Below, in pieces: positions 1 through 64,000 of a DNA stretch of 64,000 bases. The position numbers and the translations under genes are program-made. Source of the DNA: Aneurinibacillus aneurinilyticus ATCC 12856 (GTDB taxonomy: Bacteria > Bacillota > Bacilli > Aneurinibacillales > Aneurinibacillaceae). Position 1 is the stretch's first letter; each line of letters begins with the position of its first letter. The notes beneath the pieces were generated by a model. The model did not search any database. It worked only from the letters and a program-made list of their open reading frames with translations, and was not told the origin of the DNA. The DNA lies in assembly GCF_000466385.1 (NCBI RefSeq), contig NZ_KE952782.1:1-64000 (forward strand), in the 5' to 3' direction.

Positions 1-31
1 TCTGGATCATATTGGATAATCAACACCCTTG
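1..31. repeat. Right terminal repeat of a MITE-like element
   Basis: The first 31 bases end in TGGATAATCAACACCCTTG (13-31), identical to the right end of the complete 217-bp element at 19420-19636. What follows (from 32) reads directly into the body of an ABC exporter gene. So an element of this family appears to have inserted into that gene, and the window opens inside it. By analogy with the 19 kb copy, the 9 bases at 32-40 would be one target-site duplicate. The other copy lies outside the window and cannot be checked. Confidence 0.6.
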
Positions 32-1000
32 ATGATGAGCATCAAACAGGTGAAACGGTTAGCAGGATGACAAATGATACTGCAATAGTAAAAGGATTAA
101 TTACAGATCATCTCGCTAATTTTCTAACAGGTATGATTTCGATTATTGGATCGATTATCGTTTTGTTTATATTAGATTGGAAAATGACCTTACTCATGCT
201 CATTGCAATTCCGCTTTCATTTATGATATTAGTTCCACTTGGAAGAAAAATGCATCAGGTCTCAAAAGGAACGCAGGATGAAACTGCACGATTTACCTCG
301 GTAATTCAGCAGGTATTATCAGAAGTACGACTGGTTAAAGCTTGGAATGCTGAAATGATTGAATACAATAATGGTAAGAAAAGAATTGCTCAATTATTAT
401 CAATATGGGTTAAAAGAGGCAAAAATCCAGGCAATGATCGCCCCGCTTATTGGTCTAGTCATTATGTTATTACTAGTAGTTATTCTAGGTTACGGTGGAA
501 TGAGAGTCTCTTCAGGTGCTTTAACAGCCGGGGATTTAGTTGCGTTTATTATGTATTTATTTCAGATCGTGATGCCTATGGGACAATTAACCTTCTTCTT
601 TACTCAATTTCAGAAAGCAACAGGGGCAACTGAACGAATTATTTCTATTTTAGAAATGGATAAAGAAGATAATGATTCAGAACAAAAAGTTCAAAATGTA
701 AATCAATCCATTACAGTGGACCATTTAAGCTTTTCCTATAAAAATGGAGAAAATGTTCTTAAGGATATAAGCTTTTCGGTAGAGCCAGGAAAGGTTACAG
801 CCATTGTAGGTCCCAGCGGTAGCGGAAGAACGACACTCGTTATTGCCCATCGCTTATCAACTGTTATTGATGCTGACCAAATTCTGTTTTTTGAAAAGGG
901 GAAAATTACAGGGAGCGGTACACATGAGGAGCTTATACAAACCCACTCCTTATATCGTGAGTTTGCAACACAGCAATTAAGAATGAGAGAACCAGTTTAA
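32..1000 (+). pseudogene. Broken BmrA-type multidrug ABC exporter (half-transporter)
   Basis: The translation matches the second half of the membrane domain and the nucleotide-binding domain of homodimeric BmrA/LmrA-type exporters (QTGETVSRMTNDT, DETARF, MPMGQ, GATERI). Three lesions are visible. The N-terminal part is missing at the transposon-like end (position 31). A one-base frameshift lies near 391-406, in an AT-rich run, where the reading frame passes from LLS to YQYGLKEAK. About 140-150 residues are missing between the Walker A motif (GPSGSGRTT, near 811-836) and the H-loop (VIAHRLSTV), so the Q-loop, ABC signature and Walker B are gone. The C-terminus is intact and ends at 1000. The product cannot hydrolyse ATP. 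The family assignment is firm; the exact ancestor is inferred. Confidence 0.85.
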
Positions 1001-1292
1001 TTATACATGCAGGGACATCGGCAAAGCTGTAATCATAGCTACAAAACCGGATCAACAGTAAAAGATTTGTGGCCTGGTGTGAGCTTTTTGATTTTAGGAT
1101 ATGGGAAAGCAGAGATGTGGAATGAATGCGGACAAGGTGTGAACATAATCGTCGTTATATCCTACAAATATCGCATAATTCAACAAGATTCACCGATTAA
1201 ATTGCGTGAATTGTCGTACTGTTTTTGCGCAAATTTTCTTGCTTTTGCCTTATACTAAAATTACAGAGTTTGGAACAAGGAGGGTGATATTC

Positions 1293-1584
1293 ATGGTACT
1301 TACAATGAAAAGTAAATATCTGCGAAACAAGCTCCTTATTAGATATAATGAATTACTTTTACTTATGCTTGCAAGGATATTAATGGTATGGCCTTTAACT
1401 ATAAAGCATTTTCAAAAGTTGACGTCCAGCACTTTTGCTGCTTTGACATTCGTGATAAATGTAGAGTTTTTTCTTAGCTCGTTATTCGTGCAAATGCAAA
1501 AGCTACGGAAGCGTACAAAGTCAGCGAAACGACTATTGAAAGGGCGTCCTACAAGTCAGGAAAGGAAGGTGGGATGCACGTAAA
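1293..1584 (+). pseudogene. Decayed small gene of unknown function
   Basis: A strong Shine-Dalgarno (AAGGAGGGTG) sits 6 bases before ATG 1293. The open frame of 96 codons reads as low-complexity Leu-rich sequence after residue 20. A second frame from about 1346 (TYACKDINGMAFNYKAFSK, then VDVQHFCCFDIRDKC) and a third from about 1482 (RANAKATEAYKVSETTIERA, then SYKSGKEGGMHVKAC and a stop at 1583-1585) look more protein-like. This suggests one gene of about 110 codons disrupted by frameshifts. No family is recognised. An intact 96-codon gene cannot be excluded. Confidence 0.25.
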
Positions 1585-1642
1585 AGCCTGCTAATTTAGT
1601 TGTGAGTGTGACTAACAAATCAACGACGGGGAGGAAAAAGCA

Positions 1643-1921
1643 ATGAATACAAATCTTGAAATGAGAGTTTTTATGTATTATAGGGAGGGGATGCTTCAGT
1701 CAATCTACCCGCAAGAAACGGATAAGCATGGTCAGGAACAACAGTCTCACCTTCACAGAAATAGAAACAAGAAAACCCTCTTTATTAGAGAAAATCAAGA
1801 GAGGTTGAAGGTGAGAATGGAGAACGACACCAAGGCATCACAGGCGTTAGGCCGAACAGCATCGAAAACGGGCATTAGGTTTTGCATTAATATAGAGAAG
1901 CGGGAGTGGGACACAAGCTAA
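1643..1921 (+). CDS. Hypothetical small basic protein (doubtful)
   Basis: An open frame of 92 codons starts 8 bases after GGGGAGG. The product is hydrophilic and rich in Arg, Lys and Gln, with no signal peptide, membrane segment or recognisable motif. Its DNA contains an inverted repeat (TCTCACCTTCA at 1745-1755 against TGAAGGTGAGA at 1806-1816), so part of the frame may instead be a stem-loop. It lies in a region of decayed genes. It may be expressed, but nothing beyond the ribosome binding site supports function. Confidence 0.2.
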   Translation: MNTNLEMRVFMYYREGMLQSIYPQETDKHGQEQQSHLHRNRNKKTLFIRENQERLKVRMENDTKASQALGRTASKTGIRFCINIEKREWDTS

Positions 1922-2121
1922 AAGTAGTGTATCAGTAAAGGCTTCCTTCTGTTCTAATCTTTTTACTTGGCTGCATCGCGATCTTCTGAATTCGCTATAA
2001 TGAAAGAGAGACTCTGAAGATGGCTATGAATCCAATTAACTTTATTTCCATGTTTGCTGTTAGCCTTATAACAAGAAAATCGGAAACTTCTACTCCAAGA
2101 ACAGCCAGACAATCCGCTTAA
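1904..2121 (+). pseudogene. Decayed C-terminal end of a membrane protein
   Basis: One frame gives a hydrophobic stretch (RLPSVLIFLLGCIAIF), an in-frame TGA, then IRYNERETLKMAMNPINFIS, MFAVSLITRKSETSTPRTAR and QSA before TAA 2119-2121. A second stop interrupts it further upstream, near 1938. It reads like the C-terminus of a membrane protein with stop mutations. No family was recognised. The rest of 1001-2127 holds no convincing gene. Confidence 0.25.
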
Positions 2122-2127
2122 AATTAA

Positions 2128-2157
2128 ACAAGGCTCCCATGTATCTAGGAGCCTTGT
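2128..2157 (-). terminator. Terminator of the manC gene, overlapping its stop codon
   Basis: The perfect 10-bp arms are ACAAGGCTCC and GGAGCCTTGT, with a 10-base loop. On the minus strand the hairpin is followed by TTTAATTTT. The first arm encodes the last codons (Gln-Gly-Ser-stop) of the manC-like gene, so the termination signal is built into the coding sequence. Confidence 0.75.
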
Positions 2158-3533
2158 TCACAATTCCCTCCATTTTTGCAATATCGGATTGCTTCTTCCC
2201 ATGTCATAGCTAGACGTGTGATATCTTCCTCTACAAGTTCAGTCCCTATTTGTACTTCGATAAATTCAAGTGGTGTAATGGCTTTTACCCCATGCTTTGC
2301 ACCAAGAGGGATTTGAAGAACATCGCCAATTGTGACATAGGAGAGTTTGTCTTCTAAAATAAACTCTCCAGAACCAGAAGTGATTACCCAGATTTCTTTT
2401 CTTTTATGATGTAATTGATAGCTTATATTCTTACCAGGCAACAGCTTGATTTTTTTCGTTAGTGTTTCTATTTTGTTTTCCATCTTCGAATGATCCAAAA
2501 CGCTATAGGTTCCCCATCTTTTTTCTTCATATAATGGTCTTTTAGGAACGTTATTGATGATTTGTTTAATTCTACTCGAATTTTTTTTGCTTGCAACAAG
2601 AATCCCATCCAGGCTTGCGGCTACGATAATATTGGGTACATCAATAACATTAACGGGATAAGGAAGCTCATTGACTACGTGTGTATTTATTGAGTCATCT
2701 GAAATTTGACCTAAACCGATGACGCTGTTTCCAAGATAATCTACTAATGCATCCCAGCTACCTAGGTCTTTCCAGGTACCATTATAGGGAATTACAATAG
2801 AATGACGGTTTTTTTCTACGACTTCATAATCAAAGCCTAACTCAGGTAGATGTTCATACAGATTAAGCATGTCTTCATAAAGAAGTGGGAAGCTTTTGCT
2901 TTTTAAGTGAGAAAGCATAAACTTGATAGGAAAGGCGAAAACTCCACAATTCCATAAGGCATTATTTTTTATCAGGCGGCGCGCTTTCCTTTCGTCAGGT
3001 TTCTCAACGAATGTAGCAATGGGGTGATAGTCTATTCTGTTGTTCATTTTAGGAACAATATAACCGAACTGATTAGATGGATACATAGGAGTAGTTCCGA
3101 GAAGGGCAAGATCTGCCTGAGATTGAATGAGGATATCTGGTAGTTTATTCAATATTTCAAAGAAATCTGTCTTGACGAACAAATCAACTGGAATAACACA
3201 GACGATTTCATCTGCCTTTACATGAATCTTTGAATGAAGATAAGTTATGGCCAAAGCGGCAGCAGTGAAAGTTCCTTTTTTATAGGGTTCACTGATTATA
3301 GGAATACTGTCGCCAACGTGGTTTTTCATAATTTCAATTTGGCTTTTATGTGTAACAATATACGTAGATTGAAGCAGTCCAACTGAATCCAATTGTCTGC
3401 ATACCCTCTGTATCATTGATTCCCTACTGCCATCCTCTTTTCTTAATAGCTTAAGAAATATTTTTGACCTCACCTCATTGGACAGCGGCCAAAGCCTTTT
3501 ACCGGAACCGCCGGATAGTAATGTAATTTTCAA
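2145..3533 (-). CDS. manC: Mannose-1-phosphate guanylyltransferase with C-terminal cupin (type II ManC)
   Basis: Makes GDP-mannose from mannose 1-phosphate and GTP, supplying mannose-derived sugars for surface glycans. The start is taken as TTG at 3533 because GGGGGAA precedes it and the N-terminus then begins directly at the nucleotide-binding signature MKITLLSGGSGKRLWPLSN. A longer frame to 3593 adds residues not expected in the family. FVEKP is at 175-179. The C-terminal third (QLHHKRKEIWVITSGSGEF) is the mannose-6-phosphate-isomerase-type cupin, so the protein may be bifunctional. The length of 462 aa is normal. The usual active-site P-x-D-H appears as PVDLF. It forms a minus-strand pair with the glycosyltransferase-like gene upstream. 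Confidence 0.85.
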   Translation of the reverse strand: MKITLLSGGSGKRLWPLSNEVRSKIFLKLLRKEDGSRESMIQRVCRQLDSVGLLQSTYIVTHKSQIEIMKNHVGDSIPIISEPYKKGTFTAAALAITYLHSKIHVKADEIVCVIPVDLFVKTDFFEILNKLPDILIQSQADLALLGTTPMYPSNQFGYIVPKMNNRIDYHPIATFVEKPDERKARRLIKNNALWNCGVFAFPIKFMLSHLKSKSFPLLYEDMLNLYEHLPELGFDYEVVEKNRHSIVIPYNGTWKDLGSWDALVDYLGNSVIGLGQISDDSINTHVVNELPYPVNVIDVPNIIVAASLDGILVASKKNSSRIKQIINNVPKRPLYEEKRWGTYSVLDHSKMENKIETLTKKIKLLPGKNISYQLHHKRKEIWVITSGSGEFILEDKLSYVTIGDVLQIPLGAKHGVKAITPLEFIEVQIGTELVEEDITRLAMTWEEAIRYCKNGGNCEQGS

Positions 3534-3621
3534 AGCTATTCCCCCTGAAGTTATAGTCAAAGTTGTCCTTTTTTTGCAAACAAGTGGAAACATATATGTG
3601 ATATAGGGTATTTGCTATTTA

Positions 3622-4470
3622 TCATTGTTTTTTTGTATTGCTCCGTCTACCTTTGATCGATACACTTTTTTTGAAATACCATTTTCGTGCATGCAAAGAT
3701 ATGGACCTATATTTTTTTGATAATTTTTTTACATTTAATTTTGATATTTTCGTAACGTTTCTGCTTAAAGCCTTGTTCAAAGCTTTTTTTAGAATGAATT
3801 GACCGGGATAAGTTGAGCAGAGGAAATTTCCATACGTTTCAAATTCTGAGAAGGTTATTTGCTTCGATTTGTCGATGCTTCGTATTATAGCTGTATACCA
3901 ACTTGTTTTATGCTTAGATTCAATTGCTCTTTTTAACGCCGACACTTTTGATTTTTCAAATAGCATATAGTGGGTAACAAAAGATGAACGTGCTGCTCTC
4001 TTTTTTCCTAACAGCTTTTTGTATGTTTTAAAGTACTCAGCATGGCTCCAGTTTCTATAATAAAACACCGTTTTTTGATTCTGTCTAAATACATGTGGGC
4101 GAATCAGCACTGTATCGGCATCAATTACCAGGTAAAATTTCTGGGAACATAATGAATCACCACTTAATTTTAAAAGTTGCTGAAAAAGCCAGCCTGATCT
4201 ATTCCACCTGTTAGTACGATAATTAATATTTTTTTTTGTAATTGGCAGGACAGAATTTTCATTAACAAATCTACATCCTTTTCGCATACACAAGTTTTTG
4301 ATTTTTTTGCTATTCGGGGCAACGATTATAATTTCGCCAATAGGATGCTTTACATTTTTTTTAACTCCATCAATTACAAAAGGGAGAGTTCTCAAATCCT
4401 TCTCGATAGCAGGGATTAGAACATCTATTTTGGTCCTGCTGACCAATTGATTCTTTGTTGCGGACACCAT
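3622..4470 (-). CDS. Glycosyltransferase-like protein (DUF6492-type)
   Basis: A 282-aa soluble protein with a GT-A-like layout. Its N-terminal strand (IDVLIPAIEKDLRTLPFVID) is followed by IGEIIIVAP and then YLVIDADTVLIRPH, where D-A-D is the likely metal/nucleotide-sugar site. The second half (SFVTHYMLFEKS, FSEFETYGNF) matches what I know of the DUF6492 family of putative glycosyltransferases. The C-terminus is strongly basic. GGAGGTG lies 6 bases before ATG 4470. The DNA is visibly more AT-rich than the rest of the window. The pairing with a GDP-mannose enzyme suggests transfer of a mannose-derived sugar, which is inference. Family confidence is moderate. Confidence 0.65.
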   Translation of the reverse strand: MVSATKNQLVSRTKIDVLIPAIEKDLRTLPFVIDGVKKNVKHPIGEIIIVAPNSKKIKNLCMRKGCRFVNENSVLPITKKNINYRTNRWNRSGWLFQQLLKLSGDSLCSQKFYLVIDADTVLIRPHVFRQNQKTVFYYRNWSHAEYFKTYKKLLGKKRAARSSFVTHYMLFEKSKVSALKRAIESKHKTSWYTAIIRSIDKSKQITFSEFETYGNFLCSTYPGQFILKKALNKALSRNVTKISKLNVKKLSKKYRSISLHARKWYFKKSVSIKGRRSNTKKQ

Positions 4471-4578
4471 TTTTTCACCTCCATTTGCAAGTATCTACGC
4501 TATGATATGTCGAGTTAGGGTCAAGCAATTGTGCTAAGGTGGACAATGAAAAAAATGTGCCAAGTTCCGGTCCATAAC

Positions 4579-4615
4579 AAAAAGGAAGTCCCTCATATAA
4601 AGGAACTCCCTTTTT
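4579..4615 (-). terminator. Terminator after the MFS gene
   Basis: The inverted repeat AAAAAGGAAGTCCC / GGAACTCCCTTTTT pairs in 12 of 14 positions, with A-runs on one side and T-runs on the other. It lies 6 bases beyond the MFS stop codon and separates that gene from the downstream glycosyltransferase pair on the same strand. Confidence 0.75.
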
Positions 4616-4620
4616 ACGTA

Positions 4621-5940
4621 TTAATCCAGCACTTTTCCTTTGGTTTCCGGTACGCATATCAACATCGTGATAAGACCGATTGGATAAATTAAAAAAATTA
4701 ATGACATCGCTCCAAAAAGGCTTCCGCCAGTTGCCAGTATCCCAATAATTACAGGACCGAATCCAGCCAATCCACGTCCTGTACCGAAGATGAAGTTCTC
4801 TGCTGTTGAACGGGCTTCTGCCGGATAGTTTTCTGCTAATACAGCTCCGAATCCGCCCATCATGCCATTAGCGAAAAAGCCGAGTAATGCGCTTCCCCAT
4901 AATAATAAGGTGGCATCCTTGAGTAAGAAGAAATAAACCAAGCAGTACACCGTACCGCCTATATAATACAGGGTAAATGTTTTTCGGCGTCCAATTTTAT
5001 CAGCCAAGAAACCAAATACTGCAATTCCAATCAGCATGCCAATCGTGGAAATAAACATCCAGCCACTGGCCTTTGCTAATGTATAGCCATACTTATTGGC
5101 CAAGATGGTAGGCATCCAGGTAAAAATCCCATAATACCCGAAGTTTTGAATAAACGACATGATAATTAATCCAATTGTTGTAATAGTGATTTGTTTATTT
5201 GTAAACAATTTGCTCAGAGGAAATTTCTTCATGCCTTCCAGTTGTGTGGCTTCTTCTGCTGTTAAAGTACCTTGTATGGCCTTCATCTGTAATTGTTTTT
5301 TATATTGCTGCTTCTTTTCCCACAGTTTTGGTTCGCTTAAGCTTTTACGAACGTATACTGCCAGTAGTGCCGGAATTAATCCGAATAAGAATACAGCCCT
5401 CCAGCCGAAATATGGAACGATTAGAGCTGGTAATAACGATGCGACCAGCACCCCGAATTGCCAGCCTAATGCTACAACAGAGGTTGCTTTTGCACGCATA
5501 TCTTTTGACCATGTTTCCGTTACAATTGCCATCCCAATTCCAAATTCCCCGCCGACACCCATGCCTACTAAAAATCGAAGAAATAATAATTGCCAATAAT
5601 CGGTTGCGAAATAAATAAGTGCAGTGGCTACGGAGAATAATAAAATCGATACAGCCATAGTTCGAATCCGGCCGAATAAATCAGCTAGAAATCCGAATAA
5701 ATAAGATCCCACCAGCATGCCGACTGTTGTAGCCAGTGTAAGATTGCCGCCCTGTGCAGGCGTTAAGTGAAACTCCTGCAAAATGTACACGAGCACAAAG
5801 GACAGTAACAGCATATCCAGTCCTTCTGCTGCGTAGCCAAGTACAGAACCAAACAGCGTTTTATACCGTTTCGACCTGGATTCAACTACAGCTTCTTTCG
5901 TTTTTGCTGGTACATACTGCACTTCGTCTGTCACATTCAT
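4621..5940 (-). CDS. MFS transporter, organic acid/aromatic acid type
   Basis: A 439-aa, 12-helix major facilitator with six predicted helices, a charged central loop (KKQQYKKQLQMKAIQG and on) and six more. Both signature loops are present: GFLADLFGRIRT after helix 2 and GFLADKIGRRKT after helix 8. It most resembles the proton symporters for carboxylates and aromatic acids (AAHS/sialic-acid-like and NiaP-like group). The substrate cannot be read from sequence. ATG 5940 is preferred over 5943 because GGAGG then lies 7 bases upstream. The gene stands alone behind a structured leader with its own promoter and terminator hairpin, so a small molecule or protein probably controls it at the RNA level. 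Confidence 0.8.
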   Translation of the reverse strand: MNVTDEVQYVPAKTKEAVVESRSKRYKTLFGSVLGYAAEGLDMLLLSFVLVYILQEFHLTPAQGGNLTLATTVGMLVGSYLFGFLADLFGRIRTMAVSILLFSVATALIYFATDYWQLLFLRFLVGMGVGGEFGIGMAIVTETWSKDMRAKATSVVALGWQFGVLVASLLPALIVPYFGWRAVFLFGLIPALLAVYVRKSLSEPKLWEKKQQYKKQLQMKAIQGTLTAEEATQLEGMKKFPLSKLFTNKQITITTIGLIIMSFIQNFGYYGIFTWMPTILANKYGYTLAKASGWMFISTIGMLIGIAVFGFLADKIGRRKTFTLYYIGGTVYCLVYFFLLKDATLLLWGSALLGFFANGMMGGFGAVLAENYPAEARSTAENFIFGTGRGLAGFGPVIIGILATGGSLFGAMSLIFLIYPIGLITMLICVPETKGKVLD

Positions 5941-6115
5941 CATTACTCCTCCTACTATTCACATACAGTCGCTATGGAAGAATAATAAAAGCCTTCTCAC
6001 CTTAGCAGGCAAGAAGGCTAAATAAACATAATAATCCCTACAAAAAGGATTCGTACGTTTAATCCGGCTTCCTTCTCAACCTCACGGGGCTGTGTTAAAG
6101 GACTGTAATAGATTT
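5941..6115 (-). ncRNA. Structured leader with terminator, candidate riboswitch or attenuator
   Basis: The approximately 175-base untranslated leader of the MFS gene contains a terminator hairpin (AGCCTTCT 6012-6019 with AGAAGGCT 5990-5997 on the minus strand) followed by TTTTATTATT. An upstream segment GAGAAGG (minus, 6071-6077) can pair with the first terminator arm CCTTCTT, so the two folds exclude each other. A further stem GGATT/AATCC brackets a CGTACG-containing loop (6048-6065). I do not recognise it as any riboswitch class I can recall. It could also be a protein-binding attenuator. Confidence 0.5.
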
Positions 6116-6121
6116 GTTTTA

Positions 6122-6150
6122 TTTGTAACATTCTTTTGGCCTATTGTCAA
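6122..6150 (-). promoter_or_regulatory. Promoter of the MFS gene
   Basis: On the minus strand TTGACA (6145-6150) and TACAAA (6122-6127) are separated by exactly 17 bases. This is a good vegetative sigma-A promoter that would start RNA near 6115, upstream of the structured leader. Confidence 0.65.
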
Positions 6151-6177
6151 ATCATTTTCGTCATACCGGTAAATAAG

Positions 6178-6272
6178 AAAAAGGCTAAGGGATGTAGCAA
6201 CATCTCTTAGCCTTTTCGAGTAATAAAATTTAGATTCTGATTATATTTGGAAAATACGCTCAATTTTCTCGA
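6178..6272 (-). ncRNA. Candidate small RNA between divergent genes
   Basis: A minus-strand promoter (6279-6307) would start an RNA near 6272 that ends at a very strong terminator. The terminator arms are GGCTAAGAGATGT and ACATCCCTTAGCC (6183-6212), followed by TTTTTCTTATTT. No gene on either strand needs this terminator, because both neighbours point away and have their own promoters. The approximately 95-base RNA has no ribosome binding site or convincing ORF, and TCGAG/CTCGA can close its 5' domain. Its function is unknown. Confidence 0.4.
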
Positions 6273-6278
6273 CTTATC

Positions 6279-6307
6279 TATATACATTTGGTTTGATAAA
6301 TTGACAA
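6279..6307 (-). promoter_or_regulatory. Promoter of the candidate small RNA
   Basis: On the minus strand TTGTCA (6302-6307) and TATATA (6279-6284) are spaced by 17 bases. Downstream there is no gene until after the strong terminator at 6183-6212. Confidence 0.45.
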
Positions 6308-6407
6308 ACTTTTGTGGTAGGAGGTAAGAAAAGACGGAAGGGTTACAATCACATTTCTTCCTTATATTTAAAATATTTTAAAAATAAAGTTTTATCCATT
6401 TGTCCTA

Positions 6408-6435
6408 TTCAATCATTTCGAAAGTATGCTATAGT
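6408..6435 (+). promoter_or_regulatory. Probable promoter of the chemoreceptor transcript
   Basis: TTCAAT (6408-6413) and TATAGT (6430-6435) with a 16-base spacer would start RNA about 20-25 bases before the riboswitch. I see no SigD-type (flagellar) promoter here. Confidence 0.4.
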
Positions 6436-6463
6436 ACTTTAAGCACATGAAAATCGTTAATAT

Positions 6464-6595
6464 TAAGAAAAAGGCAAACTCGTTGAAAGGCGAGGACGCA
6501 AAGCTACGGGTCTAAGGCTGCATGCTGCAGCTATGATAGCCGGGTTGCCAAACCGAAGGCGAGGTAGGCTGTCGGATGGCAGGCTTCTTTTTTTT
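6464..6595 (+). promoter_or_regulatory. Cyclic-di-GMP-I (GEMM) riboswitch
   Basis: The aptamer shows the GEMM-I hallmarks. GGCAAA (6473-6478) pairs with TTGCC (6545-6549) as the closing stem. The conserved GGACGCAAAGC-type core is at 6494-6504, and the second hairpin ends in AGCCGGG. It is followed by further GC-rich pairing segments and a run of eight T (6588-6595), so the expression platform is probably a transcription terminator. I could not decide the ON/OFF direction by hand. It lies directly upstream of the methyl-accepting chemotaxis gene, tying chemoreceptor synthesis to the motile/sessile second messenger. Confidence 0.9.
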
Positions 6596-6637
6596 GAGCT
6601 AACTCTTTATTTTTAAAATGGGGAGGATTCTATCGTA

Positions 6638-8605
6638 ATGACTAACAGTCTTAGGAAAAAACTAACGTATGTGATGTGCATATTGCTTATTGTGAGTCTT
6701 GCCTCGGTTTTTGTAGCGAGCTATTGGAGTTCTTCACGGCTTCTGGAAACTAGCTTGAATAAAGAAGCTGAACTGGGAGCGGACAACCTATCGCTGAAAA
6801 TCGATCAGTTTTTCCAGAAGAAAATCGCGATTATCGAAACGGTAGGTAAACTAATTTCTGGAGAAAAAGAAAAAGACTTAGAATTGATTCAGCAGGCTCA
6901 GAAACAAAATCCTGAGTTTGAAACATTTTTCTTCTCTTACGATTTGAGCGGGAAAAAAGTTATTAACTTCAAAGGTGAAGAGACAGACGTTTCTGATCGT
7001 TCCCATTTTCGGGAGGCTGGAGAAGGGAAAGGGAAGATTGTTGTATCTGAACCAGTCGTTTCAAAGCGAACAGGCAATAACATCGTTACTATTATAGTAC
7101 CGTTGATGAGAAACAACCTACAGTATGGTTATATGGGATCAACTATCCCGATTAACGAAATTCAGAAAACAGTTGCTGAAGAGAAATTTAGCGAGCATGG
7201 CTACGCTTTTTTGGTTAGTAAAAAAGGGAGTTATATCTGGCACCCGCAAAAGGAACTTATTTTAAAGGAATCGGTGCTCAAGTCAAACATTCCGGAGATT
7301 CAAACTGCTTTTAACAAGATCCAAAAAGGCGAGCAAGGGGTAATCCAGTATCATAAAGACAATGTGGAACATATCGCTTCTTATGCTTCTACTTTACAAA
7401 ACTGGGGTGTATACATCACTGCACCGACTAAAGAACTATACGCTCCAATTACGAAGCTCTCTCTAAATCTAATTGTGATTTCTGCATTAGCTTTGATAAT
7501 TAGTATCGGTTTGGTTTATCTGCTTTCAGTACAGCTTGTCCGACCCATCCAAAGACTGAATCGAGCGGTCAAGGGAGTTGCCGAGGGTGATTTAACAAAT
7601 ACATTAACCGTACATGGAAAAGATGAAATTGCAGTGCTTTCCCACGATTTTAACAAAACAGTAGCTCACCTGAAGGATTTAATTCAGGGTGTCACAGTAT
7701 CATCGGACCAGGTACTAAAGGTGACCGGTGAAGTATCTACAGGTATTGAGAGCGCAATGAACAATGTTCGCCAAATCAATTCCTCTGTCCGCCAGATTGC
7801 GGAAGGTGCAAAGGTGCAGGCTGCCAGTTCACAGGAGGTAGCTATATCGATGAACGATATGGCAAGCGGAATAGTGAAGGTGGCAGAGACATCTTCTAAG
7901 GTGTCTGAATCGGCTCAAGAGGCGACCCAGCAAGCAGAGCAAGGTACAACTGTGGTCGAGCAAGCCGTGAAGCAAATGAATAGCATAGGTGAAGGAGCGA
8001 CAAAGGCGGCATCTGCTATTGAACGTTTAAATGACCGTTCCAAAGAAATCGAAGCAATTTTGGATACCATCACAGGACTAACCTCCCAGATTAATCTGCT
8101 TGCACTGAACGCCTCAATTGAAGCGGCGAGGGCAGGTGAACACGGCCGAGGTTTTGCAGTCGTAGCCGGGGAAGTAAAGAAGCTGGCAAATCAATCCGAA
8201 GAGTCAGCAGGAAAAATAGCAGAATTAATTAGCGAAACCCAGCAAGACACGTTCAATGCTGTAAATGTGATCAACTCAAGCAGCCGGGATGTACAGGCTG
8301 GCATCGAACTTATTGAAGAAGTACGCATGAAATTTGCAAATATCCTAAACGCGTCGCGCAATGTAGCGGATCATATTCTCGAAGTGTCGGCCGCTTATGA
8401 GCAAATGTCAGCAGGTTCCCAAGAGGTAAGTGCTTCTGTAGAGGAAATGAACCACATTGCCAAACATGCGTCTGAAGACACAAAAAATGCGGCCAATGCT
8501 ACCGAAGAACAAAACTTAGCAATCGAAATTATTTCTAATTCGGTTCAGGAGTTAAAAGATGTTGTTGAAGAGCTGCAACAGAAGCTAGGAAAGTTCAAGC
8601 TTTAA
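6638..8605 (+). CDS. Methyl-accepting chemotaxis protein (dCache receptor)
   Basis: A 655-aa transmembrane chemoreceptor. It has an N-terminal membrane helix (about 10-30), an extracellular dCache-type sensor (about 40-270, with FFFSYDLSGK and SDRSHFREA typical of Cache domains), a second helix (about 275-298), a HAMP segment (about 300-352), and the methyl-accepting helical hairpin. The hairpin tip (INLLALNASIEAARAGEHGR) is the CheA/CheW contact. No ligand is predictable. GGGGAGG precedes ATG 6638. It sits directly behind a c-di-GMP-I riboswitch and upstream of a secreted PheC-like binding protein that may be a ligand partner, which is inference. Confidence 0.93.
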   Translation: MTNSLRKKLTYVMCILLIVSLASVFVASYWSSSRLLETSLNKEAELGADNLSLKIDQFFQKKIAIIETVGKLISGEKEKDLELIQQAQKQNPEFETFFFSYDLSGKKVINFKGEETDVSDRSHFREAGEGKGKIVVSEPVVSKRTGNNIVTIIVPLMRNNLQYGYMGSTIPINEIQKTVAEEKFSEHGYAFLVSKKGSYIWHPQKELILKESVLKSNIPEIQTAFNKIQKGEQGVIQYHKDNVEHIASYASTLQNWGVYITAPTKELYAPITKLSLNLIVISALALIISIGLVYLLSVQLVRPIQRLNRAVKGVAEGDLTNTLTVHGKDEIAVLSHDFNKTVAHLKDLIQGVTVSSDQVLKVTGEVSTGIESAMNNVRQINSSVRQIAEGAKVQAASSQEVAISMNDMASGIVKVAETSSKVSESAQEATQQAEQGTTVVEQAVKQMNSIGEGATKAASAIERLNDRSKEIEAILDTITGLTSQINLLALNASIEAARAGEHGRGFAVVAGEVKKLANQSEESAGKIAELISETQQDTFNAVNVINSSSRDVQAGIELIEEVRMKFANILNASRNVADHILEVSAAYEQMSAGSQEVSASVEEMNHIAKHASEDTKNAANATEEQNLAIEIISNSVQELKDVVEELQQKLGKFKL

Positions 8606-8628
8606 CAAAATAAGAGAATGAAAAATAT

Positions 8629-8652
8629 CACACCTGTTGATTATCCATAAGG
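8629..8652. repeat. Solo left end of the MITE-like element
   Basis: CACACCTGTTGATTATCCA then TAAGG matches the left end of the 19420-19636 element in 23 of 24 bases. No matching right end or target duplicate is visible nearby, so this is probably a relic left between the chemoreceptor and the PheC-like gene. Confidence 0.5.
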
Positions 8653-8715
8653 AAAAGACCACCACAAACATGTGTCGATTTATCAAATCAGATGTATATA
8701 TAGGAGGAGAAAATT

Positions 8716-9561
8716 ATGAAAAAATATCAAAAACTATGGATAGCCGGTGTAATGGCTGTTTCGCTACTAGGGACAAGCTTTACAGCTACCGCTTCTGCAA
8801 ACGTAGTTACGGAACAAACTGTAAAACAGGAAGTCCAGAAAAATAACAAGTACGAATCTCGTCTTGATGCCATTATTGAGAGGGGATATATTCTAATCGG
8901 TACTCCTGGGGATTACAAGCCCTTTACATATTTGAATCCAACAACAGGGCAATACGAAGGATATGACATTGATGCGATGAAGGAATTTGCCAAAAGCTTA
9001 GGAGTCGAAGCGCGTTTTGTACAAACGTCCTGGTCTACATTGATGGACGATTTGCTGGCAAATAAATTCGATATTGCTGTTGGAGGCGTTACCCGTAACA
9101 CGGATAGACAGAAGCAAGCATATTTAAGCCAGGGATACATTCAGTTTGGCAAGGCTCCGTTAATTCGAGCAGAGGATAAAGATAAATATAAAACAATTGA
9201 AGATATCAATAAGCCAGGGGTGCGCATTGGGGTCAATCCAGGGGGAACCAACGAAAAATTCGTTCGTGAGCATCTGAAAAATGCAAATGTAACTGTTGTA
9301 CAAAATAACTTGGATATCCCGGGCCTTGTAGCCAATGGTACGTATGACGTGATGATAACCGATACACTTGAAGCGCTTATTTATGCAAAAGCGGATTCCC
9401 GTTTGTATGCGGCTTTGACTGACAGTCCGTTTACTAAGAGTGAAAAAGGTTACATGATTCCACGTGGAGATTTTATCTTCGCCAGCTATTTGAACCTGTG
9501 GATGGATGAAATGAAGTTACAAGGTAAATTTGACGAGCTTTATAATAAATGGATTAAATAA
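8716..9561 (+). CDS. PheC-like cyclohexadienyl dehydratase / solute-binding protein
   Basis: A 281-aa exported protein of the type II periplasmic-binding fold. The Sec signal peptide ends near ASA-NV and has no lipobox Cys. The body follows cyclohexadienyl (prephenate/arogenate) dehydratase PheC closely: RLDAIIERGYILIGTPGDYK, TTGQYEGYDIDAMKEFAKSL, VNPGGTNEKFVREHL, DVMITDTLEAL. PheC converts prephenate/arogenate to phenylpyruvate/phenylalanine outside the membrane in Gram-negatives. In a Gram-positive the same fold may serve as a free amino-acid sensor. No ABC permease or ATPase genes are beside it. AGGAGG lies 7 bases before the start. The family is sure; enzymatic versus binding role is open. 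Confidence 0.75.
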   Translation: MKKYQKLWIAGVMAVSLLGTSFTATASANVVTEQTVKQEVQKNNKYESRLDAIIERGYILIGTPGDYKPFTYLNPTTGQYEGYDIDAMKEFAKSLGVEARFVQTSWSTLMDDLLANKFDIAVGGVTRNTDRQKQAYLSQGYIQFGKAPLIRAEDKDKYKTIEDINKPGVRIGVNPGGTNEKFVREHLKNANVTVVQNNLDIPGLVANGTYDVMITDTLEALIYAKADSRLYAALTDSPFTKSEKGYMIPRGDFIFASYLNLWMDEMKLQGKFDELYNKWIK

Positions 9562-9570
9562 ATCTTATTA

Positions 9571-9616
9571 TCGGGGCTGACTCCAAAGGTTATGAGTCAG
9601 CCCCGATGCCTTTTTT
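9571..9616 (+). terminator. Terminator after the PheC-like gene
   Basis: Perfect 13-bp arms TCGGGGCTGACTC and GAGTCAGCCCCGA, followed by TGCC and six T. Confidence 0.9.
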
Positions 9617-9770
9617 AATAGATAAGAGCCTTTTTTCGACGAACCAGCTTATTGATTTAAGTTACGGTAAAGTAAAATTATGGTAAAATTGTGATGAGAG
9701 AAGGAAAAGACTACCACAATGGGACACAAACAAGGCTTTTCATTTCCCTTCCCGAGCTATTGCCTGAGAA

Positions 9771-10451
9771 TTAAAGCATAAGCGCCATGAGCCATGGTGT
9801 TACACATAATGTGATGAGTGCTGCGAGAATCATTGACAGACTGGAAATTGTCCCCGCAATTGAACTAAACTCGAAAGCCTTGGACGTCCCGGCTCCGTGG
9901 GCACTCGTACCGAGCAGCACCCCCCGGGCAATCTCGTTCTCAATTCGCAGCAACCGGATGACGATAGGCCCGATTACAGCGCCCATCAAACCGGTCATAA
10001 TGACGAACACGGCTGTAATGGCCGGTACCCCGCCGATCGTTTCGGATACACCCATTGCGATCGGTGTAGTAACAGAACGGGGAATCAGGCTGTCAACGAT
10101 TTGTGTATTCAAATGCAGTCCTCTAGCAAGGAAGAGTGATGAAACAATGGCTACAACAGAGCCTGATAGCACGCTGACAAGAATTTCGGTCGCGTGCTTT
10201 TTCAGTATGTTGAAATATTTATAAAGCGGCACTGCGAATGCGATAGTAGCCGGTTGAAGCATATTGCTTAACCACTGTGCACCTGTGTTGTATGATTCAT
10301 ATGAGATATGAGTCCAGAGCAAGAAGGCGACGATAAGCAAAGGAGTAGTAAGCAGCGGAGATAAATATACTTTTGGTTTGGTTTTATAGCACCATTTCGC
10401 CCCCCAGTACAATCCAATCGTGAGTATAAGGCTGAAAAGTGCGAGTATCAT
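9771..10451 (-). CDS. cidB: CidB/LrgB family membrane protein
   Basis: A 226-aa protein with about seven hydrophobic helices. It carries the LrgB-family sequence around GVLLGTSAHGAGTSKAFEFS and the LIPRSVTTPIAMGVSE segment. LrgB/CidB proteins act with small holin-like partners and have been linked to murein hydrolase control and to pyruvate/overflow-metabolism transport. The start overlaps the stop of the partner gene by 4 bases, so translation is coupled. It is part of cidAB, divergent from cidR. Confidence 0.9.
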   Translation of the reverse strand: MILALFSLILTIGLYWGAKWCYKTKPKVYLSPLLTTPLLIVAFLLWTHISYESYNTGAQWLSNMLQPATIAFAVPLYKYFNILKKHATEILVSVLSGSVVAIVSSLFLARGLHLNTQIVDSLIPRSVTTPIAMGVSETIGGVPAITAVFVIMTGLMGAVIGPIVIRLLRIENEIARGVLLGTSAHGAGTSKAFEFSSIAGTISSLSMILAALITLCVTPWLMALML

Positions 10452-10819
10452 GAGCTTTTTTGCTCCTTTCGTTCAGCGATTTTATTGGCCAGCAATCCCG
10501 TACAGGCCATTACGATGATTGTGCTGAGAGTAATGACAAAAACAACACGCACACCATTATCCACCAGAATATGCTGGTATTTTATAATACCGACAGCAGA
10601 TGGGATAAAAAATAACAACAGTTCCGCCAACAGCCACTTCGCGCCTAGTTCAATCCATTCCAGCCGAATGATTTTTGTTTGTAGAAGGACAAAAATAACA
10701 ATGATGCCTAAAATACTGCCAGGAATTTTCCAGTGCAAGACCTCTACGAACTTGTTCATAATAAGGGAAAAGACGCATAAGAGGATGATTTGTCCCATCC
10801 CTTTCATTATTGTTACCAA
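10448..10819 (-). CDS. cidA: CidA/LrgA holin-like protein
   Basis: A 123-aa protein with four predicted membrane helices and the family signature IPGSILGIIVIFVLL followed by LLFFIPSAVGII. It corresponds to Bacillus CidA (YwbH). The TTG at 10819 is chosen because AGGAG lies 9 bases upstream; ATG 10807 is the alternative. It is the first gene of the cidAB operon and is divergently transcribed from the LysR regulator. Confidence 0.9.
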   Translation of the reverse strand: MVTIMKGMGQIILLCVFSLIMNKFVEVLHWKIPGSILGIIVIFVLLQTKIIRLEWIELGAKWLLAELLLFFIPSAVGIIKYQHILVDNGVRVVFVITLSTIIVMACTGLLANKIAERKEQKSS

Positions 10820-10855
10820 TTCCGTTCGCTCCTTTCAGTGAAAAGTGTACAATAT

Positions 10856-10867
10856 CTATGCTCATAG
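10856..10867. promoter_or_regulatory. Possible CidR operator
   Basis: The palindrome CTATG-CT-CATAG lies in the 112-base divergent region between cidA and cidR, near where a LysR-type T-N11-A box would be expected. It is supported by position and symmetry only. Confidence 0.35.
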
Positions 10868-10931
10868 GTAAAATGCATATATAGAATACATACCATTCAT
10901 TTCATCTATGGCAAGTGAGGGGGGATAGAAG

Positions 10932-11828
10932 ATGGACGTACGGCATTTGCAATATTTCTTGAAGGTGGCACATTATAAAAATTTTACGAAAGCTGCACAA
11001 GACTTGTACATCACGCAGCCAACCATTAGTAAGATGATTAAAAATATCGAAGAAGAACTGGGGGTTGTACTATTCAATCGTTCAGGTAAACAGGTGGAAT
11101 TGACAGATGCAGGTCAGGCCATCTTCATTCAGGCACAGGATATCGTGAACTCATTTCAAAATTTGTCGTCTGAGCTGGATGATTTGCGCAAACTAAAAAA
11201 AGGATTTATTCGAATAGGTCTTCCTCCTATGATTGGTTCTAGTTTCTTTCCGAAAGTAATTGGGAAATTCCATGAACAATACCCTGAGATTATGCTTCAG
11301 CTTGTAGAGGACGGAGCAAAAAAAGTAGGTACAGATGTCGAAAATGGTGTGTTAGATATTGGGGTTGTATTATCGCCGACGAACGAGGAGATTTTTCACT
11401 CGTTTTCCCTTGTTAAGGAGAAGCTGAAGCTGCTTGTCCATCCGTCCCATCGGCTAGCGAACAGGGAAGCAGTAGCGTTAACCGAGCTGGCGCAGGAAGC
11501 GTTCGTATTTTTCCGCGAAGATTTTGCGCTCCATGATCGGATTATCGCAGAATGTGTGCAGGCAGGCTTTCAGCCGCATGTGATATATGAAAGCTCACAA
11601 TGGGATTTTATTAGCGAGATGGTGGCAGCCAATCTTGGCGTTGCTTTTCTTCCTGAGCCGATTTGCCGGGAGCTTGATACGGAACGGATTCGGGTACTGC
11701 CGCTTATCGATCCGGTCATTCCATGGCATCTTGTCATGATTTGGCGTAAAGACCGCTACCTTTCATTTGCCGCTAGAGAGTGGATTCGTTTTACACAGGA
11801 TCTTTTTCTCAAGAAAAGGTTGATATGA
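10932..11828 (+). CDS. cidR: LysR-type regulator CidR
   Basis: A 298-aa LysR-family activator with an N-terminal winged helix (MDVRHLQYFLKVAHYKNFTK, then DLYITQPTISKMIKNIEEEL) and a C-terminal effector-binding domain (from about 90). It closely resembles Bacillus CidR (YwbI), which responds to acetate/pyruvate overflow and activates cidAB. GAGGGGGG precedes ATG. The divergent placement supports the assignment. Confidence 0.88.
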   Translation: MDVRHLQYFLKVAHYKNFTKAAQDLYITQPTISKMIKNIEEELGVVLFNRSGKQVELTDAGQAIFIQAQDIVNSFQNLSSELDDLRKLKKGFIRIGLPPMIGSSFFPKVIGKFHEQYPEIMLQLVEDGAKKVGTDVENGVLDIGVVLSPTNEEIFHSFSLVKEKLKLLVHPSHRLANREAVALTELAQEAFVFFREDFALHDRIIAECVQAGFQPHVIYESSQWDFISEMVAANLGVAFLPEPICRELDTERIRVLPLIDPVIPWHLVMIWRKDRYLSFAAREWIRFTQDLFLKKRLI

Positions 11829-11893
11829 GACAATTCCCGTTACATGATATGCTTGTAAATATATAATAACTTTAGGGAAGCTTGATTATAGTA

Positions 11894-11943
11894 CACAAAA
11901 CAAAGCGCAGGTTATCGTAATTGATAATCTGTGCTTTGTTTTG
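11894..11943 (+). terminator. Terminator after cidR
   Basis: Long arms ACAAAACAAAGC..TTATC and GATAA..GCTTTGTTTTG pair with three mismatches around a short loop. The pair lies about 65 bases after the cidR stop. Confidence 0.7.
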
Positions 11944-12033
11944 CAAGTCCATTGAAAAGCGCTTATAGCATGTTCTTTTGATATAATATACCTACCATCA
12001 TTTCGTAGATTTTGATTCATAGGGGATGGCGTT

Positions 12034-13743
12034 ATGTTTACAGTACCTGGGTATGAAATCCACGAGGTCATTCTTGAAGACCAGCATATTGTCGTTGCTT
12101 ATGCTACATGTACGCAAACCGCATGCAATGTAATAGTGAAAATGGTAAAAGAAGGCCCGAGAACGATTATTGAAAACGCTAAATTAATGCATGAATTTGA
12201 GATAGCTGGTGTTCTGGATATTCCGGAAATCGTAAAACCGCTGGTGCTTTTAAGACAGGGGAATTCACTGGTTATTATTTTGCAATCAATTAAAGGAGTA
12301 ACATTACGGCATTATTTCCGCTCTCATCGTGTCTCATCTCGGAATTTTATTCAGCTTGCTATTCGAATTTCACGTGTTCTGGATAAGCTGAACCAGCATC
12401 ATGTTCTACATATGAACATTAGACCTGATACGATCATAATAGAGCCTAACTCTACACATATATATGTCACTGGCTTTGGCTATGCCGTTCGTACAGAAGG
12501 CGAAAGGCGCAACATCCCGTTATTAGAGGGTAGCCCGCCTTATATGTCACCAGAGCGCAACGCACGGATGAACGGTATGATTGATGTGAGGTCGGATTTG
12601 TATTCACTGGGTATTACTTTTTATGAATTGCTAAGCGGTAGAATGCCATTTCATGCTAGCGATCCGCTTGAATGGGCTCATGCCCATCTCGCTATAGAGC
12701 CGCTGCCTTTGGCAGGGGAATCCCCCCCTATACCAGAATCCATATCTCGTATAATCTTAAAACTGCTCGCTAAAACGGCAGAAGAGCGCTATCAGAGTCC
12801 TGGCCAGCTAATAGAGGATTTGGAAAAATGTCTGCATCAGCTGGAAGCAGAGGAAATATATGAATCAGGGAAGAATGCTCTCCAGCATAATATGCCGCGT
12901 TTGGATTCTCGCCTTCGGCTGACCAAGGAACAGACAAGCGTCACAAAGACAGAATCGAGTGTTCCAATGATAAGCTTTGGCTATGCCCGAATGCTTGATT
13001 TAGCGGCGCTCATGAAAGCTTCAAAGGCTTTTTCAGAAGAAAAGGAGCCTGAACAGCTTATGCGCACTTTAATGAATATTATATTGGAGGATGCAGGGGC
13101 CCAGCGGGGATGTTTAGTCAGGGTTATAGGGGAAGCGCTGTATGTAGAAGCCGCTGTCGAAGCGGGAGGGGGAGTCGCTATTTTTGAAACTGTTCCCCTT
13201 GATGAATACGATGGTGTATGCCATGAGCTTGTTCGCTGCGTTGCCGTTACAAAGGATCTAGTTATTGTAAACGATGCGTATAAGGAAGGCAAGTTTGTGA
13301 ATACTTCCTATGTGGTCCGGCGCCGACCTAAATCGCTCCTTGGATTACCTATTTATATTCAAGGTATACTGACGTGCATTCTTTATTTGGAGAACAATCT
13401 TATCCGGGGTGCATTCGGGTTTGATTCCTATGAGGTTTTGCATATGCTTGCTTCTCAGGCGGTTTATGTTAAAAAGCAACAGTTTTCTTTAGAAGGGATA
13501 AGGAAGCTGAAAAATGGTGGGCATATATTTTCGCCTTCAACCCATCTTCTGACGGACCGTGAGATAGAAGTGATACGTCTGATGGCAGTAGGCCTATCGA
13601 ATAAGGAGATCGCGGATCGCTTATTCATAGCGACGGGCACGGTTCATGTTCATATCAAGCATATTTATGCCAAGCTGAAGGTCAACCGCCGGGTTCAGGC
13701 GGTAACCCAGGCAGCCGTACTTGGCTTATTGGAAGATATATAA
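12034..13743 (+). CDS. Pseudokinase-GAF-LuxR transcription regulator
   Basis: A 569-aa protein in three parts: a protein-kinase fold (about 5-275), a GAF domain (about 335-480) and a C-terminal LuxR-type helix-turn-helix (about 508-567, TDREIEVIRLMAVGLSNKEI). The kinase fold keeps the beta-3 Lys (K36) and the substructures GSPPYMSPE (166-174) and D188LYSLG. It has lost its catalytic residues: HRD is H126-M127-N128, the loop Asn is T133, DFG is G147-F148-G149, and no glycine-rich loop is visible. It should not phosphorylate. It resembles a cut-down version of giant kinase-ATPase-GAF sensor proteins with the ATPase missing, so it may bind a ligand and act directly on DNA. Its targets are unknown. 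Confidence 0.8.
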   Translation: MFTVPGYEIHEVILEDQHIVVAYATCTQTACNVIVKMVKEGPRTIIENAKLMHEFEIAGVLDIPEIVKPLVLLRQGNSLVIILQSIKGVTLRHYFRSHRVSSRNFIQLAIRISRVLDKLNQHHVLHMNIRPDTIIIEPNSTHIYVTGFGYAVRTEGERRNIPLLEGSPPYMSPERNARMNGMIDVRSDLYSLGITFYELLSGRMPFHASDPLEWAHAHLAIEPLPLAGESPPIPESISRIILKLLAKTAEERYQSPGQLIEDLEKCLHQLEAEEIYESGKNALQHNMPRLDSRLRLTKEQTSVTKTESSVPMISFGYARMLDLAALMKASKAFSEEKEPEQLMRTLMNIILEDAGAQRGCLVRVIGEALYVEAAVEAGGGVAIFETVPLDEYDGVCHELVRCVAVTKDLVIVNDAYKEGKFVNTSYVVRRRPKSLLGLPIYIQGILTCILYLENNLIRGAFGFDSYEVLHMLASQAVYVKKQQFSLEGIRKLKNGGHIFSPSTHLLTDREIEVIRLMAVGLSNKEIADRLFIATGTVHVHIKHIYAKLKVNRRVQAVTQAAVLGLLEDI

Positions 13744-13830
13744 TTTTGTTTTGACCGGGCAGGAGCATCTGGAGCTGAGCTTAACTGGTAATAAGAAAAG
13801 CTCGTAGGGGAGAATACCTTCTTATTCATT

Positions 13831-13882
13831 AAAAAAAGGGAATTTGTAGGGAGTGTATTCACTTCCTGCAAATCCCCTTTTT
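13831..13882. terminator. Bidirectional terminator between the pseudokinase gene and odhB
   Basis: The imperfect stem AAAAAGGGAATTTG..AGGGA with TTCCT..CAAATCCCCTTTTT has A-run and T-run flanks. It can stop the converging transcripts on both strands. Confidence 0.75.
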
Positions 13883-13886
13883 GCCA

Positions 13887-15155
13887 TCAACCTTCCAGCA
13901 GCAAGGTCTCTGGATCCTCCAGTAATTCCTTCACTTTTGTTAAAAAGCTCACGGCTTCCTTTCCATCCACAATCCGATGGTCATAAGACAGGGCAATGTA
14001 CATCATGGGTCGGTTCTCCGTTCGCTCTTTATCGATCGCAATTGGACGCAATTGTATCTTATGCATACCGAGAATGCCGACTTGGGGAGCATTCAGAATC
14101 GGTGTGGATAAGAGAGAGCCGAAAATCCCGCCGTTGGTAATAGAGAATGTGCCGCCTTGCAGGTCGGATAAGCTTAGCTTGTTATCTCTTGCCTTTTTGG
14201 CCAGATTAGCAATGTTTGTTTCCAATTCGGCAAAGCTGAGTCGATCCGCATCCCGGACAACAGGAACGACCAGACCGCCTTCAGTGGCAACGGCAATTCC
14301 GATATCATAATATTTTTTGAGCAGGATTTCTTTGCCTTGAATTTCCGCATTAAGTAGAGGAAAAGCTTTCAGGGCACCTACGACTGCCTTCGTAAAGAAA
14401 GACATAAAGCCGAGCTTTATGTTGTGCTGCTCGACGAATTTTTCCTGACGACGCTTGCGTACATCAAGAATAGCAGTCATATCCACCTCGTTGAATGTTG
14501 TCAGCATTGCTGCGCTATGCTGGGCATGAACCAGTCTTTCAGCAATGGTTTGGCGACGGCGTGACATAGGGATGCGTTCTACAGGCTTCTCAGTGTCGGT
14601 CGATATAGCGGGAGCGGCCGGCTTTGTGCTGATGGCCGCTTTTCGTGATTCCGGCTGCGCTACATTGTTCGCCTTCACATCTTCCGCAGTAACCCTGCCG
14701 AGTGGATCCTGGCTTCTTACGTTATGCAGGTCAACGTTTTGTGCTCTTGCCAGCTTTCGCGCAGCAGGTGTGGCTGCCCGGGCGCCTACGCTTTCTTTTC
14801 TCTGATTATCATTGGAAGCCGGAGTGGGTTCTACCTTCTCTTCTTTAGGTTGAGTCGCTTGTTTTTCGGCTGCTTCCGCTTCGGCTTTAGGTGGAGCGCT
14901 TTGTTTTTGAGTTGGAGCGGCTCCCTCTTCGATCATAGCGACGACGTCTCCTACGTGAACCGTGTCCCCTGGCTCACGCATGATTTTTGTTAGTGTTCCG
15001 TCTTGCTCCGCGTTAAGCTCCATGTTAACCTTATCGGTCTCCAGTTCAGCTAGTACTTCACCCTGGGCAACCGAATCGCCTTCCGCCTTCAGCCATTTCA
15101 CAATGGTTGCTTCCGTTATTGATTCTGCCAATTCCGGCACTTTTACTTCACTCAT
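13887..15155 (-). CDS. odhB: Dihydrolipoyllysine succinyltransferase, E2 of 2-oxoglutarate dehydrogenase
   Basis: A 422-aa E2 core of the 2-oxoglutarate dehydrogenase complex of the TCA cycle. The N-terminal lipoyl domain carries lipoyl-Lys in ELETDK42V. A Pro/Ala/Glu linker follows, then an E1/E3-binding domain ([17 protein letters not shown]) and the C-terminal catalytic acyltransferase with [12 protein letters not shown] 15155 is chosen over the upstream in-frame codon at 15194 because AGGAGGT precedes it and the protein then starts at [12 protein letters not shown]. It overlaps the odhA stop by 8 bases, so translation is probably coupled. Confidence 0.97.
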
Positions 15156-18006
15156 GAGTATGACCTCCTGCCTTGACAGTCTTAGGTTCTGCAATAAGCA
15201 ATGCTTGTTTTACGATACGCTGTTGTTCTATCTTATGGACATCCGGCAGTCCCTCGGCCGGGCTGGAGCGGTAGGGGCGACCGATGTAGCGAACAGGCAC
15301 TTGGACTAATGCTTTAAGCCGTGGTTCCATGTACGACCAGGCCCCCATGTTTTTCGGCTCCTCTTGCACCCAGATGACTTCCCGTAGCTGTTTGCATTGT
15401 TCCAGCAGCTTTCTCAATTCTCTTTCCGGGAATGGATAAAGCTGCTCGACACGTGCGATATGAACTCTTTGATCAGTAAGCTGTAAGGACTCCCACTCTG
15501 TTTCCAGGTCGATGGCAACCTTTCCGGAGCACAGGATAAGACGCTCAGCGGTTTTGGGATGTTCTTCAAGGCCAGGCTGTTCCAATAATGGTCTAAAAGC
15601 ACCTTCACTGAATTCTTTTAAGCGCGAAGCAGCACGCGGATTGCGTAGCAAGCTCTTCGGCGTCATAAGGACCAACGGGCGGGCGTTCTCCGTTCCGAGC
15701 CTTGCCGCCTGGCAGCGCAAAAGATGGAAGTATTGGGCCGCGCTTGTCAGATTGGCGATCGTCCAGTTTTGTTCTGCTGAAAGTTGCAGGAAACGTTCAA
15801 GACGGGCACTGGAATGCTCCGGTCCCTGACCTTCATAGCCGTGCGGCAAAAGCAGCACCAGATTTGAGCTTTGCCCCCACTTGGCCCTGCCCGATGCGAT
15901 GAATGTATCGATAATAACCTGCGCTGCGTTGGCAAAATCACCGAACTGCGCTTCCCATAGCACCAAGGTTTTCTTTGCCAGCACATCGTATCCGTATTCG
16001 AAGCCGAGGACTCCTGCCTCTGACAGAGGACTGTTGTAAACGGCAAACGAGGCCCGCGCCCCTGAAAGATGCTGTAGCGGAATATATCCCTTCCCGGTCT
16101 TGTAATCATGTAAAACAAGATTGCGTTGAGCGAATGTTCCCCGCTCCGTATCCTGGCCGGTAACGCGAATCGGAGTACCGTCTGTTAGAATTGTGGCGAA
16201 AGCAAGCGTTTCGGCGAGTGCCCAGTCGATACTGCTCTCTAGAGCTTCTTCCCTGCGTTTCAGGATTTTCTCCAATTTGGGATAGACGGAGAACCCTTCC
16301 GGCCAGTGAAGAAGCTCTTTATTTATTTCAGTAAGCTTCGCTGCCGGTACGCGGGTCTCCACATACGCCTCATCCTTGTTTTCCTTCACAGGGAAAGGCG
16401 CTTCCGTCTCTTTCTCCAAATTCTTCATTTTTTCATATGCTTTTTTAAGTCGGTCCTGAACTAATTGCTTTATTTCTTTTTCGGCCTTCTCATCGAGAAT
16501 TCCACTCTGCCGCAACATATTCGCGTACAGTGCCGCAACTCTCGGATGTTCAGCAACTTTGGCGTATAAGAGAGGCTGAGTGGTAGTCGGATCGTCCATT
16601 TCGTTGTGTCCATAACGCCGATAACCGATTAAATCGATCAAAAAATCTTTTTTGAAGATTTTTCGGTATTCATAGGCCAGATGGATGGCCTGTAGGCAAG
16701 CCGTTGGATCGTCGGCATTAACGTGAACGATCGGAATTTCGTATCCTTTTGCCAGATCGCTTGCATAGCGAGTCGATCGTGAATCTTCGCTTCCTGTGGT
16801 GAAGCCGATCTGGTTGTTGGCAATTATGTGAATGGTGCCGCCTGTACGATATCCCCTTAACCGGCTTAAATTTAGTGTTTCCGCAACGACTCCTTCACCG
16901 GGAAAAGCTGCGTCACCATGAATGGAAATCGCATATGCTTTGGTGAAATCCAGTTTAGGCGGACCAGCTACTTGCCTGTCCTCCTGGGCCGCTCGCGTGT
17001 AGCCCTCTACAACAGGGTTAACGAATTCGAGATGGCTCGGGTTATGGGCCAGCGTTAACCGTAGGCGGGCCGAATCTTCTCCTGTCATCTCCCGATCAGC
17101 GCCCAGATGATATTTGACATCTCCTGTCCAGCCATAGTTCATGCCTGTGGAGCCTTCAGACGGAATCAAATCTTTGTTGGGCGAATGGTGAAACTCAGAA
17201 AAAATCTTCTCGTACGGCTTACCCAAAATATGGGCTAGGACGCTTAGACGTCCACGGTGTGCCATGCCAATCAGCACGTGTTTAATTCCGTCCCTTGCAC
17301 TTTGGCGAATCATTTCGTCAACCATGGGGACGAGCATTTCCAGGCCTTCGATGGAAAATCGCTTTTGTCCTACAAATGTACGGTGCAGAAATTGCTCGAA
17401 TTCCTCGACCTCTGTCAGCTTCCGAAGAACGGAGATTTGCTCTTCGTTGTCAAGTGTTCGTTTAATCGCTTCGGTTTCTACCATTCGATTGAGCCAATTC
17501 CGCTCCTCGAGATTGTTTACATGCATGAATTGGTAGGCCATCGAGCTTATGTACACTTCGCGAAGATGGGCAATTACATCCCAGCCCGTTTGAAGTCGGG
17601 CAGGTGCCTCAGGCCAGACGGCTTGTGCTGGGATGGCCTGCAAATCTTCTTCACTAAGACCATAAGCGGCAGGAGCAAGCGGTTGTACATTAGCCTCTTC
17701 GTTTGTAAATGAATTAATTTTTGCATATAGATGTCCGTTAATACGAATATCGTCCGCTAACTTGGCTGCGGCAACAACCTTTCTTAGCATTTCTGTAATA
17801 TTGACATCTTGCTGCACCGTTTCCGGGTAAGCTTCTGTGCCTTCGTATAGCGGCGGTGCTCCCCATTCATCGAACAGCTCCCGCATGTCTTGTGCGATAG
17901 TTTGCGGATCTTGGAGATACTGTGCATACAATTGGTGTACATAGCCCAGATTTGGACCATTGAACTTTTGCCATGGTGTGTTGCTTCCAGTTTGATTGTG
18001 AGCCAA
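15148..18006 (-). CDS. odhA: 2-oxoglutarate dehydrogenase E1 component
   Basis: A 952-aa thiamine-diphosphate-dependent E1 that decarboxylates 2-oxoglutarate and passes the succinyl group to OdhB. The family motifs are clear: the N-terminal E2-contact segment ([19 protein letters not shown]), [20 protein letters not shown], the ThDP/Mg region [19 protein letters not shown], and the transketolase-like C-terminal half ([33 protein letters not shown]). The start is TTG 18006, with GGAGGTG 7 bases upstream; the open frame to 18078 is not needed. The length fits Bacillus OdhA. Confidence 0.97.
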
Positions 18007-18237
18007 GTTGTAACACCTCCAGCATTGATAAAGAGTGAGAGAAGAAAGGGTCTCTATAATGACTTTTTCCTCAAGCATCCCTTATAAAAACATTTTCTAT
18101 ACATCTTTATGTGCCAATGGGGCGATTCGTCATGTTCATCTTCCTCTTTATGGCAAGGTATAATGTGTATAGAGCACGATGAAACGTTTAGCTTTACTAC
18201 ACGTATTCTTTTTTACACACTCAAGCGAAGGAAGAGG

Positions 18238-18330
18238 ATGACCTCTATAATTATTATGGCAGTTATTGTTGATTTGATTATTCTTTACGTTATCGTGTCA
18301 TATAACGGGCTAGTAAAGCTTCGGAACTGA
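18238..18330 (+). pseudogene. N-terminal relic of lemA
   Basis: The 30 codons encode a membrane helix followed by SYNGLVKLRN, which matches the start of LemA proteins (one N-terminal helix then YNGLVRLRN). The frame stops right there, whereas LemA continues for about 150 more residues. The rest is absent and the methyltransferase gene follows within 15-30 bases. It is best read as a truncated gene, though a 30-residue membrane peptide could still be made. Confidence 0.55.
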
Positions 18331-18362
18331 GTAAAGGAGAATATGTGAAAAGAGGGCATAAA

Positions 18363-19031
18363 ATGAATCAAAAATGTAAAATTTGCGGCTCGGATACGAG
18401 AGAATTCCTTGATAAGCAATTCAATGTTACGTATTATCATTGTGGAATATGCGAATTTATCTCCAAAGATGAAGCTACTATCGTATCTCCTGAAGATGAA
18501 AAGGCAGAATATGATCTGCATAACAACTCATATGATGACGAAGGGTACTTGAATATGTTCAGACGGTTTTATGACCGGAGCATTAAGGATTTTGCAAATG
18601 GGGGACATGCGGCTCTGGACTTCGGAAGCGGGCCCGAGCCGGTTTTTGCTAGATTGTTATCGGAAGAGTATGGCTATCATACGGATGTTTATGATCTGTA
18701 TTATTCCCCCATAAAAGTGTATGAAGGAAAGGAGTATGATTTGATTACTTCTACAGAAGTGGTAGAGCATCTGAAGGAGCCGATGGAGTATTTCAGACTG
18801 TTCAAGGACTTGCTTAAAGAAAATGGGCTCCTCGCTATTATGACGCTCTTCCATCCAAGAGATGACGAAAAATTCTGTGCCTGGTATTATCGGAGAGATA
18901 AGACACATATTTCGTTCTACACGCCGAAAACAATGGCGTATATTGCAAAAGAATTGCAGATGCAGGTAAGGTACATCGATGAAAAAAGATATTGCTCCTT
19001 CGGTTTTGACGAACTCAGGAAGTTTCGTTGA
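18363..19031 (+). CDS. Class I SAM-dependent methyltransferase with N-terminal zinc ribbon
   Basis: A protein of about 222 aa. It opens with two CxxC pairs (CKICGSDTREF, then HCGICEFI), a likely zinc ribbon. The Rossmann methyltransferase domain follows, with motif I ALDFGSGPEP and the acidic strand-2 end DVYDLYY. EVVEHLKEPMEYFRLFKDLL is the post-motif region of the Methyltransf_11/23 type. ATG 18363 (GAGGG 6 bases upstream) is preferred over GTG 18345 (AAGGAG 5 bases upstream), but both are plausible. The substrate is unknown. It immediately follows the lemA relic. Confidence 0.8.
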   Translation: MNQKCKICGSDTREFLDKQFNVTYYHCGICEFISKDEATIVSPEDEKAEYDLHNNSYDDEGYLNMFRRFYDRSIKDFANGGHAALDFGSGPEPVFARLLSEEYGYHTDVYDLYYSPIKVYEGKEYDLITSTEVVEHLKEPMEYFRLFKDLLKENGLLAIMTLFHPRDDEKFCAWYYRRDKTHISFYTPKTMAYIAKELQMQVRYIDEKRYCSFGFDELRKFR

Positions 19032-19096
19032 TCTTTTTTTAATACGATATCCATCTGAAAACCCGGAGTAATATTCGCACGATATTGACCATTCAT

Positions 19097-19306
19097 TTAT
19101 ACACCTGTTCTTCTTCGCTGGTTATTCGGTTTTTTTGTTTGCTGGCTTTTCATTTTTTGTGTTGTCTTTGCGGCGTGCGTTGCCGACTTTCTGCCTGATT
19201 GCTCCTGCTTTTTACTGGCAAGCTTTTGTTTTATTGCTTCCTGCAGGCTGATCTTTTTCTTTTCGGAAGGTATCGTATTTTTTTCATTGTTTTTAGAAGT
19301 GGACAT
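19097..19306 (-). CDS. Small lysine-rich hypothetical protein
   Basis: A 69-aa, very basic, Lys/Gln/Thr-rich protein. The only ordered-looking part is a short predicted helix (ISLQEAIKQKLASKKQE). There is no membrane segment. AGGAG lies 9 bases before ATG 19306; the frame to 19339 lacks one. The composition suggests an unstructured nucleic-acid-binding or spore-type small protein, but no family is recognised. Confidence 0.55.
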   Translation of the reverse strand: MSTSKNNEKNTIPSEKKKISLQEAIKQKLASKKQEQSGRKSATHAAKTTQKMKSQQTKKPNNQRRRTGV

Positions 19307-19419
19307 GTTTATAAATCTCCTTTGATGAACAAATTTCAAAATGACGCTAAATAAGGCTCTTTAATTATAAACGTTATTATAATATAGCCGTTGTTTAAAA
19401 AACATCTGTAATATAAATA

Positions 19420-19636
19420 CACGCCTGTTGATTATCCATAAGGTGGAAGAAAGAAGGTGCACGCGTCGGCGTGTTCCCTCGTCTTTCTCTACAAGGAAGA
19501 GACACAGCCGCTTTTTGGCGCCAAGGCCGGACCGGCAAAACATCTGGGCCTCTCGGTGCGGGAGACGAACCGACGCCCGTTTGGGGCACGGTGTGATGAC
19601 GTTACTTTGAATTATACTGGATAATCAACACCCTTG
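19420..19636. mobile_element. 217-bp MITE-like non-autonomous element
   Basis: The terminal inverted repeats are CACGCCTGTTGATTATCCA at the left and the complement of TGGATAATCAACACCCTTG at the right (16 of 19 positions match). They are flanked by an exact 9-bp direct repeat, ATATAAATA, at 19411-19419 and 19637-19645. There is no transposase; the interior is GC-rich with a GCGTCGG/CCGACGC stem. Further ends of the family lie at 13-31 and 8629-8652. CAC-type ends and a 9-bp duplication suggest mobilisation by an IS4-like transposase, which is inference. The interior shares a segment with 29115-29220. Confidence 0.8.
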
Positions 19637-19879
19637 ATATAAATATTATTAAGGACAGAAATAGGACAAAGAAGAGTAAGATTGTTATTTGTGTTTTAAA
19701 GCACTAAGTGGTATTCTTATCACGAAAGTAAAAAAGGTAAGAAGATTAAGTGGATGATTGTGTGGCTTTCTGCGGGAACATTTTGCAGTGAAAGACACAA
19801 TGCAGATAATTCAACTGCATTCCGAGCAATTTGGGAATGTAATCGCTCGATTATGTTTATACTTCATCTAGGGATAAGG

Positions 19880-19915
19880 GAGGGTATTCCGGAGAGGGGA
19901 ATGCGCTCTTTTTTT
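19880..19915 (+). terminator. Leader terminator (attenuator) before cshA
   Basis: GAGGGTATTCC and GGAATGCGCTC pair in 10 of 11 positions, followed by seven T, 51 bases before the cshA start. No gene lies upstream on this strand, so it most likely interrupts the cshA leader. An upstream GCATTCC (near 19820-19830) could compete for the GGAATGC arm. Apart from this and the MITE, 19340-19966 holds no convincing gene. Confidence 0.6.
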
Positions 19916-19966
19916 GCTTACTTTTCCATTTACTATCAACTTTTTATTGAAGGAGATTGAATAGCA

Positions 19967-21418
19967 TTGGCAACATTTTATGAATTTGAACTTCATCATA
20001 ACGTCGTTCGAGGCCTCACTCAGATGGGACTTGAGGAAGCGACGCCTATACAGGAGCAGACCATTCCGCTGGCATTGCAAGGAAGGGACGTAATCGGACA
20101 GGCACAGACAGGCACAGGGAAAACCGCCGCGTTCGGTATCCCGCTCGTTAACAGGCTCGATGCGGAGCAGGAGAGCATTCAGGGGGTTGTATTAACCCCG
20201 ACCCGGGAGCTAGCCGTACAAGTGTCGGAGGAACTGAATAAAATTGCCCGTTACAAAGGAATTCATGTTCTGCCAATTTACGGTGGACAGGATATGACCC
20301 GCCAAATTCGGGCGCTTAAGAAAAAACCCCATATTATCGTCGCGACACCAGGGCGTTTCATGGACCATATGAGAAGAAAAACGATCCGTCTACATGCTGT
20401 TGAGATGGTCGTGCTGGATGAAGCGGATGAGATGCTGAATATGGGCTTTATTGAAGATATCACGACGATTCTGCAGGAGATGCCGGAGGAGAGACAGACA
20501 CTATTGTTCTCTGCAACCATGTCCAAGCCTGTACAGGAAATCGCACAGAAGTTTATGGATAATCCGGATATCATCAAGGTAAAAGCCAAAGAGGTAACCG
20601 TCGCAAATATTACGCAGCAGTGCATAAAGGTAAAAGAAAGAGAGAAGTTCGATGTACTGTGTCGTTTGCTTGATATTGATGCGCCGGAGCTGGCTATCGT
20701 GTTCGGAAGAACGAAGCGAAGAGTGGATGAACTTTCAGAAGCGCTTCATAAGCGCGGTTATAAGGCAGAAGGCATTCATGGCGACCTGAATCAGGCAAAA
20801 CGAGACAGTGTATTGCGGAAATTTAAGGAAGGTAGAGTCGAGGTGTTGGTAGCTACCGATGTTGCTGCCAGAGGACTTGATATTAGCGGTGTAACTCATG
20901 TGTATAACTTTGACCTTCCGCAGGACCCGGAAAGCTATGTGCATCGGATAGGAAGAACGGGTCGTGCAGGCAAGACAGGGCTGGCGATTAGTTTTGCGAC
21001 GCCAGGCGAAATCGACCATTTGAGAACGATTGAAGCGTTGACTAAGAAAAAAATGGAATGGCGTGAAGCTCCAACGCTGGAGGAAGCTATTGAACAGCAG
21101 CAGCGTTTGACAGCAGAGAAACTGTTGGATGTAGCTGAAAAGGCAAATCTTCAGGCATATAGAGAAACGGCCGAGAAATTACTGGAAGAAGTCGATTCCG
21201 TTACGCTCGTCTCCGCTGTATTGAAGATGCTAACAAAACAAACAAACACGTCGCCGGTCAAATTAACCGAAGAAGCGCCGTTGCGGATGAAGAAGAAAAA
21301 GTTTGATGATAAAGGAAGATTTGGGAAACGGAATCATAAGGGTGGAAAAAGAACGTTCCAGCCTGCTAAACCCAATCGCGCCCCAAGCGGGAAAACCCGG
21401 AAAAAGAAAGTGAAATAA
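19967..21418 (+). CDS. cshA: DEAD-box RNA helicase CshA
   Basis: A 483-aa ATP-dependent RNA helicase of the CshA group (RNA degradosome, ribosome assembly, cold adaptation). The Q motif is at about 24-30, motif I AQTGTGKT at 46-53, DEAD at 151-154 and SAT at 182-184. The helicase C domain has ARGLDI and [10 protein letters not shown], and a strongly basic C-terminal tail serves RNA binding. TTG start, with AAGGAGA 9 bases upstream. The preceding leader carries its own terminator hairpin, which suggests attenuation or autoregulation. Confidence 0.93.
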
Positions 21419-21424
21419 GATATG

Positions 21425-21459
21425 AAGGCAGGGCAGGAGAGAATCCGCACTGCCTTTTT
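21425..21459 (+). terminator. Terminator after cshA
   Basis: AAGGCAG and CTGCCTT arms around an 18-base loop, ending in five T. Confidence 0.75.
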
Positions 21460-21540
21460 CTTATGTCTAATTCTTGAGCGGTAATTTGGTAAAATAAAAA
21501 ATATAGATAATTTTGCTCGCTAATGCGGCAGGAGGAAATG

Positions 21541-21972
21541 ATGAAAAAAATAGATGTAGTAGGAGCCGTCATTGTAAACGAGAAGGGCGACATTTTATGT
21601 GCATTGCGTTCACAGCGGATGTCGATGCCTGGATTATGGGAATTTCCGGGCGGTAAAGTTGAACTTGAGGAGACTCCCGAAGCCGCTTTGCAGCGTGAAA
21701 TAAAAGAAGAACTTAGTATAAAAATAGAAGTCGGTGACCTTATTGCAGACGTTACGCATGAATATCCCGCGCTGATCGTACGATTGCTGACATATTATGC
21801 TGTTCTGGCAGACAAAGATGCTGTCCCCTGCGCTACAGAACACGAAAAGATAATATGGGTAGAGCACGAAAAGCTGAAAGAATTGCATTGGGCGCCTGCG
21901 GATGTTCCGACTGTAGAGAAGCTTGTAGAATGTCATAACGGAGTGATGCAGCATGACAAATCTGCCAATTGA
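21541..21972 (+). CDS. mutT: MutT-type Nudix hydrolase (8-oxo-dGTP diphosphatase-like)
   Basis: A 143-aa Nudix protein. The Nudix box runs from GGKVELEETPEAALQREIKE through ELSI (about 37-60) and includes the REIKEEL metal-binding helix. The length and the DVVGAVIVNEKGDILCALRS start fit MutT/NudG-like pyrophosphatases that clean oxidised nucleotides. The exact substrate is not proven. ATG 21541 is chosen over 21538 for better spacing from GGAGG. Its last 20 bases overlap the start of hrpB in another frame, so the two are translationally coupled. Confidence 0.85.
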   Translation: MKKIDVVGAVIVNEKGDILCALRSQRMSMPGLWEFPGGKVELEETPEAALQREIKEELSIKIEVGDLIADVTHEYPALIVRLLTYYAVLADKDAVPCATEHEKIIWVEHEKLKELHWAPADVPTVEKLVECHNGVMQHDKSAN

Positions 21973-24469
21973 TTCGATTCTTCCAGCGTTGAAGAATGTG
22001 CTTCGCTCCCGGGAAAGTGCAGTGTTGGTAGCCGCGCCAGGTGCGGGGAAGACGACCCGGGTGCCACTCGCTCTTTTGGACGAACCATGGCTTCTAGGAC
22101 GCCGTATTCTTATGCTGGAACCGCGACGTCTGGCAGCCCGTTCTGCAGCCCGCTATATGGCGGCATTGCTTGGTGAACAGGTTGGCGAGACGATAGGATA
22201 TCGGGTTCGAATGGATACTAGAGTAGGTCCGAATACAAGGATTGAGGTGATTACTGAAGGGGTGCTTACTCGCCTTTTACAGGCTGATCCAGCATTGGAA
22301 GGTGTAGGAGCTGTCATTTTTGACGAATTCCATGAGCGAAGCCTGCATGCTGATCTGGGACTTGCGCTCTGCTTGCAGTCCCAATCCATTTTGCGGGAGG
22401 ATCTGAAAATTCTTGTTATGTCCGCAACGCTTGAAGCGGAGCCAGTTGCTGCCCTATTGAATGATGCGCCAGTGTTGAGTAGCGAAGGGCGGTCTTTTCC
22501 AGTGGAAACGCACTACATACCCCAGCGTATTTCGGGTCATATGGAATCGGCCGTTGTGCATATGGTTGCAGATGCACTGAAAAAAGAAGAAGGAGATATT
22601 CTTGTTTTTTTACCGGGTGCAGGCGAGATTCGTCGGGTAGAAGCTGGTCTTGCAGGGCTGAAGTTGGGACGGCATATCCATATTGCCCCACTATATGGCA
22701 GCCTTTCGAGAGAAGCGCAGGATAAGGCGATTGCACCGAGCGAGCCGAGAGAACGTAAGATCGTATTGGCGACATCGATTGCCGAGACAAGCCTGACTGT
22801 TGAGGGTGTACGGATTATTATCGATAGTGGTCTTATGCGTGTTCCGCGTTTTTCACCCCGGACCGGCATGACAAGACTTGAGACAGTCCGGGTATCGCGG
22901 GCTTCAGCGGAGCAGCGCCGCGGCAGGGCGGGACGCCAAGCTCCTGGAGTGTGCTATCGGCTCTGGACTGAACAGGATGATAGATACCTTAGTCCGAGCA
23001 GTACACCAGAAATTCTGGAAACCGATTTGATTCCGCTTGTACTCGAGCTGGCTGCATGGGGAGTATCTGATCCCGCAGAACTTCTCTGGCTTGATCTCCC
23101 TCCTGCGGGTGCATTCAATCAGGCACGTGAGATCCTTATTCAGCTAGGTGCGCTGGATGAGGCGGGGACGATTACTGCACACGGACGGCGTATGACAGAA
23201 CTTGGTTTGTCTCCACGGCTTGCTCACATGGTTCTCAAAGCGTTACCGCTACGGTTTGGTGGGTTGGCATGCGAACTGGCGGCACTTCTTAGTGAACGAG
23301 ATTTCTTTCGGAATGAAGTACATGCTCCAGAAGCGGACATTCGCCTTCGTATCGAGGTGCTTCGCAGCATGGGGAAATGCAGTGACGGAAGCGTTGCTTC
23401 ATTCCAGGGACATAAAATAGATACGGCTGTCTGCCAACGAGTTCTCTCTGAAGCGAATTACTGGAAAGAAGCGTTCGGTATAGCCACAAAACAAGAGAAA
23501 GACGACATAGATATGTGTGGGCTATTGCTTGCATTTGCATACCCTGATCGGATTGCCCAGCGGCGGGATAATGGCCGCTTTCTCCTGCGTCACGGCCGAG
23601 GCGCAGCGTTTGCTAGAGTGCAGCCGCTTTCTAGCGCGCCTTATTTAACAGCGGCAGAATTGGACGATCAGGGAGCGGAAAGCCGCATCTTTTTAGCTGC
23701 TCCGGTCGAGTTAACAGATTTGGAACAGTACTTTAGTGAGCAAATCGAAGAAGATAACCTCATTACATGGGAGCGACAGACGCAGAGCGTACGTGCACGA
23801 AAGCAGGTATGGCTGGGTGCTTTGCTCTTAAAGGAGATGCCTCTTACTGATCCGGACCCGGACGACATTCTGGCCGCCTTGCTGCATGGAATCGAGAAAG
23901 AAGGACTGGGGATTCTACCTTGGACAAAGTCTGCTCGTCAATTTCGGCAGCGTCTTACTTTTATGAACCGATTCAATGCGGATTGGCCAAACGTAACGGA
24001 TGAAGCGCTCATTGCAACACTTGAGGAGTGGCTCGCTCCCCATCTATACGGATTGAAGAGCTGGGATGACTTACAGAGGTTGGATATGAAGGAGATTCTT
24101 GAAGCGATGATTTCCTGGGAGCAGCGCCGAGAATTGGACATGCATGTCCCGACACATCTTGCTGTTCCTAGCGGTTCACGTATTACAATCGATTATAATA
24201 ATCCGGAGTCTCCTGTATTGGCTGTGAAGCTGCAGGAAATGTTCGGATTGAAGGAAACGCCGTGCATTGCCGGGGGAAAGGTTCCGCTTACGCTGCATTT
24301 GCTATCGCCGGCACAGCGGCCCGTACAAGTCACACAGGATTTGGCAAGTTTCTGGAAGAGCACCTATTTTGAGGTGAAAAAAGACCTCAAAGGGCGTTAT
24401 CCCAAGCATTATTGGCCGGACGATCCGCTATGTGCCGAGCCGACGAACCGTACACGTCCTCACAAATAG
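21953..24469 (+). CDS. hrpB: ATP-dependent helicase HrpB
   Basis: An 838-aa DEAH/RHA-type helicase. Motif I GAGKTT is at 30-35, motif II is DEFH at 124-127, with MSATLE, the RRGRAGR motif VI near 320, then the HA2 region and the HrpB C-terminal domain (YKGRYPKHYWPDDP-type ending KGRYPKHYWPDDPL). The length is normal for HrpB. Its physiological role is unknown in most bacteria. It overlaps mutT, from which it is probably translated by coupling. Confidence 0.93.
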   Translation: MTNLPIDSILPALKNVLRSRESAVLVAAPGAGKTTRVPLALLDEPWLLGRRILMLEPRRLAARSAARYMAALLGEQVGETIGYRVRMDTRVGPNTRIEVITEGVLTRLLQADPALEGVGAVIFDEFHERSLHADLGLALCLQSQSILREDLKILVMSATLEAEPVAALLNDAPVLSSEGRSFPVETHYIPQRISGHMESAVVHMVADALKKEEGDILVFLPGAGEIRRVEAGLAGLKLGRHIHIAPLYGSLSREAQDKAIAPSEPRERKIVLATSIAETSLTVEGVRIIIDSGLMRVPRFSPRTGMTRLETVRVSRASAEQRRGRAGRQAPGVCYRLWTEQDDRYLSPSSTPEILETDLIPLVLELAAWGVSDPAELLWLDLPPAGAFNQAREILIQLGALDEAGTITAHGRRMTELGLSPRLAHMVLKALPLRFGGLACELAALLSERDFFRNEVHAPEADIRLRIEVLRSMGKCSDGSVASFQGHKIDTAVCQRVLSEANYWKEAFGIATKQEKDDIDMCGLLLAFAYPDRIAQRRDNGRFLLRHGRGAAFARVQPLSSAPYLTAAELDDQGAESRIFLAAPVELTDLEQYFSEQIEEDNLITWERQTQSVRARKQVWLGALLLKEMPLTDPDPDDILAALLHGIEKEGLGILPWTKSARQFRQRLTFMNRFNADWPNVTDEALIATLEEWLAPHLYGLKSWDDLQRLDMKEILEAMISWEQRRELDMHVPTHLAVPSGSRITIDYNNPESPVLAVKLQEMFGLKETPCIAGGKVPLTLHLLSPAQRPVQVTQDLASFWKSTYFEVKKDLKGRYPKHYWPDDPLCAEPTNRTRPHK

Positions 24470-24473
24470 ACAG

Positions 24474-24505
24474 GCACCGGGAAGGAGACCTTACCCGGTG
24501 CTTTT
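24474..24505 (+). terminator. Terminator after hrpB
   Basis: Perfect arms GCACCGGG and CCCGGTGC, followed by TTTT. It lies in the short gap to the converging hydrolase gene. Confidence 0.8.
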
Positions 24506-24523
24506 CCATAATTTAAGAAAGGA

Positions 24524-25471
24524 TCATGCTGGGAAGTGGCGGAGTAACCATGCTGTGATTTTATCTTTTAGCTCTTGCTCCACAGGTTCTTTTGCCTGCC
24601 TTCTGTAATCTTTTAGAATAGTGTCCATGTGTGCTTCCGCCTTCGTTTTCCGTAGAATATGCGTCATGTCCTCAATGAGGTAGGATTCGCATGTTCCCTG
24701 TACGAGTTCGCAAATTTCCCTGGCATGCTCCGGGTGTACTTGCACATCTTTTGTTCCGGTGATAGCGATGATGGGGCAGGATACTTGCTTTAGGTATTCG
24801 CGGACATCATACTGCTCATGCTCCCGATGCCACTTAGCATTTATTTTTTTTCCTTTGTATGTGACGATGGCTTCCTCGGTTGATCGGATTTTTTGGAGTA
24901 GTTCATTATTTATCTTATCGATTTTGCCGGAAACATTCAGAAGACGGAGGAGCCAGCCACCGAACCCTTTTTTGCTTTCAATATCCCGTTTCATTTGTTC
25001 TCGTTGCCATGCGGTCGTATTGGCCAGCGGTTCAGCTGTGCCTGCAATTAGGATCATACCCTGTATAGCTATGCGTTTACCAACAGCCGGAGCGAGAATA
25101 GAGCCTTCGCTGTGCCCAAGAAGAATGACTTGTTCCTTGTCGATTTCCGGGTGTTTTTTTGCGAACGACACTGCCGCGGCTGCATCATCAATCAGGTCGA
25201 ATAGGCCGGTCTCATAAAAATCGCCTTCGCTCTGTCCGACTCCCCTTTTATCATAGCGAAGAGTAGCGAAACCATTCTCTACGAGTATATCGCTTAGCTC
25301 TTTAAATACGTTGATGTTTAGCTGCTTCGCATTGCCATCTTTGTCGATATCTCCGCTTCCGTGTATCATAATGACCACAGGATGTCTCTCTCTATCCTTA
25401 TAGGGCAAGGTTAATATTCCGGATAGCGGATAGGTTCCGGGGATGATGATTTCCTGCTTTTTAAAGCCCAT
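24524..25471 (-). CDS. Alpha/beta hydrolase
   Basis: A 315-aa serine hydrolase without a signal peptide. The oxyanion loop is IMIHGSGD, the nucleophile elbow is LLGHSEGSI (Ser in G-H-S-E-G), and the catalytic acid is probably the Asp in TGTKDVQVHPEHA, with His in EDMTHIL. The N-terminal strand pattern and YDKRGVGQSEGDF place it near the YtmA/BAAT-type peptidase or esterase-like hydrolases. The substrate is not predictable. ATG 25471 follows a clear AAAGGAGG. Single gene. Confidence 0.82.
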   Translation of the reverse strand: MGFKKQEIIIPGTYPLSGILTLPYKDRERHPVVIMIHGSGDIDKDGNAKQLNINVFKELSDILVENGFATLRYDKRGVGQSEGDFYETGLFDLIDDAAAAVSFAKKHPEIDKEQVILLGHSEGSILAPAVGKRIAIQGMILIAGTAEPLANTTAWQREQMKRDIESKKGFGGWLLRLLNVSGKIDKINNELLQKIRSTEEAIVTYKGKKINAKWHREHEQYDVREYLKQVSCPIIAITGTKDVQVHPEHAREICELVQGTCESYLIEDMTHILRKTKAEAHMDTILKDYRRQAKEPVEQELKDKITAWLLRHFPA

Positions 25472-25672
25472 GAGATGCCTCCTTTCGAAACACCGTTATC
25501 ATTATTAATAATAATAACGCGTGTATATGTAGCGTCAAGTAAAAATTATTAGCCAGTGAATCAAGGTACGTTTTTACGGTATGAAGCAAGAGGGTAAAAG
25601 GAAAGCGAGAATAATGTTTTTTGTAAAATAAAATGTGTAAAATAGAGGGATAAATGTCTGTAAAAAAGATAA

Positions 25673-25701
25673 TTGTAGGCGCTATTCTCTTTGTGTAAAA
25701 T
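25673..25701 (+). promoter_or_regulatory. Promoter of the alanine/glutamine symporter gene
   Basis: TTGTAG (25673-25678) and TAAAAT (25696-25701) with a 17-base spacer. A TGTAAAATAAAAT repeat occurs at 25622-25634 and again over the -10 region (25694-25706), and may be an operator pair. Confidence 0.45.
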
Positions 25702-25743
25702 AAAATTTGCAAGTTTATCATTGTTTGAAAGGAGTGAACTATC

Positions 25744-27186
25744 TTGGCCTTGCTTGAAAAGTTTGTTGGTACCAGCAACGAAATTCTCTCGACTTATGTC
25801 TTAATCATTTTGCTTATTGGATTGGGAATTTATTTTACAATTAAAACAAAATTTGTTCAATTTAGAATGTTTGGCGAGATGGTCCGACTCCTTGGTGATG
25901 GAGTAGAAGATACTGCCAAAGGAAAAGAAGGAATCTCTTCCTTCGGCGCATTCTGTATTAGTACAGCATCCCGGGTAGGGACAGGAAACCTGGCTGGAGT
26001 AGCACTGGCGATCTCAACAGGGGGGCCGGGTGCAGTCTTCTGGATGTGGCTTATTGCCCTAATCGGCTCCGCTTCTGCATTTGTAGAAGCAACGCTGGCC
26101 CAAATTTATAAGGTAAAAGACAAAGACGGGTTCCGCGGAGGGCCGGCGTATTATATGGAGAAGGCTCTTCGCCAACGTTGGATGGGTATTCTGTTCGCGG
26201 TACTCATTACATTGTGCTTTGGTCTGGTATTTAACTCCGTACAAGCTAATACAATCACGCTGGCATTAGAAACGGCCTACGGATTTGACCGATGGATTAC
26301 AGGATTGGTTATTACAGTGTTGACCGCGTTCATTATTTTTGGCGGTATAAAGCGTATTGTTAAAGTAGCAGAATTTATCGTTCCGATTATGGCTGGAGGT
26401 TATGTGCTCCTGGCGCTGTACATTATTGTGACTAATATTACGCTATTGCCGAATGTTTTTGCTACGATTTTCAGTAGTGCATTCGGCTTGCAGGAAGCGG
26501 CAGGTGGTACGATGGGCGCGGCGCTGATGATGGGCATTAAGCGCGGTCTATTCTCCAATGAAGCGGGAATGGGAAGCGCGCCGAACGCAGCAGCTACCGC
26601 TTCGGTAAGCCATCCGGTGAAGCAGGGATTAATCCAGTCCCTTGGAGTATTTGTAGATACGCTGCTTATCTGCAGTGCAACTTCATTTATCGTGCTGCTG
26701 TCTGATGTATATAAAAATCAGAACTTGGAAGGTATCGCTATTGTACAGACGGCGCTTAGCTCCCATATAGGTGTCTGGGCCGGAAGTTTCATTGCGATTG
26801 CAGTGTTCCTATTTGCATTCAGTTCGGTAGTCGGAAACTATTATTATGGTGAAACAAATATTGAGTTTATGAATACGAATAAAAAATGGCTGCTAGTGTA
26901 CCGCTTAGCTGTAGTCGGGATGGTTATGTTCGGTTCGTTGGCAAAAGTTTCGATCGTGTGGGATATGGCGGACTTATTCATGGCGCTGATGGCTATTACG
27001 AATCTGGTAGCCATCGGTTTATTGGGCAAAATTGCATTTGCGGCGCTGGCTGATTATACGCGTCAGAAGAGGCAGGGTGTTAACCCGGTATTTTATCGTA
27101 ATACCATTCCGGGGCTGAAAGATGTGGAATGCTGGCCTGAGCAGGACATAAGCTCAGAGGCATCCGTTCCTAAAGCTGCCGAATAA
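25744..27186 (+). CDS. alsT: Sodium:alanine/glutamine symporter (AGCS family)
   Basis: A 480-aa membrane protein with about ten helices. Family sequences visible are GGPGAVFWMWLIALIGSASA (AGCS signature region), FRGGPAYYMEKAL, GVKRGLFSNE-like GIKRGLFSNEAGMGSAPNAA, and FSSVVGNYYYGE. It co-transports small neutral amino acids with sodium or protons; AlsT/GlnT homologues take alanine or glutamine. TTG start, with AAAGGAG 10 bases upstream. Single gene with its own terminator, next to glnS but separated by promoter and terminator. Confidence 0.9.
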   Translation: MALLEKFVGTSNEILSTYVLIILLIGLGIYFTIKTKFVQFRMFGEMVRLLGDGVEDTAKGKEGISSFGAFCISTASRVGTGNLAGVALAISTGGPGAVFWMWLIALIGSASAFVEATLAQIYKVKDKDGFRGGPAYYMEKALRQRWMGILFAVLITLCFGLVFNSVQANTITLALETAYGFDRWITGLVITVLTAFIIFGGIKRIVKVAEFIVPIMAGGYVLLALYIIVTNITLLPNVFATIFSSAFGLQEAAGGTMGAALMMGIKRGLFSNEAGMGSAPNAAATASVSHPVKQGLIQSLGVFVDTLLICSATSFIVLLSDVYKNQNLEGIAIVQTALSSHIGVWAGSFIAIAVFLFAFSSVVGNYYYGETNIEFMNTNKKWLLVYRLAVVGMVMFGSLAKVSIVWDMADLFMALMAITNLVAIGLLGKIAFAALADYTRQKRQGVNPVFYRNTIPGLKDVECWPEQDISSEASVPKAAE

Positions 27187-27198
27187 CAAACATAAACG

Positions 27199-27236
27199 CC
27201 TGTGTGTTAGTTATATTGCACACAGGTATTTTATTT
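27199..27236 (+). terminator. Terminator after alsT
   Basis: CCTGTGTG and CACACAGG arms with a 12-base loop, followed by TATTTTATTT. Confidence 0.75.
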
Positions 27237-27296
27237 AAGTGCCTCTGAATTTTTCTATAACAGGCCCTGTATAAAGAGAGCGAAAAATTAGGCGTG

Positions 27297-27325
27297 TTGA
27301 ACTCTCTATACGTAGACGATATTAT
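27297..27325 (+). promoter_or_regulatory. Promoter of glnS
   Basis: TTGAAC (27297-27302) and TATTAT (27320-27325) with a 17-base spacer. An AGAGAG/CTCTCT hairpin (27273-27308) overlaps the -35. No T-box sequence is present. Confidence 0.5.
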
Positions 27326-27387
27326 GTATAACAAAGGTGCATAATTATATGGCCGATTATCCATTTCATATAGAGAGGTTGATTGTA

Positions 27388-29055
27388 TTGGAAAACAAGC
27401 CAAGTTCATCGAACTTTATTAAAAGCATTGTCATCGATGACCTGAAATCCGGAAAGGTAGATAAGGTGATTACTCGCTTTCCGCCGGAGCCGAACGGGTA
27501 CTTGCACATCGGACATGCTAAGTCCATTTGCCTGAATTTTGAGCTGGCCGATGAGTACGGCGGCAAAACGAATCTGCGGTTCGATGATACGAATCCGCTC
27601 AAAGAAGATGTAGAATATGTAGAATCGATTAAAGAAGATGTCAAATGGCTCGGCTTTGAATGGGATGGCCTGTTTTTTGCCTCCGATTATTTCGAAGAGA
27701 TGTATAACCGTGCCGTCCTGCTCATTAAGAAAGGCAAGGCGTTCGTCTGCGATTTATCGCCTGAACAGATGCGAGAAATGCGCGGGACACTGACAGAGCC
27801 AGGGCAGGAAAGCCCATACCGTAATCGAAGTGTGGAAGAGAATCTTGATTTATTTGGGCGCATGCGTAATGGAGAATTTAAGGACGGGGAGAAGGTACTC
27901 CGTGCTAAAATCGATATGGGCTCCCCAAACATAAATATGCGTGACCCAGTGCTTTATCGTATCTCCCATGCAACGCATCATAATACGGGTGATACGTGGT
28001 GCATCTATCCGATGTATGCCTTTGCGCATCCGCTTGAAGATGCGATTGAGGGGGTCACACACTCCATCTGTACGCTGGAATTTGAAGATCAACGTCCGCT
28101 GTACGATTGGGTTGTACACGAGTGTGAAATGGAGAATGTTCCGCATCAATATGAATTCGCCCGTTTGAATATAACTAATACAGTGATGAGTAAGCGGAAG
28201 CTGAAGCTATTGGTGGATGAGAAATTCGTAGACGGCTGGGACGATCCACGCATGCCGACCATTTCCGGTTTACGCAGAAGAGGGTTTACACCCGAATCTA
28301 TTCGCGCATTCTGTCGGGAAATCGGTGTAGCCCGCAGCAACAGCCTGGTCGATGCAAAGATGCTTGATCACTTCATTCGGGAAGATTTAAAATTGAAGGC
28401 GCCGAGAACGATGGGCATTCTGCGACCGTTAAAAGTCGTTATTACCAACTACCCCGAAGGACAAGTGGAAATGCTGGATGCAGAGATTAATCCGGAAAAC
28501 CCTGAGATGGGTATCCGTCAAATTCCATTCTCGCGCGAAATCTACATCGAACAGGATGACTTTATGGAGGTTCCGCCGAGCAAGTACCATCGTCTGTATC
28601 CCGGCAATGAAGTGCGTTTGAAGCATGCCTATTTTGTTAAGTGCAACGATGTAATCAAGGATGAGAACGGCAATGTGGTAGAGATTCATTGTACGTATGA
28701 CCCGGAGACGAAGAGCGGCACAGGCTTTACCGGCCGTAAAGTAAAAGGGACAATCCACTGGGTCGAAGCAAGCAATGCCGTGCCCGCTGAATTCCGGTTA
28801 TATGAACCGCTCATTCTTGATGAGGAAGAGGGCGAAGAGGAAGAAGGCAAGACATTCCTCGATTATGTCAATCCGAATTCGCTTGAAATCGTACAGGGAT
28901 TTATTGAGCCCAATATGAAAGATGCAGAACCGCACGACAAATTTCAATTTTTCCGTCACGGATATTTTAACGTCGATCCGAAGTATACGACGGCAGAGAA
29001 GCGTATATTTAATCTTATCGTCTCCCTGAAAAGCTCGTTCAAATTACCGAAATAA
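27388..29055 (+). CDS. glnS: Glutaminyl-tRNA synthetase
   Basis: A 555-aa class I synthetase charging tRNA-Gln directly. The signatures are [18 protein letters not shown] (HIGH motif), [20 protein letters not shown], and VMSKRKL (KMSKS-type, here MSKRK). The anticodon-binding beta-barrels occupy the C-terminal 200 residues. There is no C-terminal YqeY fusion. TTG 27388 is taken as start, with GAGAGG 9 bases upstream and an N-terminus that then matches the family. Many Bacilli lack GlnRS and use Glu-tRNA-Gln amidation, so its presence is noteworthy. Confidence 0.95.
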
Positions 29056-29114
29056 CAAATGGAATACCGTTATTCTATGTGAATTTGAAGCGTGATATCA
29101 TTTGTAAGAAAAAC

Positions 29115-29290
29115 TTGCGGGTGTCTTCGCCCGTCCTTTTTCGGCATAGAAGCGAAACGGCCGCTGTGTGGCGCGAAGGCCGGAATGGCAAAACATCTGG
29201 GAAACTCTATGGTGGAGACAATTTCCACTTTGATTCGATCTTCATGCCACACAGCTTCGCACCGAAAAAAACGCCTCGCAGTTTTTTCTA
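29115..29290 (+). repeat. GC-rich structured repeat shared with the MITE core
   Basis: This stretch after glnS contains about 95 bases closely similar to the MITE interior (about 19464-19565), including an identical GGCAAAACATCTGGG (29185-29199 against 19533-19547). It begins with a short GCGGG..CCCGT hairpin and a T-run that may terminate glnS. A 10-bp stem GCTGTGTGGC/GCCACACAGC (29164-29173 with 29245-29254) closes the conserved part, and AAAAAAAC..GTTTTTT ends it. It could be an old element without ends, or a structured RNA. No protein is encoded; 29056-29447 holds nothing else. Confidence 0.55.
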
Positions 29291-29447
29291 AAGTCTTATA
29301 GTATATAAGGCTTTTTCTTTTTGTCCATCAGGCAAAATTTATTAGCGATATATTCCTTCTTAAATGACACAAGAGGAAAAGGTGAAACTACTTCAGGCGA
29401 AAGTCGTATCTATGGTATACAAAAAATGTTGGAGGCATATGGGGGAA

Positions 29448-29900
29448 ATGAAAAACATAGAAGAGAGTGAACTTTTACAAGAGCTTGATTATGTATTCAA
29501 AAAGTTGGGTAGAAAGATTACGGTGGATTTAACAAAACGTATTACTCCCAGCATATCGGCATCACAGGGACTGATCCTGAATATTCTGGAGGAAAGAGGG
29601 CCGAAAAAGGTATCAGAGTTGGCGGAGGAATTGGAAATTACTCTTCCGTCCATTACGACTCTAGCGGATAAATTGGTAGCACAGGGCTATGTAGAGCGAA
29701 AAAAATCTGATAAGGACCGCCGAATCGTCTATCTCTTCATTACGGAAGAAGGTAAGGACCTCTGGAACGAAATCCGAGATGAAAGAAGAAAGAGATTGCA
29801 AAAGTATTACGATGCTTTATCTGAAGAAGATATCCGACATCTTATTCGTATATATAATATTATACTTGCAAGTCTGGAAGACGCAGACAGAAAAAGATAG
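29448..29900 (+). CDS. MarR-family repressor
   Basis: A 150-aa winged-helix regulator. The core is SASQGLILNILEERGPKKVS, then ELAEELEITLPSITTLADKL and a wing YVERKKSDKDRRIVYLFIT, the typical MarR DxR motif. A longer frame from 29364 has no ribosome binding site. GGAGG (29431-29435) precedes two candidate ATGs (29439, 29448), and 29448 is chosen by spacing. It sits in front of a promoter with a palindromic operator and a multidrug efflux operon, which it probably represses together with or apart from itself. Confidence 0.85.
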   Translation: MKNIEESELLQELDYVFKKLGRKITVDLTKRITPSISASQGLILNILEERGPKKVSELAEELEITLPSITTLADKLVAQGYVERKKSDKDRRIVYLFITEEGKDLWNEIRDERRKRLQKYYDALSEEDIRHLIRIYNIILASLEDADRKR

Positions 29901-29924
29901 AAAACATTTACTTTTATTCGGCTA

Positions 29925-29978
29925 TTGACTTATTCTCAATGCCGAGGTTTATAATATTACTTAGTTTAGCAAAGTAAT
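29925..29978 (+). promoter_or_regulatory. Promoter and palindromic operator of the first efflux operon
   Basis: TTGACT (29925-29930) and TATAAT (29950-29955) are separated by 19 bases, longer than ideal. Immediately after the -10 lies the palindrome ATTACTT-N9-AAGTAAT (29956-29978), placed to block transcription start. It is the natural candidate for the adjacent MarR repressor. Confidence 0.6.
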
Positions 29979-30034
29979 TATTAGTGTAGGAAGATAACAA
30001 GGTCTCTGGAAAATCAGGCGAAAGGAGGAACAGC

Positions 30035-30673
30035 ATGAGGCGCCTTGGGATTAATATCATTGTGATGCTCTGCCTGCTGGCAGTAATAGCTGGCGGAGGC
30101 TACTATGTCACACAACAGGTCAATTACGTAAAGACAGATAATGCTCGGGTGCTTGCAGATGTGGAAACAGTTTCCGCACCAGAGAATGGCCGTTTAGATA
30201 CGTGGTCAGCTCAGACCGGTGAGCAAGTGAAAGCCGGAACATTATTGGGCATGGAGAAAGCAATCGCAGCTAAGCTGCACGATGAACTTAAAGCTCCGAT
30301 TGAAGGTACGGTGCTTAAAACAAACGCATTGCCCGGTCAGATGGTCGCCCAAAAACAGCCGCTCGCGATGATAGCTGATATGAAAAAAATGTACATTTTA
30401 GCATATATCGATGAAACTCAAATCGGCGATGTTGGTGTAGGCAATACGGTTGATGTATATCTGGACGCTTATTCCGGTACAAAATTCAGTGGGGAAGTAA
30501 GCGAAATAGGATACGAAGCAGGTAATTTTCTGCAGGGAGGACAATTTTCACACCAGAAGGGCGGCACGCCTTCTAAAGAAATAAAGCGTGTGCCAGTAAA
30601 AATTACAGTTGATGATTTCTACGGAAATTATGTCGCACTTGGCATGAATGCTACAGTGAAAATCCATAAGTAA
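30035..30673 (+). CDS. Short HlyD/EmrA-type membrane fusion adaptor (copy 1)
   Basis: A 212-aa adaptor with an N-terminal membrane helix (about 8-27), a beta-barrel/lipoyl core (YVKTDNARVLADVETVSAPE, then LKAPIEGTVLKTNALPGQMV) and the ending GMNATVKIHK. The long coiled-coil hairpin of Gram-negative EmrA is absent, as expected in a cell without an outer membrane. AAAGGAGG precedes ATG. It is the first gene of the MarR-linked efflux operon and a diverged tandem copy of the next gene. Confidence 0.85.
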   Translation: MRRLGINIIVMLCLLAVIAGGGYYVTQQVNYVKTDNARVLADVETVSAPENGRLDTWSAQTGEQVKAGTLLGMEKAIAAKLHDELKAPIEGTVLKTNALPGQMVAQKQPLAMIADMKKMYILAYIDETQIGDVGVGNTVDVYLDAYSGTKFSGEVSEIGYEAGNFLQGGQFSHQKGGTPSKEIKRVPVKITVDDFYGNYVALGMNATVKIHK

Positions 30674-30711
30674 GAAATTCAACATAGAAATACAAAGAAG
30701 GAGAGACATAC

Positions 30712-31347
30712 ATGAGTAGAGCAAGATTTTTTTGGATTAATGTTGTTATTTTCCTGGTCATTGTCGGCCTTGCAATCGGTGCATATTATTATTATTTCGT
30801 TCAGGCCAACTATATATCCACGGATGATGCAAAAATAACAGGTCAGGTTGCAACGGTTACAGCACAGTCACAGGGGAAAATAGCAGGTTGGAAAGGTCAG
30901 GAGGGGCAACAGGTAAATCAGGGTGACGCAATTGGACAAGTGAATGGCAACGGTCAGAGTGTGACAGTTACAGCACCGTTTAGTGGTACGGTCATACAAA
31001 GCAAGGCTATGAATGGTCAGATGGTAGCTCCAGGTCAACAATTGGCTCAAATCGTAGATATGAAAAAGTTGTATGTGGAAGCAAACATTGAAGAAACGAA
31101 TATTCGAGATGTAAAAGTCGGAGCCGATGTAGATGTGACGATCGATGCGGAACCGGGTACGAAGATTAAAGGCAAAATTGAAGAGGTTGGTATGGCAACC
31201 AATTCAATGTTCTCGTTAATGCCACAACAAAATGCGAGTGGAGACTATACCAAAGTAGTACAGCGCATACCGGTTAAAATCTCTATGGATAGCTATCCGG
31301 CTGATATTGTTCCTGGGATGAATGCGACAGTAAAAATTCATAAATAA
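30712..31347 (+). CDS. Short HlyD/EmrA-type membrane fusion adaptor (copy 2)
   Basis: A 211-aa paralogue of the preceding gene with the same layout: N-terminal helix about 7-28, YISTDDAKITGQVATVTAQS, the lipoyl half VTVTAPFSGTVIQSKAMNGQ, and the same C-terminus GMNATVKIHK. It retains EANIEETNIRDVKVGADVDV, the usual EmrA pattern. It lies 38 bases after copy 1 and 32 bases before the transporter, in one operon. Confidence 0.88.
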   Translation: MSRARFFWINVVIFLVIVGLAIGAYYYYFVQANYISTDDAKITGQVATVTAQSQGKIAGWKGQEGQQVNQGDAIGQVNGNGQSVTVTAPFSGTVIQSKAMNGQMVAPGQQLAQIVDMKKLYVEANIEETNIRDVKVGADVDVTIDAEPGTKIKGKIEEVGMATNSMFSLMPQQNASGDYTKVVQRIPVKISMDSYPADIVPGMNATVKIHK

Positions 31348-31379
31348 CAACTTAGAAATAGAAAGGAGGGAGTGTTCGC

Positions 31380-32987
31380 ATGTCATCCAATAGAAGTTCG
31401 AGCGGTATTGCCAAGCATATTCCGTTGCTGAGCGTGCTTATGCTGGGCTTATTTATCGCCATTCTTAACCAAACCTTATTGAATGTGGCCATCCCTCATC
31501 TCATCAATGAGTTCAACATTACAGCTTCAACTGCCCAATGGCTGTTGACTGGATATATGCTGGTAAACGGCGTGCTTATTCCGTTATCTGCATACCTTAT
31601 GGAAAAGTTCGGATTACGCCGATTATTTCTTGCAGCCATGTTTTTCTTTACCATTGGTTCGCTAATATGCGGAATGGCACCATCGTTTTCCGTGCTGCTA
31701 ATCGGACGTCTCGTACAGGCTGTAGGAGGCGGTATTCTTATGCCGCTGGTTATGACCATTATTCTGTTTATTTTCCCGCCGGAAATGCGTGGTCGAGGAA
31801 TGGGGATTTTTGGTCTTGCGATTATGTTCGCACCAGCGATTGGCCCGACTTTATCCGGCTGGATTATGGAACACTATACCTGGCGCCTATTATTTAACGG
31901 AATTGTTCCGTTTGGTGCATTAGTGCTAGTCCTGGCGTTTTTCTTGCTGAAGGATGCACTGGAGCCGAAAAACCCGCCATTTGATGTATGGGGAACAGTC
32001 ACTTCAGTTATTGGTATTGGGCTTGTGCTATACGGATTGAGTGAAGCCGGAACGAGCGGTTGGGGTAGCATCACTGTTGTCGGAAGCTTGGTTGTTGGTA
32101 TTGTTGTAACCATGCTATTCATCTTCCAGCAGCTACGGTCGCCACGTCCAATGCTGGATTTCCGGATCTTCAGGTACGATGTGTTCTCACTCTCCAATAT
32201 TATCAGCGTTATTATTACTGTAGCGATGTATGCAGGGATGTTCCTGCTGCCGATTTATCTACAGAATCTGCGCGGGTTTACCCCATTGGAGTCAGGCTTG
32301 CTCATGCTGCCTGGCGCATTAATTATGGGGGCGATGTCTCCATTATCCGGTACATTATTTGATAAGGTAGGTCCTCGCCCGCTTGCGATTATTGGATTGT
32401 TGATTACGGCCGTAACTACCTATGAGTTTACAAAATTAAGTATTCATACGAGCTACAACTACATTTTGATTATTAACATGGTACGTTCTTTAGGGATGTC
32501 ATTTTTAATGATGCCAATTATGACGGCAGGGCTTAATCAGCTTCCACAGAGTAAAAACGGCCATGGTACGGCGATGTCTAATACGCTGCGTCAGATTTCC
32601 GGATCGATCGGCATCAGTATCGTTACGACGATTTTTAGTACGAGAACAACGGTTCATCTCGGTAATATTAGTGATCAAATGAACACGATGGATCCAAGCT
32701 TTAGCCAATCTTTTCAATCTTTGGTTGGCTCAATTTCCAATGCGACGGGTATGCCTGCTGCTCAGGCAAGTGAGACAGCGGCTACGATGCTGGCTGGGCA
32801 GGCAAGCCAGCAGGCGGCCATCATGGGTATCAATGATGCTTTCTTCTGGGCTCTAGGATTTTCGATTATTGGGCTAATATTGAGCTTCTTCCTACGTGAC
32901 GTTCGCAAAGACCCGCAGGTCGAGCTAGGAACAGAAATAGAGCTCTATAAAGCGGAGCGGGACGGTCGTGTAGCAAGACGTATATAA
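31380..32987 (+). CDS. DHA2-family multidrug efflux transporter (EmrB-type)
   Basis: A 535-aa MFS drug:H+ antiporter with 14 predicted helices. DHA2 signatures: LNQTLLNVAIPHLINEFN in helix 1, WLLTGYMLVNGVLIPLSAYL, GLRRLF, the antiporter motif C region (MFAPAIGPTLSGWIM) and RQISGSIGISIVTTIF. It works with one or both adaptors upstream. AAAGGAGGG precedes ATG. Substrates are not predictable from sequence, and control by the adjacent MarR is likely. Confidence 0.92.
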   Translation: MSSNRSSSGIAKHIPLLSVLMLGLFIAILNQTLLNVAIPHLINEFNITASTAQWLLTGYMLVNGVLIPLSAYLMEKFGLRRLFLAAMFFFTIGSLICGMAPSFSVLLIGRLVQAVGGGILMPLVMTIILFIFPPEMRGRGMGIFGLAIMFAPAIGPTLSGWIMEHYTWRLLFNGIVPFGALVLVLAFFLLKDALEPKNPPFDVWGTVTSVIGIGLVLYGLSEAGTSGWGSITVVGSLVVGIVVTMLFIFQQLRSPRPMLDFRIFRYDVFSLSNIISVIITVAMYAGMFLLPIYLQNLRGFTPLESGLLMLPGALIMGAMSPLSGTLFDKVGPRPLAIIGLLITAVTTYEFTKLSIHTSYNYILIINMVRSLGMSFLMMPIMTAGLNQLPQSKNGHGTAMSNTLRQISGSIGISIVTTIFSTRTTVHLGNISDQMNTMDPSFSQSFQSLVGSISNATGMPAAQASETAATMLAGQASQQAAIMGINDAFFWALGFSIIGLILSFFLRDVRKDPQVELGTEIELYKAERDGRVARRI

Positions 32988-33002
32988 AGTAAAACTTCCA
33001 GC

Positions 33003-33035
33003 AGAGGAGTTCGACTATCCGTTGGGCCGGGATAA
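33003..33035 (+). promoter_or_regulatory. Leader sequence shared with the epimerase gene leader
   Basis: The segment ending GTTGGGCCGGGATAA (33021-33035) recurs with one mismatch at 35969-35983, and the bases before it are also similar. A CCGTT/AACGG stem (33019-33023 with 33034-33038) followed by TCTGTTTT can form here. Its role is unknown. Confidence 0.3.
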
Positions 33036-33070
33036 CGGTCTGTTTTGACGCTAAAAATGGAGGGATATGT

Positions 33071-33634
33071 ATGAAGGTTTACGTAGTGTATGACAGTGAA
33101 AGCGGCCATACAGAAGCTCTGGCCGCCTCTATTGCAGAGGGTGCGCAAAGCGTTGAAGGTGCTCAGGTGTTTTTGCGCCACGTAAATGAGGCAGACATTA
33201 ACGACTTGGTCGATATGGATGCCATTATATGGGGATGCCCTGGACATTTCGGAACGATTAGTGCCGGTCTGAAGACATGGATTGATAAGCTGGGGTACTT
33301 GTGGGCACGTGGCAAATTGGTTGGAAAAGTCGGTGCAGTATTTTGTACAACGGCATCCTTGCATGGCGGTGTAGAATCGACAATGCTTAATTTGATTACA
33401 CCTATGCTGCATCAAGGAATGATTATTGTTGGCTTGCCAAACAATATTCCTGAGAATGCCCTATATGGTTCCTTCTATGGTGTCGGTATTACTTGCCCGG
33501 TGGAAATTTCTCCAGACGAGCCAATACAAGCACCGAATGAGAATGACCTGGCGCTTGGCAGGGCATTAGGAAGACGTGTAGCGAATATTGCGGGCAAATT
33601 TGTGGCTTCGCCCCATATGGAAGTAAGGGGATAA
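33071..33634 (+). CDS. Flavodoxin-like NAD(P)H-dependent oxidoreductase (WrbA-type)
   Basis: A 187-aa flavodoxin-fold protein. The FMN phosphate loop is [11 protein letters not shown] at 9-19, followed by [20 protein letters not shown] and [16 protein letters not shown], the typical WrbA/NQO-type FMN contacts. It probably reduces quinones or other electrophiles with NAD(P)H. Its place at the end of an efflux operon suggests detoxification of the same compounds, which is inference. GGAGGGAT lies just before ATG. Confidence 0.85.
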
Positions 33635-33638
33635 GACA

Positions 33639-34073
33639 ATGATTACAGGCATTATCCTGGCTGTATTAGCCCTGCTTGCCATCGTATTTTTGATTGCCTT
33701 TAACATACGTGCCTCTTCTCCACGCAAAGCAGATGTTCCAGATTCGCCATCCCTGCGTGAATCGGTGCATGGGGCTGAGGTAGACGCAAGAAGGCAGGAG
33801 AGCATGAGGGAAACACCGGGCAGGGATATTCGTGCACAGCAAAAAAGTGCAGCGGATGTACCACACACAAAGAAAGCGGCGGCAGCAGAAAGGCATACAG
33901 AGCCAAAATCGGGCACCCGCAAAAGTATGGATGAAGAATATCGCCAGGCTCTCCGCGAGATGTTCTACAATGAGAAAAAGCCGGGGGATGAAAATGCTTC
34001 ATCCGATACTTACATGGATGATAACGAATATCGTGCTGCCATGCGTGCCATAAGCAAGAAAAAGCAAGAATAG
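33639..34073 (+). CDS. Hypothetical single-pass membrane protein with a C-terminal duplicated motif
   Basis: 144 aa with an N-terminal membrane helix (about 3-23), a long charged, low-complexity middle (Arg, Glu, Ala, Lys) and a C-terminus carrying two similar segments, DEEYRQALREM and DNEYRAAMRAI. It starts 4 bases after the flavodoxin-like gene stop, so it is probably in the same transcript. Family not recognised. The layout is that of a membrane-anchored cytoplasmic tail that could dock partner proteins. Confidence 0.65.
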   Translation: MITGIILAVLALLAIVFLIAFNIRASSPRKADVPDSPSLRESVHGAEVDARRQESMRETPGRDIRAQQKSAADVPHTKKAAAAERHTEPKSGTRKSMDEEYRQALREMFYNEKKPGDENASSDTYMDDNEYRAAMRAISKKKQE

Positions 34074-34076
34074 GAA

Positions 34077-34112
34077 ACAGCCTGTACCACGGAGGGTACA
34101 GGCTGTTTCTGC
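34077..34112 (+). terminator. Terminator of the efflux/flavodoxin operon
   Basis: Perfect 12-bp arms ACAGCCTGTACC and GGTACAGGCTGT with a 6-base loop, followed by TTTCTG and later TTTT. It can act on both converging transcripts. Confidence 0.8.
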
Positions 34113-34129
34113 GTTTTGGTTACGAGATT

Positions 34130-34984
34130 TTATTTTGCTGGAGATACTTCGGCTTGCAGGTTCTCGTGCTGTCCCGGTCCGTACAGGCGGTATGCAGCAT
34201 GATTGGTTGGACCGACATATTGATTCAGCGGGAATGAGTGGCGGATAGCCTCCGTAATGAATGCTTTGGCCAGTTCAATTGCTTCACGTGCAGTCTTGCC
34301 TTTTGCCAGCTCAGCGGCAATGGCTGCAGAATAAGTGCATCCTGCTCCGTGTGTGTAAGTCGTTGCAATCCGCTCGGATTCCAATACTTCGAAGTTCTTC
34401 CCATCGTATAGCACGTCTACGGCTGCTTCATGTTCAAGCTTACCGCCGCCTTTAACGATAACGTATTTAGCGCCGCGTTCTTGAATTTTGGCTGCGGCTT
34501 CTTTCATTTGTTCAACCGTTTTAATCGGACCCATACCGCTTAATTGAGATGCTTCGAACAGGTTTGGCGTCACGACAAGCGCCTTTGGCACGAGTACATC
34601 CCGCAAGCATTCGTTCGTTTCCGGATGTAGGGCTTCGTCTGCGCCTTTGCATACCATAACCGGATCGACAACAAGGTTTTTCAGTCCGTATTTTTCGATT
34701 TTTCCGGCAGCCATCTCAATGATATTGATAGAACCAAGCATACCTGTTTTTACAGCATTAACGCCAATACCGGCAATGACAGTTTCGAGCTGGGCTTCCA
34801 ATGTTTTTACATCAATCGGAAATACATTATGGAACCAGTCGTTATGCGGATCCTGTGCTACGATAACTGTTAGCGCAGTCATACCATAGACGCCACGCTC
34901 CTGGAAGGTTTTAAGGTCTGCTTGGATACCAGCACCACCGCTCGTATCAGAACCGGCAATTGTCAATGCTTTATACATACTCAT
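34130..34984 (-). CDS. pdxK: Pyridoxine/pyridoxal/pyridoxamine kinase
   Basis: 284 aa, ThiD-like ribokinase-fold enzyme phosphorylating B6 vitamers (vitamin B6 salvage). It starts [20 protein letters not shown]. It has the HMPP/B6 kinase signatures [34 protein letters not shown] and the ATP/anion-hole region [20 protein letters not shown]. It follows Bacillus PdxK (YwdB) more closely than the true ThiD, and the ending [18 protein letters not shown] is diagnostic of that group. ATG 34984 has AGGGGGA upstream; the longer frame to 35011 is not needed. Confidence 0.9.
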
Positions 34985-35036
34985 GGTTTTTAATCCCCCT
35001 TGCAACCGCAATTTCTTAGGTTTAGATGCTCTTATT

Positions 35037-35098
35037 CTGTGAGGGTTGAAAAAGGATTACTCATTCGTTTTGTGAATCGATCATTTTACATCTCACAG
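35037..35098 (-). promoter_or_regulatory. Stem-loop in the pdxK leader
   Basis: CTGTGAG and CTCACAG enclose about 48 bases that contain a smaller GATTC/GAAT hairpin, roughly 55-115 bases before the pdxK start. It may be a cis-regulatory RNA domain. It matches no class I recognise. Confidence 0.3.
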
Positions 35099-35242
35099 GC
35101 GGTTTTATTTTTATTATAACAATCGTTACGAAGAGTACAATCAAAAAGAGAAACAAGTTTATCTTTTCAAAATTTTCCCTCCGCCTCATATTGTCCTATT
35201 GCAAAAGTGAATAATGATATGGTATTATTTTTTTTGTATTAA

Positions 35243-35258
35243 TTAGACGATGGTCAAT
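35243..35258. promoter_or_regulatory. TetR-type operator before the tetR gene
   Basis: TTAGACGATGGTCAAT, an imperfect palindrome centred on GAT, lies 25 bases before the TTG start of the TetR gene. It matches 13 of 16 bases of the site at 35875-35890 before the epimerase gene. This suggests autoregulation plus control of the next operon. Confidence 0.5.
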
Positions 35259-35282
35259 TAACCTAATAATGAGGTGGTTGAT

Positions 35283-35855
35283 TTGGCAGCAAGAAGAGCA
35301 GTAGATCAGGAACTTACAAGAGAGCGGATTTTAGATGCAGCAAGGGAACTATTTGTTACTCACGGATATAGAAATGTTTCTATGCGTCAAATCGCGAGGG
35401 AGTTAGGCTATAGTCACGGTTCAATTTATTATCATTTTGAGAACAAAGCGGAGCTTTTCTACGCATTGCTTAGTGAAGGTTTTGCGTTGCTAAGTCAAAG
35501 GTTCCACGAAATTATGAGATGTGAAGAACGGACCCCAAAAGTAAAATTAGAGGATATTCTGCTGGGATTCATTGAATTCGGACTGACTCATCAGAGTCAT
35601 TATGAAATTATGTTTTTGATAAAGGATGAAGAAGTAAGAAGCTGTTTGCGACAAGAGCCGAACGAGAGCTATGAACAATTTGCGAGTGCAGTATATACAT
35701 TGAGTGGGGAGAAAGCTGATATATCAAGAATATGGTCCGTCTTTTTGTCCCTTCATGGTTTTGTTTCGCATTATTACAAGACAGAACAAACCTTTTCCGA
35801 TGTTGAGTCTGCCGCTAAGGCGCATGTTCGTTTTCTGTTAGGTATATTGCAATAA
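35283..35855 (+). CDS. TetR-family transcriptional regulator
   Basis: 190 aa. The N-terminal TetR helix-turn-helix is RERILDAARELFVTHGYRNV, then SMRQIARELGYSHGSIYYHF and ENKAELFYALLSEGF (about 12-62). The C-terminal ligand domain is of the common TetR_C type. TTG 35283 is chosen because GAGGTGG lies 5 bases upstream, whereas GTG 35274 lies inside that ribosome binding site. Near-identical palindromic sites before this gene and before the following epimerase-DUF72 pair suggest it represses both. Confidence 0.88.
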   Translation: MAARRAVDQELTRERILDAARELFVTHGYRNVSMRQIARELGYSHGSIYYHFENKAELFYALLSEGFALLSQRFHEIMRCEERTPKVKLEDILLGFIEFGLTHQSHYEIMFLIKDEEVRSCLRQEPNESYEQFASAVYTLSGEKADISRIWSVFLSLHGFVSHYYKTEQTFSDVESAAKAHVRFLLGILQ

Positions 35856-35874
35856 AAAATTTTTTTGGGTTTAA

Positions 35875-35890
35875 TTGAACGATGGTTAAT
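35875..35890. promoter_or_regulatory. TetR-type operator before the epimerase operon
   Basis: TTGAACGATGGTTAAT, with arms TTGAAC/GGTTAA around GAT. It is the second copy of the site found before tetR and lies about 110 bases before the epimerase start. Confidence 0.5.
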
Positions 35891-35949
35891 AAAATAAAGC
35901 TTATATCAGCGGGATCTTAGGGGCAGTTATCCTTTATGTAGTGTACTTG

Positions 35950-35983
35950 AGAGGGGATTTTACTGCCAGTTGGACCGGGATAA
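35950..35983 (+). promoter_or_regulatory. Leader sequence shared with the flavodoxin-like gene leader
   Basis: Ends in GTTGGACCGGGATAA (35969-35983), matching 14 of 15 bases at 33021-33035, with weaker similarity over the preceding 19 bases. It is placed 20-50 bases before the epimerase start. Confidence 0.3.
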
Positions 35984-36001
35984 AAATGGGAGATGATACG
36001 A

Positions 36002-36943
36002 ATGAGAAAAGCATTAGTACTGGGTGCTTCAGGCGGAATGGGATATGCACTTGTAAAGGAGTTGGCGGAGCAGGGTGTTCAAACGGTGGCTTTAGCTAGA
36101 ACAGAAGAAAAACTCAACAGGCTGTTTAAAGAAATGGAAAATGTCCGCATTGCGGTGGGAAATGTGAATAAAATCGAAGACATCATAGATGCGGGAAAAG
36201 ATGTAGATGTAATCTTTCATGCAGTTAATATCCCGTATCCGGAATGGGCGACAGGGCAATCTATTATTATGGAAAATATATTGGCCGCGGCTAAAGCTTT
36301 AAAGGCGAAGCTGGCAATTGTAGATAATATTTATGCATACGGAAGAGGAGATGGAAGGAAAATCGACGAAAGCTATCCTAAACGTCCACATACGAAAAAA
36401 GGCAACATCCGCCTTGAAATGGAACATATGGTTAATCAGGCCAGAGAGCGGGGCGTTCAATCTCTTATTGCGCATTTTCCGGACTTCTATGGTCCTCATG
36501 CGTCGAACACTGTCTTGCATCATACACTGGAGACGATACTGTCAGGTAAGAGAGCAATATTTGTTGGAAGACAGGATGTAGAGAGGGAGTATATTTTCAC
36601 GCCGGATGGCGCAAAGGCTCTTGTCACATTAGCGATGCGGGAGGAAGCGTACGGACAAAATTGGAACATTCCGGGCTATGGAGTCATCTCCGGTCATCAG
36701 ATAATTGCTATTATAAAGGAGATAACCGGTTATCGTGGAAAAGTAATGACCGTAGGCAAGGGGATGATCACATTTATCGGTTTATTCAACAAAATGATGT
36801 GGGAAGTAAGAGAAATGATGTATTTAATGGAAGAGCCTGTTGTTTTATCAGGTGACAAATATAAGACACAGATTGGACCGCTCCCGGCAACGCCATACGA
36901 GGAAGGGATAAGACGGACGCTGGAGTGGATGAAGGAGGTATAA
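36002..36943 (+). CDS. NAD(P)-dependent epimerase/dehydratase-like (extended SDR) protein
   Basis: A 313-aa Rossmann-fold protein. The nucleotide-binding loop is LGASGGMGYALV, the DVIFHAVNIPYPEW segment follows strand 4, and VDNIYAYGRG has the Tyr of the atypical SDR active site without a clear YxxxK. The C-terminal part has WNIPGYGVISGHQI. It resembles NAD-epimerase-like proteins of unknown substrate. ATG 36002 gives 9-base spacing from GGGAG; 35993 would overlap it. It is followed 10 bases later by a DUF72 gene and preceded by a TetR-type operator. Confidence 0.8.
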   Translation: MRKALVLGASGGMGYALVKELAEQGVQTVALARTEEKLNRLFKEMENVRIAVGNVNKIEDIIDAGKDVDVIFHAVNIPYPEWATGQSIIMENILAAAKALKAKLAIVDNIYAYGRGDGRKIDESYPKRPHTKKGNIRLEMEHMVNQARERGVQSLIAHFPDFYGPHASNTVLHHTLETILSGKRAIFVGRQDVEREYIFTPDGAKALVTLAMREEAYGQNWNIPGYGVISGHQIIAIIKEITGYRGKVMTVGKGMITFIGLFNKMMWEVREMMYLMEEPVVLSGDKYKTQIGPLPATPYEEGIRRTLEWMKEV

Positions 36944-36952
36944 GCATACACC

Positions 36953-37798
36953 ATGATTTTGGTCGGTTTGACGGGTTGGGGCGATCATGATAACTTATAT
37001 ATCGATAAGATACCAAGCTCGGATAAATTGCAGGTATATAGTTCTTATTTTCCTGTTGTAGAAGTGGATAGTTCGTTTTATGCTGTACAGCCGGTAAAAA
37101 ATTATGTAAAGTGGGTTCGGGATACACCAGAACGTTTTGGCTTTATCGTTAAAGCGTATCAGGGAATGACAGGGCACCTTCGAGGCGAGAATCCGTTTGA
37201 AAGCATGGGAGAGATGTTTGACGCATTTAAGAGGTCCATAGAGCCGGTATTAGAGGCTGGAAAGCTGAAAGCCGTACTGTTTCAGTATCCACCCTGGTTT
37301 GATTGCACACAGAAGAATGTAGGCATTCTCCGCTATACGAAAGAGAAGATGGAAGGCATTCCGGTTGCACTCGAATTCCGTCACCAGAGCTGGTTTGCGC
37401 CTCGTATGAGAGAGAATACGCTGGCATTTATGGAACGGGATGGCTGGATACATAGCATTTGTGATGAGCCACAGGCGGGAGTTGGCTCTGTTCCGACTGT
37501 CCTGCATCCGACCCACCCGGAATTGACAATTGTGCGGTTCCATGGACGTAACGTATCCGGATGGCATAGCAGTGGCCAACCAAATTGGCGAGACGTTCGT
37601 TATCTGTACCGCTACAGCACAGATGAACTAAAAGAATGGAAAGATAAACTTGAATTCCTTCAAACAAAATCCAAAGAAATATGTGTAGTGTTCAACAATA
37701 ACTCTGGTGGCGATGCGGCCGACAATGCGAAGGAAATGATGGAACTTCTTGGGGTTGAGTACCAGGATTTAGGACCTCACCAATTGAAACTTTTTTAA
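36953..37798 (+). CDS. DUF72-family protein (YunF-like)
   Basis: A 281-aa TIM-barrel-like protein of the DUF72 family. It has the family start VGLTGWGDHDNLY, YFPVVEVDSSFYAVQP, LFQYPPWFDC, ALEFRHQSWF, VRFHGRN and the C-terminal VVFNNNSGGDAADNAKEM. The molecular function of DUF72 is not established. It is co-transcribed with the epimerase-like gene and thus probably in the same TetR regulon. Confidence 0.85.
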   Translation: MILVGLTGWGDHDNLYIDKIPSSDKLQVYSSYFPVVEVDSSFYAVQPVKNYVKWVRDTPERFGFIVKAYQGMTGHLRGENPFESMGEMFDAFKRSIEPVLEAGKLKAVLFQYPPWFDCTQKNVGILRYTKEKMEGIPVALEFRHQSWFAPRMRENTLAFMERDGWIHSICDEPQAGVGSVPTVLHPTHPELTIVRFHGRNVSGWHSSGQPNWRDVRYLYRYSTDELKEWKDKLEFLQTKSKEICVVFNNNSGGDAADNAKEMMELLGVEYQDLGPHQLKLF

Positions 37799-37833
37799 CT
37801 AAAGTGCAAAAAAATTTAGATGAATACTAAACT

Positions 37834-37892
37834 AAAAAAGGAAGAAAAGAGTTTGTAATTGGTAATTTACGGACTTTTTTTCTTCCTTTTTA
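37834..37892 (+). terminator. Terminator after the DUF72 gene
   Basis: AAAAAGGAAGAAAA and TTTTCTTCCTTTTT arms around an approximately 27-base loop, ending in T-rich sequence. Confidence 0.7.
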
Positions 37893-38144
37893 TTGAATTA
37901 AAAACTTTTTTCTTCATATATGAAATATTTATGAAATTAATTTGTGAATTTTTCTTGTCGATTTTGTTACAAGGTCACTGTTATGCGGTAACTCTGCTAT
38001 AATAGGCGTCGCATCCTAACTTTATTAGTATTAGCACCATGAAAAGGGGAGTAAAATAAAGGAAATTTACGTACAGAAAATTGCATGTAAAAAATGGATG
38101 TATAGCGTCTTAAGGAATACAGAAGGGAGGTAACTGGAGCAGTT
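37893..38144 (+). promoter_or_regulatory. Upstream region of the qox operon
   Basis: No gene is visible. A perfect TATAAT lies at 37998-38003 but has only a poor -35 (TCACTG at 17 bases). Upstream is a loose inverted repeat, GTTAC-N17-GTAAC (37966-37992). A weak -35 with a symmetric site suggests activator-dependent transcription, which is inference. GAAGGGAGG precedes the qoxA start. Confidence 0.35.
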
Positions 38145-39014
38145 ATGACTAAAAAAGGTCTTGTGAAATTAGGTGCAATATTACCTTTTTTGCTGCTATT
38201 GCTCACTGGTTGTACAGAAAAAATCGATGTTCTAGACCCTAAAGGGCCGGTTGCGCAGGAACAGTATAACCTGATTCTTTGGTCTTTCGCACTGGTATCG
38301 CTTGTATTGATCGTTGTATTTGTCTTGTTTACCATTATTCTCATTCGTTACCGTGAGAGACCGGATAATATGGATTATGAGCCGCCGGATACACATGGAA
38401 ATACCAAATTGGAGATTCTGTGGACGTTGATTCCGGTTATTATTGTTATGGCTCTTGCTATTCCGACTGTTCAAATTACGTACGGATTGGAGAAAAAACC
38501 TGAGCAAGAACCAATGAAAATCCAGGTAGTTGCAGCAGACTGGAAATGGATTTTCAAGTATCCTGAGCAAGGAATTGAAACAGTAAACTATGTTAATATT
38601 CCAGCGGGACAAAAGATTAACTTCCAGCTTGACTCAACGGCAAATATGAATTCTTTCTGGGTGCCAAAGCTGGGCGGACAGGAATACACGATGCCTGGAC
38701 ATACCGGTTATCTTATGTTGCAGGCTGATGAACCAGGTGAATTCGACGGAAAGAGCGCTAACTTTACGGGTGAGGGATTTGCGCATATGAACTTTAAAGT
38801 GATTGCGCAAAAACCTGAGGACTTCGATAAGTGGGCTAGAGAAACAAAAGCAACAGCACCAAAGCTGACTGATGAGAAATTCCAAGAAATTATTAAAAAA
38901 GGCATACTGGAAGAACGTCTGACATTCTCCGGTACACATGACGATTCGGTAATTGAAACCGTACATCAATACCGCAAAAAAACTGGCGAGTCTGGTGGCC
39001 ATGAGCAACATTAA
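38145..39014 (+). CDS. qoxA: Cytochrome aa3 quinol oxidase subunit II
   Basis: A 289-aa lipoprotein with lipobox LLTGC (Cys about 22), two membrane helices (about 40-65 and 85-110) and a cupredoxin-like outer domain (VVAADWKWIFKYPEQGIETV, then PGHTGYLMLQADEPGEF). The CuA-binding Cys pair is absent. The only cysteine is the lipid-attachment one, which marks a quinol rather than cytochrome-c oxidase. First gene of qoxABCD, the terminal oxidase that reduces oxygen and pumps protons. Confidence 0.95.
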   Translation: MTKKGLVKLGAILPFLLLLLTGCTEKIDVLDPKGPVAQEQYNLILWSFALVSLVLIVVFVLFTIILIRYRERPDNMDYEPPDTHGNTKLEILWTLIPVIIVMALAIPTVQITYGLEKKPEQEPMKIQVVAADWKWIFKYPEQGIETVNYVNIPAGQKINFQLDSTANMNSFWVPKLGGQEYTMPGHTGYLMLQADEPGEFDGKSANFTGEGFAHMNFKVIAQKPEDFDKWARETKATAPKLTDEKFQEIIKKGILEERLTFSGTHDDSVIETVHQYRKKTGESGGHEQH

Positions 39015-39048
39015 TACATTAACTTTTTGACGGAAGGAGGAAGGAAAA

Positions 39049-40971
39049 GTGCGTTGGGATGAATTTTTTGTAACAGGCGACCCGATGATCTACGCTGCGG
39101 ATGCTTCCATTGTGCTAGCCACAATTGCAATCGTAGCTGTACTAACGTACTTTAAGAAGTGGAAATGGCTCTGGACAGAGTGGCTTACTACCGTTGATCA
39201 TAAGAAAATCGGTATCATGTATATTCTTGCCGCTCTTTTGATGATGTTCCGGGGTGGAGTAGATGGATTGCTCATGCGTATCCAATTGGCTGCACCGGAA
39301 ATGAAATTCTTAGAGTCTGAGCACTATAACCAAATCTTTACTACACACGGTACGATCATGATTCTTTTCATGGCGATGCCGTTTATTTTCGGTATGATTA
39401 ACGTCGCGATGCCGCTACAAATCGGTGCCCGTGACGTTGCGTATCCTTGGCTGAACGCTTTGAGCTTCTGGCTCTTCTTCGCGGGTGCGATGCTGTTCAA
39501 CCTTTCATTCGTTATTGGTGGTTCTCCTGATGCCGGATGGACCAGCTATACGCCGCTGGCTAGTCTTGAGCATAGCCCAGGGGTAGGTCAGAACTATTAT
39601 TTATGGGGACTTCAGCTGTCCGGTATCGGTTCATTAGCGAGTGGTATTAACTTTATTGTGACCATTCTGCGTATGCGTGCGCCAGGTATGACATTGTCGA
39701 AAATGCCAATGTTTACTTGGTCTGTACTGATTACTTCTGTAATCATTGTGTATGCGTTTCCGATTTTGACAGTTGCTTTGGCACTGCTTACATTCGACCG
39801 GATGTTTGGAACTCACTTCTTTACGGTTGATGGTGGCGGGATGCCGATGATGTGGGTAAACTTGTTCTGGATGTGGGGTCACCCTGAGGTATATATCGTT
39901 ATTCTTCCGGCATTCGGCATTTTCTCCGAGATCGTAAGTACGTTCTCGCGGAAACGTCTGTTCGGTCATAATGCAATGGTTATCTCTATGATTGCGATTG
40001 CAGGTTTAAGCTTTATCGTATGGGCGCATCACTTCTATACGATGGGTGCAGGACCGGGTGTTAACTCATTCTTCTCGGTTTCGACGATGCTTATTGCTAT
40101 ACCTACAGGTGTTAAAATCTTTAACTGGCTGGCTACGATGTATAAAGGACGGATTAGCTTCACAGTTCCGATGCTATGGACGCTTGCGTTTATTCCTAAC
40201 TTCGTAGTTGGTGGGGTGACAGGCGTTATGCTTGCAGCCGCTCCAGCCGACTATCAGTACCATAACAGCTACTTCCTGATATCGCACTTCCACTATGTGC
40301 TAATCGGTGGTGTTGTATTCGGTATGATCGCCGGTCTGTACTATTGGTGGCCAAAACTGTTTGGTTTCAAACTGAACGAGCGTCAAGGTAAGCATGGCTT
40401 CTGGTGGTTTATGATTGGTTTTAACCTTACATTCTTCCCGCAGTACATTCTTGGTCTGATGGGAATGCCGCGCCGTATTTATATGTATACCAACACTGAC
40501 TGGAGCGCCTTAAACATGGCTTCCACAATTGGTACGTTTATGCAAGGTGTCGGTTTCTTGATTATTTGTTACAATATCTACTGGAGCATCCGTTACGCAC
40601 CGCGTACAAATGAAGCGGACCCGTGGAACGGTCGTACATTGGAGTGGGCAATTCCTTCTCCGGCTCCATATTATAACTTCTCACGCATACCTGAGATTAA
40701 AGAAATGGATCCGGTATGGTACGCTAAGAAACGCGGTGAGAAGGTGATTGACGGACCGCTTGAGAAGTTCCATATGCCAAGCAACTCTGGCGTCCCTGTT
40801 ATTATGGGCGGTTTGTTCTTTGTTTTTGGTTTCGGATTCGTCTTCGGATGGTTCTGGATGGCAATTCCAGCTTTCATCGGTATTTTGATTTGTATGGCCA
40901 CACGCTCGTTCGATTATGATGATGGCTATTATGTAAGTGTCGATGAAGTTAAGAAGATAGAGGGGGTGTAA
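39049..40971 (+). CDS. qoxB: Cytochrome aa3 quinol oxidase subunit I
   Basis: A 640-aa heme-copper oxidase catalytic subunit with 12 core plus extra helices. It shows the heme a ligand region (IFTTHGTIMILFMAMPFIFG), the CuB/Tyr site WMWGHPEVYIVILPAFG with the His-Tyr crosslink pair, HH in IVWAHHFYTMG, and HFHYVLIGG with the heme a and a3 histidines. GTG start after a GGAAGGAGGAAGG Shine-Dalgarno. Confidence 0.97.
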   Translation: MRWDEFFVTGDPMIYAADASIVLATIAIVAVLTYFKKWKWLWTEWLTTVDHKKIGIMYILAALLMMFRGGVDGLLMRIQLAAPEMKFLESEHYNQIFTTHGTIMILFMAMPFIFGMINVAMPLQIGARDVAYPWLNALSFWLFFAGAMLFNLSFVIGGSPDAGWTSYTPLASLEHSPGVGQNYYLWGLQLSGIGSLASGINFIVTILRMRAPGMTLSKMPMFTWSVLITSVIIVYAFPILTVALALLTFDRMFGTHFFTVDGGGMPMMWVNLFWMWGHPEVYIVILPAFGIFSEIVSTFSRKRLFGHNAMVISMIAIAGLSFIVWAHHFYTMGAGPGVNSFFSVSTMLIAIPTGVKIFNWLATMYKGRISFTVPMLWTLAFIPNFVVGGVTGVMLAAAPADYQYHNSYFLISHFHYVLIGGVVFGMIAGLYYWWPKLFGFKLNERQGKHGFWWFMIGFNLTFFPQYILGLMGMPRRIYMYTNTDWSALNMASTIGTFMQGVGFLIICYNIYWSIRYAPRTNEADPWNGRTLEWAIPSPAPYYNFSRIPEIKEMDPVWYAKKRGEKVIDGPLEKFHMPSNSGVPVIMGGLFFVFGFGFVFGWFWMAIPAFIGILICMATRSFDYDDGYYVSVDEVKKIEGV

Positions 40972-40974
40972 CGA

Positions 40975-41589
40975 ATGGCAGCACACGTTGATCCTGGTTA
41001 CAAAGGACCTCTCGAATACAGTACAGAAGAAAGCAGAATGAATATTCTCGGTTTCTGGATTTTCTTGGGGGCTGAGTTTGTTCTCTTCTCGTGTCTGTTT
41101 GCAATGTACATTATTTTGCAAGGAAGTACAGCAGGCGGACCGACACCGAAAGAATTGTTTGAGTTCAAAAGTATGCTTATCCAAACCCTTTTGCTTTTGA
41201 CAAGTAGCTTTACCTGCGGTTTGGCCATTCATGAAATGCGCCGCGGCAAATCGAAAGGGCTTGCGATCTGGTTAATTATTACCTTACTCTTGGGTCTTGG
41301 CTTCCTGTACATGGAGATCGAAGAGTTCTTGCTCTATGTTAACCATGAGGGAGCTACATGGGGTACGAGCGCGTTCCTGTCCTCCTTCTTCGTGTTGGTG
41401 GGTACGCATGGAGCGCACGTAACTCTCGGTTCTCTCTGGATGATAGGTATTATCATCCAAGTGCTACAGCGCGGTCTTACGCCGAGAACGACACGTAAAG
41501 CGTTCATTATTGGTCTGTACTGGCACTTCCTGGACGTTATGTGGGTTTTCATCTTTACGGTCGTATACTTGACAGGAATGGTGGTGTAA
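40975..41589 (+). CDS. qoxC: Cytochrome aa3 quinol oxidase subunit III
   Basis: 204 aa, five predicted helices, with subunit-III sequences NILGFWIFLGAEFVLFSCLF and FVLVGTHGAHVTLGSLWMIG. The spacing of 3 bases after qoxB and a GAGGGGGTG ribosome binding site within the qoxB end indicate tight coupling. Confidence 0.95.
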   Translation: MAAHVDPGYKGPLEYSTEESRMNILGFWIFLGAEFVLFSCLFAMYIILQGSTAGGPTPKELFEFKSMLIQTLLLLTSSFTCGLAIHEMRRGKSKGLAIWLIITLLLGLGFLYMEIEEFLLYVNHEGATWGTSAFLSSFFVLVGTHGAHVTLGSLWMIGIIIQVLQRGLTPRTTRKAFIIGLYWHFLDVMWVFIFTVVYLTGMVV

Positions 41590-41592
41590 TCG

Positions 41593-41937
41593 ATGGCTTC
41601 ACATAATGATAATGGCGAACAATATGTAGAAGAACATGATCATCATGGCTTTCCTTGGAGTCACGTTATCGGTTTTATCTTGTCGCTCGTGTTGACCGGC
41701 GCTGCATTTTGGGCTATGCTCGTTTCCGGATTGTCTGTGAATGTAGCCATCGGTGTTAGCTTAGTACTGGCGATTCTGCAGGTATTCGTTCAGTTGTATA
41801 TGTTTATGCACATTCGTGAAAGTAAATCTGCTATTTTCCAAAAGGGAGGCATTTACTTCGGCCTGTTTGTAGCCTTTACGGTTGTGTTTGGTTCCATCTT
41901 CGTTATGTGGTATGTGTTGATGAACCATACGTATTAA
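41593..41937 (+). CDS. qoxD: Cytochrome aa3 quinol oxidase subunit IV
   Basis: 114 aa with three helices: HVIGFILSLVLTGAAFWAML, an Ile/Val-rich second helix followed by FVQLYMFMHIRESKS, and FGLFVAFTVVFGSIFVMWYV. Fourth and last gene of qoxABCD, with a terminator 14 bases later. Confidence 0.93.
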   Translation: MASHNDNGEQYVEEHDHHGFPWSHVIGFILSLVLTGAAFWAMLVSGLSVNVAIGVSLVLAILQVFVQLYMFMHIRESKSAIFQKGGIYFGLFVAFTVVFGSIFVMWYVLMNHTY

Positions 41938-41950
41938 TTTAATGATAAGA

Positions 41951-41988
41951 AAGCGGGTTGCTATAAATGAAGCAGCCCGCTTTTTTGT
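41951..41988 (+). terminator. Terminator of the qox operon
   Basis: AGCGGGTTGCT and AGCAGCCCGCT arms (10 of 11 pairs), followed by six T. Confidence 0.88.
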
Positions 41989-42045
41989 TTTTGATAATGT
42001 TGTGGTAAAAATAAGGAAAAGACATATCAGATGAGGTGGATAGCT

Positions 42046-42177
42046 ATGATACATACGTTTGAAATGAAAACGTCGCAGCGTGACCAATTTACTGAAATTA
42101 CGGATAAAGTGCGTGAACTTATAGCACAGCAACATGTGCAGAACGGTGTGGTAACAGTGTATTGTCCTCAGGACTAG
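42046..42177 (+). pseudogene. N-terminal relic of a YjbQ/UPF0047-family gene
   Basis: The 43 codons after a GAGGTGG ribosome binding site encode MIHTFEMKTSQRDQFTEITD and then VRELIAQQ..VVTVYCPQD before TAG. This matches the first third of the YjbQ (UPF0047) family, which continues after VYCP with HTTAG and about 95 more residues including its active-site histidines. The gene stops exactly at that motif. A short CCGAAA/TTTCGG hairpin with TTTT (42190-42208) follows. It is a truncated, probably inactive gene. Confidence 0.65.
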
Positions 42178-42270
42178 TCAGGCCCATTACCGAAAGTTTT
42201 CGGCTTTTACGAAAAGATTATTTAGCTTATCATAATAAAGAATGACAAGCGCATATTATTCACGAATGGA

Positions 42271-43266
42271 GTGATGGAAAGCGTGCGTAATGAAAACATA
42301 GTTGAGCAGGGGCAGGAGCTTGCGACGTTTGCAGGAGGCTGCTTCTGGTGTATGGTCTCGCCGTTTGAAGAAATGCCGGGAATTATCAGGGTGGTATCCG
42401 GCTATACGGGTGGTCATAAGGAAAATCCCACATATGAAGAAGTATGTTCCGAGACGACAGGTCATTATGAGGCGGTACAGATTACGTATAATCCTGATGT
42501 ATTTCCGTATGACAAGCTGCTTGAACTCTACTGGCAGCAAATCGATCCGACCGACCCCGGCGGACAGTTCCACGATCGTGGACAATCGTATCAGACTGTA
42601 ATTTTTTATCATAACGAGGAACAAAAGCAAAAGGCGGAAGCTTCTAAAAAGTCCTTAGAAGAGAGTGGGCGATTCAGTCAGCCGATTGTAACGAAGATTC
42701 TACCTGCCTCCCCCTTTTATCCGGCCGAAGAATACCATCAGGCATACCATAGAAAAAATCCGTTGCATTATAGGATGTACCGTAAAGGCTCGGGCCGCGA
42801 AGCATTTATCGAAGAGAATTGGGGCCAGAAACGGAATAAAGAACTGTTGAAGAAAAAGCTAACGCCTATGCAGTATGAGGTAACACAAAATAATGGTACA
42901 GAACCTCCGTTCCGTAACGAGTACTGGGATAATAAACGAGAAGGCATTTATGTTGACATCGTCTCTGGAGAGCCATTGTTCAGCTCACGTGACAAATTTG
43001 ATTCGGGTTGCGGCTGGCCGAGCTTTACCAGACCGTTGCATGATGAGCGGATTGAAGAAAAGCAGGATTACAGTCACTTTATGGTACGGACCGAAGTGCG
43101 GAGCAAAGGGTCTGACTCGCATCTGGGCCACGTATTTGACGATGGACCGGCTCCTGCGGGATTACGTTATTGTATCAACTCCGCCGCACTGCGCTTCATA
43201 CCAAAAGAGGATATGGAGAAAGAAGGGTACGGTCGTTACCTGGCCATGTTCGAGAAGAATGAATAA
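42271..43266 (+). CDS. msrAB: Peptide methionine sulfoxide reductase MsrA/MsrB fusion
   Basis: A 331-aa bifunctional repair enzyme. The N-terminal MsrA has catalytic GGCFWC (Cys24), [21 protein letters not shown] and FHDRGQSYQ, and reduces Met-S-sulfoxide. The C-terminal MsrB (from about 195) has [31 protein letters not shown] and catalytic [11 protein letters not shown], and reduces Met-R-sulfoxide. The zinc CxxC pairs of some MsrBs are absent. The start is uncertain (GTG 42271, ATG 42274 or GTG 42283). Single gene. Confidence 0.95.
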
Positions 43267-43298
43267 GTTTATGCAAAAATAAAAGTGTACCGGAAAGT

Positions 43299-43339
43299 GC
43301 GGTGTTCTGTTTCATATGAAACGGGACACCGCCTTTTTT
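43299..43339 (+). terminator. Terminator after msrAB
   Basis: GCGGTGTTCTGTTTC and GAAACGGGACACCGC pair over 13-14 positions, followed by CTTTTTT. Confidence 0.9.
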
Positions 43340-43442
43340 ATTTTGAAAAATACATTTCTTTAACAATCTATTCACTTTGCCATAACAATATCGCTGTATT
43401 GTATAAGTAACAAGTGAATAGGCCAAGGTTGGAGTCTGGGAG

Positions 43443-43540
43443 AAACCTCAAATAGAACTTACAAGAAAGCGATGCGTACGCGCGTTTATGACAGTATGTG
43501 GACGCGGCTTATGCCCTGTAATTCTATTTAAGGTTTTTTT
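43443..43540 (+). promoter_or_regulatory. GlpP-type antitermination leader
   Basis: AAACCT-C-AAATAGAA (43443-43457) pairs with TTCTATTT-A-AGGTTT (43522-43536) in 14 of 15 positions, followed by a T-run. It encloses about 64 bases with a further GCGTACGC hairpin. It sits 20 bases before the glpP start and after the segment TTGGAGTCTGGGAG (43429-43442). In Bacillus the GlpP protein with glycerol 3-phosphate allows read-through of such leader terminators. That this one is the GlpP target is inferred from position. Confidence 0.6.
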
Positions 43541-43559
43541 GTTTGAAAGGAGACGAACC

Positions 43560-44165
43560 GTGAAGCGCACAGATTTTTATGCAGAGCTTGAGGCAAGCAG
43601 GAAGATCGCATCAATTAAAGATGAGAAGTTTCTGGAGAAAGCATTGGATGCTGATGTAGGCGCCGTCGTACTGTCCATTGGTAATATCGGGAATATCACA
43701 CGTTACGTCCAGCTTTACAAATCGCATGGTATTTTCGTATTCGTTCATCCCGAGCGTATTGGTGGCATGAGCCAGGATAAGGAGGGAATTGCTTTTTTGG
43801 CCAGGTGCGTGAAGCCGGACGGCATTGTCACAACGAGAAACAGCCTGATAAAGCAGGCGAAAAAGCATGGGTTGCTTACGATACAGCGCTTTTTTCTTGT
43901 AGATAGCGACGCAATTAAATCAAGCCTGGAATCTGTTCGGGAGACGGCACCCGATGCAGTAGAAATTATGCCGGGTCTTCTACCGGAGTTCATCACTGAA
44001 TTCCGTAGGCATATCTGTGTACCTGTTATTGCTGGCGGGCTGTTATCGAACCGTAATCAAATGGTCAAGGCGTTGCGCAATGGAGCGATTGCGGTGTCCA
44101 TGGGAAATCATCGGTTATGGAGGGAGAAGGTAAACGGTGAACCATATTCGTTGTCTGCTGTTTGA
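43560..44165 (+). CDS. glpP: Glycerol-3-phosphate-responsive antiterminator
   Basis: A 201-aa RNA-binding, TIM-barrel-like antiterminator. Family sequences: VGAVVLSIGNIGNITRYVQL, FVFVHPERIGGMSQDKEGIA, DGIVTTRNSLIKQAKKHGLL, and PGLLPEFITEFRRHICVPVI. With glycerol 3-phosphate it prevents termination in leaders of glp genes. GTG 43560 is chosen, with AAAGGAG 9 bases upstream. First gene of the operon with phosphatase, ugpCAEB and glycerophosphodiesterase; 29 bases overlap the next gene. Confidence 0.93.
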   Translation: MKRTDFYAELEASRKIASIKDEKFLEKALDADVGAVVLSIGNIGNITRYVQLYKSHGIFVFVHPERIGGMSQDKEGIAFLARCVKPDGIVTTRNSLIKQAKKHGLLTIQRFFLVDSDAIKSSLESVRETAPDAVEIMPGLLPEFITEFRRHICVPVIAGGLLSNRNQMVKALRNGAIAVSMGNHRLWREKVNGEPYSLSAV

Positions 44166-44799
44166 TCTGGATGGAACCTTGCTTGACAGCCGGGACTCGG
44201 TAATTGATGCCGTATATGCGACAGCGGAAGCGCATGTGCCGGGACTTTTTACAAGAGAGGCGATTTTGGCACGATTCGGCGAGTCATTTGACAACTTCAT
44301 TGAAGTTATCGAAACTTCACTGGGCGGAAGATACACAAGGGAGCAGGTATTCCAATATTATTTCGAGCATCTGAATGCGTACCATGATCGTACAGTTCGC
44401 CTGTTTCCCGGCATTCAAGAAGAGCTGGAAGCATTGAAGACATCAGGTTACAGACTTGGGATTGTAACGAATAAACAGAAGGGCTTTACGATGAGAGGTT
44501 TGCAGATAGCGGGCATTTTGCAGGTATTCGACTCCATTGTTACGGTCGATGATGTTCATGCGGGCAAGCCTTCTGCAGAGCCTATATTGAGGGGAATGGC
44601 GGAATTACGGGCTATGCCGGAAGAGACGGCTATGGTCGGTGACAGCAAGTATGATTTGCTTGCCGCTAAAGCCGCAGGGGTTACAAGCGTGCTTATTGAT
44701 TGGTATGGTGCAATTTGTGACATTGATGTATGTCCTGATTATTACTTTTTAAATATTCAAGAGCTTACAAGTGGACTTATGCTGGCGAAAGCGAAATGA
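44137..44799 (+). CDS. HAD-superfamily phosphatase (PpaX/Gph-like)
   Basis: 220 aa, haloacid-dehalogenase fold. Motif I is LLFDLDGTLLDS (nucleophile Asp), motif II is IVTNKQK, and motif III/IV are GKPSAEPI and VGDSKYDLLAAKAAGV. The cap is the alpha-helical C1 type of phosphoglycolate phosphatases and PpaX. The position inside a glycerol-phosphate operon makes glycerol 3-phosphate or phosphoglycolate a possible substrate, which is inference. GTG start within glpP; the overlap suggests coupling. Confidence 0.85.
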   Translation: MNHIRCLLFDLDGTLLDSRDSVIDAVYATAEAHVPGLFTREAILARFGESFDNFIEVIETSLGGRYTREQVFQYYFEHLNAYHDRTVRLFPGIQEELEALKTSGYRLGIVTNKQKGFTMRGLQIAGILQVFDSIVTVDDVHAGKPSAEPILRGMAELRAMPEETAMVGDSKYDLLAAKAAGVTSVLIDWYGAICDIDVCPDYYFLNIQELTSGLMLAKAK

Positions 44800-44815
44800 A
44801 AGGAGCGATGATCGA

Positions 44816-45883
44816 ATGGCTGAAGTCACTTTGAAGCAGATTACGAAAAAATACGAGAATCAAGCAGTCATTGAGAACTTGAACCTGAGCGTCCCGGATG
44901 GCTCGTTTACTGTATTGGTTGGTCCTTCCGGCTGTGGAAAATCGACGACGCTTCGAATGATAGCAGGACTGGAGTCAATAACCGAGGGCGAACTACAAAT
45001 TGGAAACGAAAAGGTCAATCATACGCCGCCTGGCAAACGGGATGTAGCGATGGTATTTCAAAACTATGCGCTGTATCCAACGATGAGCGTATTCGACAAT
45101 ATTGGATTCGGGCTCAGGAATAGGGGGCTTTCTCGCGTAGAGACGAAAAAACAGGTGGAAGAGATTGCGGAAGTGGTCGGTTTAACCGATTATTTGCAGC
45201 GTAAGCCGTCCCATTTATCCGGGGGACAACGACAGCGGGTAGCATTGGCGAGAGCTATGGTGAAGAAGCCGAAGGTATTTCTGATGGACGAACCGTTATC
45301 CAATCTGGATGCCAAGCTACGTAATCAAATGCGCGTTGAATTAACGTCCCTGCATAAGCAGATGGGAACCACCTTTATTTATGTGACGCATGATCAAGTT
45401 GAGGCAATGACAATGGGCGATCAGATTGTTGTAATGAATCAAGGTGAGATTCAGCAGGTTGCTTCTCCTATCGATCTATATTCCATGCCGGCGAACTTGT
45501 TTGTCGCCCAGTTCATTGGATCGCCACCGATGAATGTTGTTTCTATGTATAATCAGCCTTCCTGCGTCATCGGATTTCGTCCCGAAAAGGCCGCTATTGA
45601 TGTGTTTGAGAGCTTGGATACGGTAGCGGGCAAGGGGCTTATGCTGAATGGGGTGCTTGTCTCCCGTGAAATTCTTGGTTCAGAGCTACTATATTATGTT
45701 GAGACGAAGGATGAGCGAGTGGTTGTAAAAGGAAGTACAGAAAGCATTATTGAGGTAGGAATGAATGTCCGGGTATCTGTGGATGCCAAGCACCTATATT
45801 TCTTTGATAGAGCAACAGGAACGAGAATAATCGGTGAGAAAAGGAAGGCTATGGCGAATTCTGTAATAGGAGGAATCGCATAA
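44816..45883 (+). CDS. ugpC: ABC transporter ATPase, sn-glycerol-3-phosphate type
   Basis: A 355-aa MalK/UgpC-family ATPase. Walker A is GPSGCGKST, followed by the Q-loop [20 protein letters not shown], the signature [15 protein letters not shown], Walker [17 protein letters not shown] and the H-loop VTHDQ. A C-terminal TOBE-type regulatory domain follows (from about 240). It energises the UgpA/UgpE permease. AAAGGAG precedes ATG 44816. Membership of the ugp system is inferred from the operon with a glycerophosphodiesterase and GlpP. Confidence 0.9.
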
Positions 45884-46843
45884 ATGCAAAATGAAGCGGT
45901 AGCGAAGCCGGAAATCGAAATGCTTGAATCGGCACATGCGCAGGCATGGCCCCAGCAGAAGCCAGCTTGGGGTCGCTGGGAAACGATTCGACCATACGCT
46001 TATGTAACGCCCGCGCTCCTGTTTTTCGCCCTGTTTTTCTTCTATCCGATCGGATATGTGATGTACTTGAGCTTTCATGATTGGTCATTGCTGAATCTTG
46101 AAGCAAAAGAGTGGGTTGGATTTGCCAACTTTACGGAGTTATTTCAGGAACAGGACTTTTATCAGGTCGTAATAAATACCGGATTGTTTACAGTACTGAC
46201 GGTAGCTCTAGGTATCGGGCTTGCATTCTTGCTGGCGTTGTGGCTGAATCGAAAAGCAAAAATATACGGAATCATTCAGGGCACGATTTTTAGTCCGCAC
46301 ATTATCTCGCTCGTATCTGTATCCATGCTCTGGATGTGGATGATGGATCCGCAATATGGCCTGCTGAATGCAGTCTTAGAAGCTTTGGGTTTGCCTGCAT
46401 ACACGTGGCTGAGTGATACGAAGAGCGCATTGTTATCTCTTGTCTTGGTTAGTGTATGGAAAGTGGTTGGCTATAACACTATCGTTTTCATTGCAGGGCT
46501 GCAAAGCATTCCGCGTGATATTTATGAAGCGGCGGAGCTGGATCGTTCATCACGTATCAAAACGCTGTACAAAATTACAGTACCGATGCTTTCTCCAACA
46601 ATTTTTTTCCTGCTGGTCATTAATACGATCTCTTCGTTTCAGGTGTTCGATACGATTGCCATTATGACGCAGGGGGGACCGGTGAGTAGCACGAATATGC
46701 TTGTCTACTATATTTATGAACAAGGTATGGATTTTTTTAACGGAGGCATTGCTTCTGCAGCTTCAGTCATTCTACTTGGCCTAGTAGGTTTGTTGACGCT
46801 CGTCCATTTTGCATTTATGTCCCGGCGGGTGCATTACCGTTAA
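45884..46843 (+). CDS. ugpA: ABC transporter permease, sn-glycerol-3-phosphate type
   Basis: 319 aa, six helices after an approximately 40-residue cytoplasmic N-terminus. The EAA loop is YEAAELDRSSRIKTLYKITV, which contacts UgpC. It is of the MalF/UgpA class of sugar permeases (PALLFFALFFFYPIGYVMYL start). It begins immediately after the ugpC stop with AGGAGG upstream. Confidence 0.9.
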   Translation: MQNEAVAKPEIEMLESAHAQAWPQQKPAWGRWETIRPYAYVTPALLFFALFFFYPIGYVMYLSFHDWSLLNLEAKEWVGFANFTELFQEQDFYQVVINTGLFTVLTVALGIGLAFLLALWLNRKAKIYGIIQGTIFSPHIISLVSVSMLWMWMMDPQYGLLNAVLEALGLPAYTWLSDTKSALLSLVLVSVWKVVGYNTIVFIAGLQSIPRDIYEAAELDRSSRIKTLYKITVPMLSPTIFFLLVINTISSFQVFDTIAIMTQGGPVSSTNMLVYYIYEQGMDFFNGGIASAASVILLGLVGLLTLVHFAFMSRRVHYR

Positions 46844-46871
46844 CTGGTGACGGAAGAAAGGAGACTATACT

Positions 46872-47699
46872 GTGTACCCACTTCGCCTATACGTGTTTAA
46901 AACAATTGAATGGCTGCTTCTGCTAGCAGTGGCGCTTCTTTTCGTCTTCCCATTCTTATGGATGGCATTGACCGCTTTTAAGACATTGCCGGAAGTCTTC
47001 CGCTTTCCCCCAACATTTCTGCCGGAAAGCTGGCAAATTCAAAACTTTGCTGTGGCCTGGAAATCGGGTCCGTTCCTGACTTATCTTGTGAATAGTCTGT
47101 TTGTGGCTTTGTCCATTCTTGTGCTGCAATTGTTCACTGCTGTACCTGCTGCCTATGCTTTTGCGAGGTATAAGTTTAAGGGACGTAATGTATTGTTTGG
47201 ATTAACGCTCATCGCACTAATGATACCTCCTCAGGTCATTTTTCTACCGATTTACGTATTTATGAGTGAATGGAATTTGGTCAATACGCTCTGGTCACTC
47301 ATCCTGCCCTACGGTGCCAGTGCATTTGGAATTTTTCTTTTGCGACAGGCATTCATGCAGGTACCGGATGAGGTTATAGAGGCAGCTCGTCTGGATAATG
47401 CAAGCGAATGGAAAATTATGTGGAAGGTCATGGTGCCTATGGCCAAGCCGGTGCTGGTCACATTCGGTCTGTTCAGCTTTATTTATCATTGGAATGATTA
47501 CTTCTGGCCGCTTATTATGACGAACAATGAGCAGGTTCGTACATTGCCGATTGGCGTGGCGATGATGAAGTCAAGTGAAGGGGATACGCTGTGGCATGTC
47601 ATTATGGCCGGCAACATGATTCTTGTCGTTCCGATTCTCATTATCTTTTTCTTTGCGCAACGGCACATTATTAATGCGTTTGTATACCAATCGAAATAA
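46872..47699 (+). CDS. ugpE: ABC transporter permease, sn-glycerol-3-phosphate type
   Basis: 275 aa, six helices, MalG/UgpE class. The first helix is LLLAVALLFVFPFLWMALTA, TLPEVFRFPPTFLPE follows, and the EAA loop is IEAARLDNASEWKIMWKVMV. GTG start after GAAAGGAG. Pairs with UgpA. Confidence 0.9.
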   Translation: MYPLRLYVFKTIEWLLLLAVALLFVFPFLWMALTAFKTLPEVFRFPPTFLPESWQIQNFAVAWKSGPFLTYLVNSLFVALSILVLQLFTAVPAAYAFARYKFKGRNVLFGLTLIALMIPPQVIFLPIYVFMSEWNLVNTLWSLILPYGASAFGIFLLRQAFMQVPDEVIEAARLDNASEWKIMWKVMVPMAKPVLVTFGLFSFIYHWNDYFWPLIMTNNEQVRTLPIGVAMMKSSEGDTLWHVIMAGNMILVVPILIIFFFAQRHIINAFVYQSK

Positions 47700-47731
47700 C
47701 ATAGAAGGAATTTTAAGGAGGAAAGCCGGAT

Positions 47732-49045
47732 ATGAAAAGGTGGGCTAGTGTTTTTTTGATGCTGTTGTTGAGTGTATCATTGCTGGTTGCAGGTTGTAGC
47801 CAGTCTGCTTCTAAAACAGGCGGTGCGGCCGAAGGAGAGAAATCGGCTGGAGCGGGAGACGGAAAACCGGTAGAAATCGATTTTTGGTATGCGCTTGGAG
47901 GCAAGAACGGTAAAAAGATTGAAGAGATGGTGCAAAAATTTAATGAAACACATAAAGATATTGTTGTAAAGCCGGCATATCAGGGTGATTACTATCAGAA
48001 TCACGCGAAAGTGCTGTCGGCTATAACTGCTGGTAATCAGCCTGATGTTACGATGGTCGAGGCGGGTGTCGTCGGTACGTTTGCTAATGCAAAGGCGCTT
48101 GAAGACTTAGGACCCTATGCAAAAGAGATGGAGACAAAGTACATACCTGGACTGATGGGTAACTCGTATTGGAAAGACAAGTTATATGCGGTGCCGTTCA
48201 ACCGCTCCACTCCACTTCTATATGTGAATAAGGACAAATTGAAGGAAGCAGGGCTTGACCCGGCAGGTCCAAAAACATGGGATGAGCTTATTGAATACTC
48301 ACGTAAATTGACGAAAAAAGAAGGCGACAAAACAAAGACGTATGGTTTTTCCACGCCTATTGATATCTGGTTTTATGAAGCGCTCGTATTCCAAAATGGA
48401 GGCAGCATTCTGAGCGAGGACGGCAAGCAACTGGCGATTAATAATGAAGCAGGTAAAGCGCCAATCAAGCTTTGGACGAGTATGGTGAAGGAAGGGATTA
48501 TGAAAAACCCTCCAGGTGAGAAGTACAATGCATGGGATGTAGCAAAGCAAGATTTCCTGAATGGACAGGTAGCTATGATTTTCACCTCAACAGGCGATTT
48601 GCAGGCGCTTGAATCCAATGCAAAGTTCGATGTCGGTACTGCATTTCTGCCAGCAGGTAAGACATACGGCGCTCCAACAGGGGGAGCCAATCTCGTCGTG
48701 CTGGCCAAATCTTCTGACGCAAAAAAGAAAGCAGCATGGGAGTTCATCCAATGGATGACCGATACACCACAAACAATTGACTGGTCGCTTGCTTCCGGAT
48801 ACATGCCGGCAACGACAGAAGCGGTGGAATCCAAACAAATGCAGGATGTATATAAAGAAAGACCAAACCTTAAAGTAGCGGTCGATCAGCTTGAATATGC
48901 AAAGGCCCGTCCAATGGTTCCGGGATACAAAGAATTGCAGGAAGTTATTATGGCAGAGCTTCAGCGGGCGATGCTTGGTCAAGCGACACCGGATGAGGCG
49001 ATAGCCGCTGTGGAGAAGAAGGCCGAGAAGATTTTAAAGAAATAA
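47732..49045 (+). CDS. ugpB: Glycerol-3-phosphate/glycerophosphodiester-binding lipoprotein
   Basis: 437-aa extracytoplasmic binding protein with signal peptide and lipobox LLVAGC (Cys about 22). The fold is that of family 1 carbohydrate-binding proteins: IDFWYALGGKNGKKIEEMVQ, YQGDYYQNHAKVLSAITAGN, GAPTGGANLVVL, YMPATTEAVES. These features are close to UgpB. It delivers substrate to UgpA/UgpE. Confidence 0.9.
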   Translation: MKRWASVFLMLLLSVSLLVAGCSQSASKTGGAAEGEKSAGAGDGKPVEIDFWYALGGKNGKKIEEMVQKFNETHKDIVVKPAYQGDYYQNHAKVLSAITAGNQPDVTMVEAGVVGTFANAKALEDLGPYAKEMETKYIPGLMGNSYWKDKLYAVPFNRSTPLLYVNKDKLKEAGLDPAGPKTWDELIEYSRKLTKKEGDKTKTYGFSTPIDIWFYEALVFQNGGSILSEDGKQLAINNEAGKAPIKLWTSMVKEGIMKNPPGEKYNAWDVAKQDFLNGQVAMIFTSTGDLQALESNAKFDVGTAFLPAGKTYGAPTGGANLVVLAKSSDAKKKAAWEFIQWMTDTPQTIDWSLASGYMPATTEAVESKQMQDVYKERPNLKVAVDQLEYAKARPMVPGYKELQEVIMAELQRAMLGQATPDEAIAAVEKKAEKILKK

Positions 49046-49069
49046 ATGCGATAGACACGCATAAATAAC

Positions 49070-49099
49070 AACCGGGAAGGTAAAGTAACTTCCCGGTTT
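49070..49099 (+). terminator. Weak intra-operon hairpin between ugpB and glpQ
   Basis: Perfect 10-bp arms AACCGGGAAG and CTTCCCGGTT with no T-run beyond TT. It probably protects the 3' end of ugpB mRNA or lowers downstream expression rather than stopping it. Confidence 0.55.
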
Positions 49100-49125
49100 C
49101 AGGTGCAGAGAAGGAGGAGTAGATA

Positions 49126-49854
49126 ATGAATACTTGTATGGCTCACCGGGGATGGTCTGGAAGAGCACCGGAGAACACGATGGCGGCTGTTCGTCTAGCA
49201 TTGACGCATCCCGGCATTCAAGCAATGGAAATTGACGTACAATTATCAAAGGATGGCGTACCCGTATTGATGCATGATTTCGAGCTTGGCAGAACGGTCA
49301 ACGCCAGTGGCACGGTGAAAGATTATACGCTGGAAGAGCTCAGGCAATTCGATGCAGGTTCATGGTTTAACGAAGCTTTTGCAGGAGAGAAGATACCATC
49401 ACTTGAAGAAGTATTGGGGGAAGTGCGCGGTAAGCTTCTTCTAAACATTGAGCTGAAAACTGCAGGCGATATGTACCCTGGGCTGGAAGAAAAGGTAGCA
49501 GACCTGATACGTCTGTATGGTATGGAGAGGGAGGCGTACGTCTCATCGTTTGATCATGACGCGGTGGCACGCATACACGAACTGGCCCCTGAATTAACAA
49601 AAGGCTTGATTTTTGGAGGGAAGTCTACATTGCTGCGTGAGCAACTTGCAGTAACAGGAGCAACGATTCTCTCTATCCCGTACCCTTATCTGACTCCTGG
49701 CTTTGTACACGAGATGATTGAGGAAGGCTATACAGTGATTGCCTGGACGGTAGATAATGCGGAACATATCCGGCAACTAATAGATTTTCATCCGGAATTG
49801 CAGATTTGCACGAATCATCCAGATCGGATGCTAGAATTAATAAACAAAGCGTAA
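49126..49854 (+). CDS. ugpQ: Cytoplasmic glycerophosphodiester phosphodiesterase
   Basis: 242-aa GDPD-family TIM barrel. The catalytic HRGW (His7, Arg8) is followed by ENTMAA, the metal site EIDVQLSKDGVPVLMHD, LLNIELK, and WTVDN near the end. There is no signal peptide, so it acts inside the cell on glycerophosphodiesters brought in by UgpCAEB, releasing glycerol 3-phosphate, which is also the GlpP signal. AAGGAGGAG precedes ATG. Last gene of the operon. Confidence 0.92.
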   Translation: MNTCMAHRGWSGRAPENTMAAVRLALTHPGIQAMEIDVQLSKDGVPVLMHDFELGRTVNASGTVKDYTLEELRQFDAGSWFNEAFAGEKIPSLEEVLGEVRGKLLLNIELKTAGDMYPGLEEKVADLIRLYGMEREAYVSSFDHDAVARIHELAPELTKGLIFGGKSTLLREQLAVTGATILSIPYPYLTPGFVHEMIEEGYTVIAWTVDNAEHIRQLIDFHPELQICTNHPDRMLELINKA

Positions 49855-49863
49855 AAAGAACGA

Positions 49864-49893
49864 AAAGCTCTGTACACAGACAGGGCTTTTTCT
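49864..49893 (+). terminator. Terminator of the glycerol-phosphate operon
   Basis: AAAGCTCTGT and ACAGGGCTTT arms with one mismatch, followed by further T. Confidence 0.75.
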
Positions 49894-49981
49894 ATTCTTT
49901 ATGCCCCTTTATTACCCGTAAGAAAAAACCGCAACATGAAATTTTTTCAATATAAATGTGCAAAAAGTTACAACTTTAGGG

Positions 49982-50053
49982 TTGTAAGATTTGGTTTACC
50001 TGCTATAATCTATATCAGTATTTCGCATGCGAAATATTTGGATCGGAAATATT
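49982..50053 (+). promoter_or_regulatory. Promoter and MarR-type operator of the second efflux operon
   Basis: TTGTAA (49982-49987) and TATAAT (50004-50009) are separated by 16 bases. From about +5 there is a perfect 14-bp palindrome TTTCGCATGCGAAA (50021-50034) running into AAATATTTGGATCGGAAATA (50032-50051), a motif that recurs at 50544-50564 and 54333-54353. It is well placed for autorepression by the MarR protein encoded next. Confidence 0.6.
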
Positions 50054-50070
50054 TTGAAGAGGAATATGAA

Positions 50071-50514
50071 ATGCAGAACCCATCTAAACAAATTCGACTT
50101 CTTATACGGCAGATTCATCAGTCATTCTTAGAAGTGCTGACCAGCGAGCTTGCCGCCTTTAACATTACAGGTCCGCAGCTGCTCGTACTTCGCTGTCTGA
50201 AACGTGAGCCTCAGCGCATGTCCGATATTAGTAAACAATTGGGGTTATCCAATAGTACAGTGTCGGGTATTGTAGATCGACTTGAAGAAAACGGGTACGT
50301 GCGACGTGTACGTGACGAGAAAGACCGTCGTGTCGTACTGGTTAATTTCGGAAAGAAGTTCGAAGAAATCTGCAAGGAAGTTCCTATTCTGCAAGACAAC
50401 TACTTCGACGGATTGCTTTCCGGGATGACAGAGGAGGAGGTACATACGATTATCCGCTCACTGCAATTGCTGGCCGGGCACTTAACAGAGAAATTAGAAG
50501 AAAAAAAGAAATGA
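50071..50514 (+). CDS. MarR-family repressor
   Basis: 147 aa. Winged helix with ITGPQLLVLRCLKREPQRMS, then DISKQLGLSNSTVSGIVDRL and the wing VRRVRDEKDRRVVLVNF (DxR motif). ATG 50071 is chosen, preceded by AAGAGGA; the frame back to 49936 crosses the promoter and operator and is not coding. Heads an operon of two adaptors and a DHA2 transporter, which it probably represses. Confidence 0.9.
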   Translation: MQNPSKQIRLLIRQIHQSFLEVLTSELAAFNITGPQLLVLRCLKREPQRMSDISKQLGLSNSTVSGIVDRLEENGYVRRVRDEKDRRVVLVNFGKKFEEICKEVPILQDNYFDGLLSGMTEEEVHTIIRSLQLLAGHLTEKLEEKKK

Positions 50515-50540
50515 AAAATTTTTTCGCAAAACCTTTGTAT

Positions 50541-50564
50541 GCAAAATATTAGAAAAGGAAAGTA
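50541..50564. promoter_or_regulatory. Second copy of the AAATATT..GGAAA motif
   Basis: The sequence after GCA reads AAATATTAGAAAAGGAAAGT, resembling the operator region at 50032-50051, and is preceded by TTTTCGCA (50521-50528). It lies between the marR stop and the first adaptor gene, so the repressor may also bind here. Confidence 0.35.
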
Positions 50565-50583
50565 AACGGAAAGAGGGAGAAGA

Positions 50584-51237
50584 ATGAACCGAAAGAGCTT
50601 ACTATGGATTCTTCTTTTGGCAATGATTATTAGTGGGGGAGGCATTGGTTACTATTATTGGTATCAAGGTGCGCATTATGTTAAAACCGAAGATGCGCGT
50701 ATTCAAGGCGACCAGTATCGAGTTATGCCGCAAATTGCCGGAGAGATCACGCAAATTCATGTTGAAGAAGGCGATGTTTTACGTAAGAATGATGTGGTTG
50801 CAGAGCAAGATCCAGCTAATATGGATCCTAGCATGGTCAATCGTTCTATACTACGCGCCCCTATTGATGGCATGGTAATGAAAATTTATATGAAACAGCA
50901 CGAAATTGGTTCGCCGAGTCAAGCAGTGGCGATGATGATGGACACGAATCATCTATATGTGTCTGCTAATATTGAAGAAACTGATATTGCTAAAATCCGC
51001 CCTGGACAGATGGTGGATATTACGCTGGATACATTAAATGGAAAAACAATAACCGGGAAAATAAGGAAGATAGGAACGGCTTCTAACGCTGTATTTTCTC
51101 TTATCCCGGCAACGAACACGAGCGGTAACTTCAATAAAGTAACACAGCGTATTCCAGTTGAAATCAGCATCAACAAACCGGATGATATGGAATTGATTCC
51201 CGGCACAAACGTCGAAGTCAAAGTCCATATTGCCTAG
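50584..51237 (+). CDS. Short HlyD/EmrA-type membrane fusion adaptor
   Basis: 217 aa with an N-terminal membrane helix (about 5-24), YVKTEDARIQGDQYRVMPQI, the lipoyl half SILRAPIDGMVMKIYMKQHE and the beta-barrel end PGTNVEVKVHIA. It lacks the long coiled coil. Similar to the two adaptors at 30-31 kb. It lies 9 bases before the DHA2 transporter gene. Confidence 0.88.
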   Translation: MNRKSLLWILLLAMIISGGGIGYYYWYQGAHYVKTEDARIQGDQYRVMPQIAGEITQIHVEEGDVLRKNDVVAEQDPANMDPSMVNRSILRAPIDGMVMKIYMKQHEIGSPSQAVAMMMDTNHLYVSANIEETDIAKIRPGQMVDITLDTLNGKTITGKIRKIGTASNAVFSLIPATNTSGNFNKVTQRIPVEISINKPDDMELIPGTNVEVKVHIA

Positions 51238-51252
51238 CAAGGAGGAATGGCT

Positions 51253-52770
51253 GTGAGTGCTGCAACAGCTACCGCCTCTCCTCAGGCTCAGTCATCGGGA
51301 TATCGGTGGCTTGCATTAATTGCTATTATTGTCGGAGCATTTGTTGCTATTCTAAATAATAGTTTGATTAATGTAGCGCTACCAAAGCTGACTAACGTAT
51401 TCGGCTCCACCACGGATCGAATTCAATGGGTATTGACTGGCTATATGCTGGCATCAGGTGTAATTATCCCGATCAGCGGCTATATGGGAGATCGGCTTGG
51501 ATATAAAAAGTTTTTCATTATCTCACTTGGTGTGTTTACTTTAGGGACGTTGTTTTGTGCTTTAGCGTGGAGCGATACATCGCTTATTGTCGCCCGTATT
51601 ATTGCCGGGCTGGGCGGCGGTGTTATTATGCCTATTAGCATGTCAATTATTTACAAGATCATGCCTCGTGAACAAATTGGCACAGCGCTCGGTCTTTGGG
51701 GTGTATCAGCAATGGTGGCACCTGCTGTCGGACCGACGTTAAGTGGGTATTTAATAGAGATGTTTAACTGGCGCTTTTTGTTTATTATTAATATTCCTGT
51801 AGCGATACTGGCTATTGTGCTTGTTTCTGTGCTGCTACAGGAAACAGAAAAAGTTGAAGGAAAGACCTTTGATACTTGGGGGTTTTTGCTGGCCGCCACA
51901 TCGGCGGGTACATTGCTATACGCATTAAGTAATGGTCAATCGAAAGGCTGGACATCATTTGAAATTGTAGCTCTATTTTTTATTTCATTCTGGACGCTTG
52001 TCTTCCTTCTCTGGGTGGAGGCAGGTAAGGAAGATCCAATTATTGACTTAAGTTTACTTAAGAACTTCACTTATACACTAAGCGTTATTGCTGCAAGTCT
52101 TGTAACGATAGGCATGTTCGGTGGCGTATTTTTAACCCCTATTTTTCTTCAAAATATCCAAGGGGTATCACCTATTGATACGGGGATTATTCTGATTCCT
52201 CAGGCGATCGCAATGGCTGTTATGATGCCGATTGCGGGGCGTTTGTTCGATAAAATCGGAGTGATTCCATTAGGATTGGTTGGTTTAACTATTACAAGCG
52301 TGATGACATATGAACTTCACCGCTTGACGGTGGATACGTCTTTTGCGTGGCTGGAAACCGTACTTGCGATACGTGGAATCGGGATTGGACTTTGTATGAT
52401 GCCATTATCTACTGCAGGGATGAACGCTGTGGCACCCCAGCAGGTCGGGAATGCATCATCGCTGTCCAATCTTATCCGACAAGTGGCATCTTCGATGGGG
52501 ATTGCTGTACTGACTGCGCTTATGCAGCAGAGAACGACATTGCATGCACAGCATATTGCCGAATCAATAAACGAGGCGAGTGTTCAGTATTTCCAAGGCA
52601 TACTCGGAACGAGTGCCATGTCTTCACTTGGCGGTATCATTCAACGGGAAGCAATGGCATGGGGAATTGCAGATACGTTTCTTATTTCTTCCATACCGCT
52701 ATTTATTACAATTCCGCTCGTATTGCTATTTTGGAAGAAAAAGAAAGCGCCGGAAGTACAGGCAAGCTAG
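51253..52770 (+). CDS. DHA2-family multidrug efflux transporter (EmrB-type)
   Basis: A 505-aa, 14-helix MFS antiporter. Signatures: ILNNSLINVALPKLTNVFGS, WVLTGYMLASGVIIPISGYM, DRLGYKKF, MVAPAVGPTLSGYLIEMFNW and RQVASSMGIAVLTALM. GTG 51253 is chosen because AAGGAGG is then 7 bases upstream; ATG 51247 would be only 1 base away. A paralogue of the 31380-32987 transporter, in a separate MarR operon. Confidence 0.92.
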   Translation: MSAATATASPQAQSSGYRWLALIAIIVGAFVAILNNSLINVALPKLTNVFGSTTDRIQWVLTGYMLASGVIIPISGYMGDRLGYKKFFIISLGVFTLGTLFCALAWSDTSLIVARIIAGLGGGVIMPISMSIIYKIMPREQIGTALGLWGVSAMVAPAVGPTLSGYLIEMFNWRFLFIINIPVAILAIVLVSVLLQETEKVEGKTFDTWGFLLAATSAGTLLYALSNGQSKGWTSFEIVALFFISFWTLVFLLWVEAGKEDPIIDLSLLKNFTYTLSVIAASLVTIGMFGGVFLTPIFLQNIQGVSPIDTGIILIPQAIAMAVMMPIAGRLFDKIGVIPLGLVGLTITSVMTYELHRLTVDTSFAWLETVLAIRGIGIGLCMMPLSTAGMNAVAPQQVGNASSLSNLIRQVASSMGIAVLTALMQQRTTLHAQHIAESINEASVQYFQGILGTSAMSSLGGIIQREAMAWGIADTFLISSIPLFITIPLVLLFWKKKKAPEVQAS

Positions 52771-52798
52771 AAGATAAAGGGAAAGAAAGGGAGAAATC

Positions 52799-54268
52799 AT
52801 GGGAAGAAGAGCGAAACGGACAAAGGCGATCACGTATTTATTGCTAGGGGCTGTGGCGCTTGCAGGCTGTACTACCAGTGCCAAGGAAGCGGCGTCAGAT
52901 GCACCGATTTCTGTTAAGGTAGCACAGGCACAGGAAGGTGCGCTCGGCGGTAAAGTGTATACAGGAACGGTCATGCCGGATCAAAAAGTGAACATTATGC
53001 CCAAAATGGCGGGGAAAATTATAGACATTCCTGTAGATGTTGGTATGCGGGTGAAAAAAGGCCAGGTTTTGTTCCGACTAGAGGATAAAGACTTGAAGAA
53101 CGCTGTTACGAAAGCGGACGCGGCTGTGTCAGCGGCACAAGCAAGCATCCAGACTGCACAAGCAGCCCGGGAGTCCGGTATTGTCCAGGCGACTGGCGGT
53201 GCTGTACAGTCGAAAAACGGAGTGTTACAGGCGAAGAATGCTATGATTCAAGCTCAGGGAGCTATCACGCAGGCTAACAGTGCGCTTGAGCAGGCAACGC
53301 ATGTGGTAGAAGATGCGATTACTTCCTTTGACAAAGCGAAGCAGGCGCTTAATGATGCTACGACAAATCATGATCGAATGAAGCAACTGTTCGCTCAAGG
53401 AGCAGTATCCCAGGTTCAGCTTGATCAGGCGGAAACGGCGCTGGTGAATGCGCAGGCAGGCTATCGCAGTGCAGAGATTGCCCGTACGAATGCACAGGAG
53501 AAAGTAGCTGCAGCGAAAAAGTCACTTGCTACAGCACAAAAGGCATATGATAATGCATCGGCTAGCTACCAGAATGCAAACGGTGGCTATGAGAATGCGC
53601 AGAAACAAGTTGGTGTAGCGCAAAATACAGCTGGCATTGAAGCAAGCCAACAGGCGTTGAAACAGGCGCAGGTAGGGGCGAATATCGCACGCGATATGCT
53701 GGCAGATGCGACCGTCGTCTCACCGATTAACGGGATTATTGGTGCCAAAAATGCTGAAATCGGCGAGATGGTATCTATGCAGTCCCCGGTATTGGTTGTA
53801 GCAAATCTGGATACTGTAAATATGCTCGTATATTTGCCAGCGGACCAGGTTAATAATGTGCAGCCGGGTAGCCAGGTACAGGTCAAGGCATCCGCATTCG
53901 ATTATGTAACGACAGGAACAGTGAAGAATATCAGCCCACTTGATGAAAAAGGAAAAGGATATCCAGTGCAGATTACCGTAGCAAATCCAGATTTGAAATT
54001 AAAATCCGGTATGCTGGCGGAGGTGCGTATTCTGGCACCTGATACACAGCACGGTATTGTAATCCCGTCATCGGCGCTTGTAAAAGAGAAAGACAAAACG
54101 TATGTTTACGTTCTTGAAGGTGACAAGGCAAAACGGGTAGAGGTGAAAACGAGTGGTGAGCGGGGGGCAGAGGCGCTAGTAACGGACGGCCTAAAAAAAG
54201 GAACCCGTGTGATTACTACTAATGTGGCCCTGTTATCTGACGGTGCTAAAATTGAATTAAATCAATAA
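52799..54268 (+). CDS. Long coiled-coil efflux adaptor lipoprotein (MacA/AcrA-like)
   Basis: 489-aa HlyD-superfamily adaptor with signal peptide and lipobox ALAGC (Cys about 22), a beta-barrel/lipoyl half (KMAGKIIDIPVDVGMRVKKG), then an unusually long Ala/Gln-rich alpha-hairpin (about 98-300). The second lipoyl half (VVSPINGIIGAKNAEIGEMV) and a membrane-proximal domain ending in GTRVITTNVALLSDGAKIEL follow. No RND or MacB partner follows; the terminator comes next. It may extend the DHA2 pump across the thick cell wall, which is inference. Confidence 0.87.
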   Translation: MGRRAKRTKAITYLLLGAVALAGCTTSAKEAASDAPISVKVAQAQEGALGGKVYTGTVMPDQKVNIMPKMAGKIIDIPVDVGMRVKKGQVLFRLEDKDLKNAVTKADAAVSAAQASIQTAQAARESGIVQATGGAVQSKNGVLQAKNAMIQAQGAITQANSALEQATHVVEDAITSFDKAKQALNDATTNHDRMKQLFAQGAVSQVQLDQAETALVNAQAGYRSAEIARTNAQEKVAAAKKSLATAQKAYDNASASYQNANGGYENAQKQVGVAQNTAGIEASQQALKQAQVGANIARDMLADATVVSPINGIIGAKNAEIGEMVSMQSPVLVVANLDTVNMLVYLPADQVNNVQPGSQVQVKASAFDYVTTGTVKNISPLDEKGKGYPVQITVANPDLKLKSGMLAEVRILAPDTQHGIVIPSSALVKEKDKTYVYVLEGDKAKRVEVKTSGERGAEALVTDGLKKGTRVITTNVALLSDGAKIELNQ

Positions 54269-54273
54269 TATGC

Positions 54274-54313
54274 AATAAGGCCCACCATGTTTTTTGGTGG
54301 GTCTTATTTTTTG
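54274..54313 (+). terminator. Terminator of the second efflux operon
   Basis: AATAAGGCCCACC and GGTGGGTCTTATT arms (12 of 13 pairs), followed by a T-run. Confidence 0.88.
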
Positions 54314-54326
54314 TAACAAACTACTA

Positions 54327-54356
54327 TTTACAAAATATTTAGACGGAAAATATAAT
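54327..54356 (+). promoter_or_regulatory. Promoter of the M28 peptidase gene with MarR-like motif in the spacer
   Basis: TTTACA (54327-54332) and TATAAT (54351-54356) with an 18-base spacer. The spacer is AAATATTTAGACGGAAAA, nearly the same as the operator motif at 50032-50051. Binding there would block RNA polymerase, so the peptidase may share the MarR regulon. Confidence 0.5.
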
Positions 54357-54388
54357 AGAGTCGCATGTCGAGAAAAGGAGAAAATAAA

Positions 54389-55345
54389 ATGAAGAAAAAA
54401 TGGATTGCAGTTGTATGCTGTCTAGCATTAATGCTTACCTCATTTGTTTCCCTGGCCGCAGCAAAGCCGAAGACGTCTGAGGGAAGCATAGCGGCTGAAC
54501 ACATTACCAATCTGGCTGAAAGTCTAGGTGATCGTGTGGCCGGAACGGAAGATGAGAAGAAAGCTGCGCAATATATCGCACAAGAATTGAAAAAGGTTGG
54601 CTTACAACCTACATTGCAGCCTTTTGTCACAAAGAACAGGGCTAAAGAAGAGATTTCTTCGCAAAATGTAGTAGCCATAAAACCGGGTAAATCCTCTAAG
54701 CAATTGATTGTCGGAGCGCATTATGACACGGTTAAAGGGGTACAGGGGGTAGATGATAACGGTTCAAGCGTAGGTGTGCTGCTTGAGGTAGCGAAACAGC
54801 TACAGAATAAAAAAACGCCTTATACTGTTACGTTCATTTTCTTTGGCGCTGAGGAGATTGGAACAAAGGGTTCAGAGTATTATGCCTCGCAAATGAAGCC
54901 GGAGGAAATTAAAAATACAGTAGCTATGATTAACCTGGACAGTCTAATTGCCGGAGATAAGATGTATGTATACGGAAATGAAGGTAAAGCCGGCTGGGTA
55001 CGGGAGCAAGCACTGGACATTGCAAAGAAGAAGAAATTGAACGTGGGGACAAATCCGGGACACAACCCGGAATTTCCAAAGGGAACTACAGGTGATTGGA
55101 GCGATCATGCACCTTTTCAAAAGCTGGGCATTCCTTTCGGTTATTTCGAAGCAACAAACTGGGCGCTTAGGGACAAGGATGGATATACCCAGACAGAGAA
55201 GCATGGGGCTATCTGGCATGATCCACAAAAAGATAACCTTTCGTTCATTCAAGCAGAATTTCCTGGAAGGATGGAAGAGCACCTCCATACTTTCACCATA
55301 CTTTTAACGGAGCTAATCACACATATTGATCCACCGAAAAAATAA
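54389..55345 (+). CDS. Secreted M28-family zinc aminopeptidase
   Basis: 318 aa with a Sec signal peptide (about 1-25, ending AAA-KP, no lipobox). Zinc ligands and catalytic residues of the M28 family are visible: GAH111YDT, VDD122NGSS, FFGAEE155-156IG, and a later D in MINLDSL with a terminal H in WSDHAPF. It cleaves N-terminal amino acids from peptides outside the cell. AAAGGAG lies 8 bases before ATG. Its promoter carries a motif shared with the neighbouring MarR operon. Confidence 0.9.
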   Translation: MKKKWIAVVCCLALMLTSFVSLAAAKPKTSEGSIAAEHITNLAESLGDRVAGTEDEKKAAQYIAQELKKVGLQPTLQPFVTKNRAKEEISSQNVVAIKPGKSSKQLIVGAHYDTVKGVQGVDDNGSSVGVLLEVAKQLQNKKTPYTVTFIFFGAEEIGTKGSEYYASQMKPEEIKNTVAMINLDSLIAGDKMYVYGNEGKAGWVREQALDIAKKKKLNVGTNPGHNPEFPKGTTGDWSDHAPFQKLGIPFGYFEATNWALRDKDGYTQTEKHGAIWHDPQKDNLSFIQAEFPGRMEEHLHTFTILLTELITHIDPPKK

Positions 55346-55378
55346 AAAGAGAATTTGAATAAAAATGTCGGGAAAATG

Positions 55379-55407
55379 TTGACTATTTTCTGACTGATTT
55401 ATATATT
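55379..55407 (+). promoter_or_regulatory. Promoter of the hut operon
   Basis: TTGACT (55379-55384) and TATATT (55402-55407) with a 17-base spacer, 50 bases before the hutP start. Confidence 0.6.
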
Positions 55408-55456
55408 GATAATAGAAGTACAACAGAAGTCAGTGACAGATAGCGAGTGGTAGAGC

Positions 55457-55912
55457 GTGTCCTTACGTATTGAACACCGCATCGGCAAACTGGCGATGCA
55501 GCTAGCGTTGTTTGAAGAAGGGGTTGAAGGAGAATCATTTCCTTTTGCACTAGCAGAGAAGTCAGGTTATCAGTTCTGCAAAGGAAAAGTAGGCTCCATG
55601 GACGCTCATAAGGTTGTCGCTGCCATTGAAACTGCTGCTAAGAAAGAGCAAATAATCGATGGTTCATTTTACCGGGAGACGCACGCGCTGTATCATGCGA
55701 TTATCGAAGCGATGCAGGGTGTAACGCGCGGCCAGGTACAGCTTGGCACTGTGCTGCGTACTGTCGGACTCAATTTCGCTATCATACGTGGAAAACCGTA
55801 TGATAATGAGCGCGAAGGTGAATGGATCGCCGTAGCGTTGTATGGAACCATCGGCGCACCGGTGCGCGGCCTTGAACATGAGACGCTAGGATTAGGAATT
55901 AATCATATTTGA
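55457..55912 (+). CDS. hutP: Histidine-utilisation antiterminator HutP
   Basis: 151 aa, the hexameric RNA-binding protein that, with L-histidine and a metal ion, lets RNA polymerase read through the terminator before hutH. Clear HutP sequences: [59 protein letters not shown]-like [20 protein letters not shown], and [21 protein letters not shown] start at 55457 with only a weak ribosome binding site (GAGTGG). First gene of the operon. Confidence 0.95.
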
Positions 55913-55928
55913 ATATTGCAAGGATAAT

Positions 55929-56019
55929 GAGCCCATAGCAAACAGATGACAGGGGGCTACATATCGCTTAAAAAAGCGGCTTGGACCGTTTTATTTAAGC
56001 ATGTGTAGCTCCCTTTTTG
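55929..56019 (+). promoter_or_regulatory. hutP-site: HutP binding site and hut terminator
   Basis: Four NAG triplets with exact 4-base spacers lie at 55929-55931 (GAG), 55936-55938 (TAG), 55943-55945 (CAG) and 55950-55952 (CAG). This is the geometry known for HutP recognition. Directly after comes a long hairpin (GGGGCTACA and GCTTAAA pairing with TTTAAGC and TGTAGCTCCC) and a T-run at 56015-56019. Histidine-bound HutP is expected to disrupt this terminator. Confidence 0.9.
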
Positions 56020-56046
56020 TTTGCCTGAAAAAGGAGAGTGAAGTAT

Positions 56047-57570
56047 ATGATTAAATTAAACGGTCATTCATTAACGTTAGCACAAGTACGTCGTGTGCTA
56101 TATGATTACGAGCTGGTAGAAGCTTCGGCGGAAAGTTTGGAGCGTGTGAAAGCAAGTCGGCATGCTGTAGAGAAAATCGTAGCAGAAAATAAAGTCGTCT
56201 ATGGCATCAACACAGGTTTTGGCAAATTAAGCGATGTTTTAATTGAGCAAAAGGATGTAGAGAAGCTGCAACTGAACCTGATTCGCAGTCACGCATGTGG
56301 TGTCGGTCAGCCATTTCCTGAATCGGTATCACGAGCGATGCTTTTGCTTCGAGCGAATGCGTTGCTTAAGGGATACTCCGGCGTGCGACGGGAAGTTATT
56401 GATTGTCTGCTGGCATTTGTGAACCATCGCATTCATCCGGTCATTCCCGAGCAAGGATCGCTTGGCGCCAGTGGGGATTTAGCACCTTTGTCCCATTTAG
56501 CCCTTGCTCTGGTAGGGGAAGGTGAGGTGTTCTATAAGGGACAAATTGTTCCTGCGCTAAGTGCGCTCCGGGCAGAGAACATTCAGCCTCTTACGTTAAC
56601 GGCAAAGGAAGGATTAGCACTTATTAACGGTACACAAGCAATGACCGCAATGGGGACGGTTGCCTATCTGGAAGCAGAACAGCTTGCCTCTCAGGCGGAA
56701 CTAATCGCTGCTGTAACAATGGAGGGATTGCGCGGTATTACGGATGCGTTTACAGAAGAAGTGCATATTGCGCGCGGCTATCCGGAGCAGGTCGCGGTGG
56801 CAGCACGAATGCGCGGCTACTTGGCGGATAGTCAACTTACCACGAGACAAGGCCAGCTTCGCGTACAGGACGCATATTCACTACGTTGTATTCCGCAGGT
56901 GCACGGGGCTTCCTGGCAGGCACTTGGCTATGTGAAAGAGAAGCTGGAGATTGAGATGAACGCAGCGACTGATAACCCGCTTATTTTCGATGAAGGAGAT
57001 AAAGTGGTTTCAGGTGGTAATTTTCATGGTCAGCCGATAGCGCTTGCAATGGATTTTCTAAAAATCGCTGTAGCGGAGCTGGCCAATATCGCAGAGCGGC
57101 GAATTGAGCGTATGGTAAATCCGCAGTTAAGTGGCCTACCTGCTTTTTTGAGTCCGCAGCCCGGTCTTCAATCGGGCGCCATGATTCTGCAATATTGTGC
57201 GGCCTCACTCGTTTCCGAGAATAAAACACTCGCACATCCGGCCAGTGTCGACTCAATTCCATCTTCCGCTAATCAGGAAGACCACGTCAGTATGGGAACC
57301 ATTGGGGCCCGTCATGCGCACCAGATTGTGCAGAACTGCCGAAGAGTACTGTCCATCGAGCTTATTTGTGCACTTCAGTCTGCAGAATATCAGGGGGTTG
57401 AGAAAATGGCGTCCAAAACAAAACAATTCCATGCACAGGCACGCAAAATTACGGCACCGCTCACAGAAGACAGGATATTCTCAAAGGATATAGAAGCCGT
57501 GGCCGAATTTTTGAAGCAGACTTCAGTTCAGATGATTACGGATCCATCATTTTTTCAGGAGGTAAGCTAA
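56047..57570 (+). CDS. hutH: Histidine ammonia-lyase
   Basis: 507 aa; deaminates L-histidine to urocanate, the first step of histidine use. The MIO cofactor comes from A141-S142-G143 in [29 protein letters not shown] and the later NFHGQPIA and [12 protein letters not shown] are family landmarks. ATG 56047 is preferred to GTG 56038 because AGGAG then lies 10 bases upstream. No hutU, hutI, hutG or hutM follows; a terminator does. Confidence 0.97.
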
Positions 57571-57597
57571 AAATAACAAAGAAATATGAGAGTAGAG

Positions 57598-57632
57598 ACA
57601 GACCGGAGCCTTTAAGGCTTCGGTCTGTTCTA
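57598..57632 (+). terminator. Terminator after hutH
   Basis: ACAGACCGGAGCC and GGCTTCGGTCTGT arms with one mismatch, followed by TCTAATT. The rest of 57633-57911 holds a CAGAAGGC/GCCTTCTG hairpin (57663-57693) and the opu promoter region (TATAGT near 57731), but no gene. Confidence 0.8.
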
Positions 57633-57911
57633 ATTAAATCGCTTTTCACCTTCCATAACAATGCAGAAGGCAAGCGTCTTCTCTCAGCCTTCTGTCCCCA
57701 TTCGTATTTTTTACGTCTTTTTTTATTATGGTATAGTAGTTATGTAAAGTTATTGAGCGAATAGAAGGCGTAAAACCGAAGAAGATAGCAAATATTATAC
57801 GTATTCCTTCTTTCCTGACCGCTCATATCCGTTTTTTTATCTGGCAGTGCTGTAGTAAATCCAGAAATTGAAGCGGATGTAAATATAATGAGAAGAAGGT
57901 GATTTAAACAC

Positions 57912-59045
57912 ATGATCAAGCTGGAAAACGTACAAAAAAAATACCAAGATGGGTATGTTGCGTTGAAAGAAGTGAATTTGGAGTGTAACAGTGGCGAGAT
58001 TACAGTATTTATTGGTCCTAGCGGTTGCGGAAAAACGACTACAATGAAATTAATCAATCGATTGATTCAACCTTCCGCAGGTAAAGTATATGTAAACGGA
58101 AAAGATGTCTCTCATATCGATCCTGTTGAACTGAGACGAGGAATCGGGTATGTCATTCAAAGTGTAGGTCTCTTTCCGCATATGAACATTGCGAATAATA
58201 TTGCAGTTGTTCCAAGGCTGCTCAACTGGGAAGAAGAGCGTATCGCTAAGCGGGTGGATGAATTGTTGAGTGTTGTCGGACTGGATCCTGAGACGTACCG
58301 TAGTCGTTATCCTTCGGAACTGAGCGGGGGGCAGCAGCAGCGTGTAGGAGTTGCCCGTGCACTGGCGGCAGAGCCTTCTGTTATCTTGATGGATGAGCCG
58401 TTCAGCGCGCTTGATCCGATTAGCCGTGAACAATTGCAGGATGAGCTTATCCGTCTGCAAAAGGATATTAAAAAGACGATTATTTTTGTCACGCATGATA
58501 TGGATGAAGCTTTGAAAATCGCGGATAAAATCGTACTGATGAAAGACGGAGCCGTCGTGCAGCAGGGCACACCCGAGGAAATTCTGCGACATCCTGCCAA
58601 CGATTTTGTTAAGGAATTCATTGGCGCCAAGCGACTTAAGCAAGTTCAGGAAATACCGACTGCGGAAGAAGTCATGATTCGCAAAGCTGTAACGGCTTAT
58701 CCAACCCGTGGACTTGCCGCCTCAATTAAGATTATGGAGAGCAGAAAAGTTGATTCTCTCATTGTCGTGAACGAAAACGATAAGCTGCTCGGTTATATTA
58801 CAATCTATGATGTGCTAAATCAGTTTAAGGATGAGAACAAGCGGGTTGGCGATATTGTTAAACCGTTTACCCATACGGTAATGCCGAATACTCTGCTAAC
58901 GCAAGTCATCGATATTGTGGATGAGTATAAGTTGGCATATGTACCTGTCGTAAGTGAAAACAATACGTTGCTTGGCCTGGTCACACGGGGAAGTCTTGTT
59001 GGCCATATGTCAGATATTTATCCCTCGAATGGAATCGGGGTGTAA
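57912..59045 (+). CDS. opuCA: Osmoprotectant ABC transporter ATPase with CBS domains
   Basis: 377 aa. The ATPase has Walker A GPSGCGKTT, IGYVIQSVGLFPHMNIANNI, the signature [15 protein letters not shown], Walker B VILMDEPFSALDPISR and the H-loop FVTHDMDEAL. It is followed by two CBS domains (about 255-370), the ionic-strength/nucleotide sensing part of OpuCA/OpuBA. It drives uptake of glycine betaine, carnitine or choline. First gene of opuCABCD. Confidence 0.93.
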   Translation: MIKLENVQKKYQDGYVALKEVNLECNSGEITVFIGPSGCGKTTTMKLINRLIQPSAGKVYVNGKDVSHIDPVELRRGIGYVIQSVGLFPHMNIANNIAVVPRLLNWEEERIAKRVDELLSVVGLDPETYRSRYPSELSGGQQQRVGVARALAAEPSVILMDEPFSALDPISREQLQDELIRLQKDIKKTIIFVTHDMDEALKIADKIVLMKDGAVVQQGTPEEILRHPANDFVKEFIGAKRLKQVQEIPTAEEVMIRKAVTAYPTRGLAASIKIMESRKVDSLIVVNENDKLLGYITIYDVLNQFKDENKRVGDIVKPFTHTVMPNTLLTQVIDIVDEYKLAYVPVVSENNTLLGLVTRGSLVGHMSDIYPSNGIGV

Positions 59046-59048
59046 TAA

Positions 59049-59705
59049 ATGGAGAAGTATGCACAGGTTTTCGTTGAGCGATGGCACGATCTTTATAGCG
59101 CCTTAATTGAGCACATTATTCTTTCAGCAAGCGCGGTTTTACTAGGTTGTTTGGTTGCTATTCCTTTAGGAACATTTTTGGCCAAAACATCTATCGGATG
59201 GATTCGTTCTCTATCCTTTACGATTGCGAACATCTTTCAGACCATTCCCAGCCTGGCATTGCTTGCCATTCTTATTCCCTTGTTGGGGATTGGGACGACA
59301 CCGGCGATTCTTGCCTTGTTCTTATATTCCCTGATGCCGATTTTGCAGAATACGTATTCAGGATTTCAATCGATTGATCCAGGAATTATAGAAGCGGCAA
59401 AGGCGGTCGGATATAGCTCAAGCCAGAGGCTGTTTAAAATCGAGTTGCCATTGGCAATCCGCTACATTATGTCAGGAGTACGTTTAACGACAGTTTATAT
59501 TATTAGCTGGGCGACGCTAGCTACGGTTATTGGCGCAGGCGGCTTGGGAGAACTAATTGTCGGTGGACTATCCGTGTACGATAAGCCGTTGATTTTTGCA
59601 TCTGCTGTTTTAGCGATGGTACTGGCTTTGGTGGTTGATTTTGTATTATCGCTGTTTGAAAAGAAGCTGACGAAACGGGAGAATTCCAAGCAGAATTTCG
59701 CTTAA
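59049..59705 (+). CDS. opuCB: Osmoprotectant ABC transporter permease
   Basis: 218 aa, six helices, with the binding-protein-dependent permease EAA loop IIEAAKAVGYSSSQRLFKIE and the OpuC-type stretch TIANIFQTIPSLALLAILIP. It starts 3 bases after opuCA. Confidence 0.92.
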   Translation: MEKYAQVFVERWHDLYSALIEHIILSASAVLLGCLVAIPLGTFLAKTSIGWIRSLSFTIANIFQTIPSLALLAILIPLLGIGTTPAILALFLYSLMPILQNTYSGFQSIDPGIIEAAKAVGYSSSQRLFKIELPLAIRYIMSGVRLTTVYIISWATLATVIGAGGLGELIVGGLSVYDKPLIFASAVLAMVLALVVDFVLSLFEKKLTKRENSKQNFA

Positions 59706-59723
59706 ATCGGGGGTTTTTATTGT

Positions 59724-60608
59724 ATGAAGAAAATAACACTGTTAGCTATTTTGCTGTCCGTACTTCTACTGCTAGCAGGATGTACAGGTAGTAAAGCTAT
59801 TATTATCGGAACGCAGACATTCACAGAAACAAAGATACTCGGCTATATGTATAAATATTTGATCGAGGATCAGTCTGACATCAACGTTAAAGTGAAAACA
59901 GACCTGCTCTCCACTCCATTTATTATCAATGCAATGAAGGAAAATGAAATACAGATGGGGACCGTGTATACAGGCGAAATTTACAATGGGTGGTTTCCGG
60001 TCAAGCAGACGAAAGATCCGCAAGAAACGCTGGCTCAGGCCAAGCAGGGATTTAATAAATATCATGGTATTACGTGGATGGACCCGCTTGGTTTTGAGAA
60101 CACATATGCGTTCACAGTAAGAAAGGACGTCGCAGAAAAGTATAATTTGAAGAAAATTTCAGACCTTCGGGGCCACGCCCAGAATATGAGGCTGGGCGTG
60201 GATACGTCGTGGCTAGAGAGAAAAAATGACGGCTACAAAGCTTTTACCAAGACGTATGGGCTTTCATTCGGACGTGTATATCCGATGGAAATTAACCTTG
60301 TCTATACAGCTGTGGAAAGCAAGGATGTGGACATCGTGCTTGCCTATTCGTCTGACCCCCGCATTAAAGAATTCAACCTTGTGACGCTGGAGGATGACCG
60401 GAAATTTTTCCCACCGTATCTGGCTTCGCCTATTGTACTGAATGGAGCGTTGAAACAATATCCGGAAATAGAGCGGGCTGTAAAGCCGTTGCAGGGCAAA
60501 ATTGATCTCGATACGATCCGGACCCTTAATGCAAAAGTGGACCTTGAGAAAAAAGATCCTCAGGTTGTTGCAGAAGAATACCTGAAACAGCAGGGGCTTT
60601 TAAAATAG
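59724..60608 (+). CDS. opuCC: Osmoprotectant-binding lipoprotein
   Basis: 294 aa with lipobox LLAGC (Cys about 20). It opens with the OpuCC/OpuBC pattern IIIGTQTFTETKILGYMYKY, followed by the type II binding fold with GFENTYAFTVRKDVA. It captures quaternary amines for the OpuCB/OpuCD permease. Selectivity (betaine, carnitine, choline) cannot be read by eye. Confidence 0.92.
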   Translation: MKKITLLAILLSVLLLLAGCTGSKAIIIGTQTFTETKILGYMYKYLIEDQSDINVKVKTDLLSTPFIINAMKENEIQMGTVYTGEIYNGWFPVKQTKDPQETLAQAKQGFNKYHGITWMDPLGFENTYAFTVRKDVAEKYNLKKISDLRGHAQNMRLGVDTSWLERKNDGYKAFTKTYGLSFGRVYPMEINLVYTAVESKDVDIVLAYSSDPRIKEFNLVTLEDDRKFFPPYLASPIVLNGALKQYPEIERAVKPLQGKIDLDTIRTLNAKVDLEKKDPQVVAEEYLKQQGLLK

Positions 60609-60618
60609 AGGTGAAATC

Positions 60619-61260
60619 ATGACCGGAAATATTTTTAGTGAAATTCTAAATTATTTGCAGAACAACTGGAGTACGTTGCTTCTTCTAACCGTGGAGCATA
60701 TCGGAATGGTTATATGCGGTCTGCTGCTGGCGCTAATCGTTGGGATACCCTTTGGCATTCTTGCTGCGAGAAGCGAAAAAGCAGGGAGCGTTATTCTGGC
60801 GTTGGCTAATGTGATTCAAGTATTCCCAAGCCTGGCTCTGTTGGCTTTACTGATGGTTTTCTTCGGTATCGGCTTTACCTCCGTCGTTATTGGATTGTTT
60901 CTTTATTCCCTTTTACCGATTATCCGCAATACATATGTAGGGCTTAAAGAAGTAGACAAAAGTATAACCGAGGCAGGAAAAGGTGTTGGTATGACAGCTT
61001 TTCAGCTGCTGGTAAAAGTACAAATCCCGCTGGCGCTATCATTTATTCTGTCGGGGATTCGCATTGCGGCCATTATTGCCATAGGTGTTGCTACTCTTGC
61101 ACCTTTCATAGGGGGAGAGGGACTTGGTAAAGAGATTTATTCAGGAATTAACTTGCGTGATCCCGTTAAAATTTATGTAAGTGCCGTTCTTGCGGCGCTC
61201 ATAGCGATTCTTGCTGATTTCTTACTTGGTAAGGCGCAAAAAAGAGCGAGAGTCGATTAA
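60619..61260 (+). CDS. opuCD: Osmoprotectant ABC transporter permease
   Basis: 213 aa, six helices, a paralogue of OpuCB. Landmarks: LANVIQVFPSLALLALLMVF, the EAA loop ITEAGKGVGMTAFQLLVKVQ, and ATLAPFIGGEGLGKEIYSGI. Last gene of the operon. Confidence 0.92.
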   Translation: MTGNIFSEILNYLQNNWSTLLLLTVEHIGMVICGLLLALIVGIPFGILAARSEKAGSVILALANVIQVFPSLALLALLMVFFGIGFTSVVIGLFLYSLLPIIRNTYVGLKEVDKSITEAGKGVGMTAFQLLVKVQIPLALSFILSGIRIAAIIAIGVATLAPFIGGEGLGKEIYSGINLRDPVKIYVSAVLAALIAILADFLLGKAQKRARVD

Positions 61261-61270
61261 AGCATAAAAG

Positions 61271-61310
61271 ACCATTCCTGCTGTTAATTTCAGAAGGAAT
61301 GGTTTTTTTT
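61271..61310 (+). terminator. Terminator of the opuC operon
   Basis: Perfect arms ACCATTCCT and AGGAATGGT with a 15-base loop, followed by seven T. Confidence 0.88.
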
Positions 61311-61457
61311 ATGATGTAGTTTGCATGTCTTTTATAAAAAGCAATATACATAAGTTATATGCAACTGTTTAAGCATACGCATGTGTATAACAGTAATCGA
61401 AAATGTAACATGGATACAGGAAAACCCAATAAAATCAATTTTTTACGGAGGTACATA

Positions 61458-62186
61458 GTGATTGAATTTCGCCAAGTAGACAAATATTATGGCAATTTTC
61501 ATGTGCTGCAAAATATAAATCTGACGATTTCCGAGGGAGAGGTCGTAGTCATTATAGGACCTTCCGGCTCTGGTAAGTCGACGCTACTTCGCTGTATTAA
61601 TCATTTGGAGAAAATTTCAAGCGGCGAATTGATTGTCGATAACATAAATGTTCATGATCGAAAGACGAACTTGAATGTTTTGCGGCAGGAGATTGGCATG
61701 GTGTTTCAGCACTTTAACTTGTATCCGCATATGACGGTATTGGAGAACATCACACTGGCTCCTATGAAGGTGCGCAAAATAGCACGCGAGGAAGCTCAGA
61801 AGACTGCACGCTATTATCTGGAGAAAGTCGGTTTGGCACATAAGGCAGATGCTTATCCGAATGAGCTTTCCGGGGGACAGCAGCAGCGTGTAGCTATTGC
61901 AAGAGGACTAACGATGCAGCCGAAGATTATGCTCTTTGATGAACCGACGTCCGCACTTGATCCTGAGATGATCGGAGAAGTGCTGGAAGTTATGAAAAGC
62001 CTGGCGAGGGAAGGGATGACCATGGTTGTCGTTACCCATGAGATGGGATTCGCCAAGGAAGTGGCAGACCGTGTAGTTTTTATGGATCACGGGCAGGTCG
62101 TAGAAGAGAGCGAACCGAAGGCATTCTTTGAAAGTCCGAAGGAAGAGAGAGCGCGTTCCTTCTTAAGCCGCCTGTTGAACCATTAA
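61458..62186 (+). CDS. glnQ: Polar amino acid ABC transporter ATPase
   Basis: 242 aa, GlnQ/ArtP class. Walker [11 protein letters not shown]-loop [19 protein letters not shown], signature [15 protein letters not shown], Walker [15 protein letters not shown] and H-loop [11 protein letters not shown] 61458 is chosen, with GGAGG 6 bases upstream; the frame from 61359 has no ribosome binding site. First gene of a glutamine/glutamate-type transporter. Confidence 0.93.
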
Positions 62187-62217
62187 TTTATGTAATGATA
62201 AAAAGGGGGTCTATAAA

Positions 62218-63063
62218 ATGAAGAAGAAGGTATCTGTCCTCAGTCTGGTATTTATGCTAGTGATGTCGGTTATGCTTGTGGCCTGTGGTGGTAAGGAAGC
62301 GGATAAACCAGCTGACGCGAATGCACCGGCCAGCGGTGGCACCGAGAAAAGTTCGGTAGCTGCAGCGAAAGAGCGCGGTAAGTTGATTGTAGGTGTAAAA
62401 TACGACACAAATTTATTCGGTAAGAAGGATCCGGCAGATGGCCAGGTAAAAGGCTTTGATATTGATATTGCAAAAGCGATTGCAAAGAAAATTATGGGTG
62501 ATGACACAAAAATCGAGCTAAAAGAAGTAACATCAAAAACTCGGATTCCGATGCTGAAAAACGGAGACATTGATGCCATTATTGCCACGATGACGATTAC
62601 GGAAGAGCGCAAGCAGGAAGTAGATTTTTCTGATGTATATTTTGAAGCCGGGCAGTCCTTGCTTGTACCGAAAGATTCCTCGATTACAGGTATACAGGAT
62701 TTGAATGGTAAAACCGTTATTGCGGTAAAAGGTTCGACTTCTGCAAAGCAAATTCGTGAGAAGGCTCCAGAAGCGAAAGTCGCTGAATATGAGAATTATG
62801 CCGAAGCATTCACGGCGCTCAAATCCAAAAAAGGCGATACATTGACGACAGATAACTCCATCCTGCTTGGTATGCAGAAGGAAGATTCGAGCTTCAAGCT
62901 AGTGGGCGGTCTATTCACGGACGAACCGTACGGTATCGCTATTCGCAAGGGAGATGCTGAGATGCTGAAAGCTGTTAACGAAACGCTTTCCGAGTTGAAG
63001 TCTTCCGGTGAATACGACAAGATTTACGAAAACTGGTTTGGTGAGAAGCCACAGAAAAAATAG
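62218..63063 (+). CDS. glnH: Amino acid ABC transporter binding lipoprotein
   Basis: 281 aa with signal peptide and lipobox LVACG (Cys about 23), then a Ala/Pro-rich linker and the SBP_bac_3 fold: RGKLIVGVKYDTNLFGKKDP, GFDIDIAKAIAKKIMG, TSKTRIPMLKNGDIDAIIAT, VDFSDVYFEAGQSLLV. It resembles glutamate/aspartate/glutamine binding proteins. It lies 31 bases after the ATPase gene. Confidence 0.92.
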   Translation: MKKKVSVLSLVFMLVMSVMLVACGGKEADKPADANAPASGGTEKSSVAAAKERGKLIVGVKYDTNLFGKKDPADGQVKGFDIDIAKAIAKKIMGDDTKIELKEVTSKTRIPMLKNGDIDAIIATMTITEERKQEVDFSDVYFEAGQSLLVPKDSSITGIQDLNGKTVIAVKGSTSAKQIREKAPEAKVAEYENYAEAFTALKSKKGDTLTTDNSILLGMQKEDSSFKLVGGLFTDEPYGIAIRKGDAEMLKAVNETLSELKSSGEYDKIYENWFGEKPQKK

Positions 63064-63072
63064 AGAAGGCAG

Positions 63073-63107
63073 GGGCCTGATGGCGAAGTGGCCGCAGGTC
63101 CTTTTTC
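63073..63107 (+). terminator. Intra-operon attenuator after the binding-protein gene
   Basis: GGGCCTG and CAGGTCC can pair around an 18-base GC-rich loop, followed by five T. Such a hairpin would make more binding protein than permease. Confidence 0.55.
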
Positions 63108-63135
63108 TCGTCCGAAAGAAGGGGGGTAAGAGCTT

Positions 63136-63792
63136 ATGCTGCAAAATATACTTGATATTTGGTCTAAATACAATGGCGAATATGTTAGTGGTCTGATAAC
63201 TACATTACAGATTAGCGTAATCTCTCTCATTGCCAGCCTGTTGCTTGGAACGGTAATCGCTATTTTCTGCATTTCCCCGTTCCGTATGCTTGTTATTATT
63301 GGACGGGCGTACGTTGAGTTCATTCGGAATACTCCTTTGTTGATTCAAATCTTCTTTTTTTACTTTGGGCTTTCATCGCTGGACATTCAGCTTAGCTCCT
63401 TTGTTGCAGGAACACTCGGCCTGACGGTATATACGGCCGCATTTATTGCGGAAGCGATTCGAGCCGGTATTAATTCCATTCCGAAAGGACAGATGGAAGC
63501 GGCGCGTGCGTCCGGCTTGACGTATATCCAGGCCATGCGTTATGTTGTTCTGCCACAAGCGTTCAAAATCGTTATTCCACCGCTTGGCAATCAGTTCATC
63601 AACCTTGTGAAGAATTCATCCCTTCTTGGTGTTATTGCGGGTATGGATCTTATGTATCATGCTGATATTATTTCGACAAATACATTCAAAACATTTGAAA
63701 CGTACATTCTAGTAGGGGTTTTTTATCTGACGATTACAGTGCCGCTTTCGATATTGGTAAACTGGCTGGAGCGCCGTCTGAAGCGTGCATAA
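63136..63792 (+). CDS. glnM: Amino acid ABC transporter permease
   Basis: 218 aa, about five helices, of the HEQRo/GlnP permease class. YVEFIRNTPLLIQIFFFYFG is the class signature and the EAA loop is MEAARASGLTYIQAMRYVVL. GGGGGG precedes ATG with spacing of about 10. One of a pair of permeases. Confidence 0.9.
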   Translation: MLQNILDIWSKYNGEYVSGLITTLQISVISLIASLLLGTVIAIFCISPFRMLVIIGRAYVEFIRNTPLLIQIFFFYFGLSSLDIQLSSFVAGTLGLTVYTAAFIAEAIRAGINSIPKGQMEAARASGLTYIQAMRYVVLPQAFKIVIPPLGNQFINLVKNSSLLGVIAGMDLMYHADIISTNTFKTFETYILVGVFYLTITVPLSILVNWLERRLKRA

Positions 63793-63822
63793 GCCGAACG
63801 GTAGAAGAAAGGAGTGGGGGAG

Positions 63823-64000
63823 ATGGACTTTATCGGCGCATACAGTTGGCCGAATGTAAGGTATTTGCTTGAAGGATTCCTTGTGACGCTTGAAGTGGCT
63901 GCAATATCGATTGTTCTTTCTTTTATCATCGCGATTGTATTTGCGATTATTCGGTATATGAAAATTCCTATGCTGTCACAATTTGTGTTTTTATGGGTGG
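63823..64000 (+). CDS. glnP: Second amino acid ABC transporter permease (partial, cut by window end)
   Basis: The first 59 codons are visible: MDFIGAYSWPNVRYLLEGFL, then TLEVAAISIVLSFIIAIVFA, the N-terminal region and first helix of a GlnP-class permease. AAAGGAGTGGGGG precedes ATG. The frame runs off the window. It completes the ATPase-binding protein-two permease set. Confidence 0.85.
   Translation, partial: MDFIGAYSWPNVRYLLEGFLVTLEVAAISIVLSFIIAIVFAIIRYMKIPMLSQFVFLWV

Follow-up and report, generated by a model that had tools for sequence, protein, structure and literature searches.

Predicted PyrR-dependent attenuation of an MFS transporter gene in Aneurinibacillus aneurinilyticus, with orotate as a probable substrate

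In Bacillus subtilis, UMP-bound PyrR stabilises an anti-antiterminator comprising the sequence ARUCCAGAGAGGYU, letting a downstream terminator form, and sites of this type (RF00515, PyrR binding site) are read by the protein with bound UMP/UTP (PMC7430163). We analysed a 64,000-nucleotide stretch of the genome of Aneurinibacillus aneurinilyticus ATCC 12856 (the window; contig NZ_KE952782.1), in which an MFS transporter gene is preceded by a leader that the original prediction had described as unidentified, possibly a riboswitch, with a conserved part matching no known class. That description proved wrong. When the window was scanned with the full set of 4227 Rfam models, the covariance-model search that the prediction itself had proposed as a check, the leader fell in a known family, the PyrR binding site, at a score modestly above the gathering score (Table 1); a match of this sort was what the prediction had named as its refutation. 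We consider it nearly certain that the element before the MFS gene is a PyrR attenuator. Attenuators of this kind are already known and the switch itself is textbook; the target gene is the new information, and the value lies in annotating an otherwise generic “MFS transporter.” Weaker Rfam matches nearby (BTnc201, rli60, MIR529, and EF3314_EF3315) were far below gathering and were taken as chance.

Table 1. Features of the attenuated MFS locus in the window, and tandem PyrR-like sites found elsewhere
Feature	Coordinates	Strand	Description and basis
Whole attenuated unit	within 5941-6150	minus	Promoter, leader, terminator, Shine-Dalgarno sequence, MFS gene
Promoter of the MFS gene	6122-6150	minus	-35 TTGACA (6150-6145), 17-nt spacer, extended -10 TGTTACAAA ending at 6122
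PyrR binding site and attenuator, whole element	5984-6105	minus	RF00515, 57.5 bits (gathering score 54); full model (positions 1-115 of 115)
Anti-antiterminator hairpin (PyrR site)	6070-6102	minus	Lower stem UCCUUU/GAAGGA, upper stem CAGCC/GGUUG, loop CCGUGA
Apical stem-loop of the antiterminator (variable)	6023-6061	minus	Contains CGTACG; RF00515 alignment, folding, and comparison
Intrinsic terminator	5990-6019	minus	In the antiterminator, its 5′ arm is paired to GGUUGAGAAGG (6081-6071)
Shine-Dalgarno sequence GGAGGAG	5946-5952	minus	Read directly from the sequence
Start codon of the MFS gene	ATG 5943-5941, or next ATG 5940-5938	minus	Read directly from the sequence
MFS transporter gene (440 residues)	4621-5943	minus	Fold and family profiles; substrate inferred from relatives' context
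Tandem PyrR-like sites, locus L133	10409-10470	minus	Attenuator, then second site overlapping the Shine-Dalgarno sequence
Tandem PyrR-like sites, locus L134	8938-8975	plus	Attenuator, then second site near the MFS start

The leader resembles the Bacillus pyr attenuators in its loop and stem sequence, in its anti-antiterminator/antiterminator/terminator architecture, in the presence of PyrR in the genome, and in the occurrence of further sites before pyrR, pyrP, and pyrC. It differs from them in controlling a stand-alone MFS gene, not pyr biosynthesis or a uracil permease, and in its upper stem, where AGCCC replaces ARUCC. This U to C change is the sole departure from ARUCC and preserves pairing (U-G becomes C-G); the loop, AGCCCCGUGAGGUU, otherwise conforms to the loop/stem pattern ARUCCNGNGAGGYU. 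A single copy of the core motif is present in the window, against 1.4e-7 occurrences expected from base composition, and the same anti-antiterminator hairpin is found in 17 other PyrR leaders. Since the stability of this hairpin relative to shuffled sequences is unremarkable (z = -0.9), it is the covariance model, together with the core motif and comparison, that carries the argument. The stretch earlier singled out as conserved, CCCCGTGAGGTTGAGAAGG, corresponds to the loop and stem of the PyrR site, in a variant form of ARUCCAGAGAGGYU, and the CGTACG loop that had been counted with it lies in the antiterminator's apical stem, which is poorly conserved. Conserved sequence in a structured, terminator-bearing leader would also be expected of a new riboswitch class with direct sensing of the transporter's substrate; however, the conserved part here is the PyrR site, which this genome also has in its pyrR, pyrP, pyrC, and codB leaders, rather than an aptamer domain separate from the known protein sites, and the middle of the leader is poorly conserved. 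On the strength of the RF00515 match and the common PyrR core this reading was rejected, and its probability is very small.

Folding of the PyrR attenuator gave three competing states. The terminator hairpin comprises 13 pairs (-21.1 kcal/mol) followed by UUUUAUU, none of 200 shuffled sequences being equally stable (z = -5.6), and ends approximately 32 nt 5′ of the Shine-Dalgarno sequence, consistent with the placement of a terminator just ahead of the ribosome binding site. The duplex of GGUUGAGAAGG with the terminator 5′ arm has a calculated energy of -14.2 kcal/mol, and in a transcript halted in the terminator loop the minimum-energy fold is the antiterminator (-27.2 kcal/mol), a state that excludes both the PyrR hairpin and the terminator; forcing the PyrR hairpin in this halted transcript costs 0.9 to 1.6 kcal/mol, varying with the way of enforcing. 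For the complete transcript, the fold contains the PyrR hairpin alongside the terminator (-44.5 kcal/mol). The same three-state folding is seen in five orthologous leaders, with a cost for the PyrR hairpin of 1.8 to 7.7 kcal/mol. The upstream segment pairing with the terminator arm and the transcription-attenuation reading, both part of the original prediction, were thus borne out. The proposed comparison of homologous leaders before MFS genes likewise yielded covariation: in the terminator stem of six sequences, three pairs show two-sided compensatory changes and none does when the partner is slid by 1–3 columns, but as this count was reached by 25 of 500 shuffles with only six sequences, the support is moderate. 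The PyrR hairpin is nearly invariant among the leaders, as expected for a protein site, and covariation there is therefore limited.

PyrR is predicted to bind the MFS leader, whose transcription would begin within a few nucleotides beyond 6122. At low UMP/UTP, GGUUGAGAAGG would pair with the terminator 5′ arm and polymerase would read into the MFS gene; when UMP/UTP is plentiful, UMP-bound PyrR would hold the hairpin 6102-6070 and block the antiterminator, whereupon the terminator 6019-5990 would fold and transcription stop. By this PyrR-UMP termination mechanism the transporter would be made in pyrimidine shortage, alongside the pyr operon and codB, and imported orotate, or a near neighbour such as dihydroorotate, would be converted to UMP via PyrE and PyrF. 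The locus is very likely a PyrR-dependent attenuator of the B. subtilis type before an importer of a pyrimidine precursor, most likely orotate. The assumption that the ligand would be tied to the transporter's substrate holds insofar as regulation as part of the pyrimidine pathway hints at what the transporter probably carries; the signal itself, however, would be UMP sensed by a protein rather than a substrate recognised by the RNA. MFS proteins operate both ways, and direction is not fixed by sequence, so that the product might instead export a pyrimidine intermediate or toxic analogue. PyrR, however, shuts genes off at high UMP, just when an overflow exporter would be needed, and relatives in putative degradation clusters (below) would require import. 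Export is accordingly improbable, and we are fairly confident in predicting that the product is an importer of a pyrimidine precursor.

The promoter of the MFS gene had been called a clean sigma-A promoter; a promoter is present, but “clean” is slightly generous because the -10 hexamer (6127-6122) of the extended -10 element (TG-T-TACAAA) matches the consensus at only four of six positions. The TTGACA -35 element is kept in the orthologous leaders, and an extended -10-like element is found again in them, in G025 only loosely. The leader length of approximately 170 nt agrees with the claimed length of approximately 175 bases, and family profiles confirm an MFS transporter as the downstream gene.

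The genome encodes PyrR (269.5 bits against a cut-off of 138), and PyrR sites stand before pyrR (63.1 bits), the cytosine permease gene codB (50.8 bits, below gathering), and pyrC (43 bits, below gathering), with a further PyrR core before pyrP; the MFS gene therefore belongs to a predicted PyrR regulon. A cytosine-deaminase-like gene, judged by eye, follows codB. In B. subtilis, PyrR also controls a uracil permease. The PyrR hairpin before pyrP (L092, 2690-2752) lacks a terminator, and the Shine-Dalgarno sequence (AAGGAAGGAG), close ahead of the ATG, lies in its 3′ strand; this suggests that at pyrP, PyrR acts on translation and not by attenuation. On the same genome's contig C263, pyrB is absent from its usual place between pyrP and pyrC. 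An aspartate carbamoyltransferase is encoded on contig C54 (340.7 bits), where no PyrR site was reported, and a missing pyrB was thus ruled out as the cause of a need for an importer.

The leader is kept in five orthologues with 84–94% identity, namely those of G005 (94%), A. tyrosinisolvens (90–91%), Rossellomorea sp. BNER and Bacillus pakistanensis (85–86%), and G025 (84%), which together with the window form one clade (support 97/100). The G005 leader carries an insertion of approximately 126 nt in the antiterminator apical loop (L006, 2908-3033). This segment is a dispersed repeat, with 27 matches in G005, five in the window's genome, and none in G007; it landed in a regulatory RNA whose predicted three-state fold is kept. 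Counting against this picture, four Paenibacillus orthologues (78–80% identity) lack both a PyrR leader and any pyrimidine neighbour within 6 kb, as a relative with 43% identity (L132) likewise lacks leader and pyrimidine neighbours; these genes may be under other regulation, or may serve a broader range of substrates.

Searching 398 genomes from the class for MFS relatives turned up proteins with 38–40% identity in G290, G214, and G187, with PyrR leaders immediately upstream (60.7, 58.8, and 58.8 bits, respectively), which places predicted PyrR control of the MFS subfamily in two distant branches. In G290 and G214 another PyrR-like site comes after the attenuator, close to the start codon of the MFS gene (Table 1); that of G290 overlaps the Shine-Dalgarno sequence, but it scores only 43.9 bits and alone folds without clear structure. 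PyrR linked with an MFS orotate transporter was not found in the literature searched, which is weak evidence of novelty given that most subscription journals lay outside its coverage; the present results would extend the PyrR regulon to a transporter family for which the papers searched gave no such link.

The best profile for the MFS protein is TIGR00895 (aromatic acid/H+ symport), which matches residues 23–403 with 288.4 bits. As this score lies below the curated cut-off of 418.55 bits, we filed the protein only as a related MFS protein; it further differs from the TIGR00895 transporters in the pyrimidine gene context of its close relatives, and a PDB sequence search returned general MFS relatives only. 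OroP, the orotate transporter of Lactococcus lactis, is plasmid-borne in lactic acid bacteria. It has in common with the MFS protein the predicted substrate only and, by its assignment to TC 2.A.7 (PMC12802215), is not an MFS protein.

No pyrimidine gene adjoins the MFS gene in the window, and the substrate is approached through the context of relatives. The Brevibacillus orthologue (71–73% identity) comes after carA-carB-pyrF-pyrE, an operon with a PyrR core upstream, and in several Brevibacillus genomes the next genes encode a PucR-type regulator, a hydantoinase/carbamoylase-family amidase, PyrK, PyrD, and a dihydroorotase/allantoinase-like enzyme. The same PyrK-PyrD/amidase/dihydroorotase-like set, in varying order, accompanies relatives in G047 (71%) and Megamonas (60%), and in Alicyclobacillus, Sulfobacillus, and others (41–48%); at L046 no dihydroorotase-like gene was detected adjoining the transporter. 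A PyrR leader and pyrimidine markers are both absent from six paralogues (37–39%) beside GlcD-type (glycolate-oxidase-type) genes, and no proteobacterial relative (25–29%) has a pyrimidine marker. Together, the PyrK-PyrD/dihydroorotase-like/carbamoylase clusters resemble orotate degradation: running in the catabolic direction, their enzymes would convert orotate to dihydroorotate, carbamoyl-aspartate, and then aspartate. This route is the classical orotate fermentation of Clostridium oroticum. The dihydroorotate dehydrogenase of that organism is of class 1B, according to the title of a reference cited in PMC9326563, and the relatives' clusters are alike in combining a class-1B-type PyrK-PyrD with a dihydroorotase-like enzyme and a carbamoylase; unlike in C. 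oroticum, the pathway is deduced from gene content, and the clusters are found in relatives and not beside the window's MFS gene. They nonetheless mark Brevibacillus, Alicyclobacillus, Sulfobacillus, and Megamonas as genera with candidate clusters for orotate degradation.

The cluster amidohydrolase scores as both allantoinase and dihydroorotase, and the amidase as allantoate amidohydrolase/hydantoinase-carbamoylase, scores that would also suit a PyrR attenuator before a transporter of another substrate, whether dihydroorotate, N-carbamoyl-aspartate, uracil/uridine, or a hydantoin/allantoin-type ring. For uracil there is the PyrR-controlled permease of B. subtilis and the presence of pyrP in the window's genome; pyrP and codB, however, already serve uracil and cytosine there. 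Dihydroorotate dehydrogenase is the top-scoring identity for the recurring PyrK-PyrD pair (377.8 bits against 140.6 for PreA), favouring orotate or dihydroorotate, and the family is near aromatic-acid carriers, orotate being an aromatic acid. A substrate other than orotate is therefore a real but lesser possibility, and orotate is, on this context, the single likeliest substrate, a choice we favour without regarding it as firm. The PyrR site and the conserved neighbours together thus yield a definite substrate prediction that can be put to the test, namely orotate or a closely related pyrimidine precursor. With somewhat better than even credence, we propose that these proteins form a previously unrecognised MFS subfamily of orotate permeases across Bacillota, serving either orotate degradation beside PucR-/IclR-type regulators or PyrR-controlled pyrimidine salvage, the latter in two distant branches, of which one has an additional PyrR-like site close to the start codon.

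Three further features of the window were observed. Between the MFS promoter and a c-di-GMP riboswitch lies a near-perfect hairpin (6179-6217; -22 and -24 kcal/mol on the two strands, z about -7) flanked by A and T runs; it is likely to be a terminator working in both directions, or a remnant of such a terminator. The riboswitch (c-di-GMP-I, RF01051, 6463-6552, plus strand, 90.2 bits) is followed by a terminator-like hairpin and stands upstream of a dCache-HAMP methyl-accepting chemotaxis gene (6638-8605), an arrangement of known kind. At 67-1000, the overlapping frames 67-633 and 359-1000 resemble, by eye, a single ABC exporter gene with a frameshift and a deletion, and read like a pseudogene or a sequence error.
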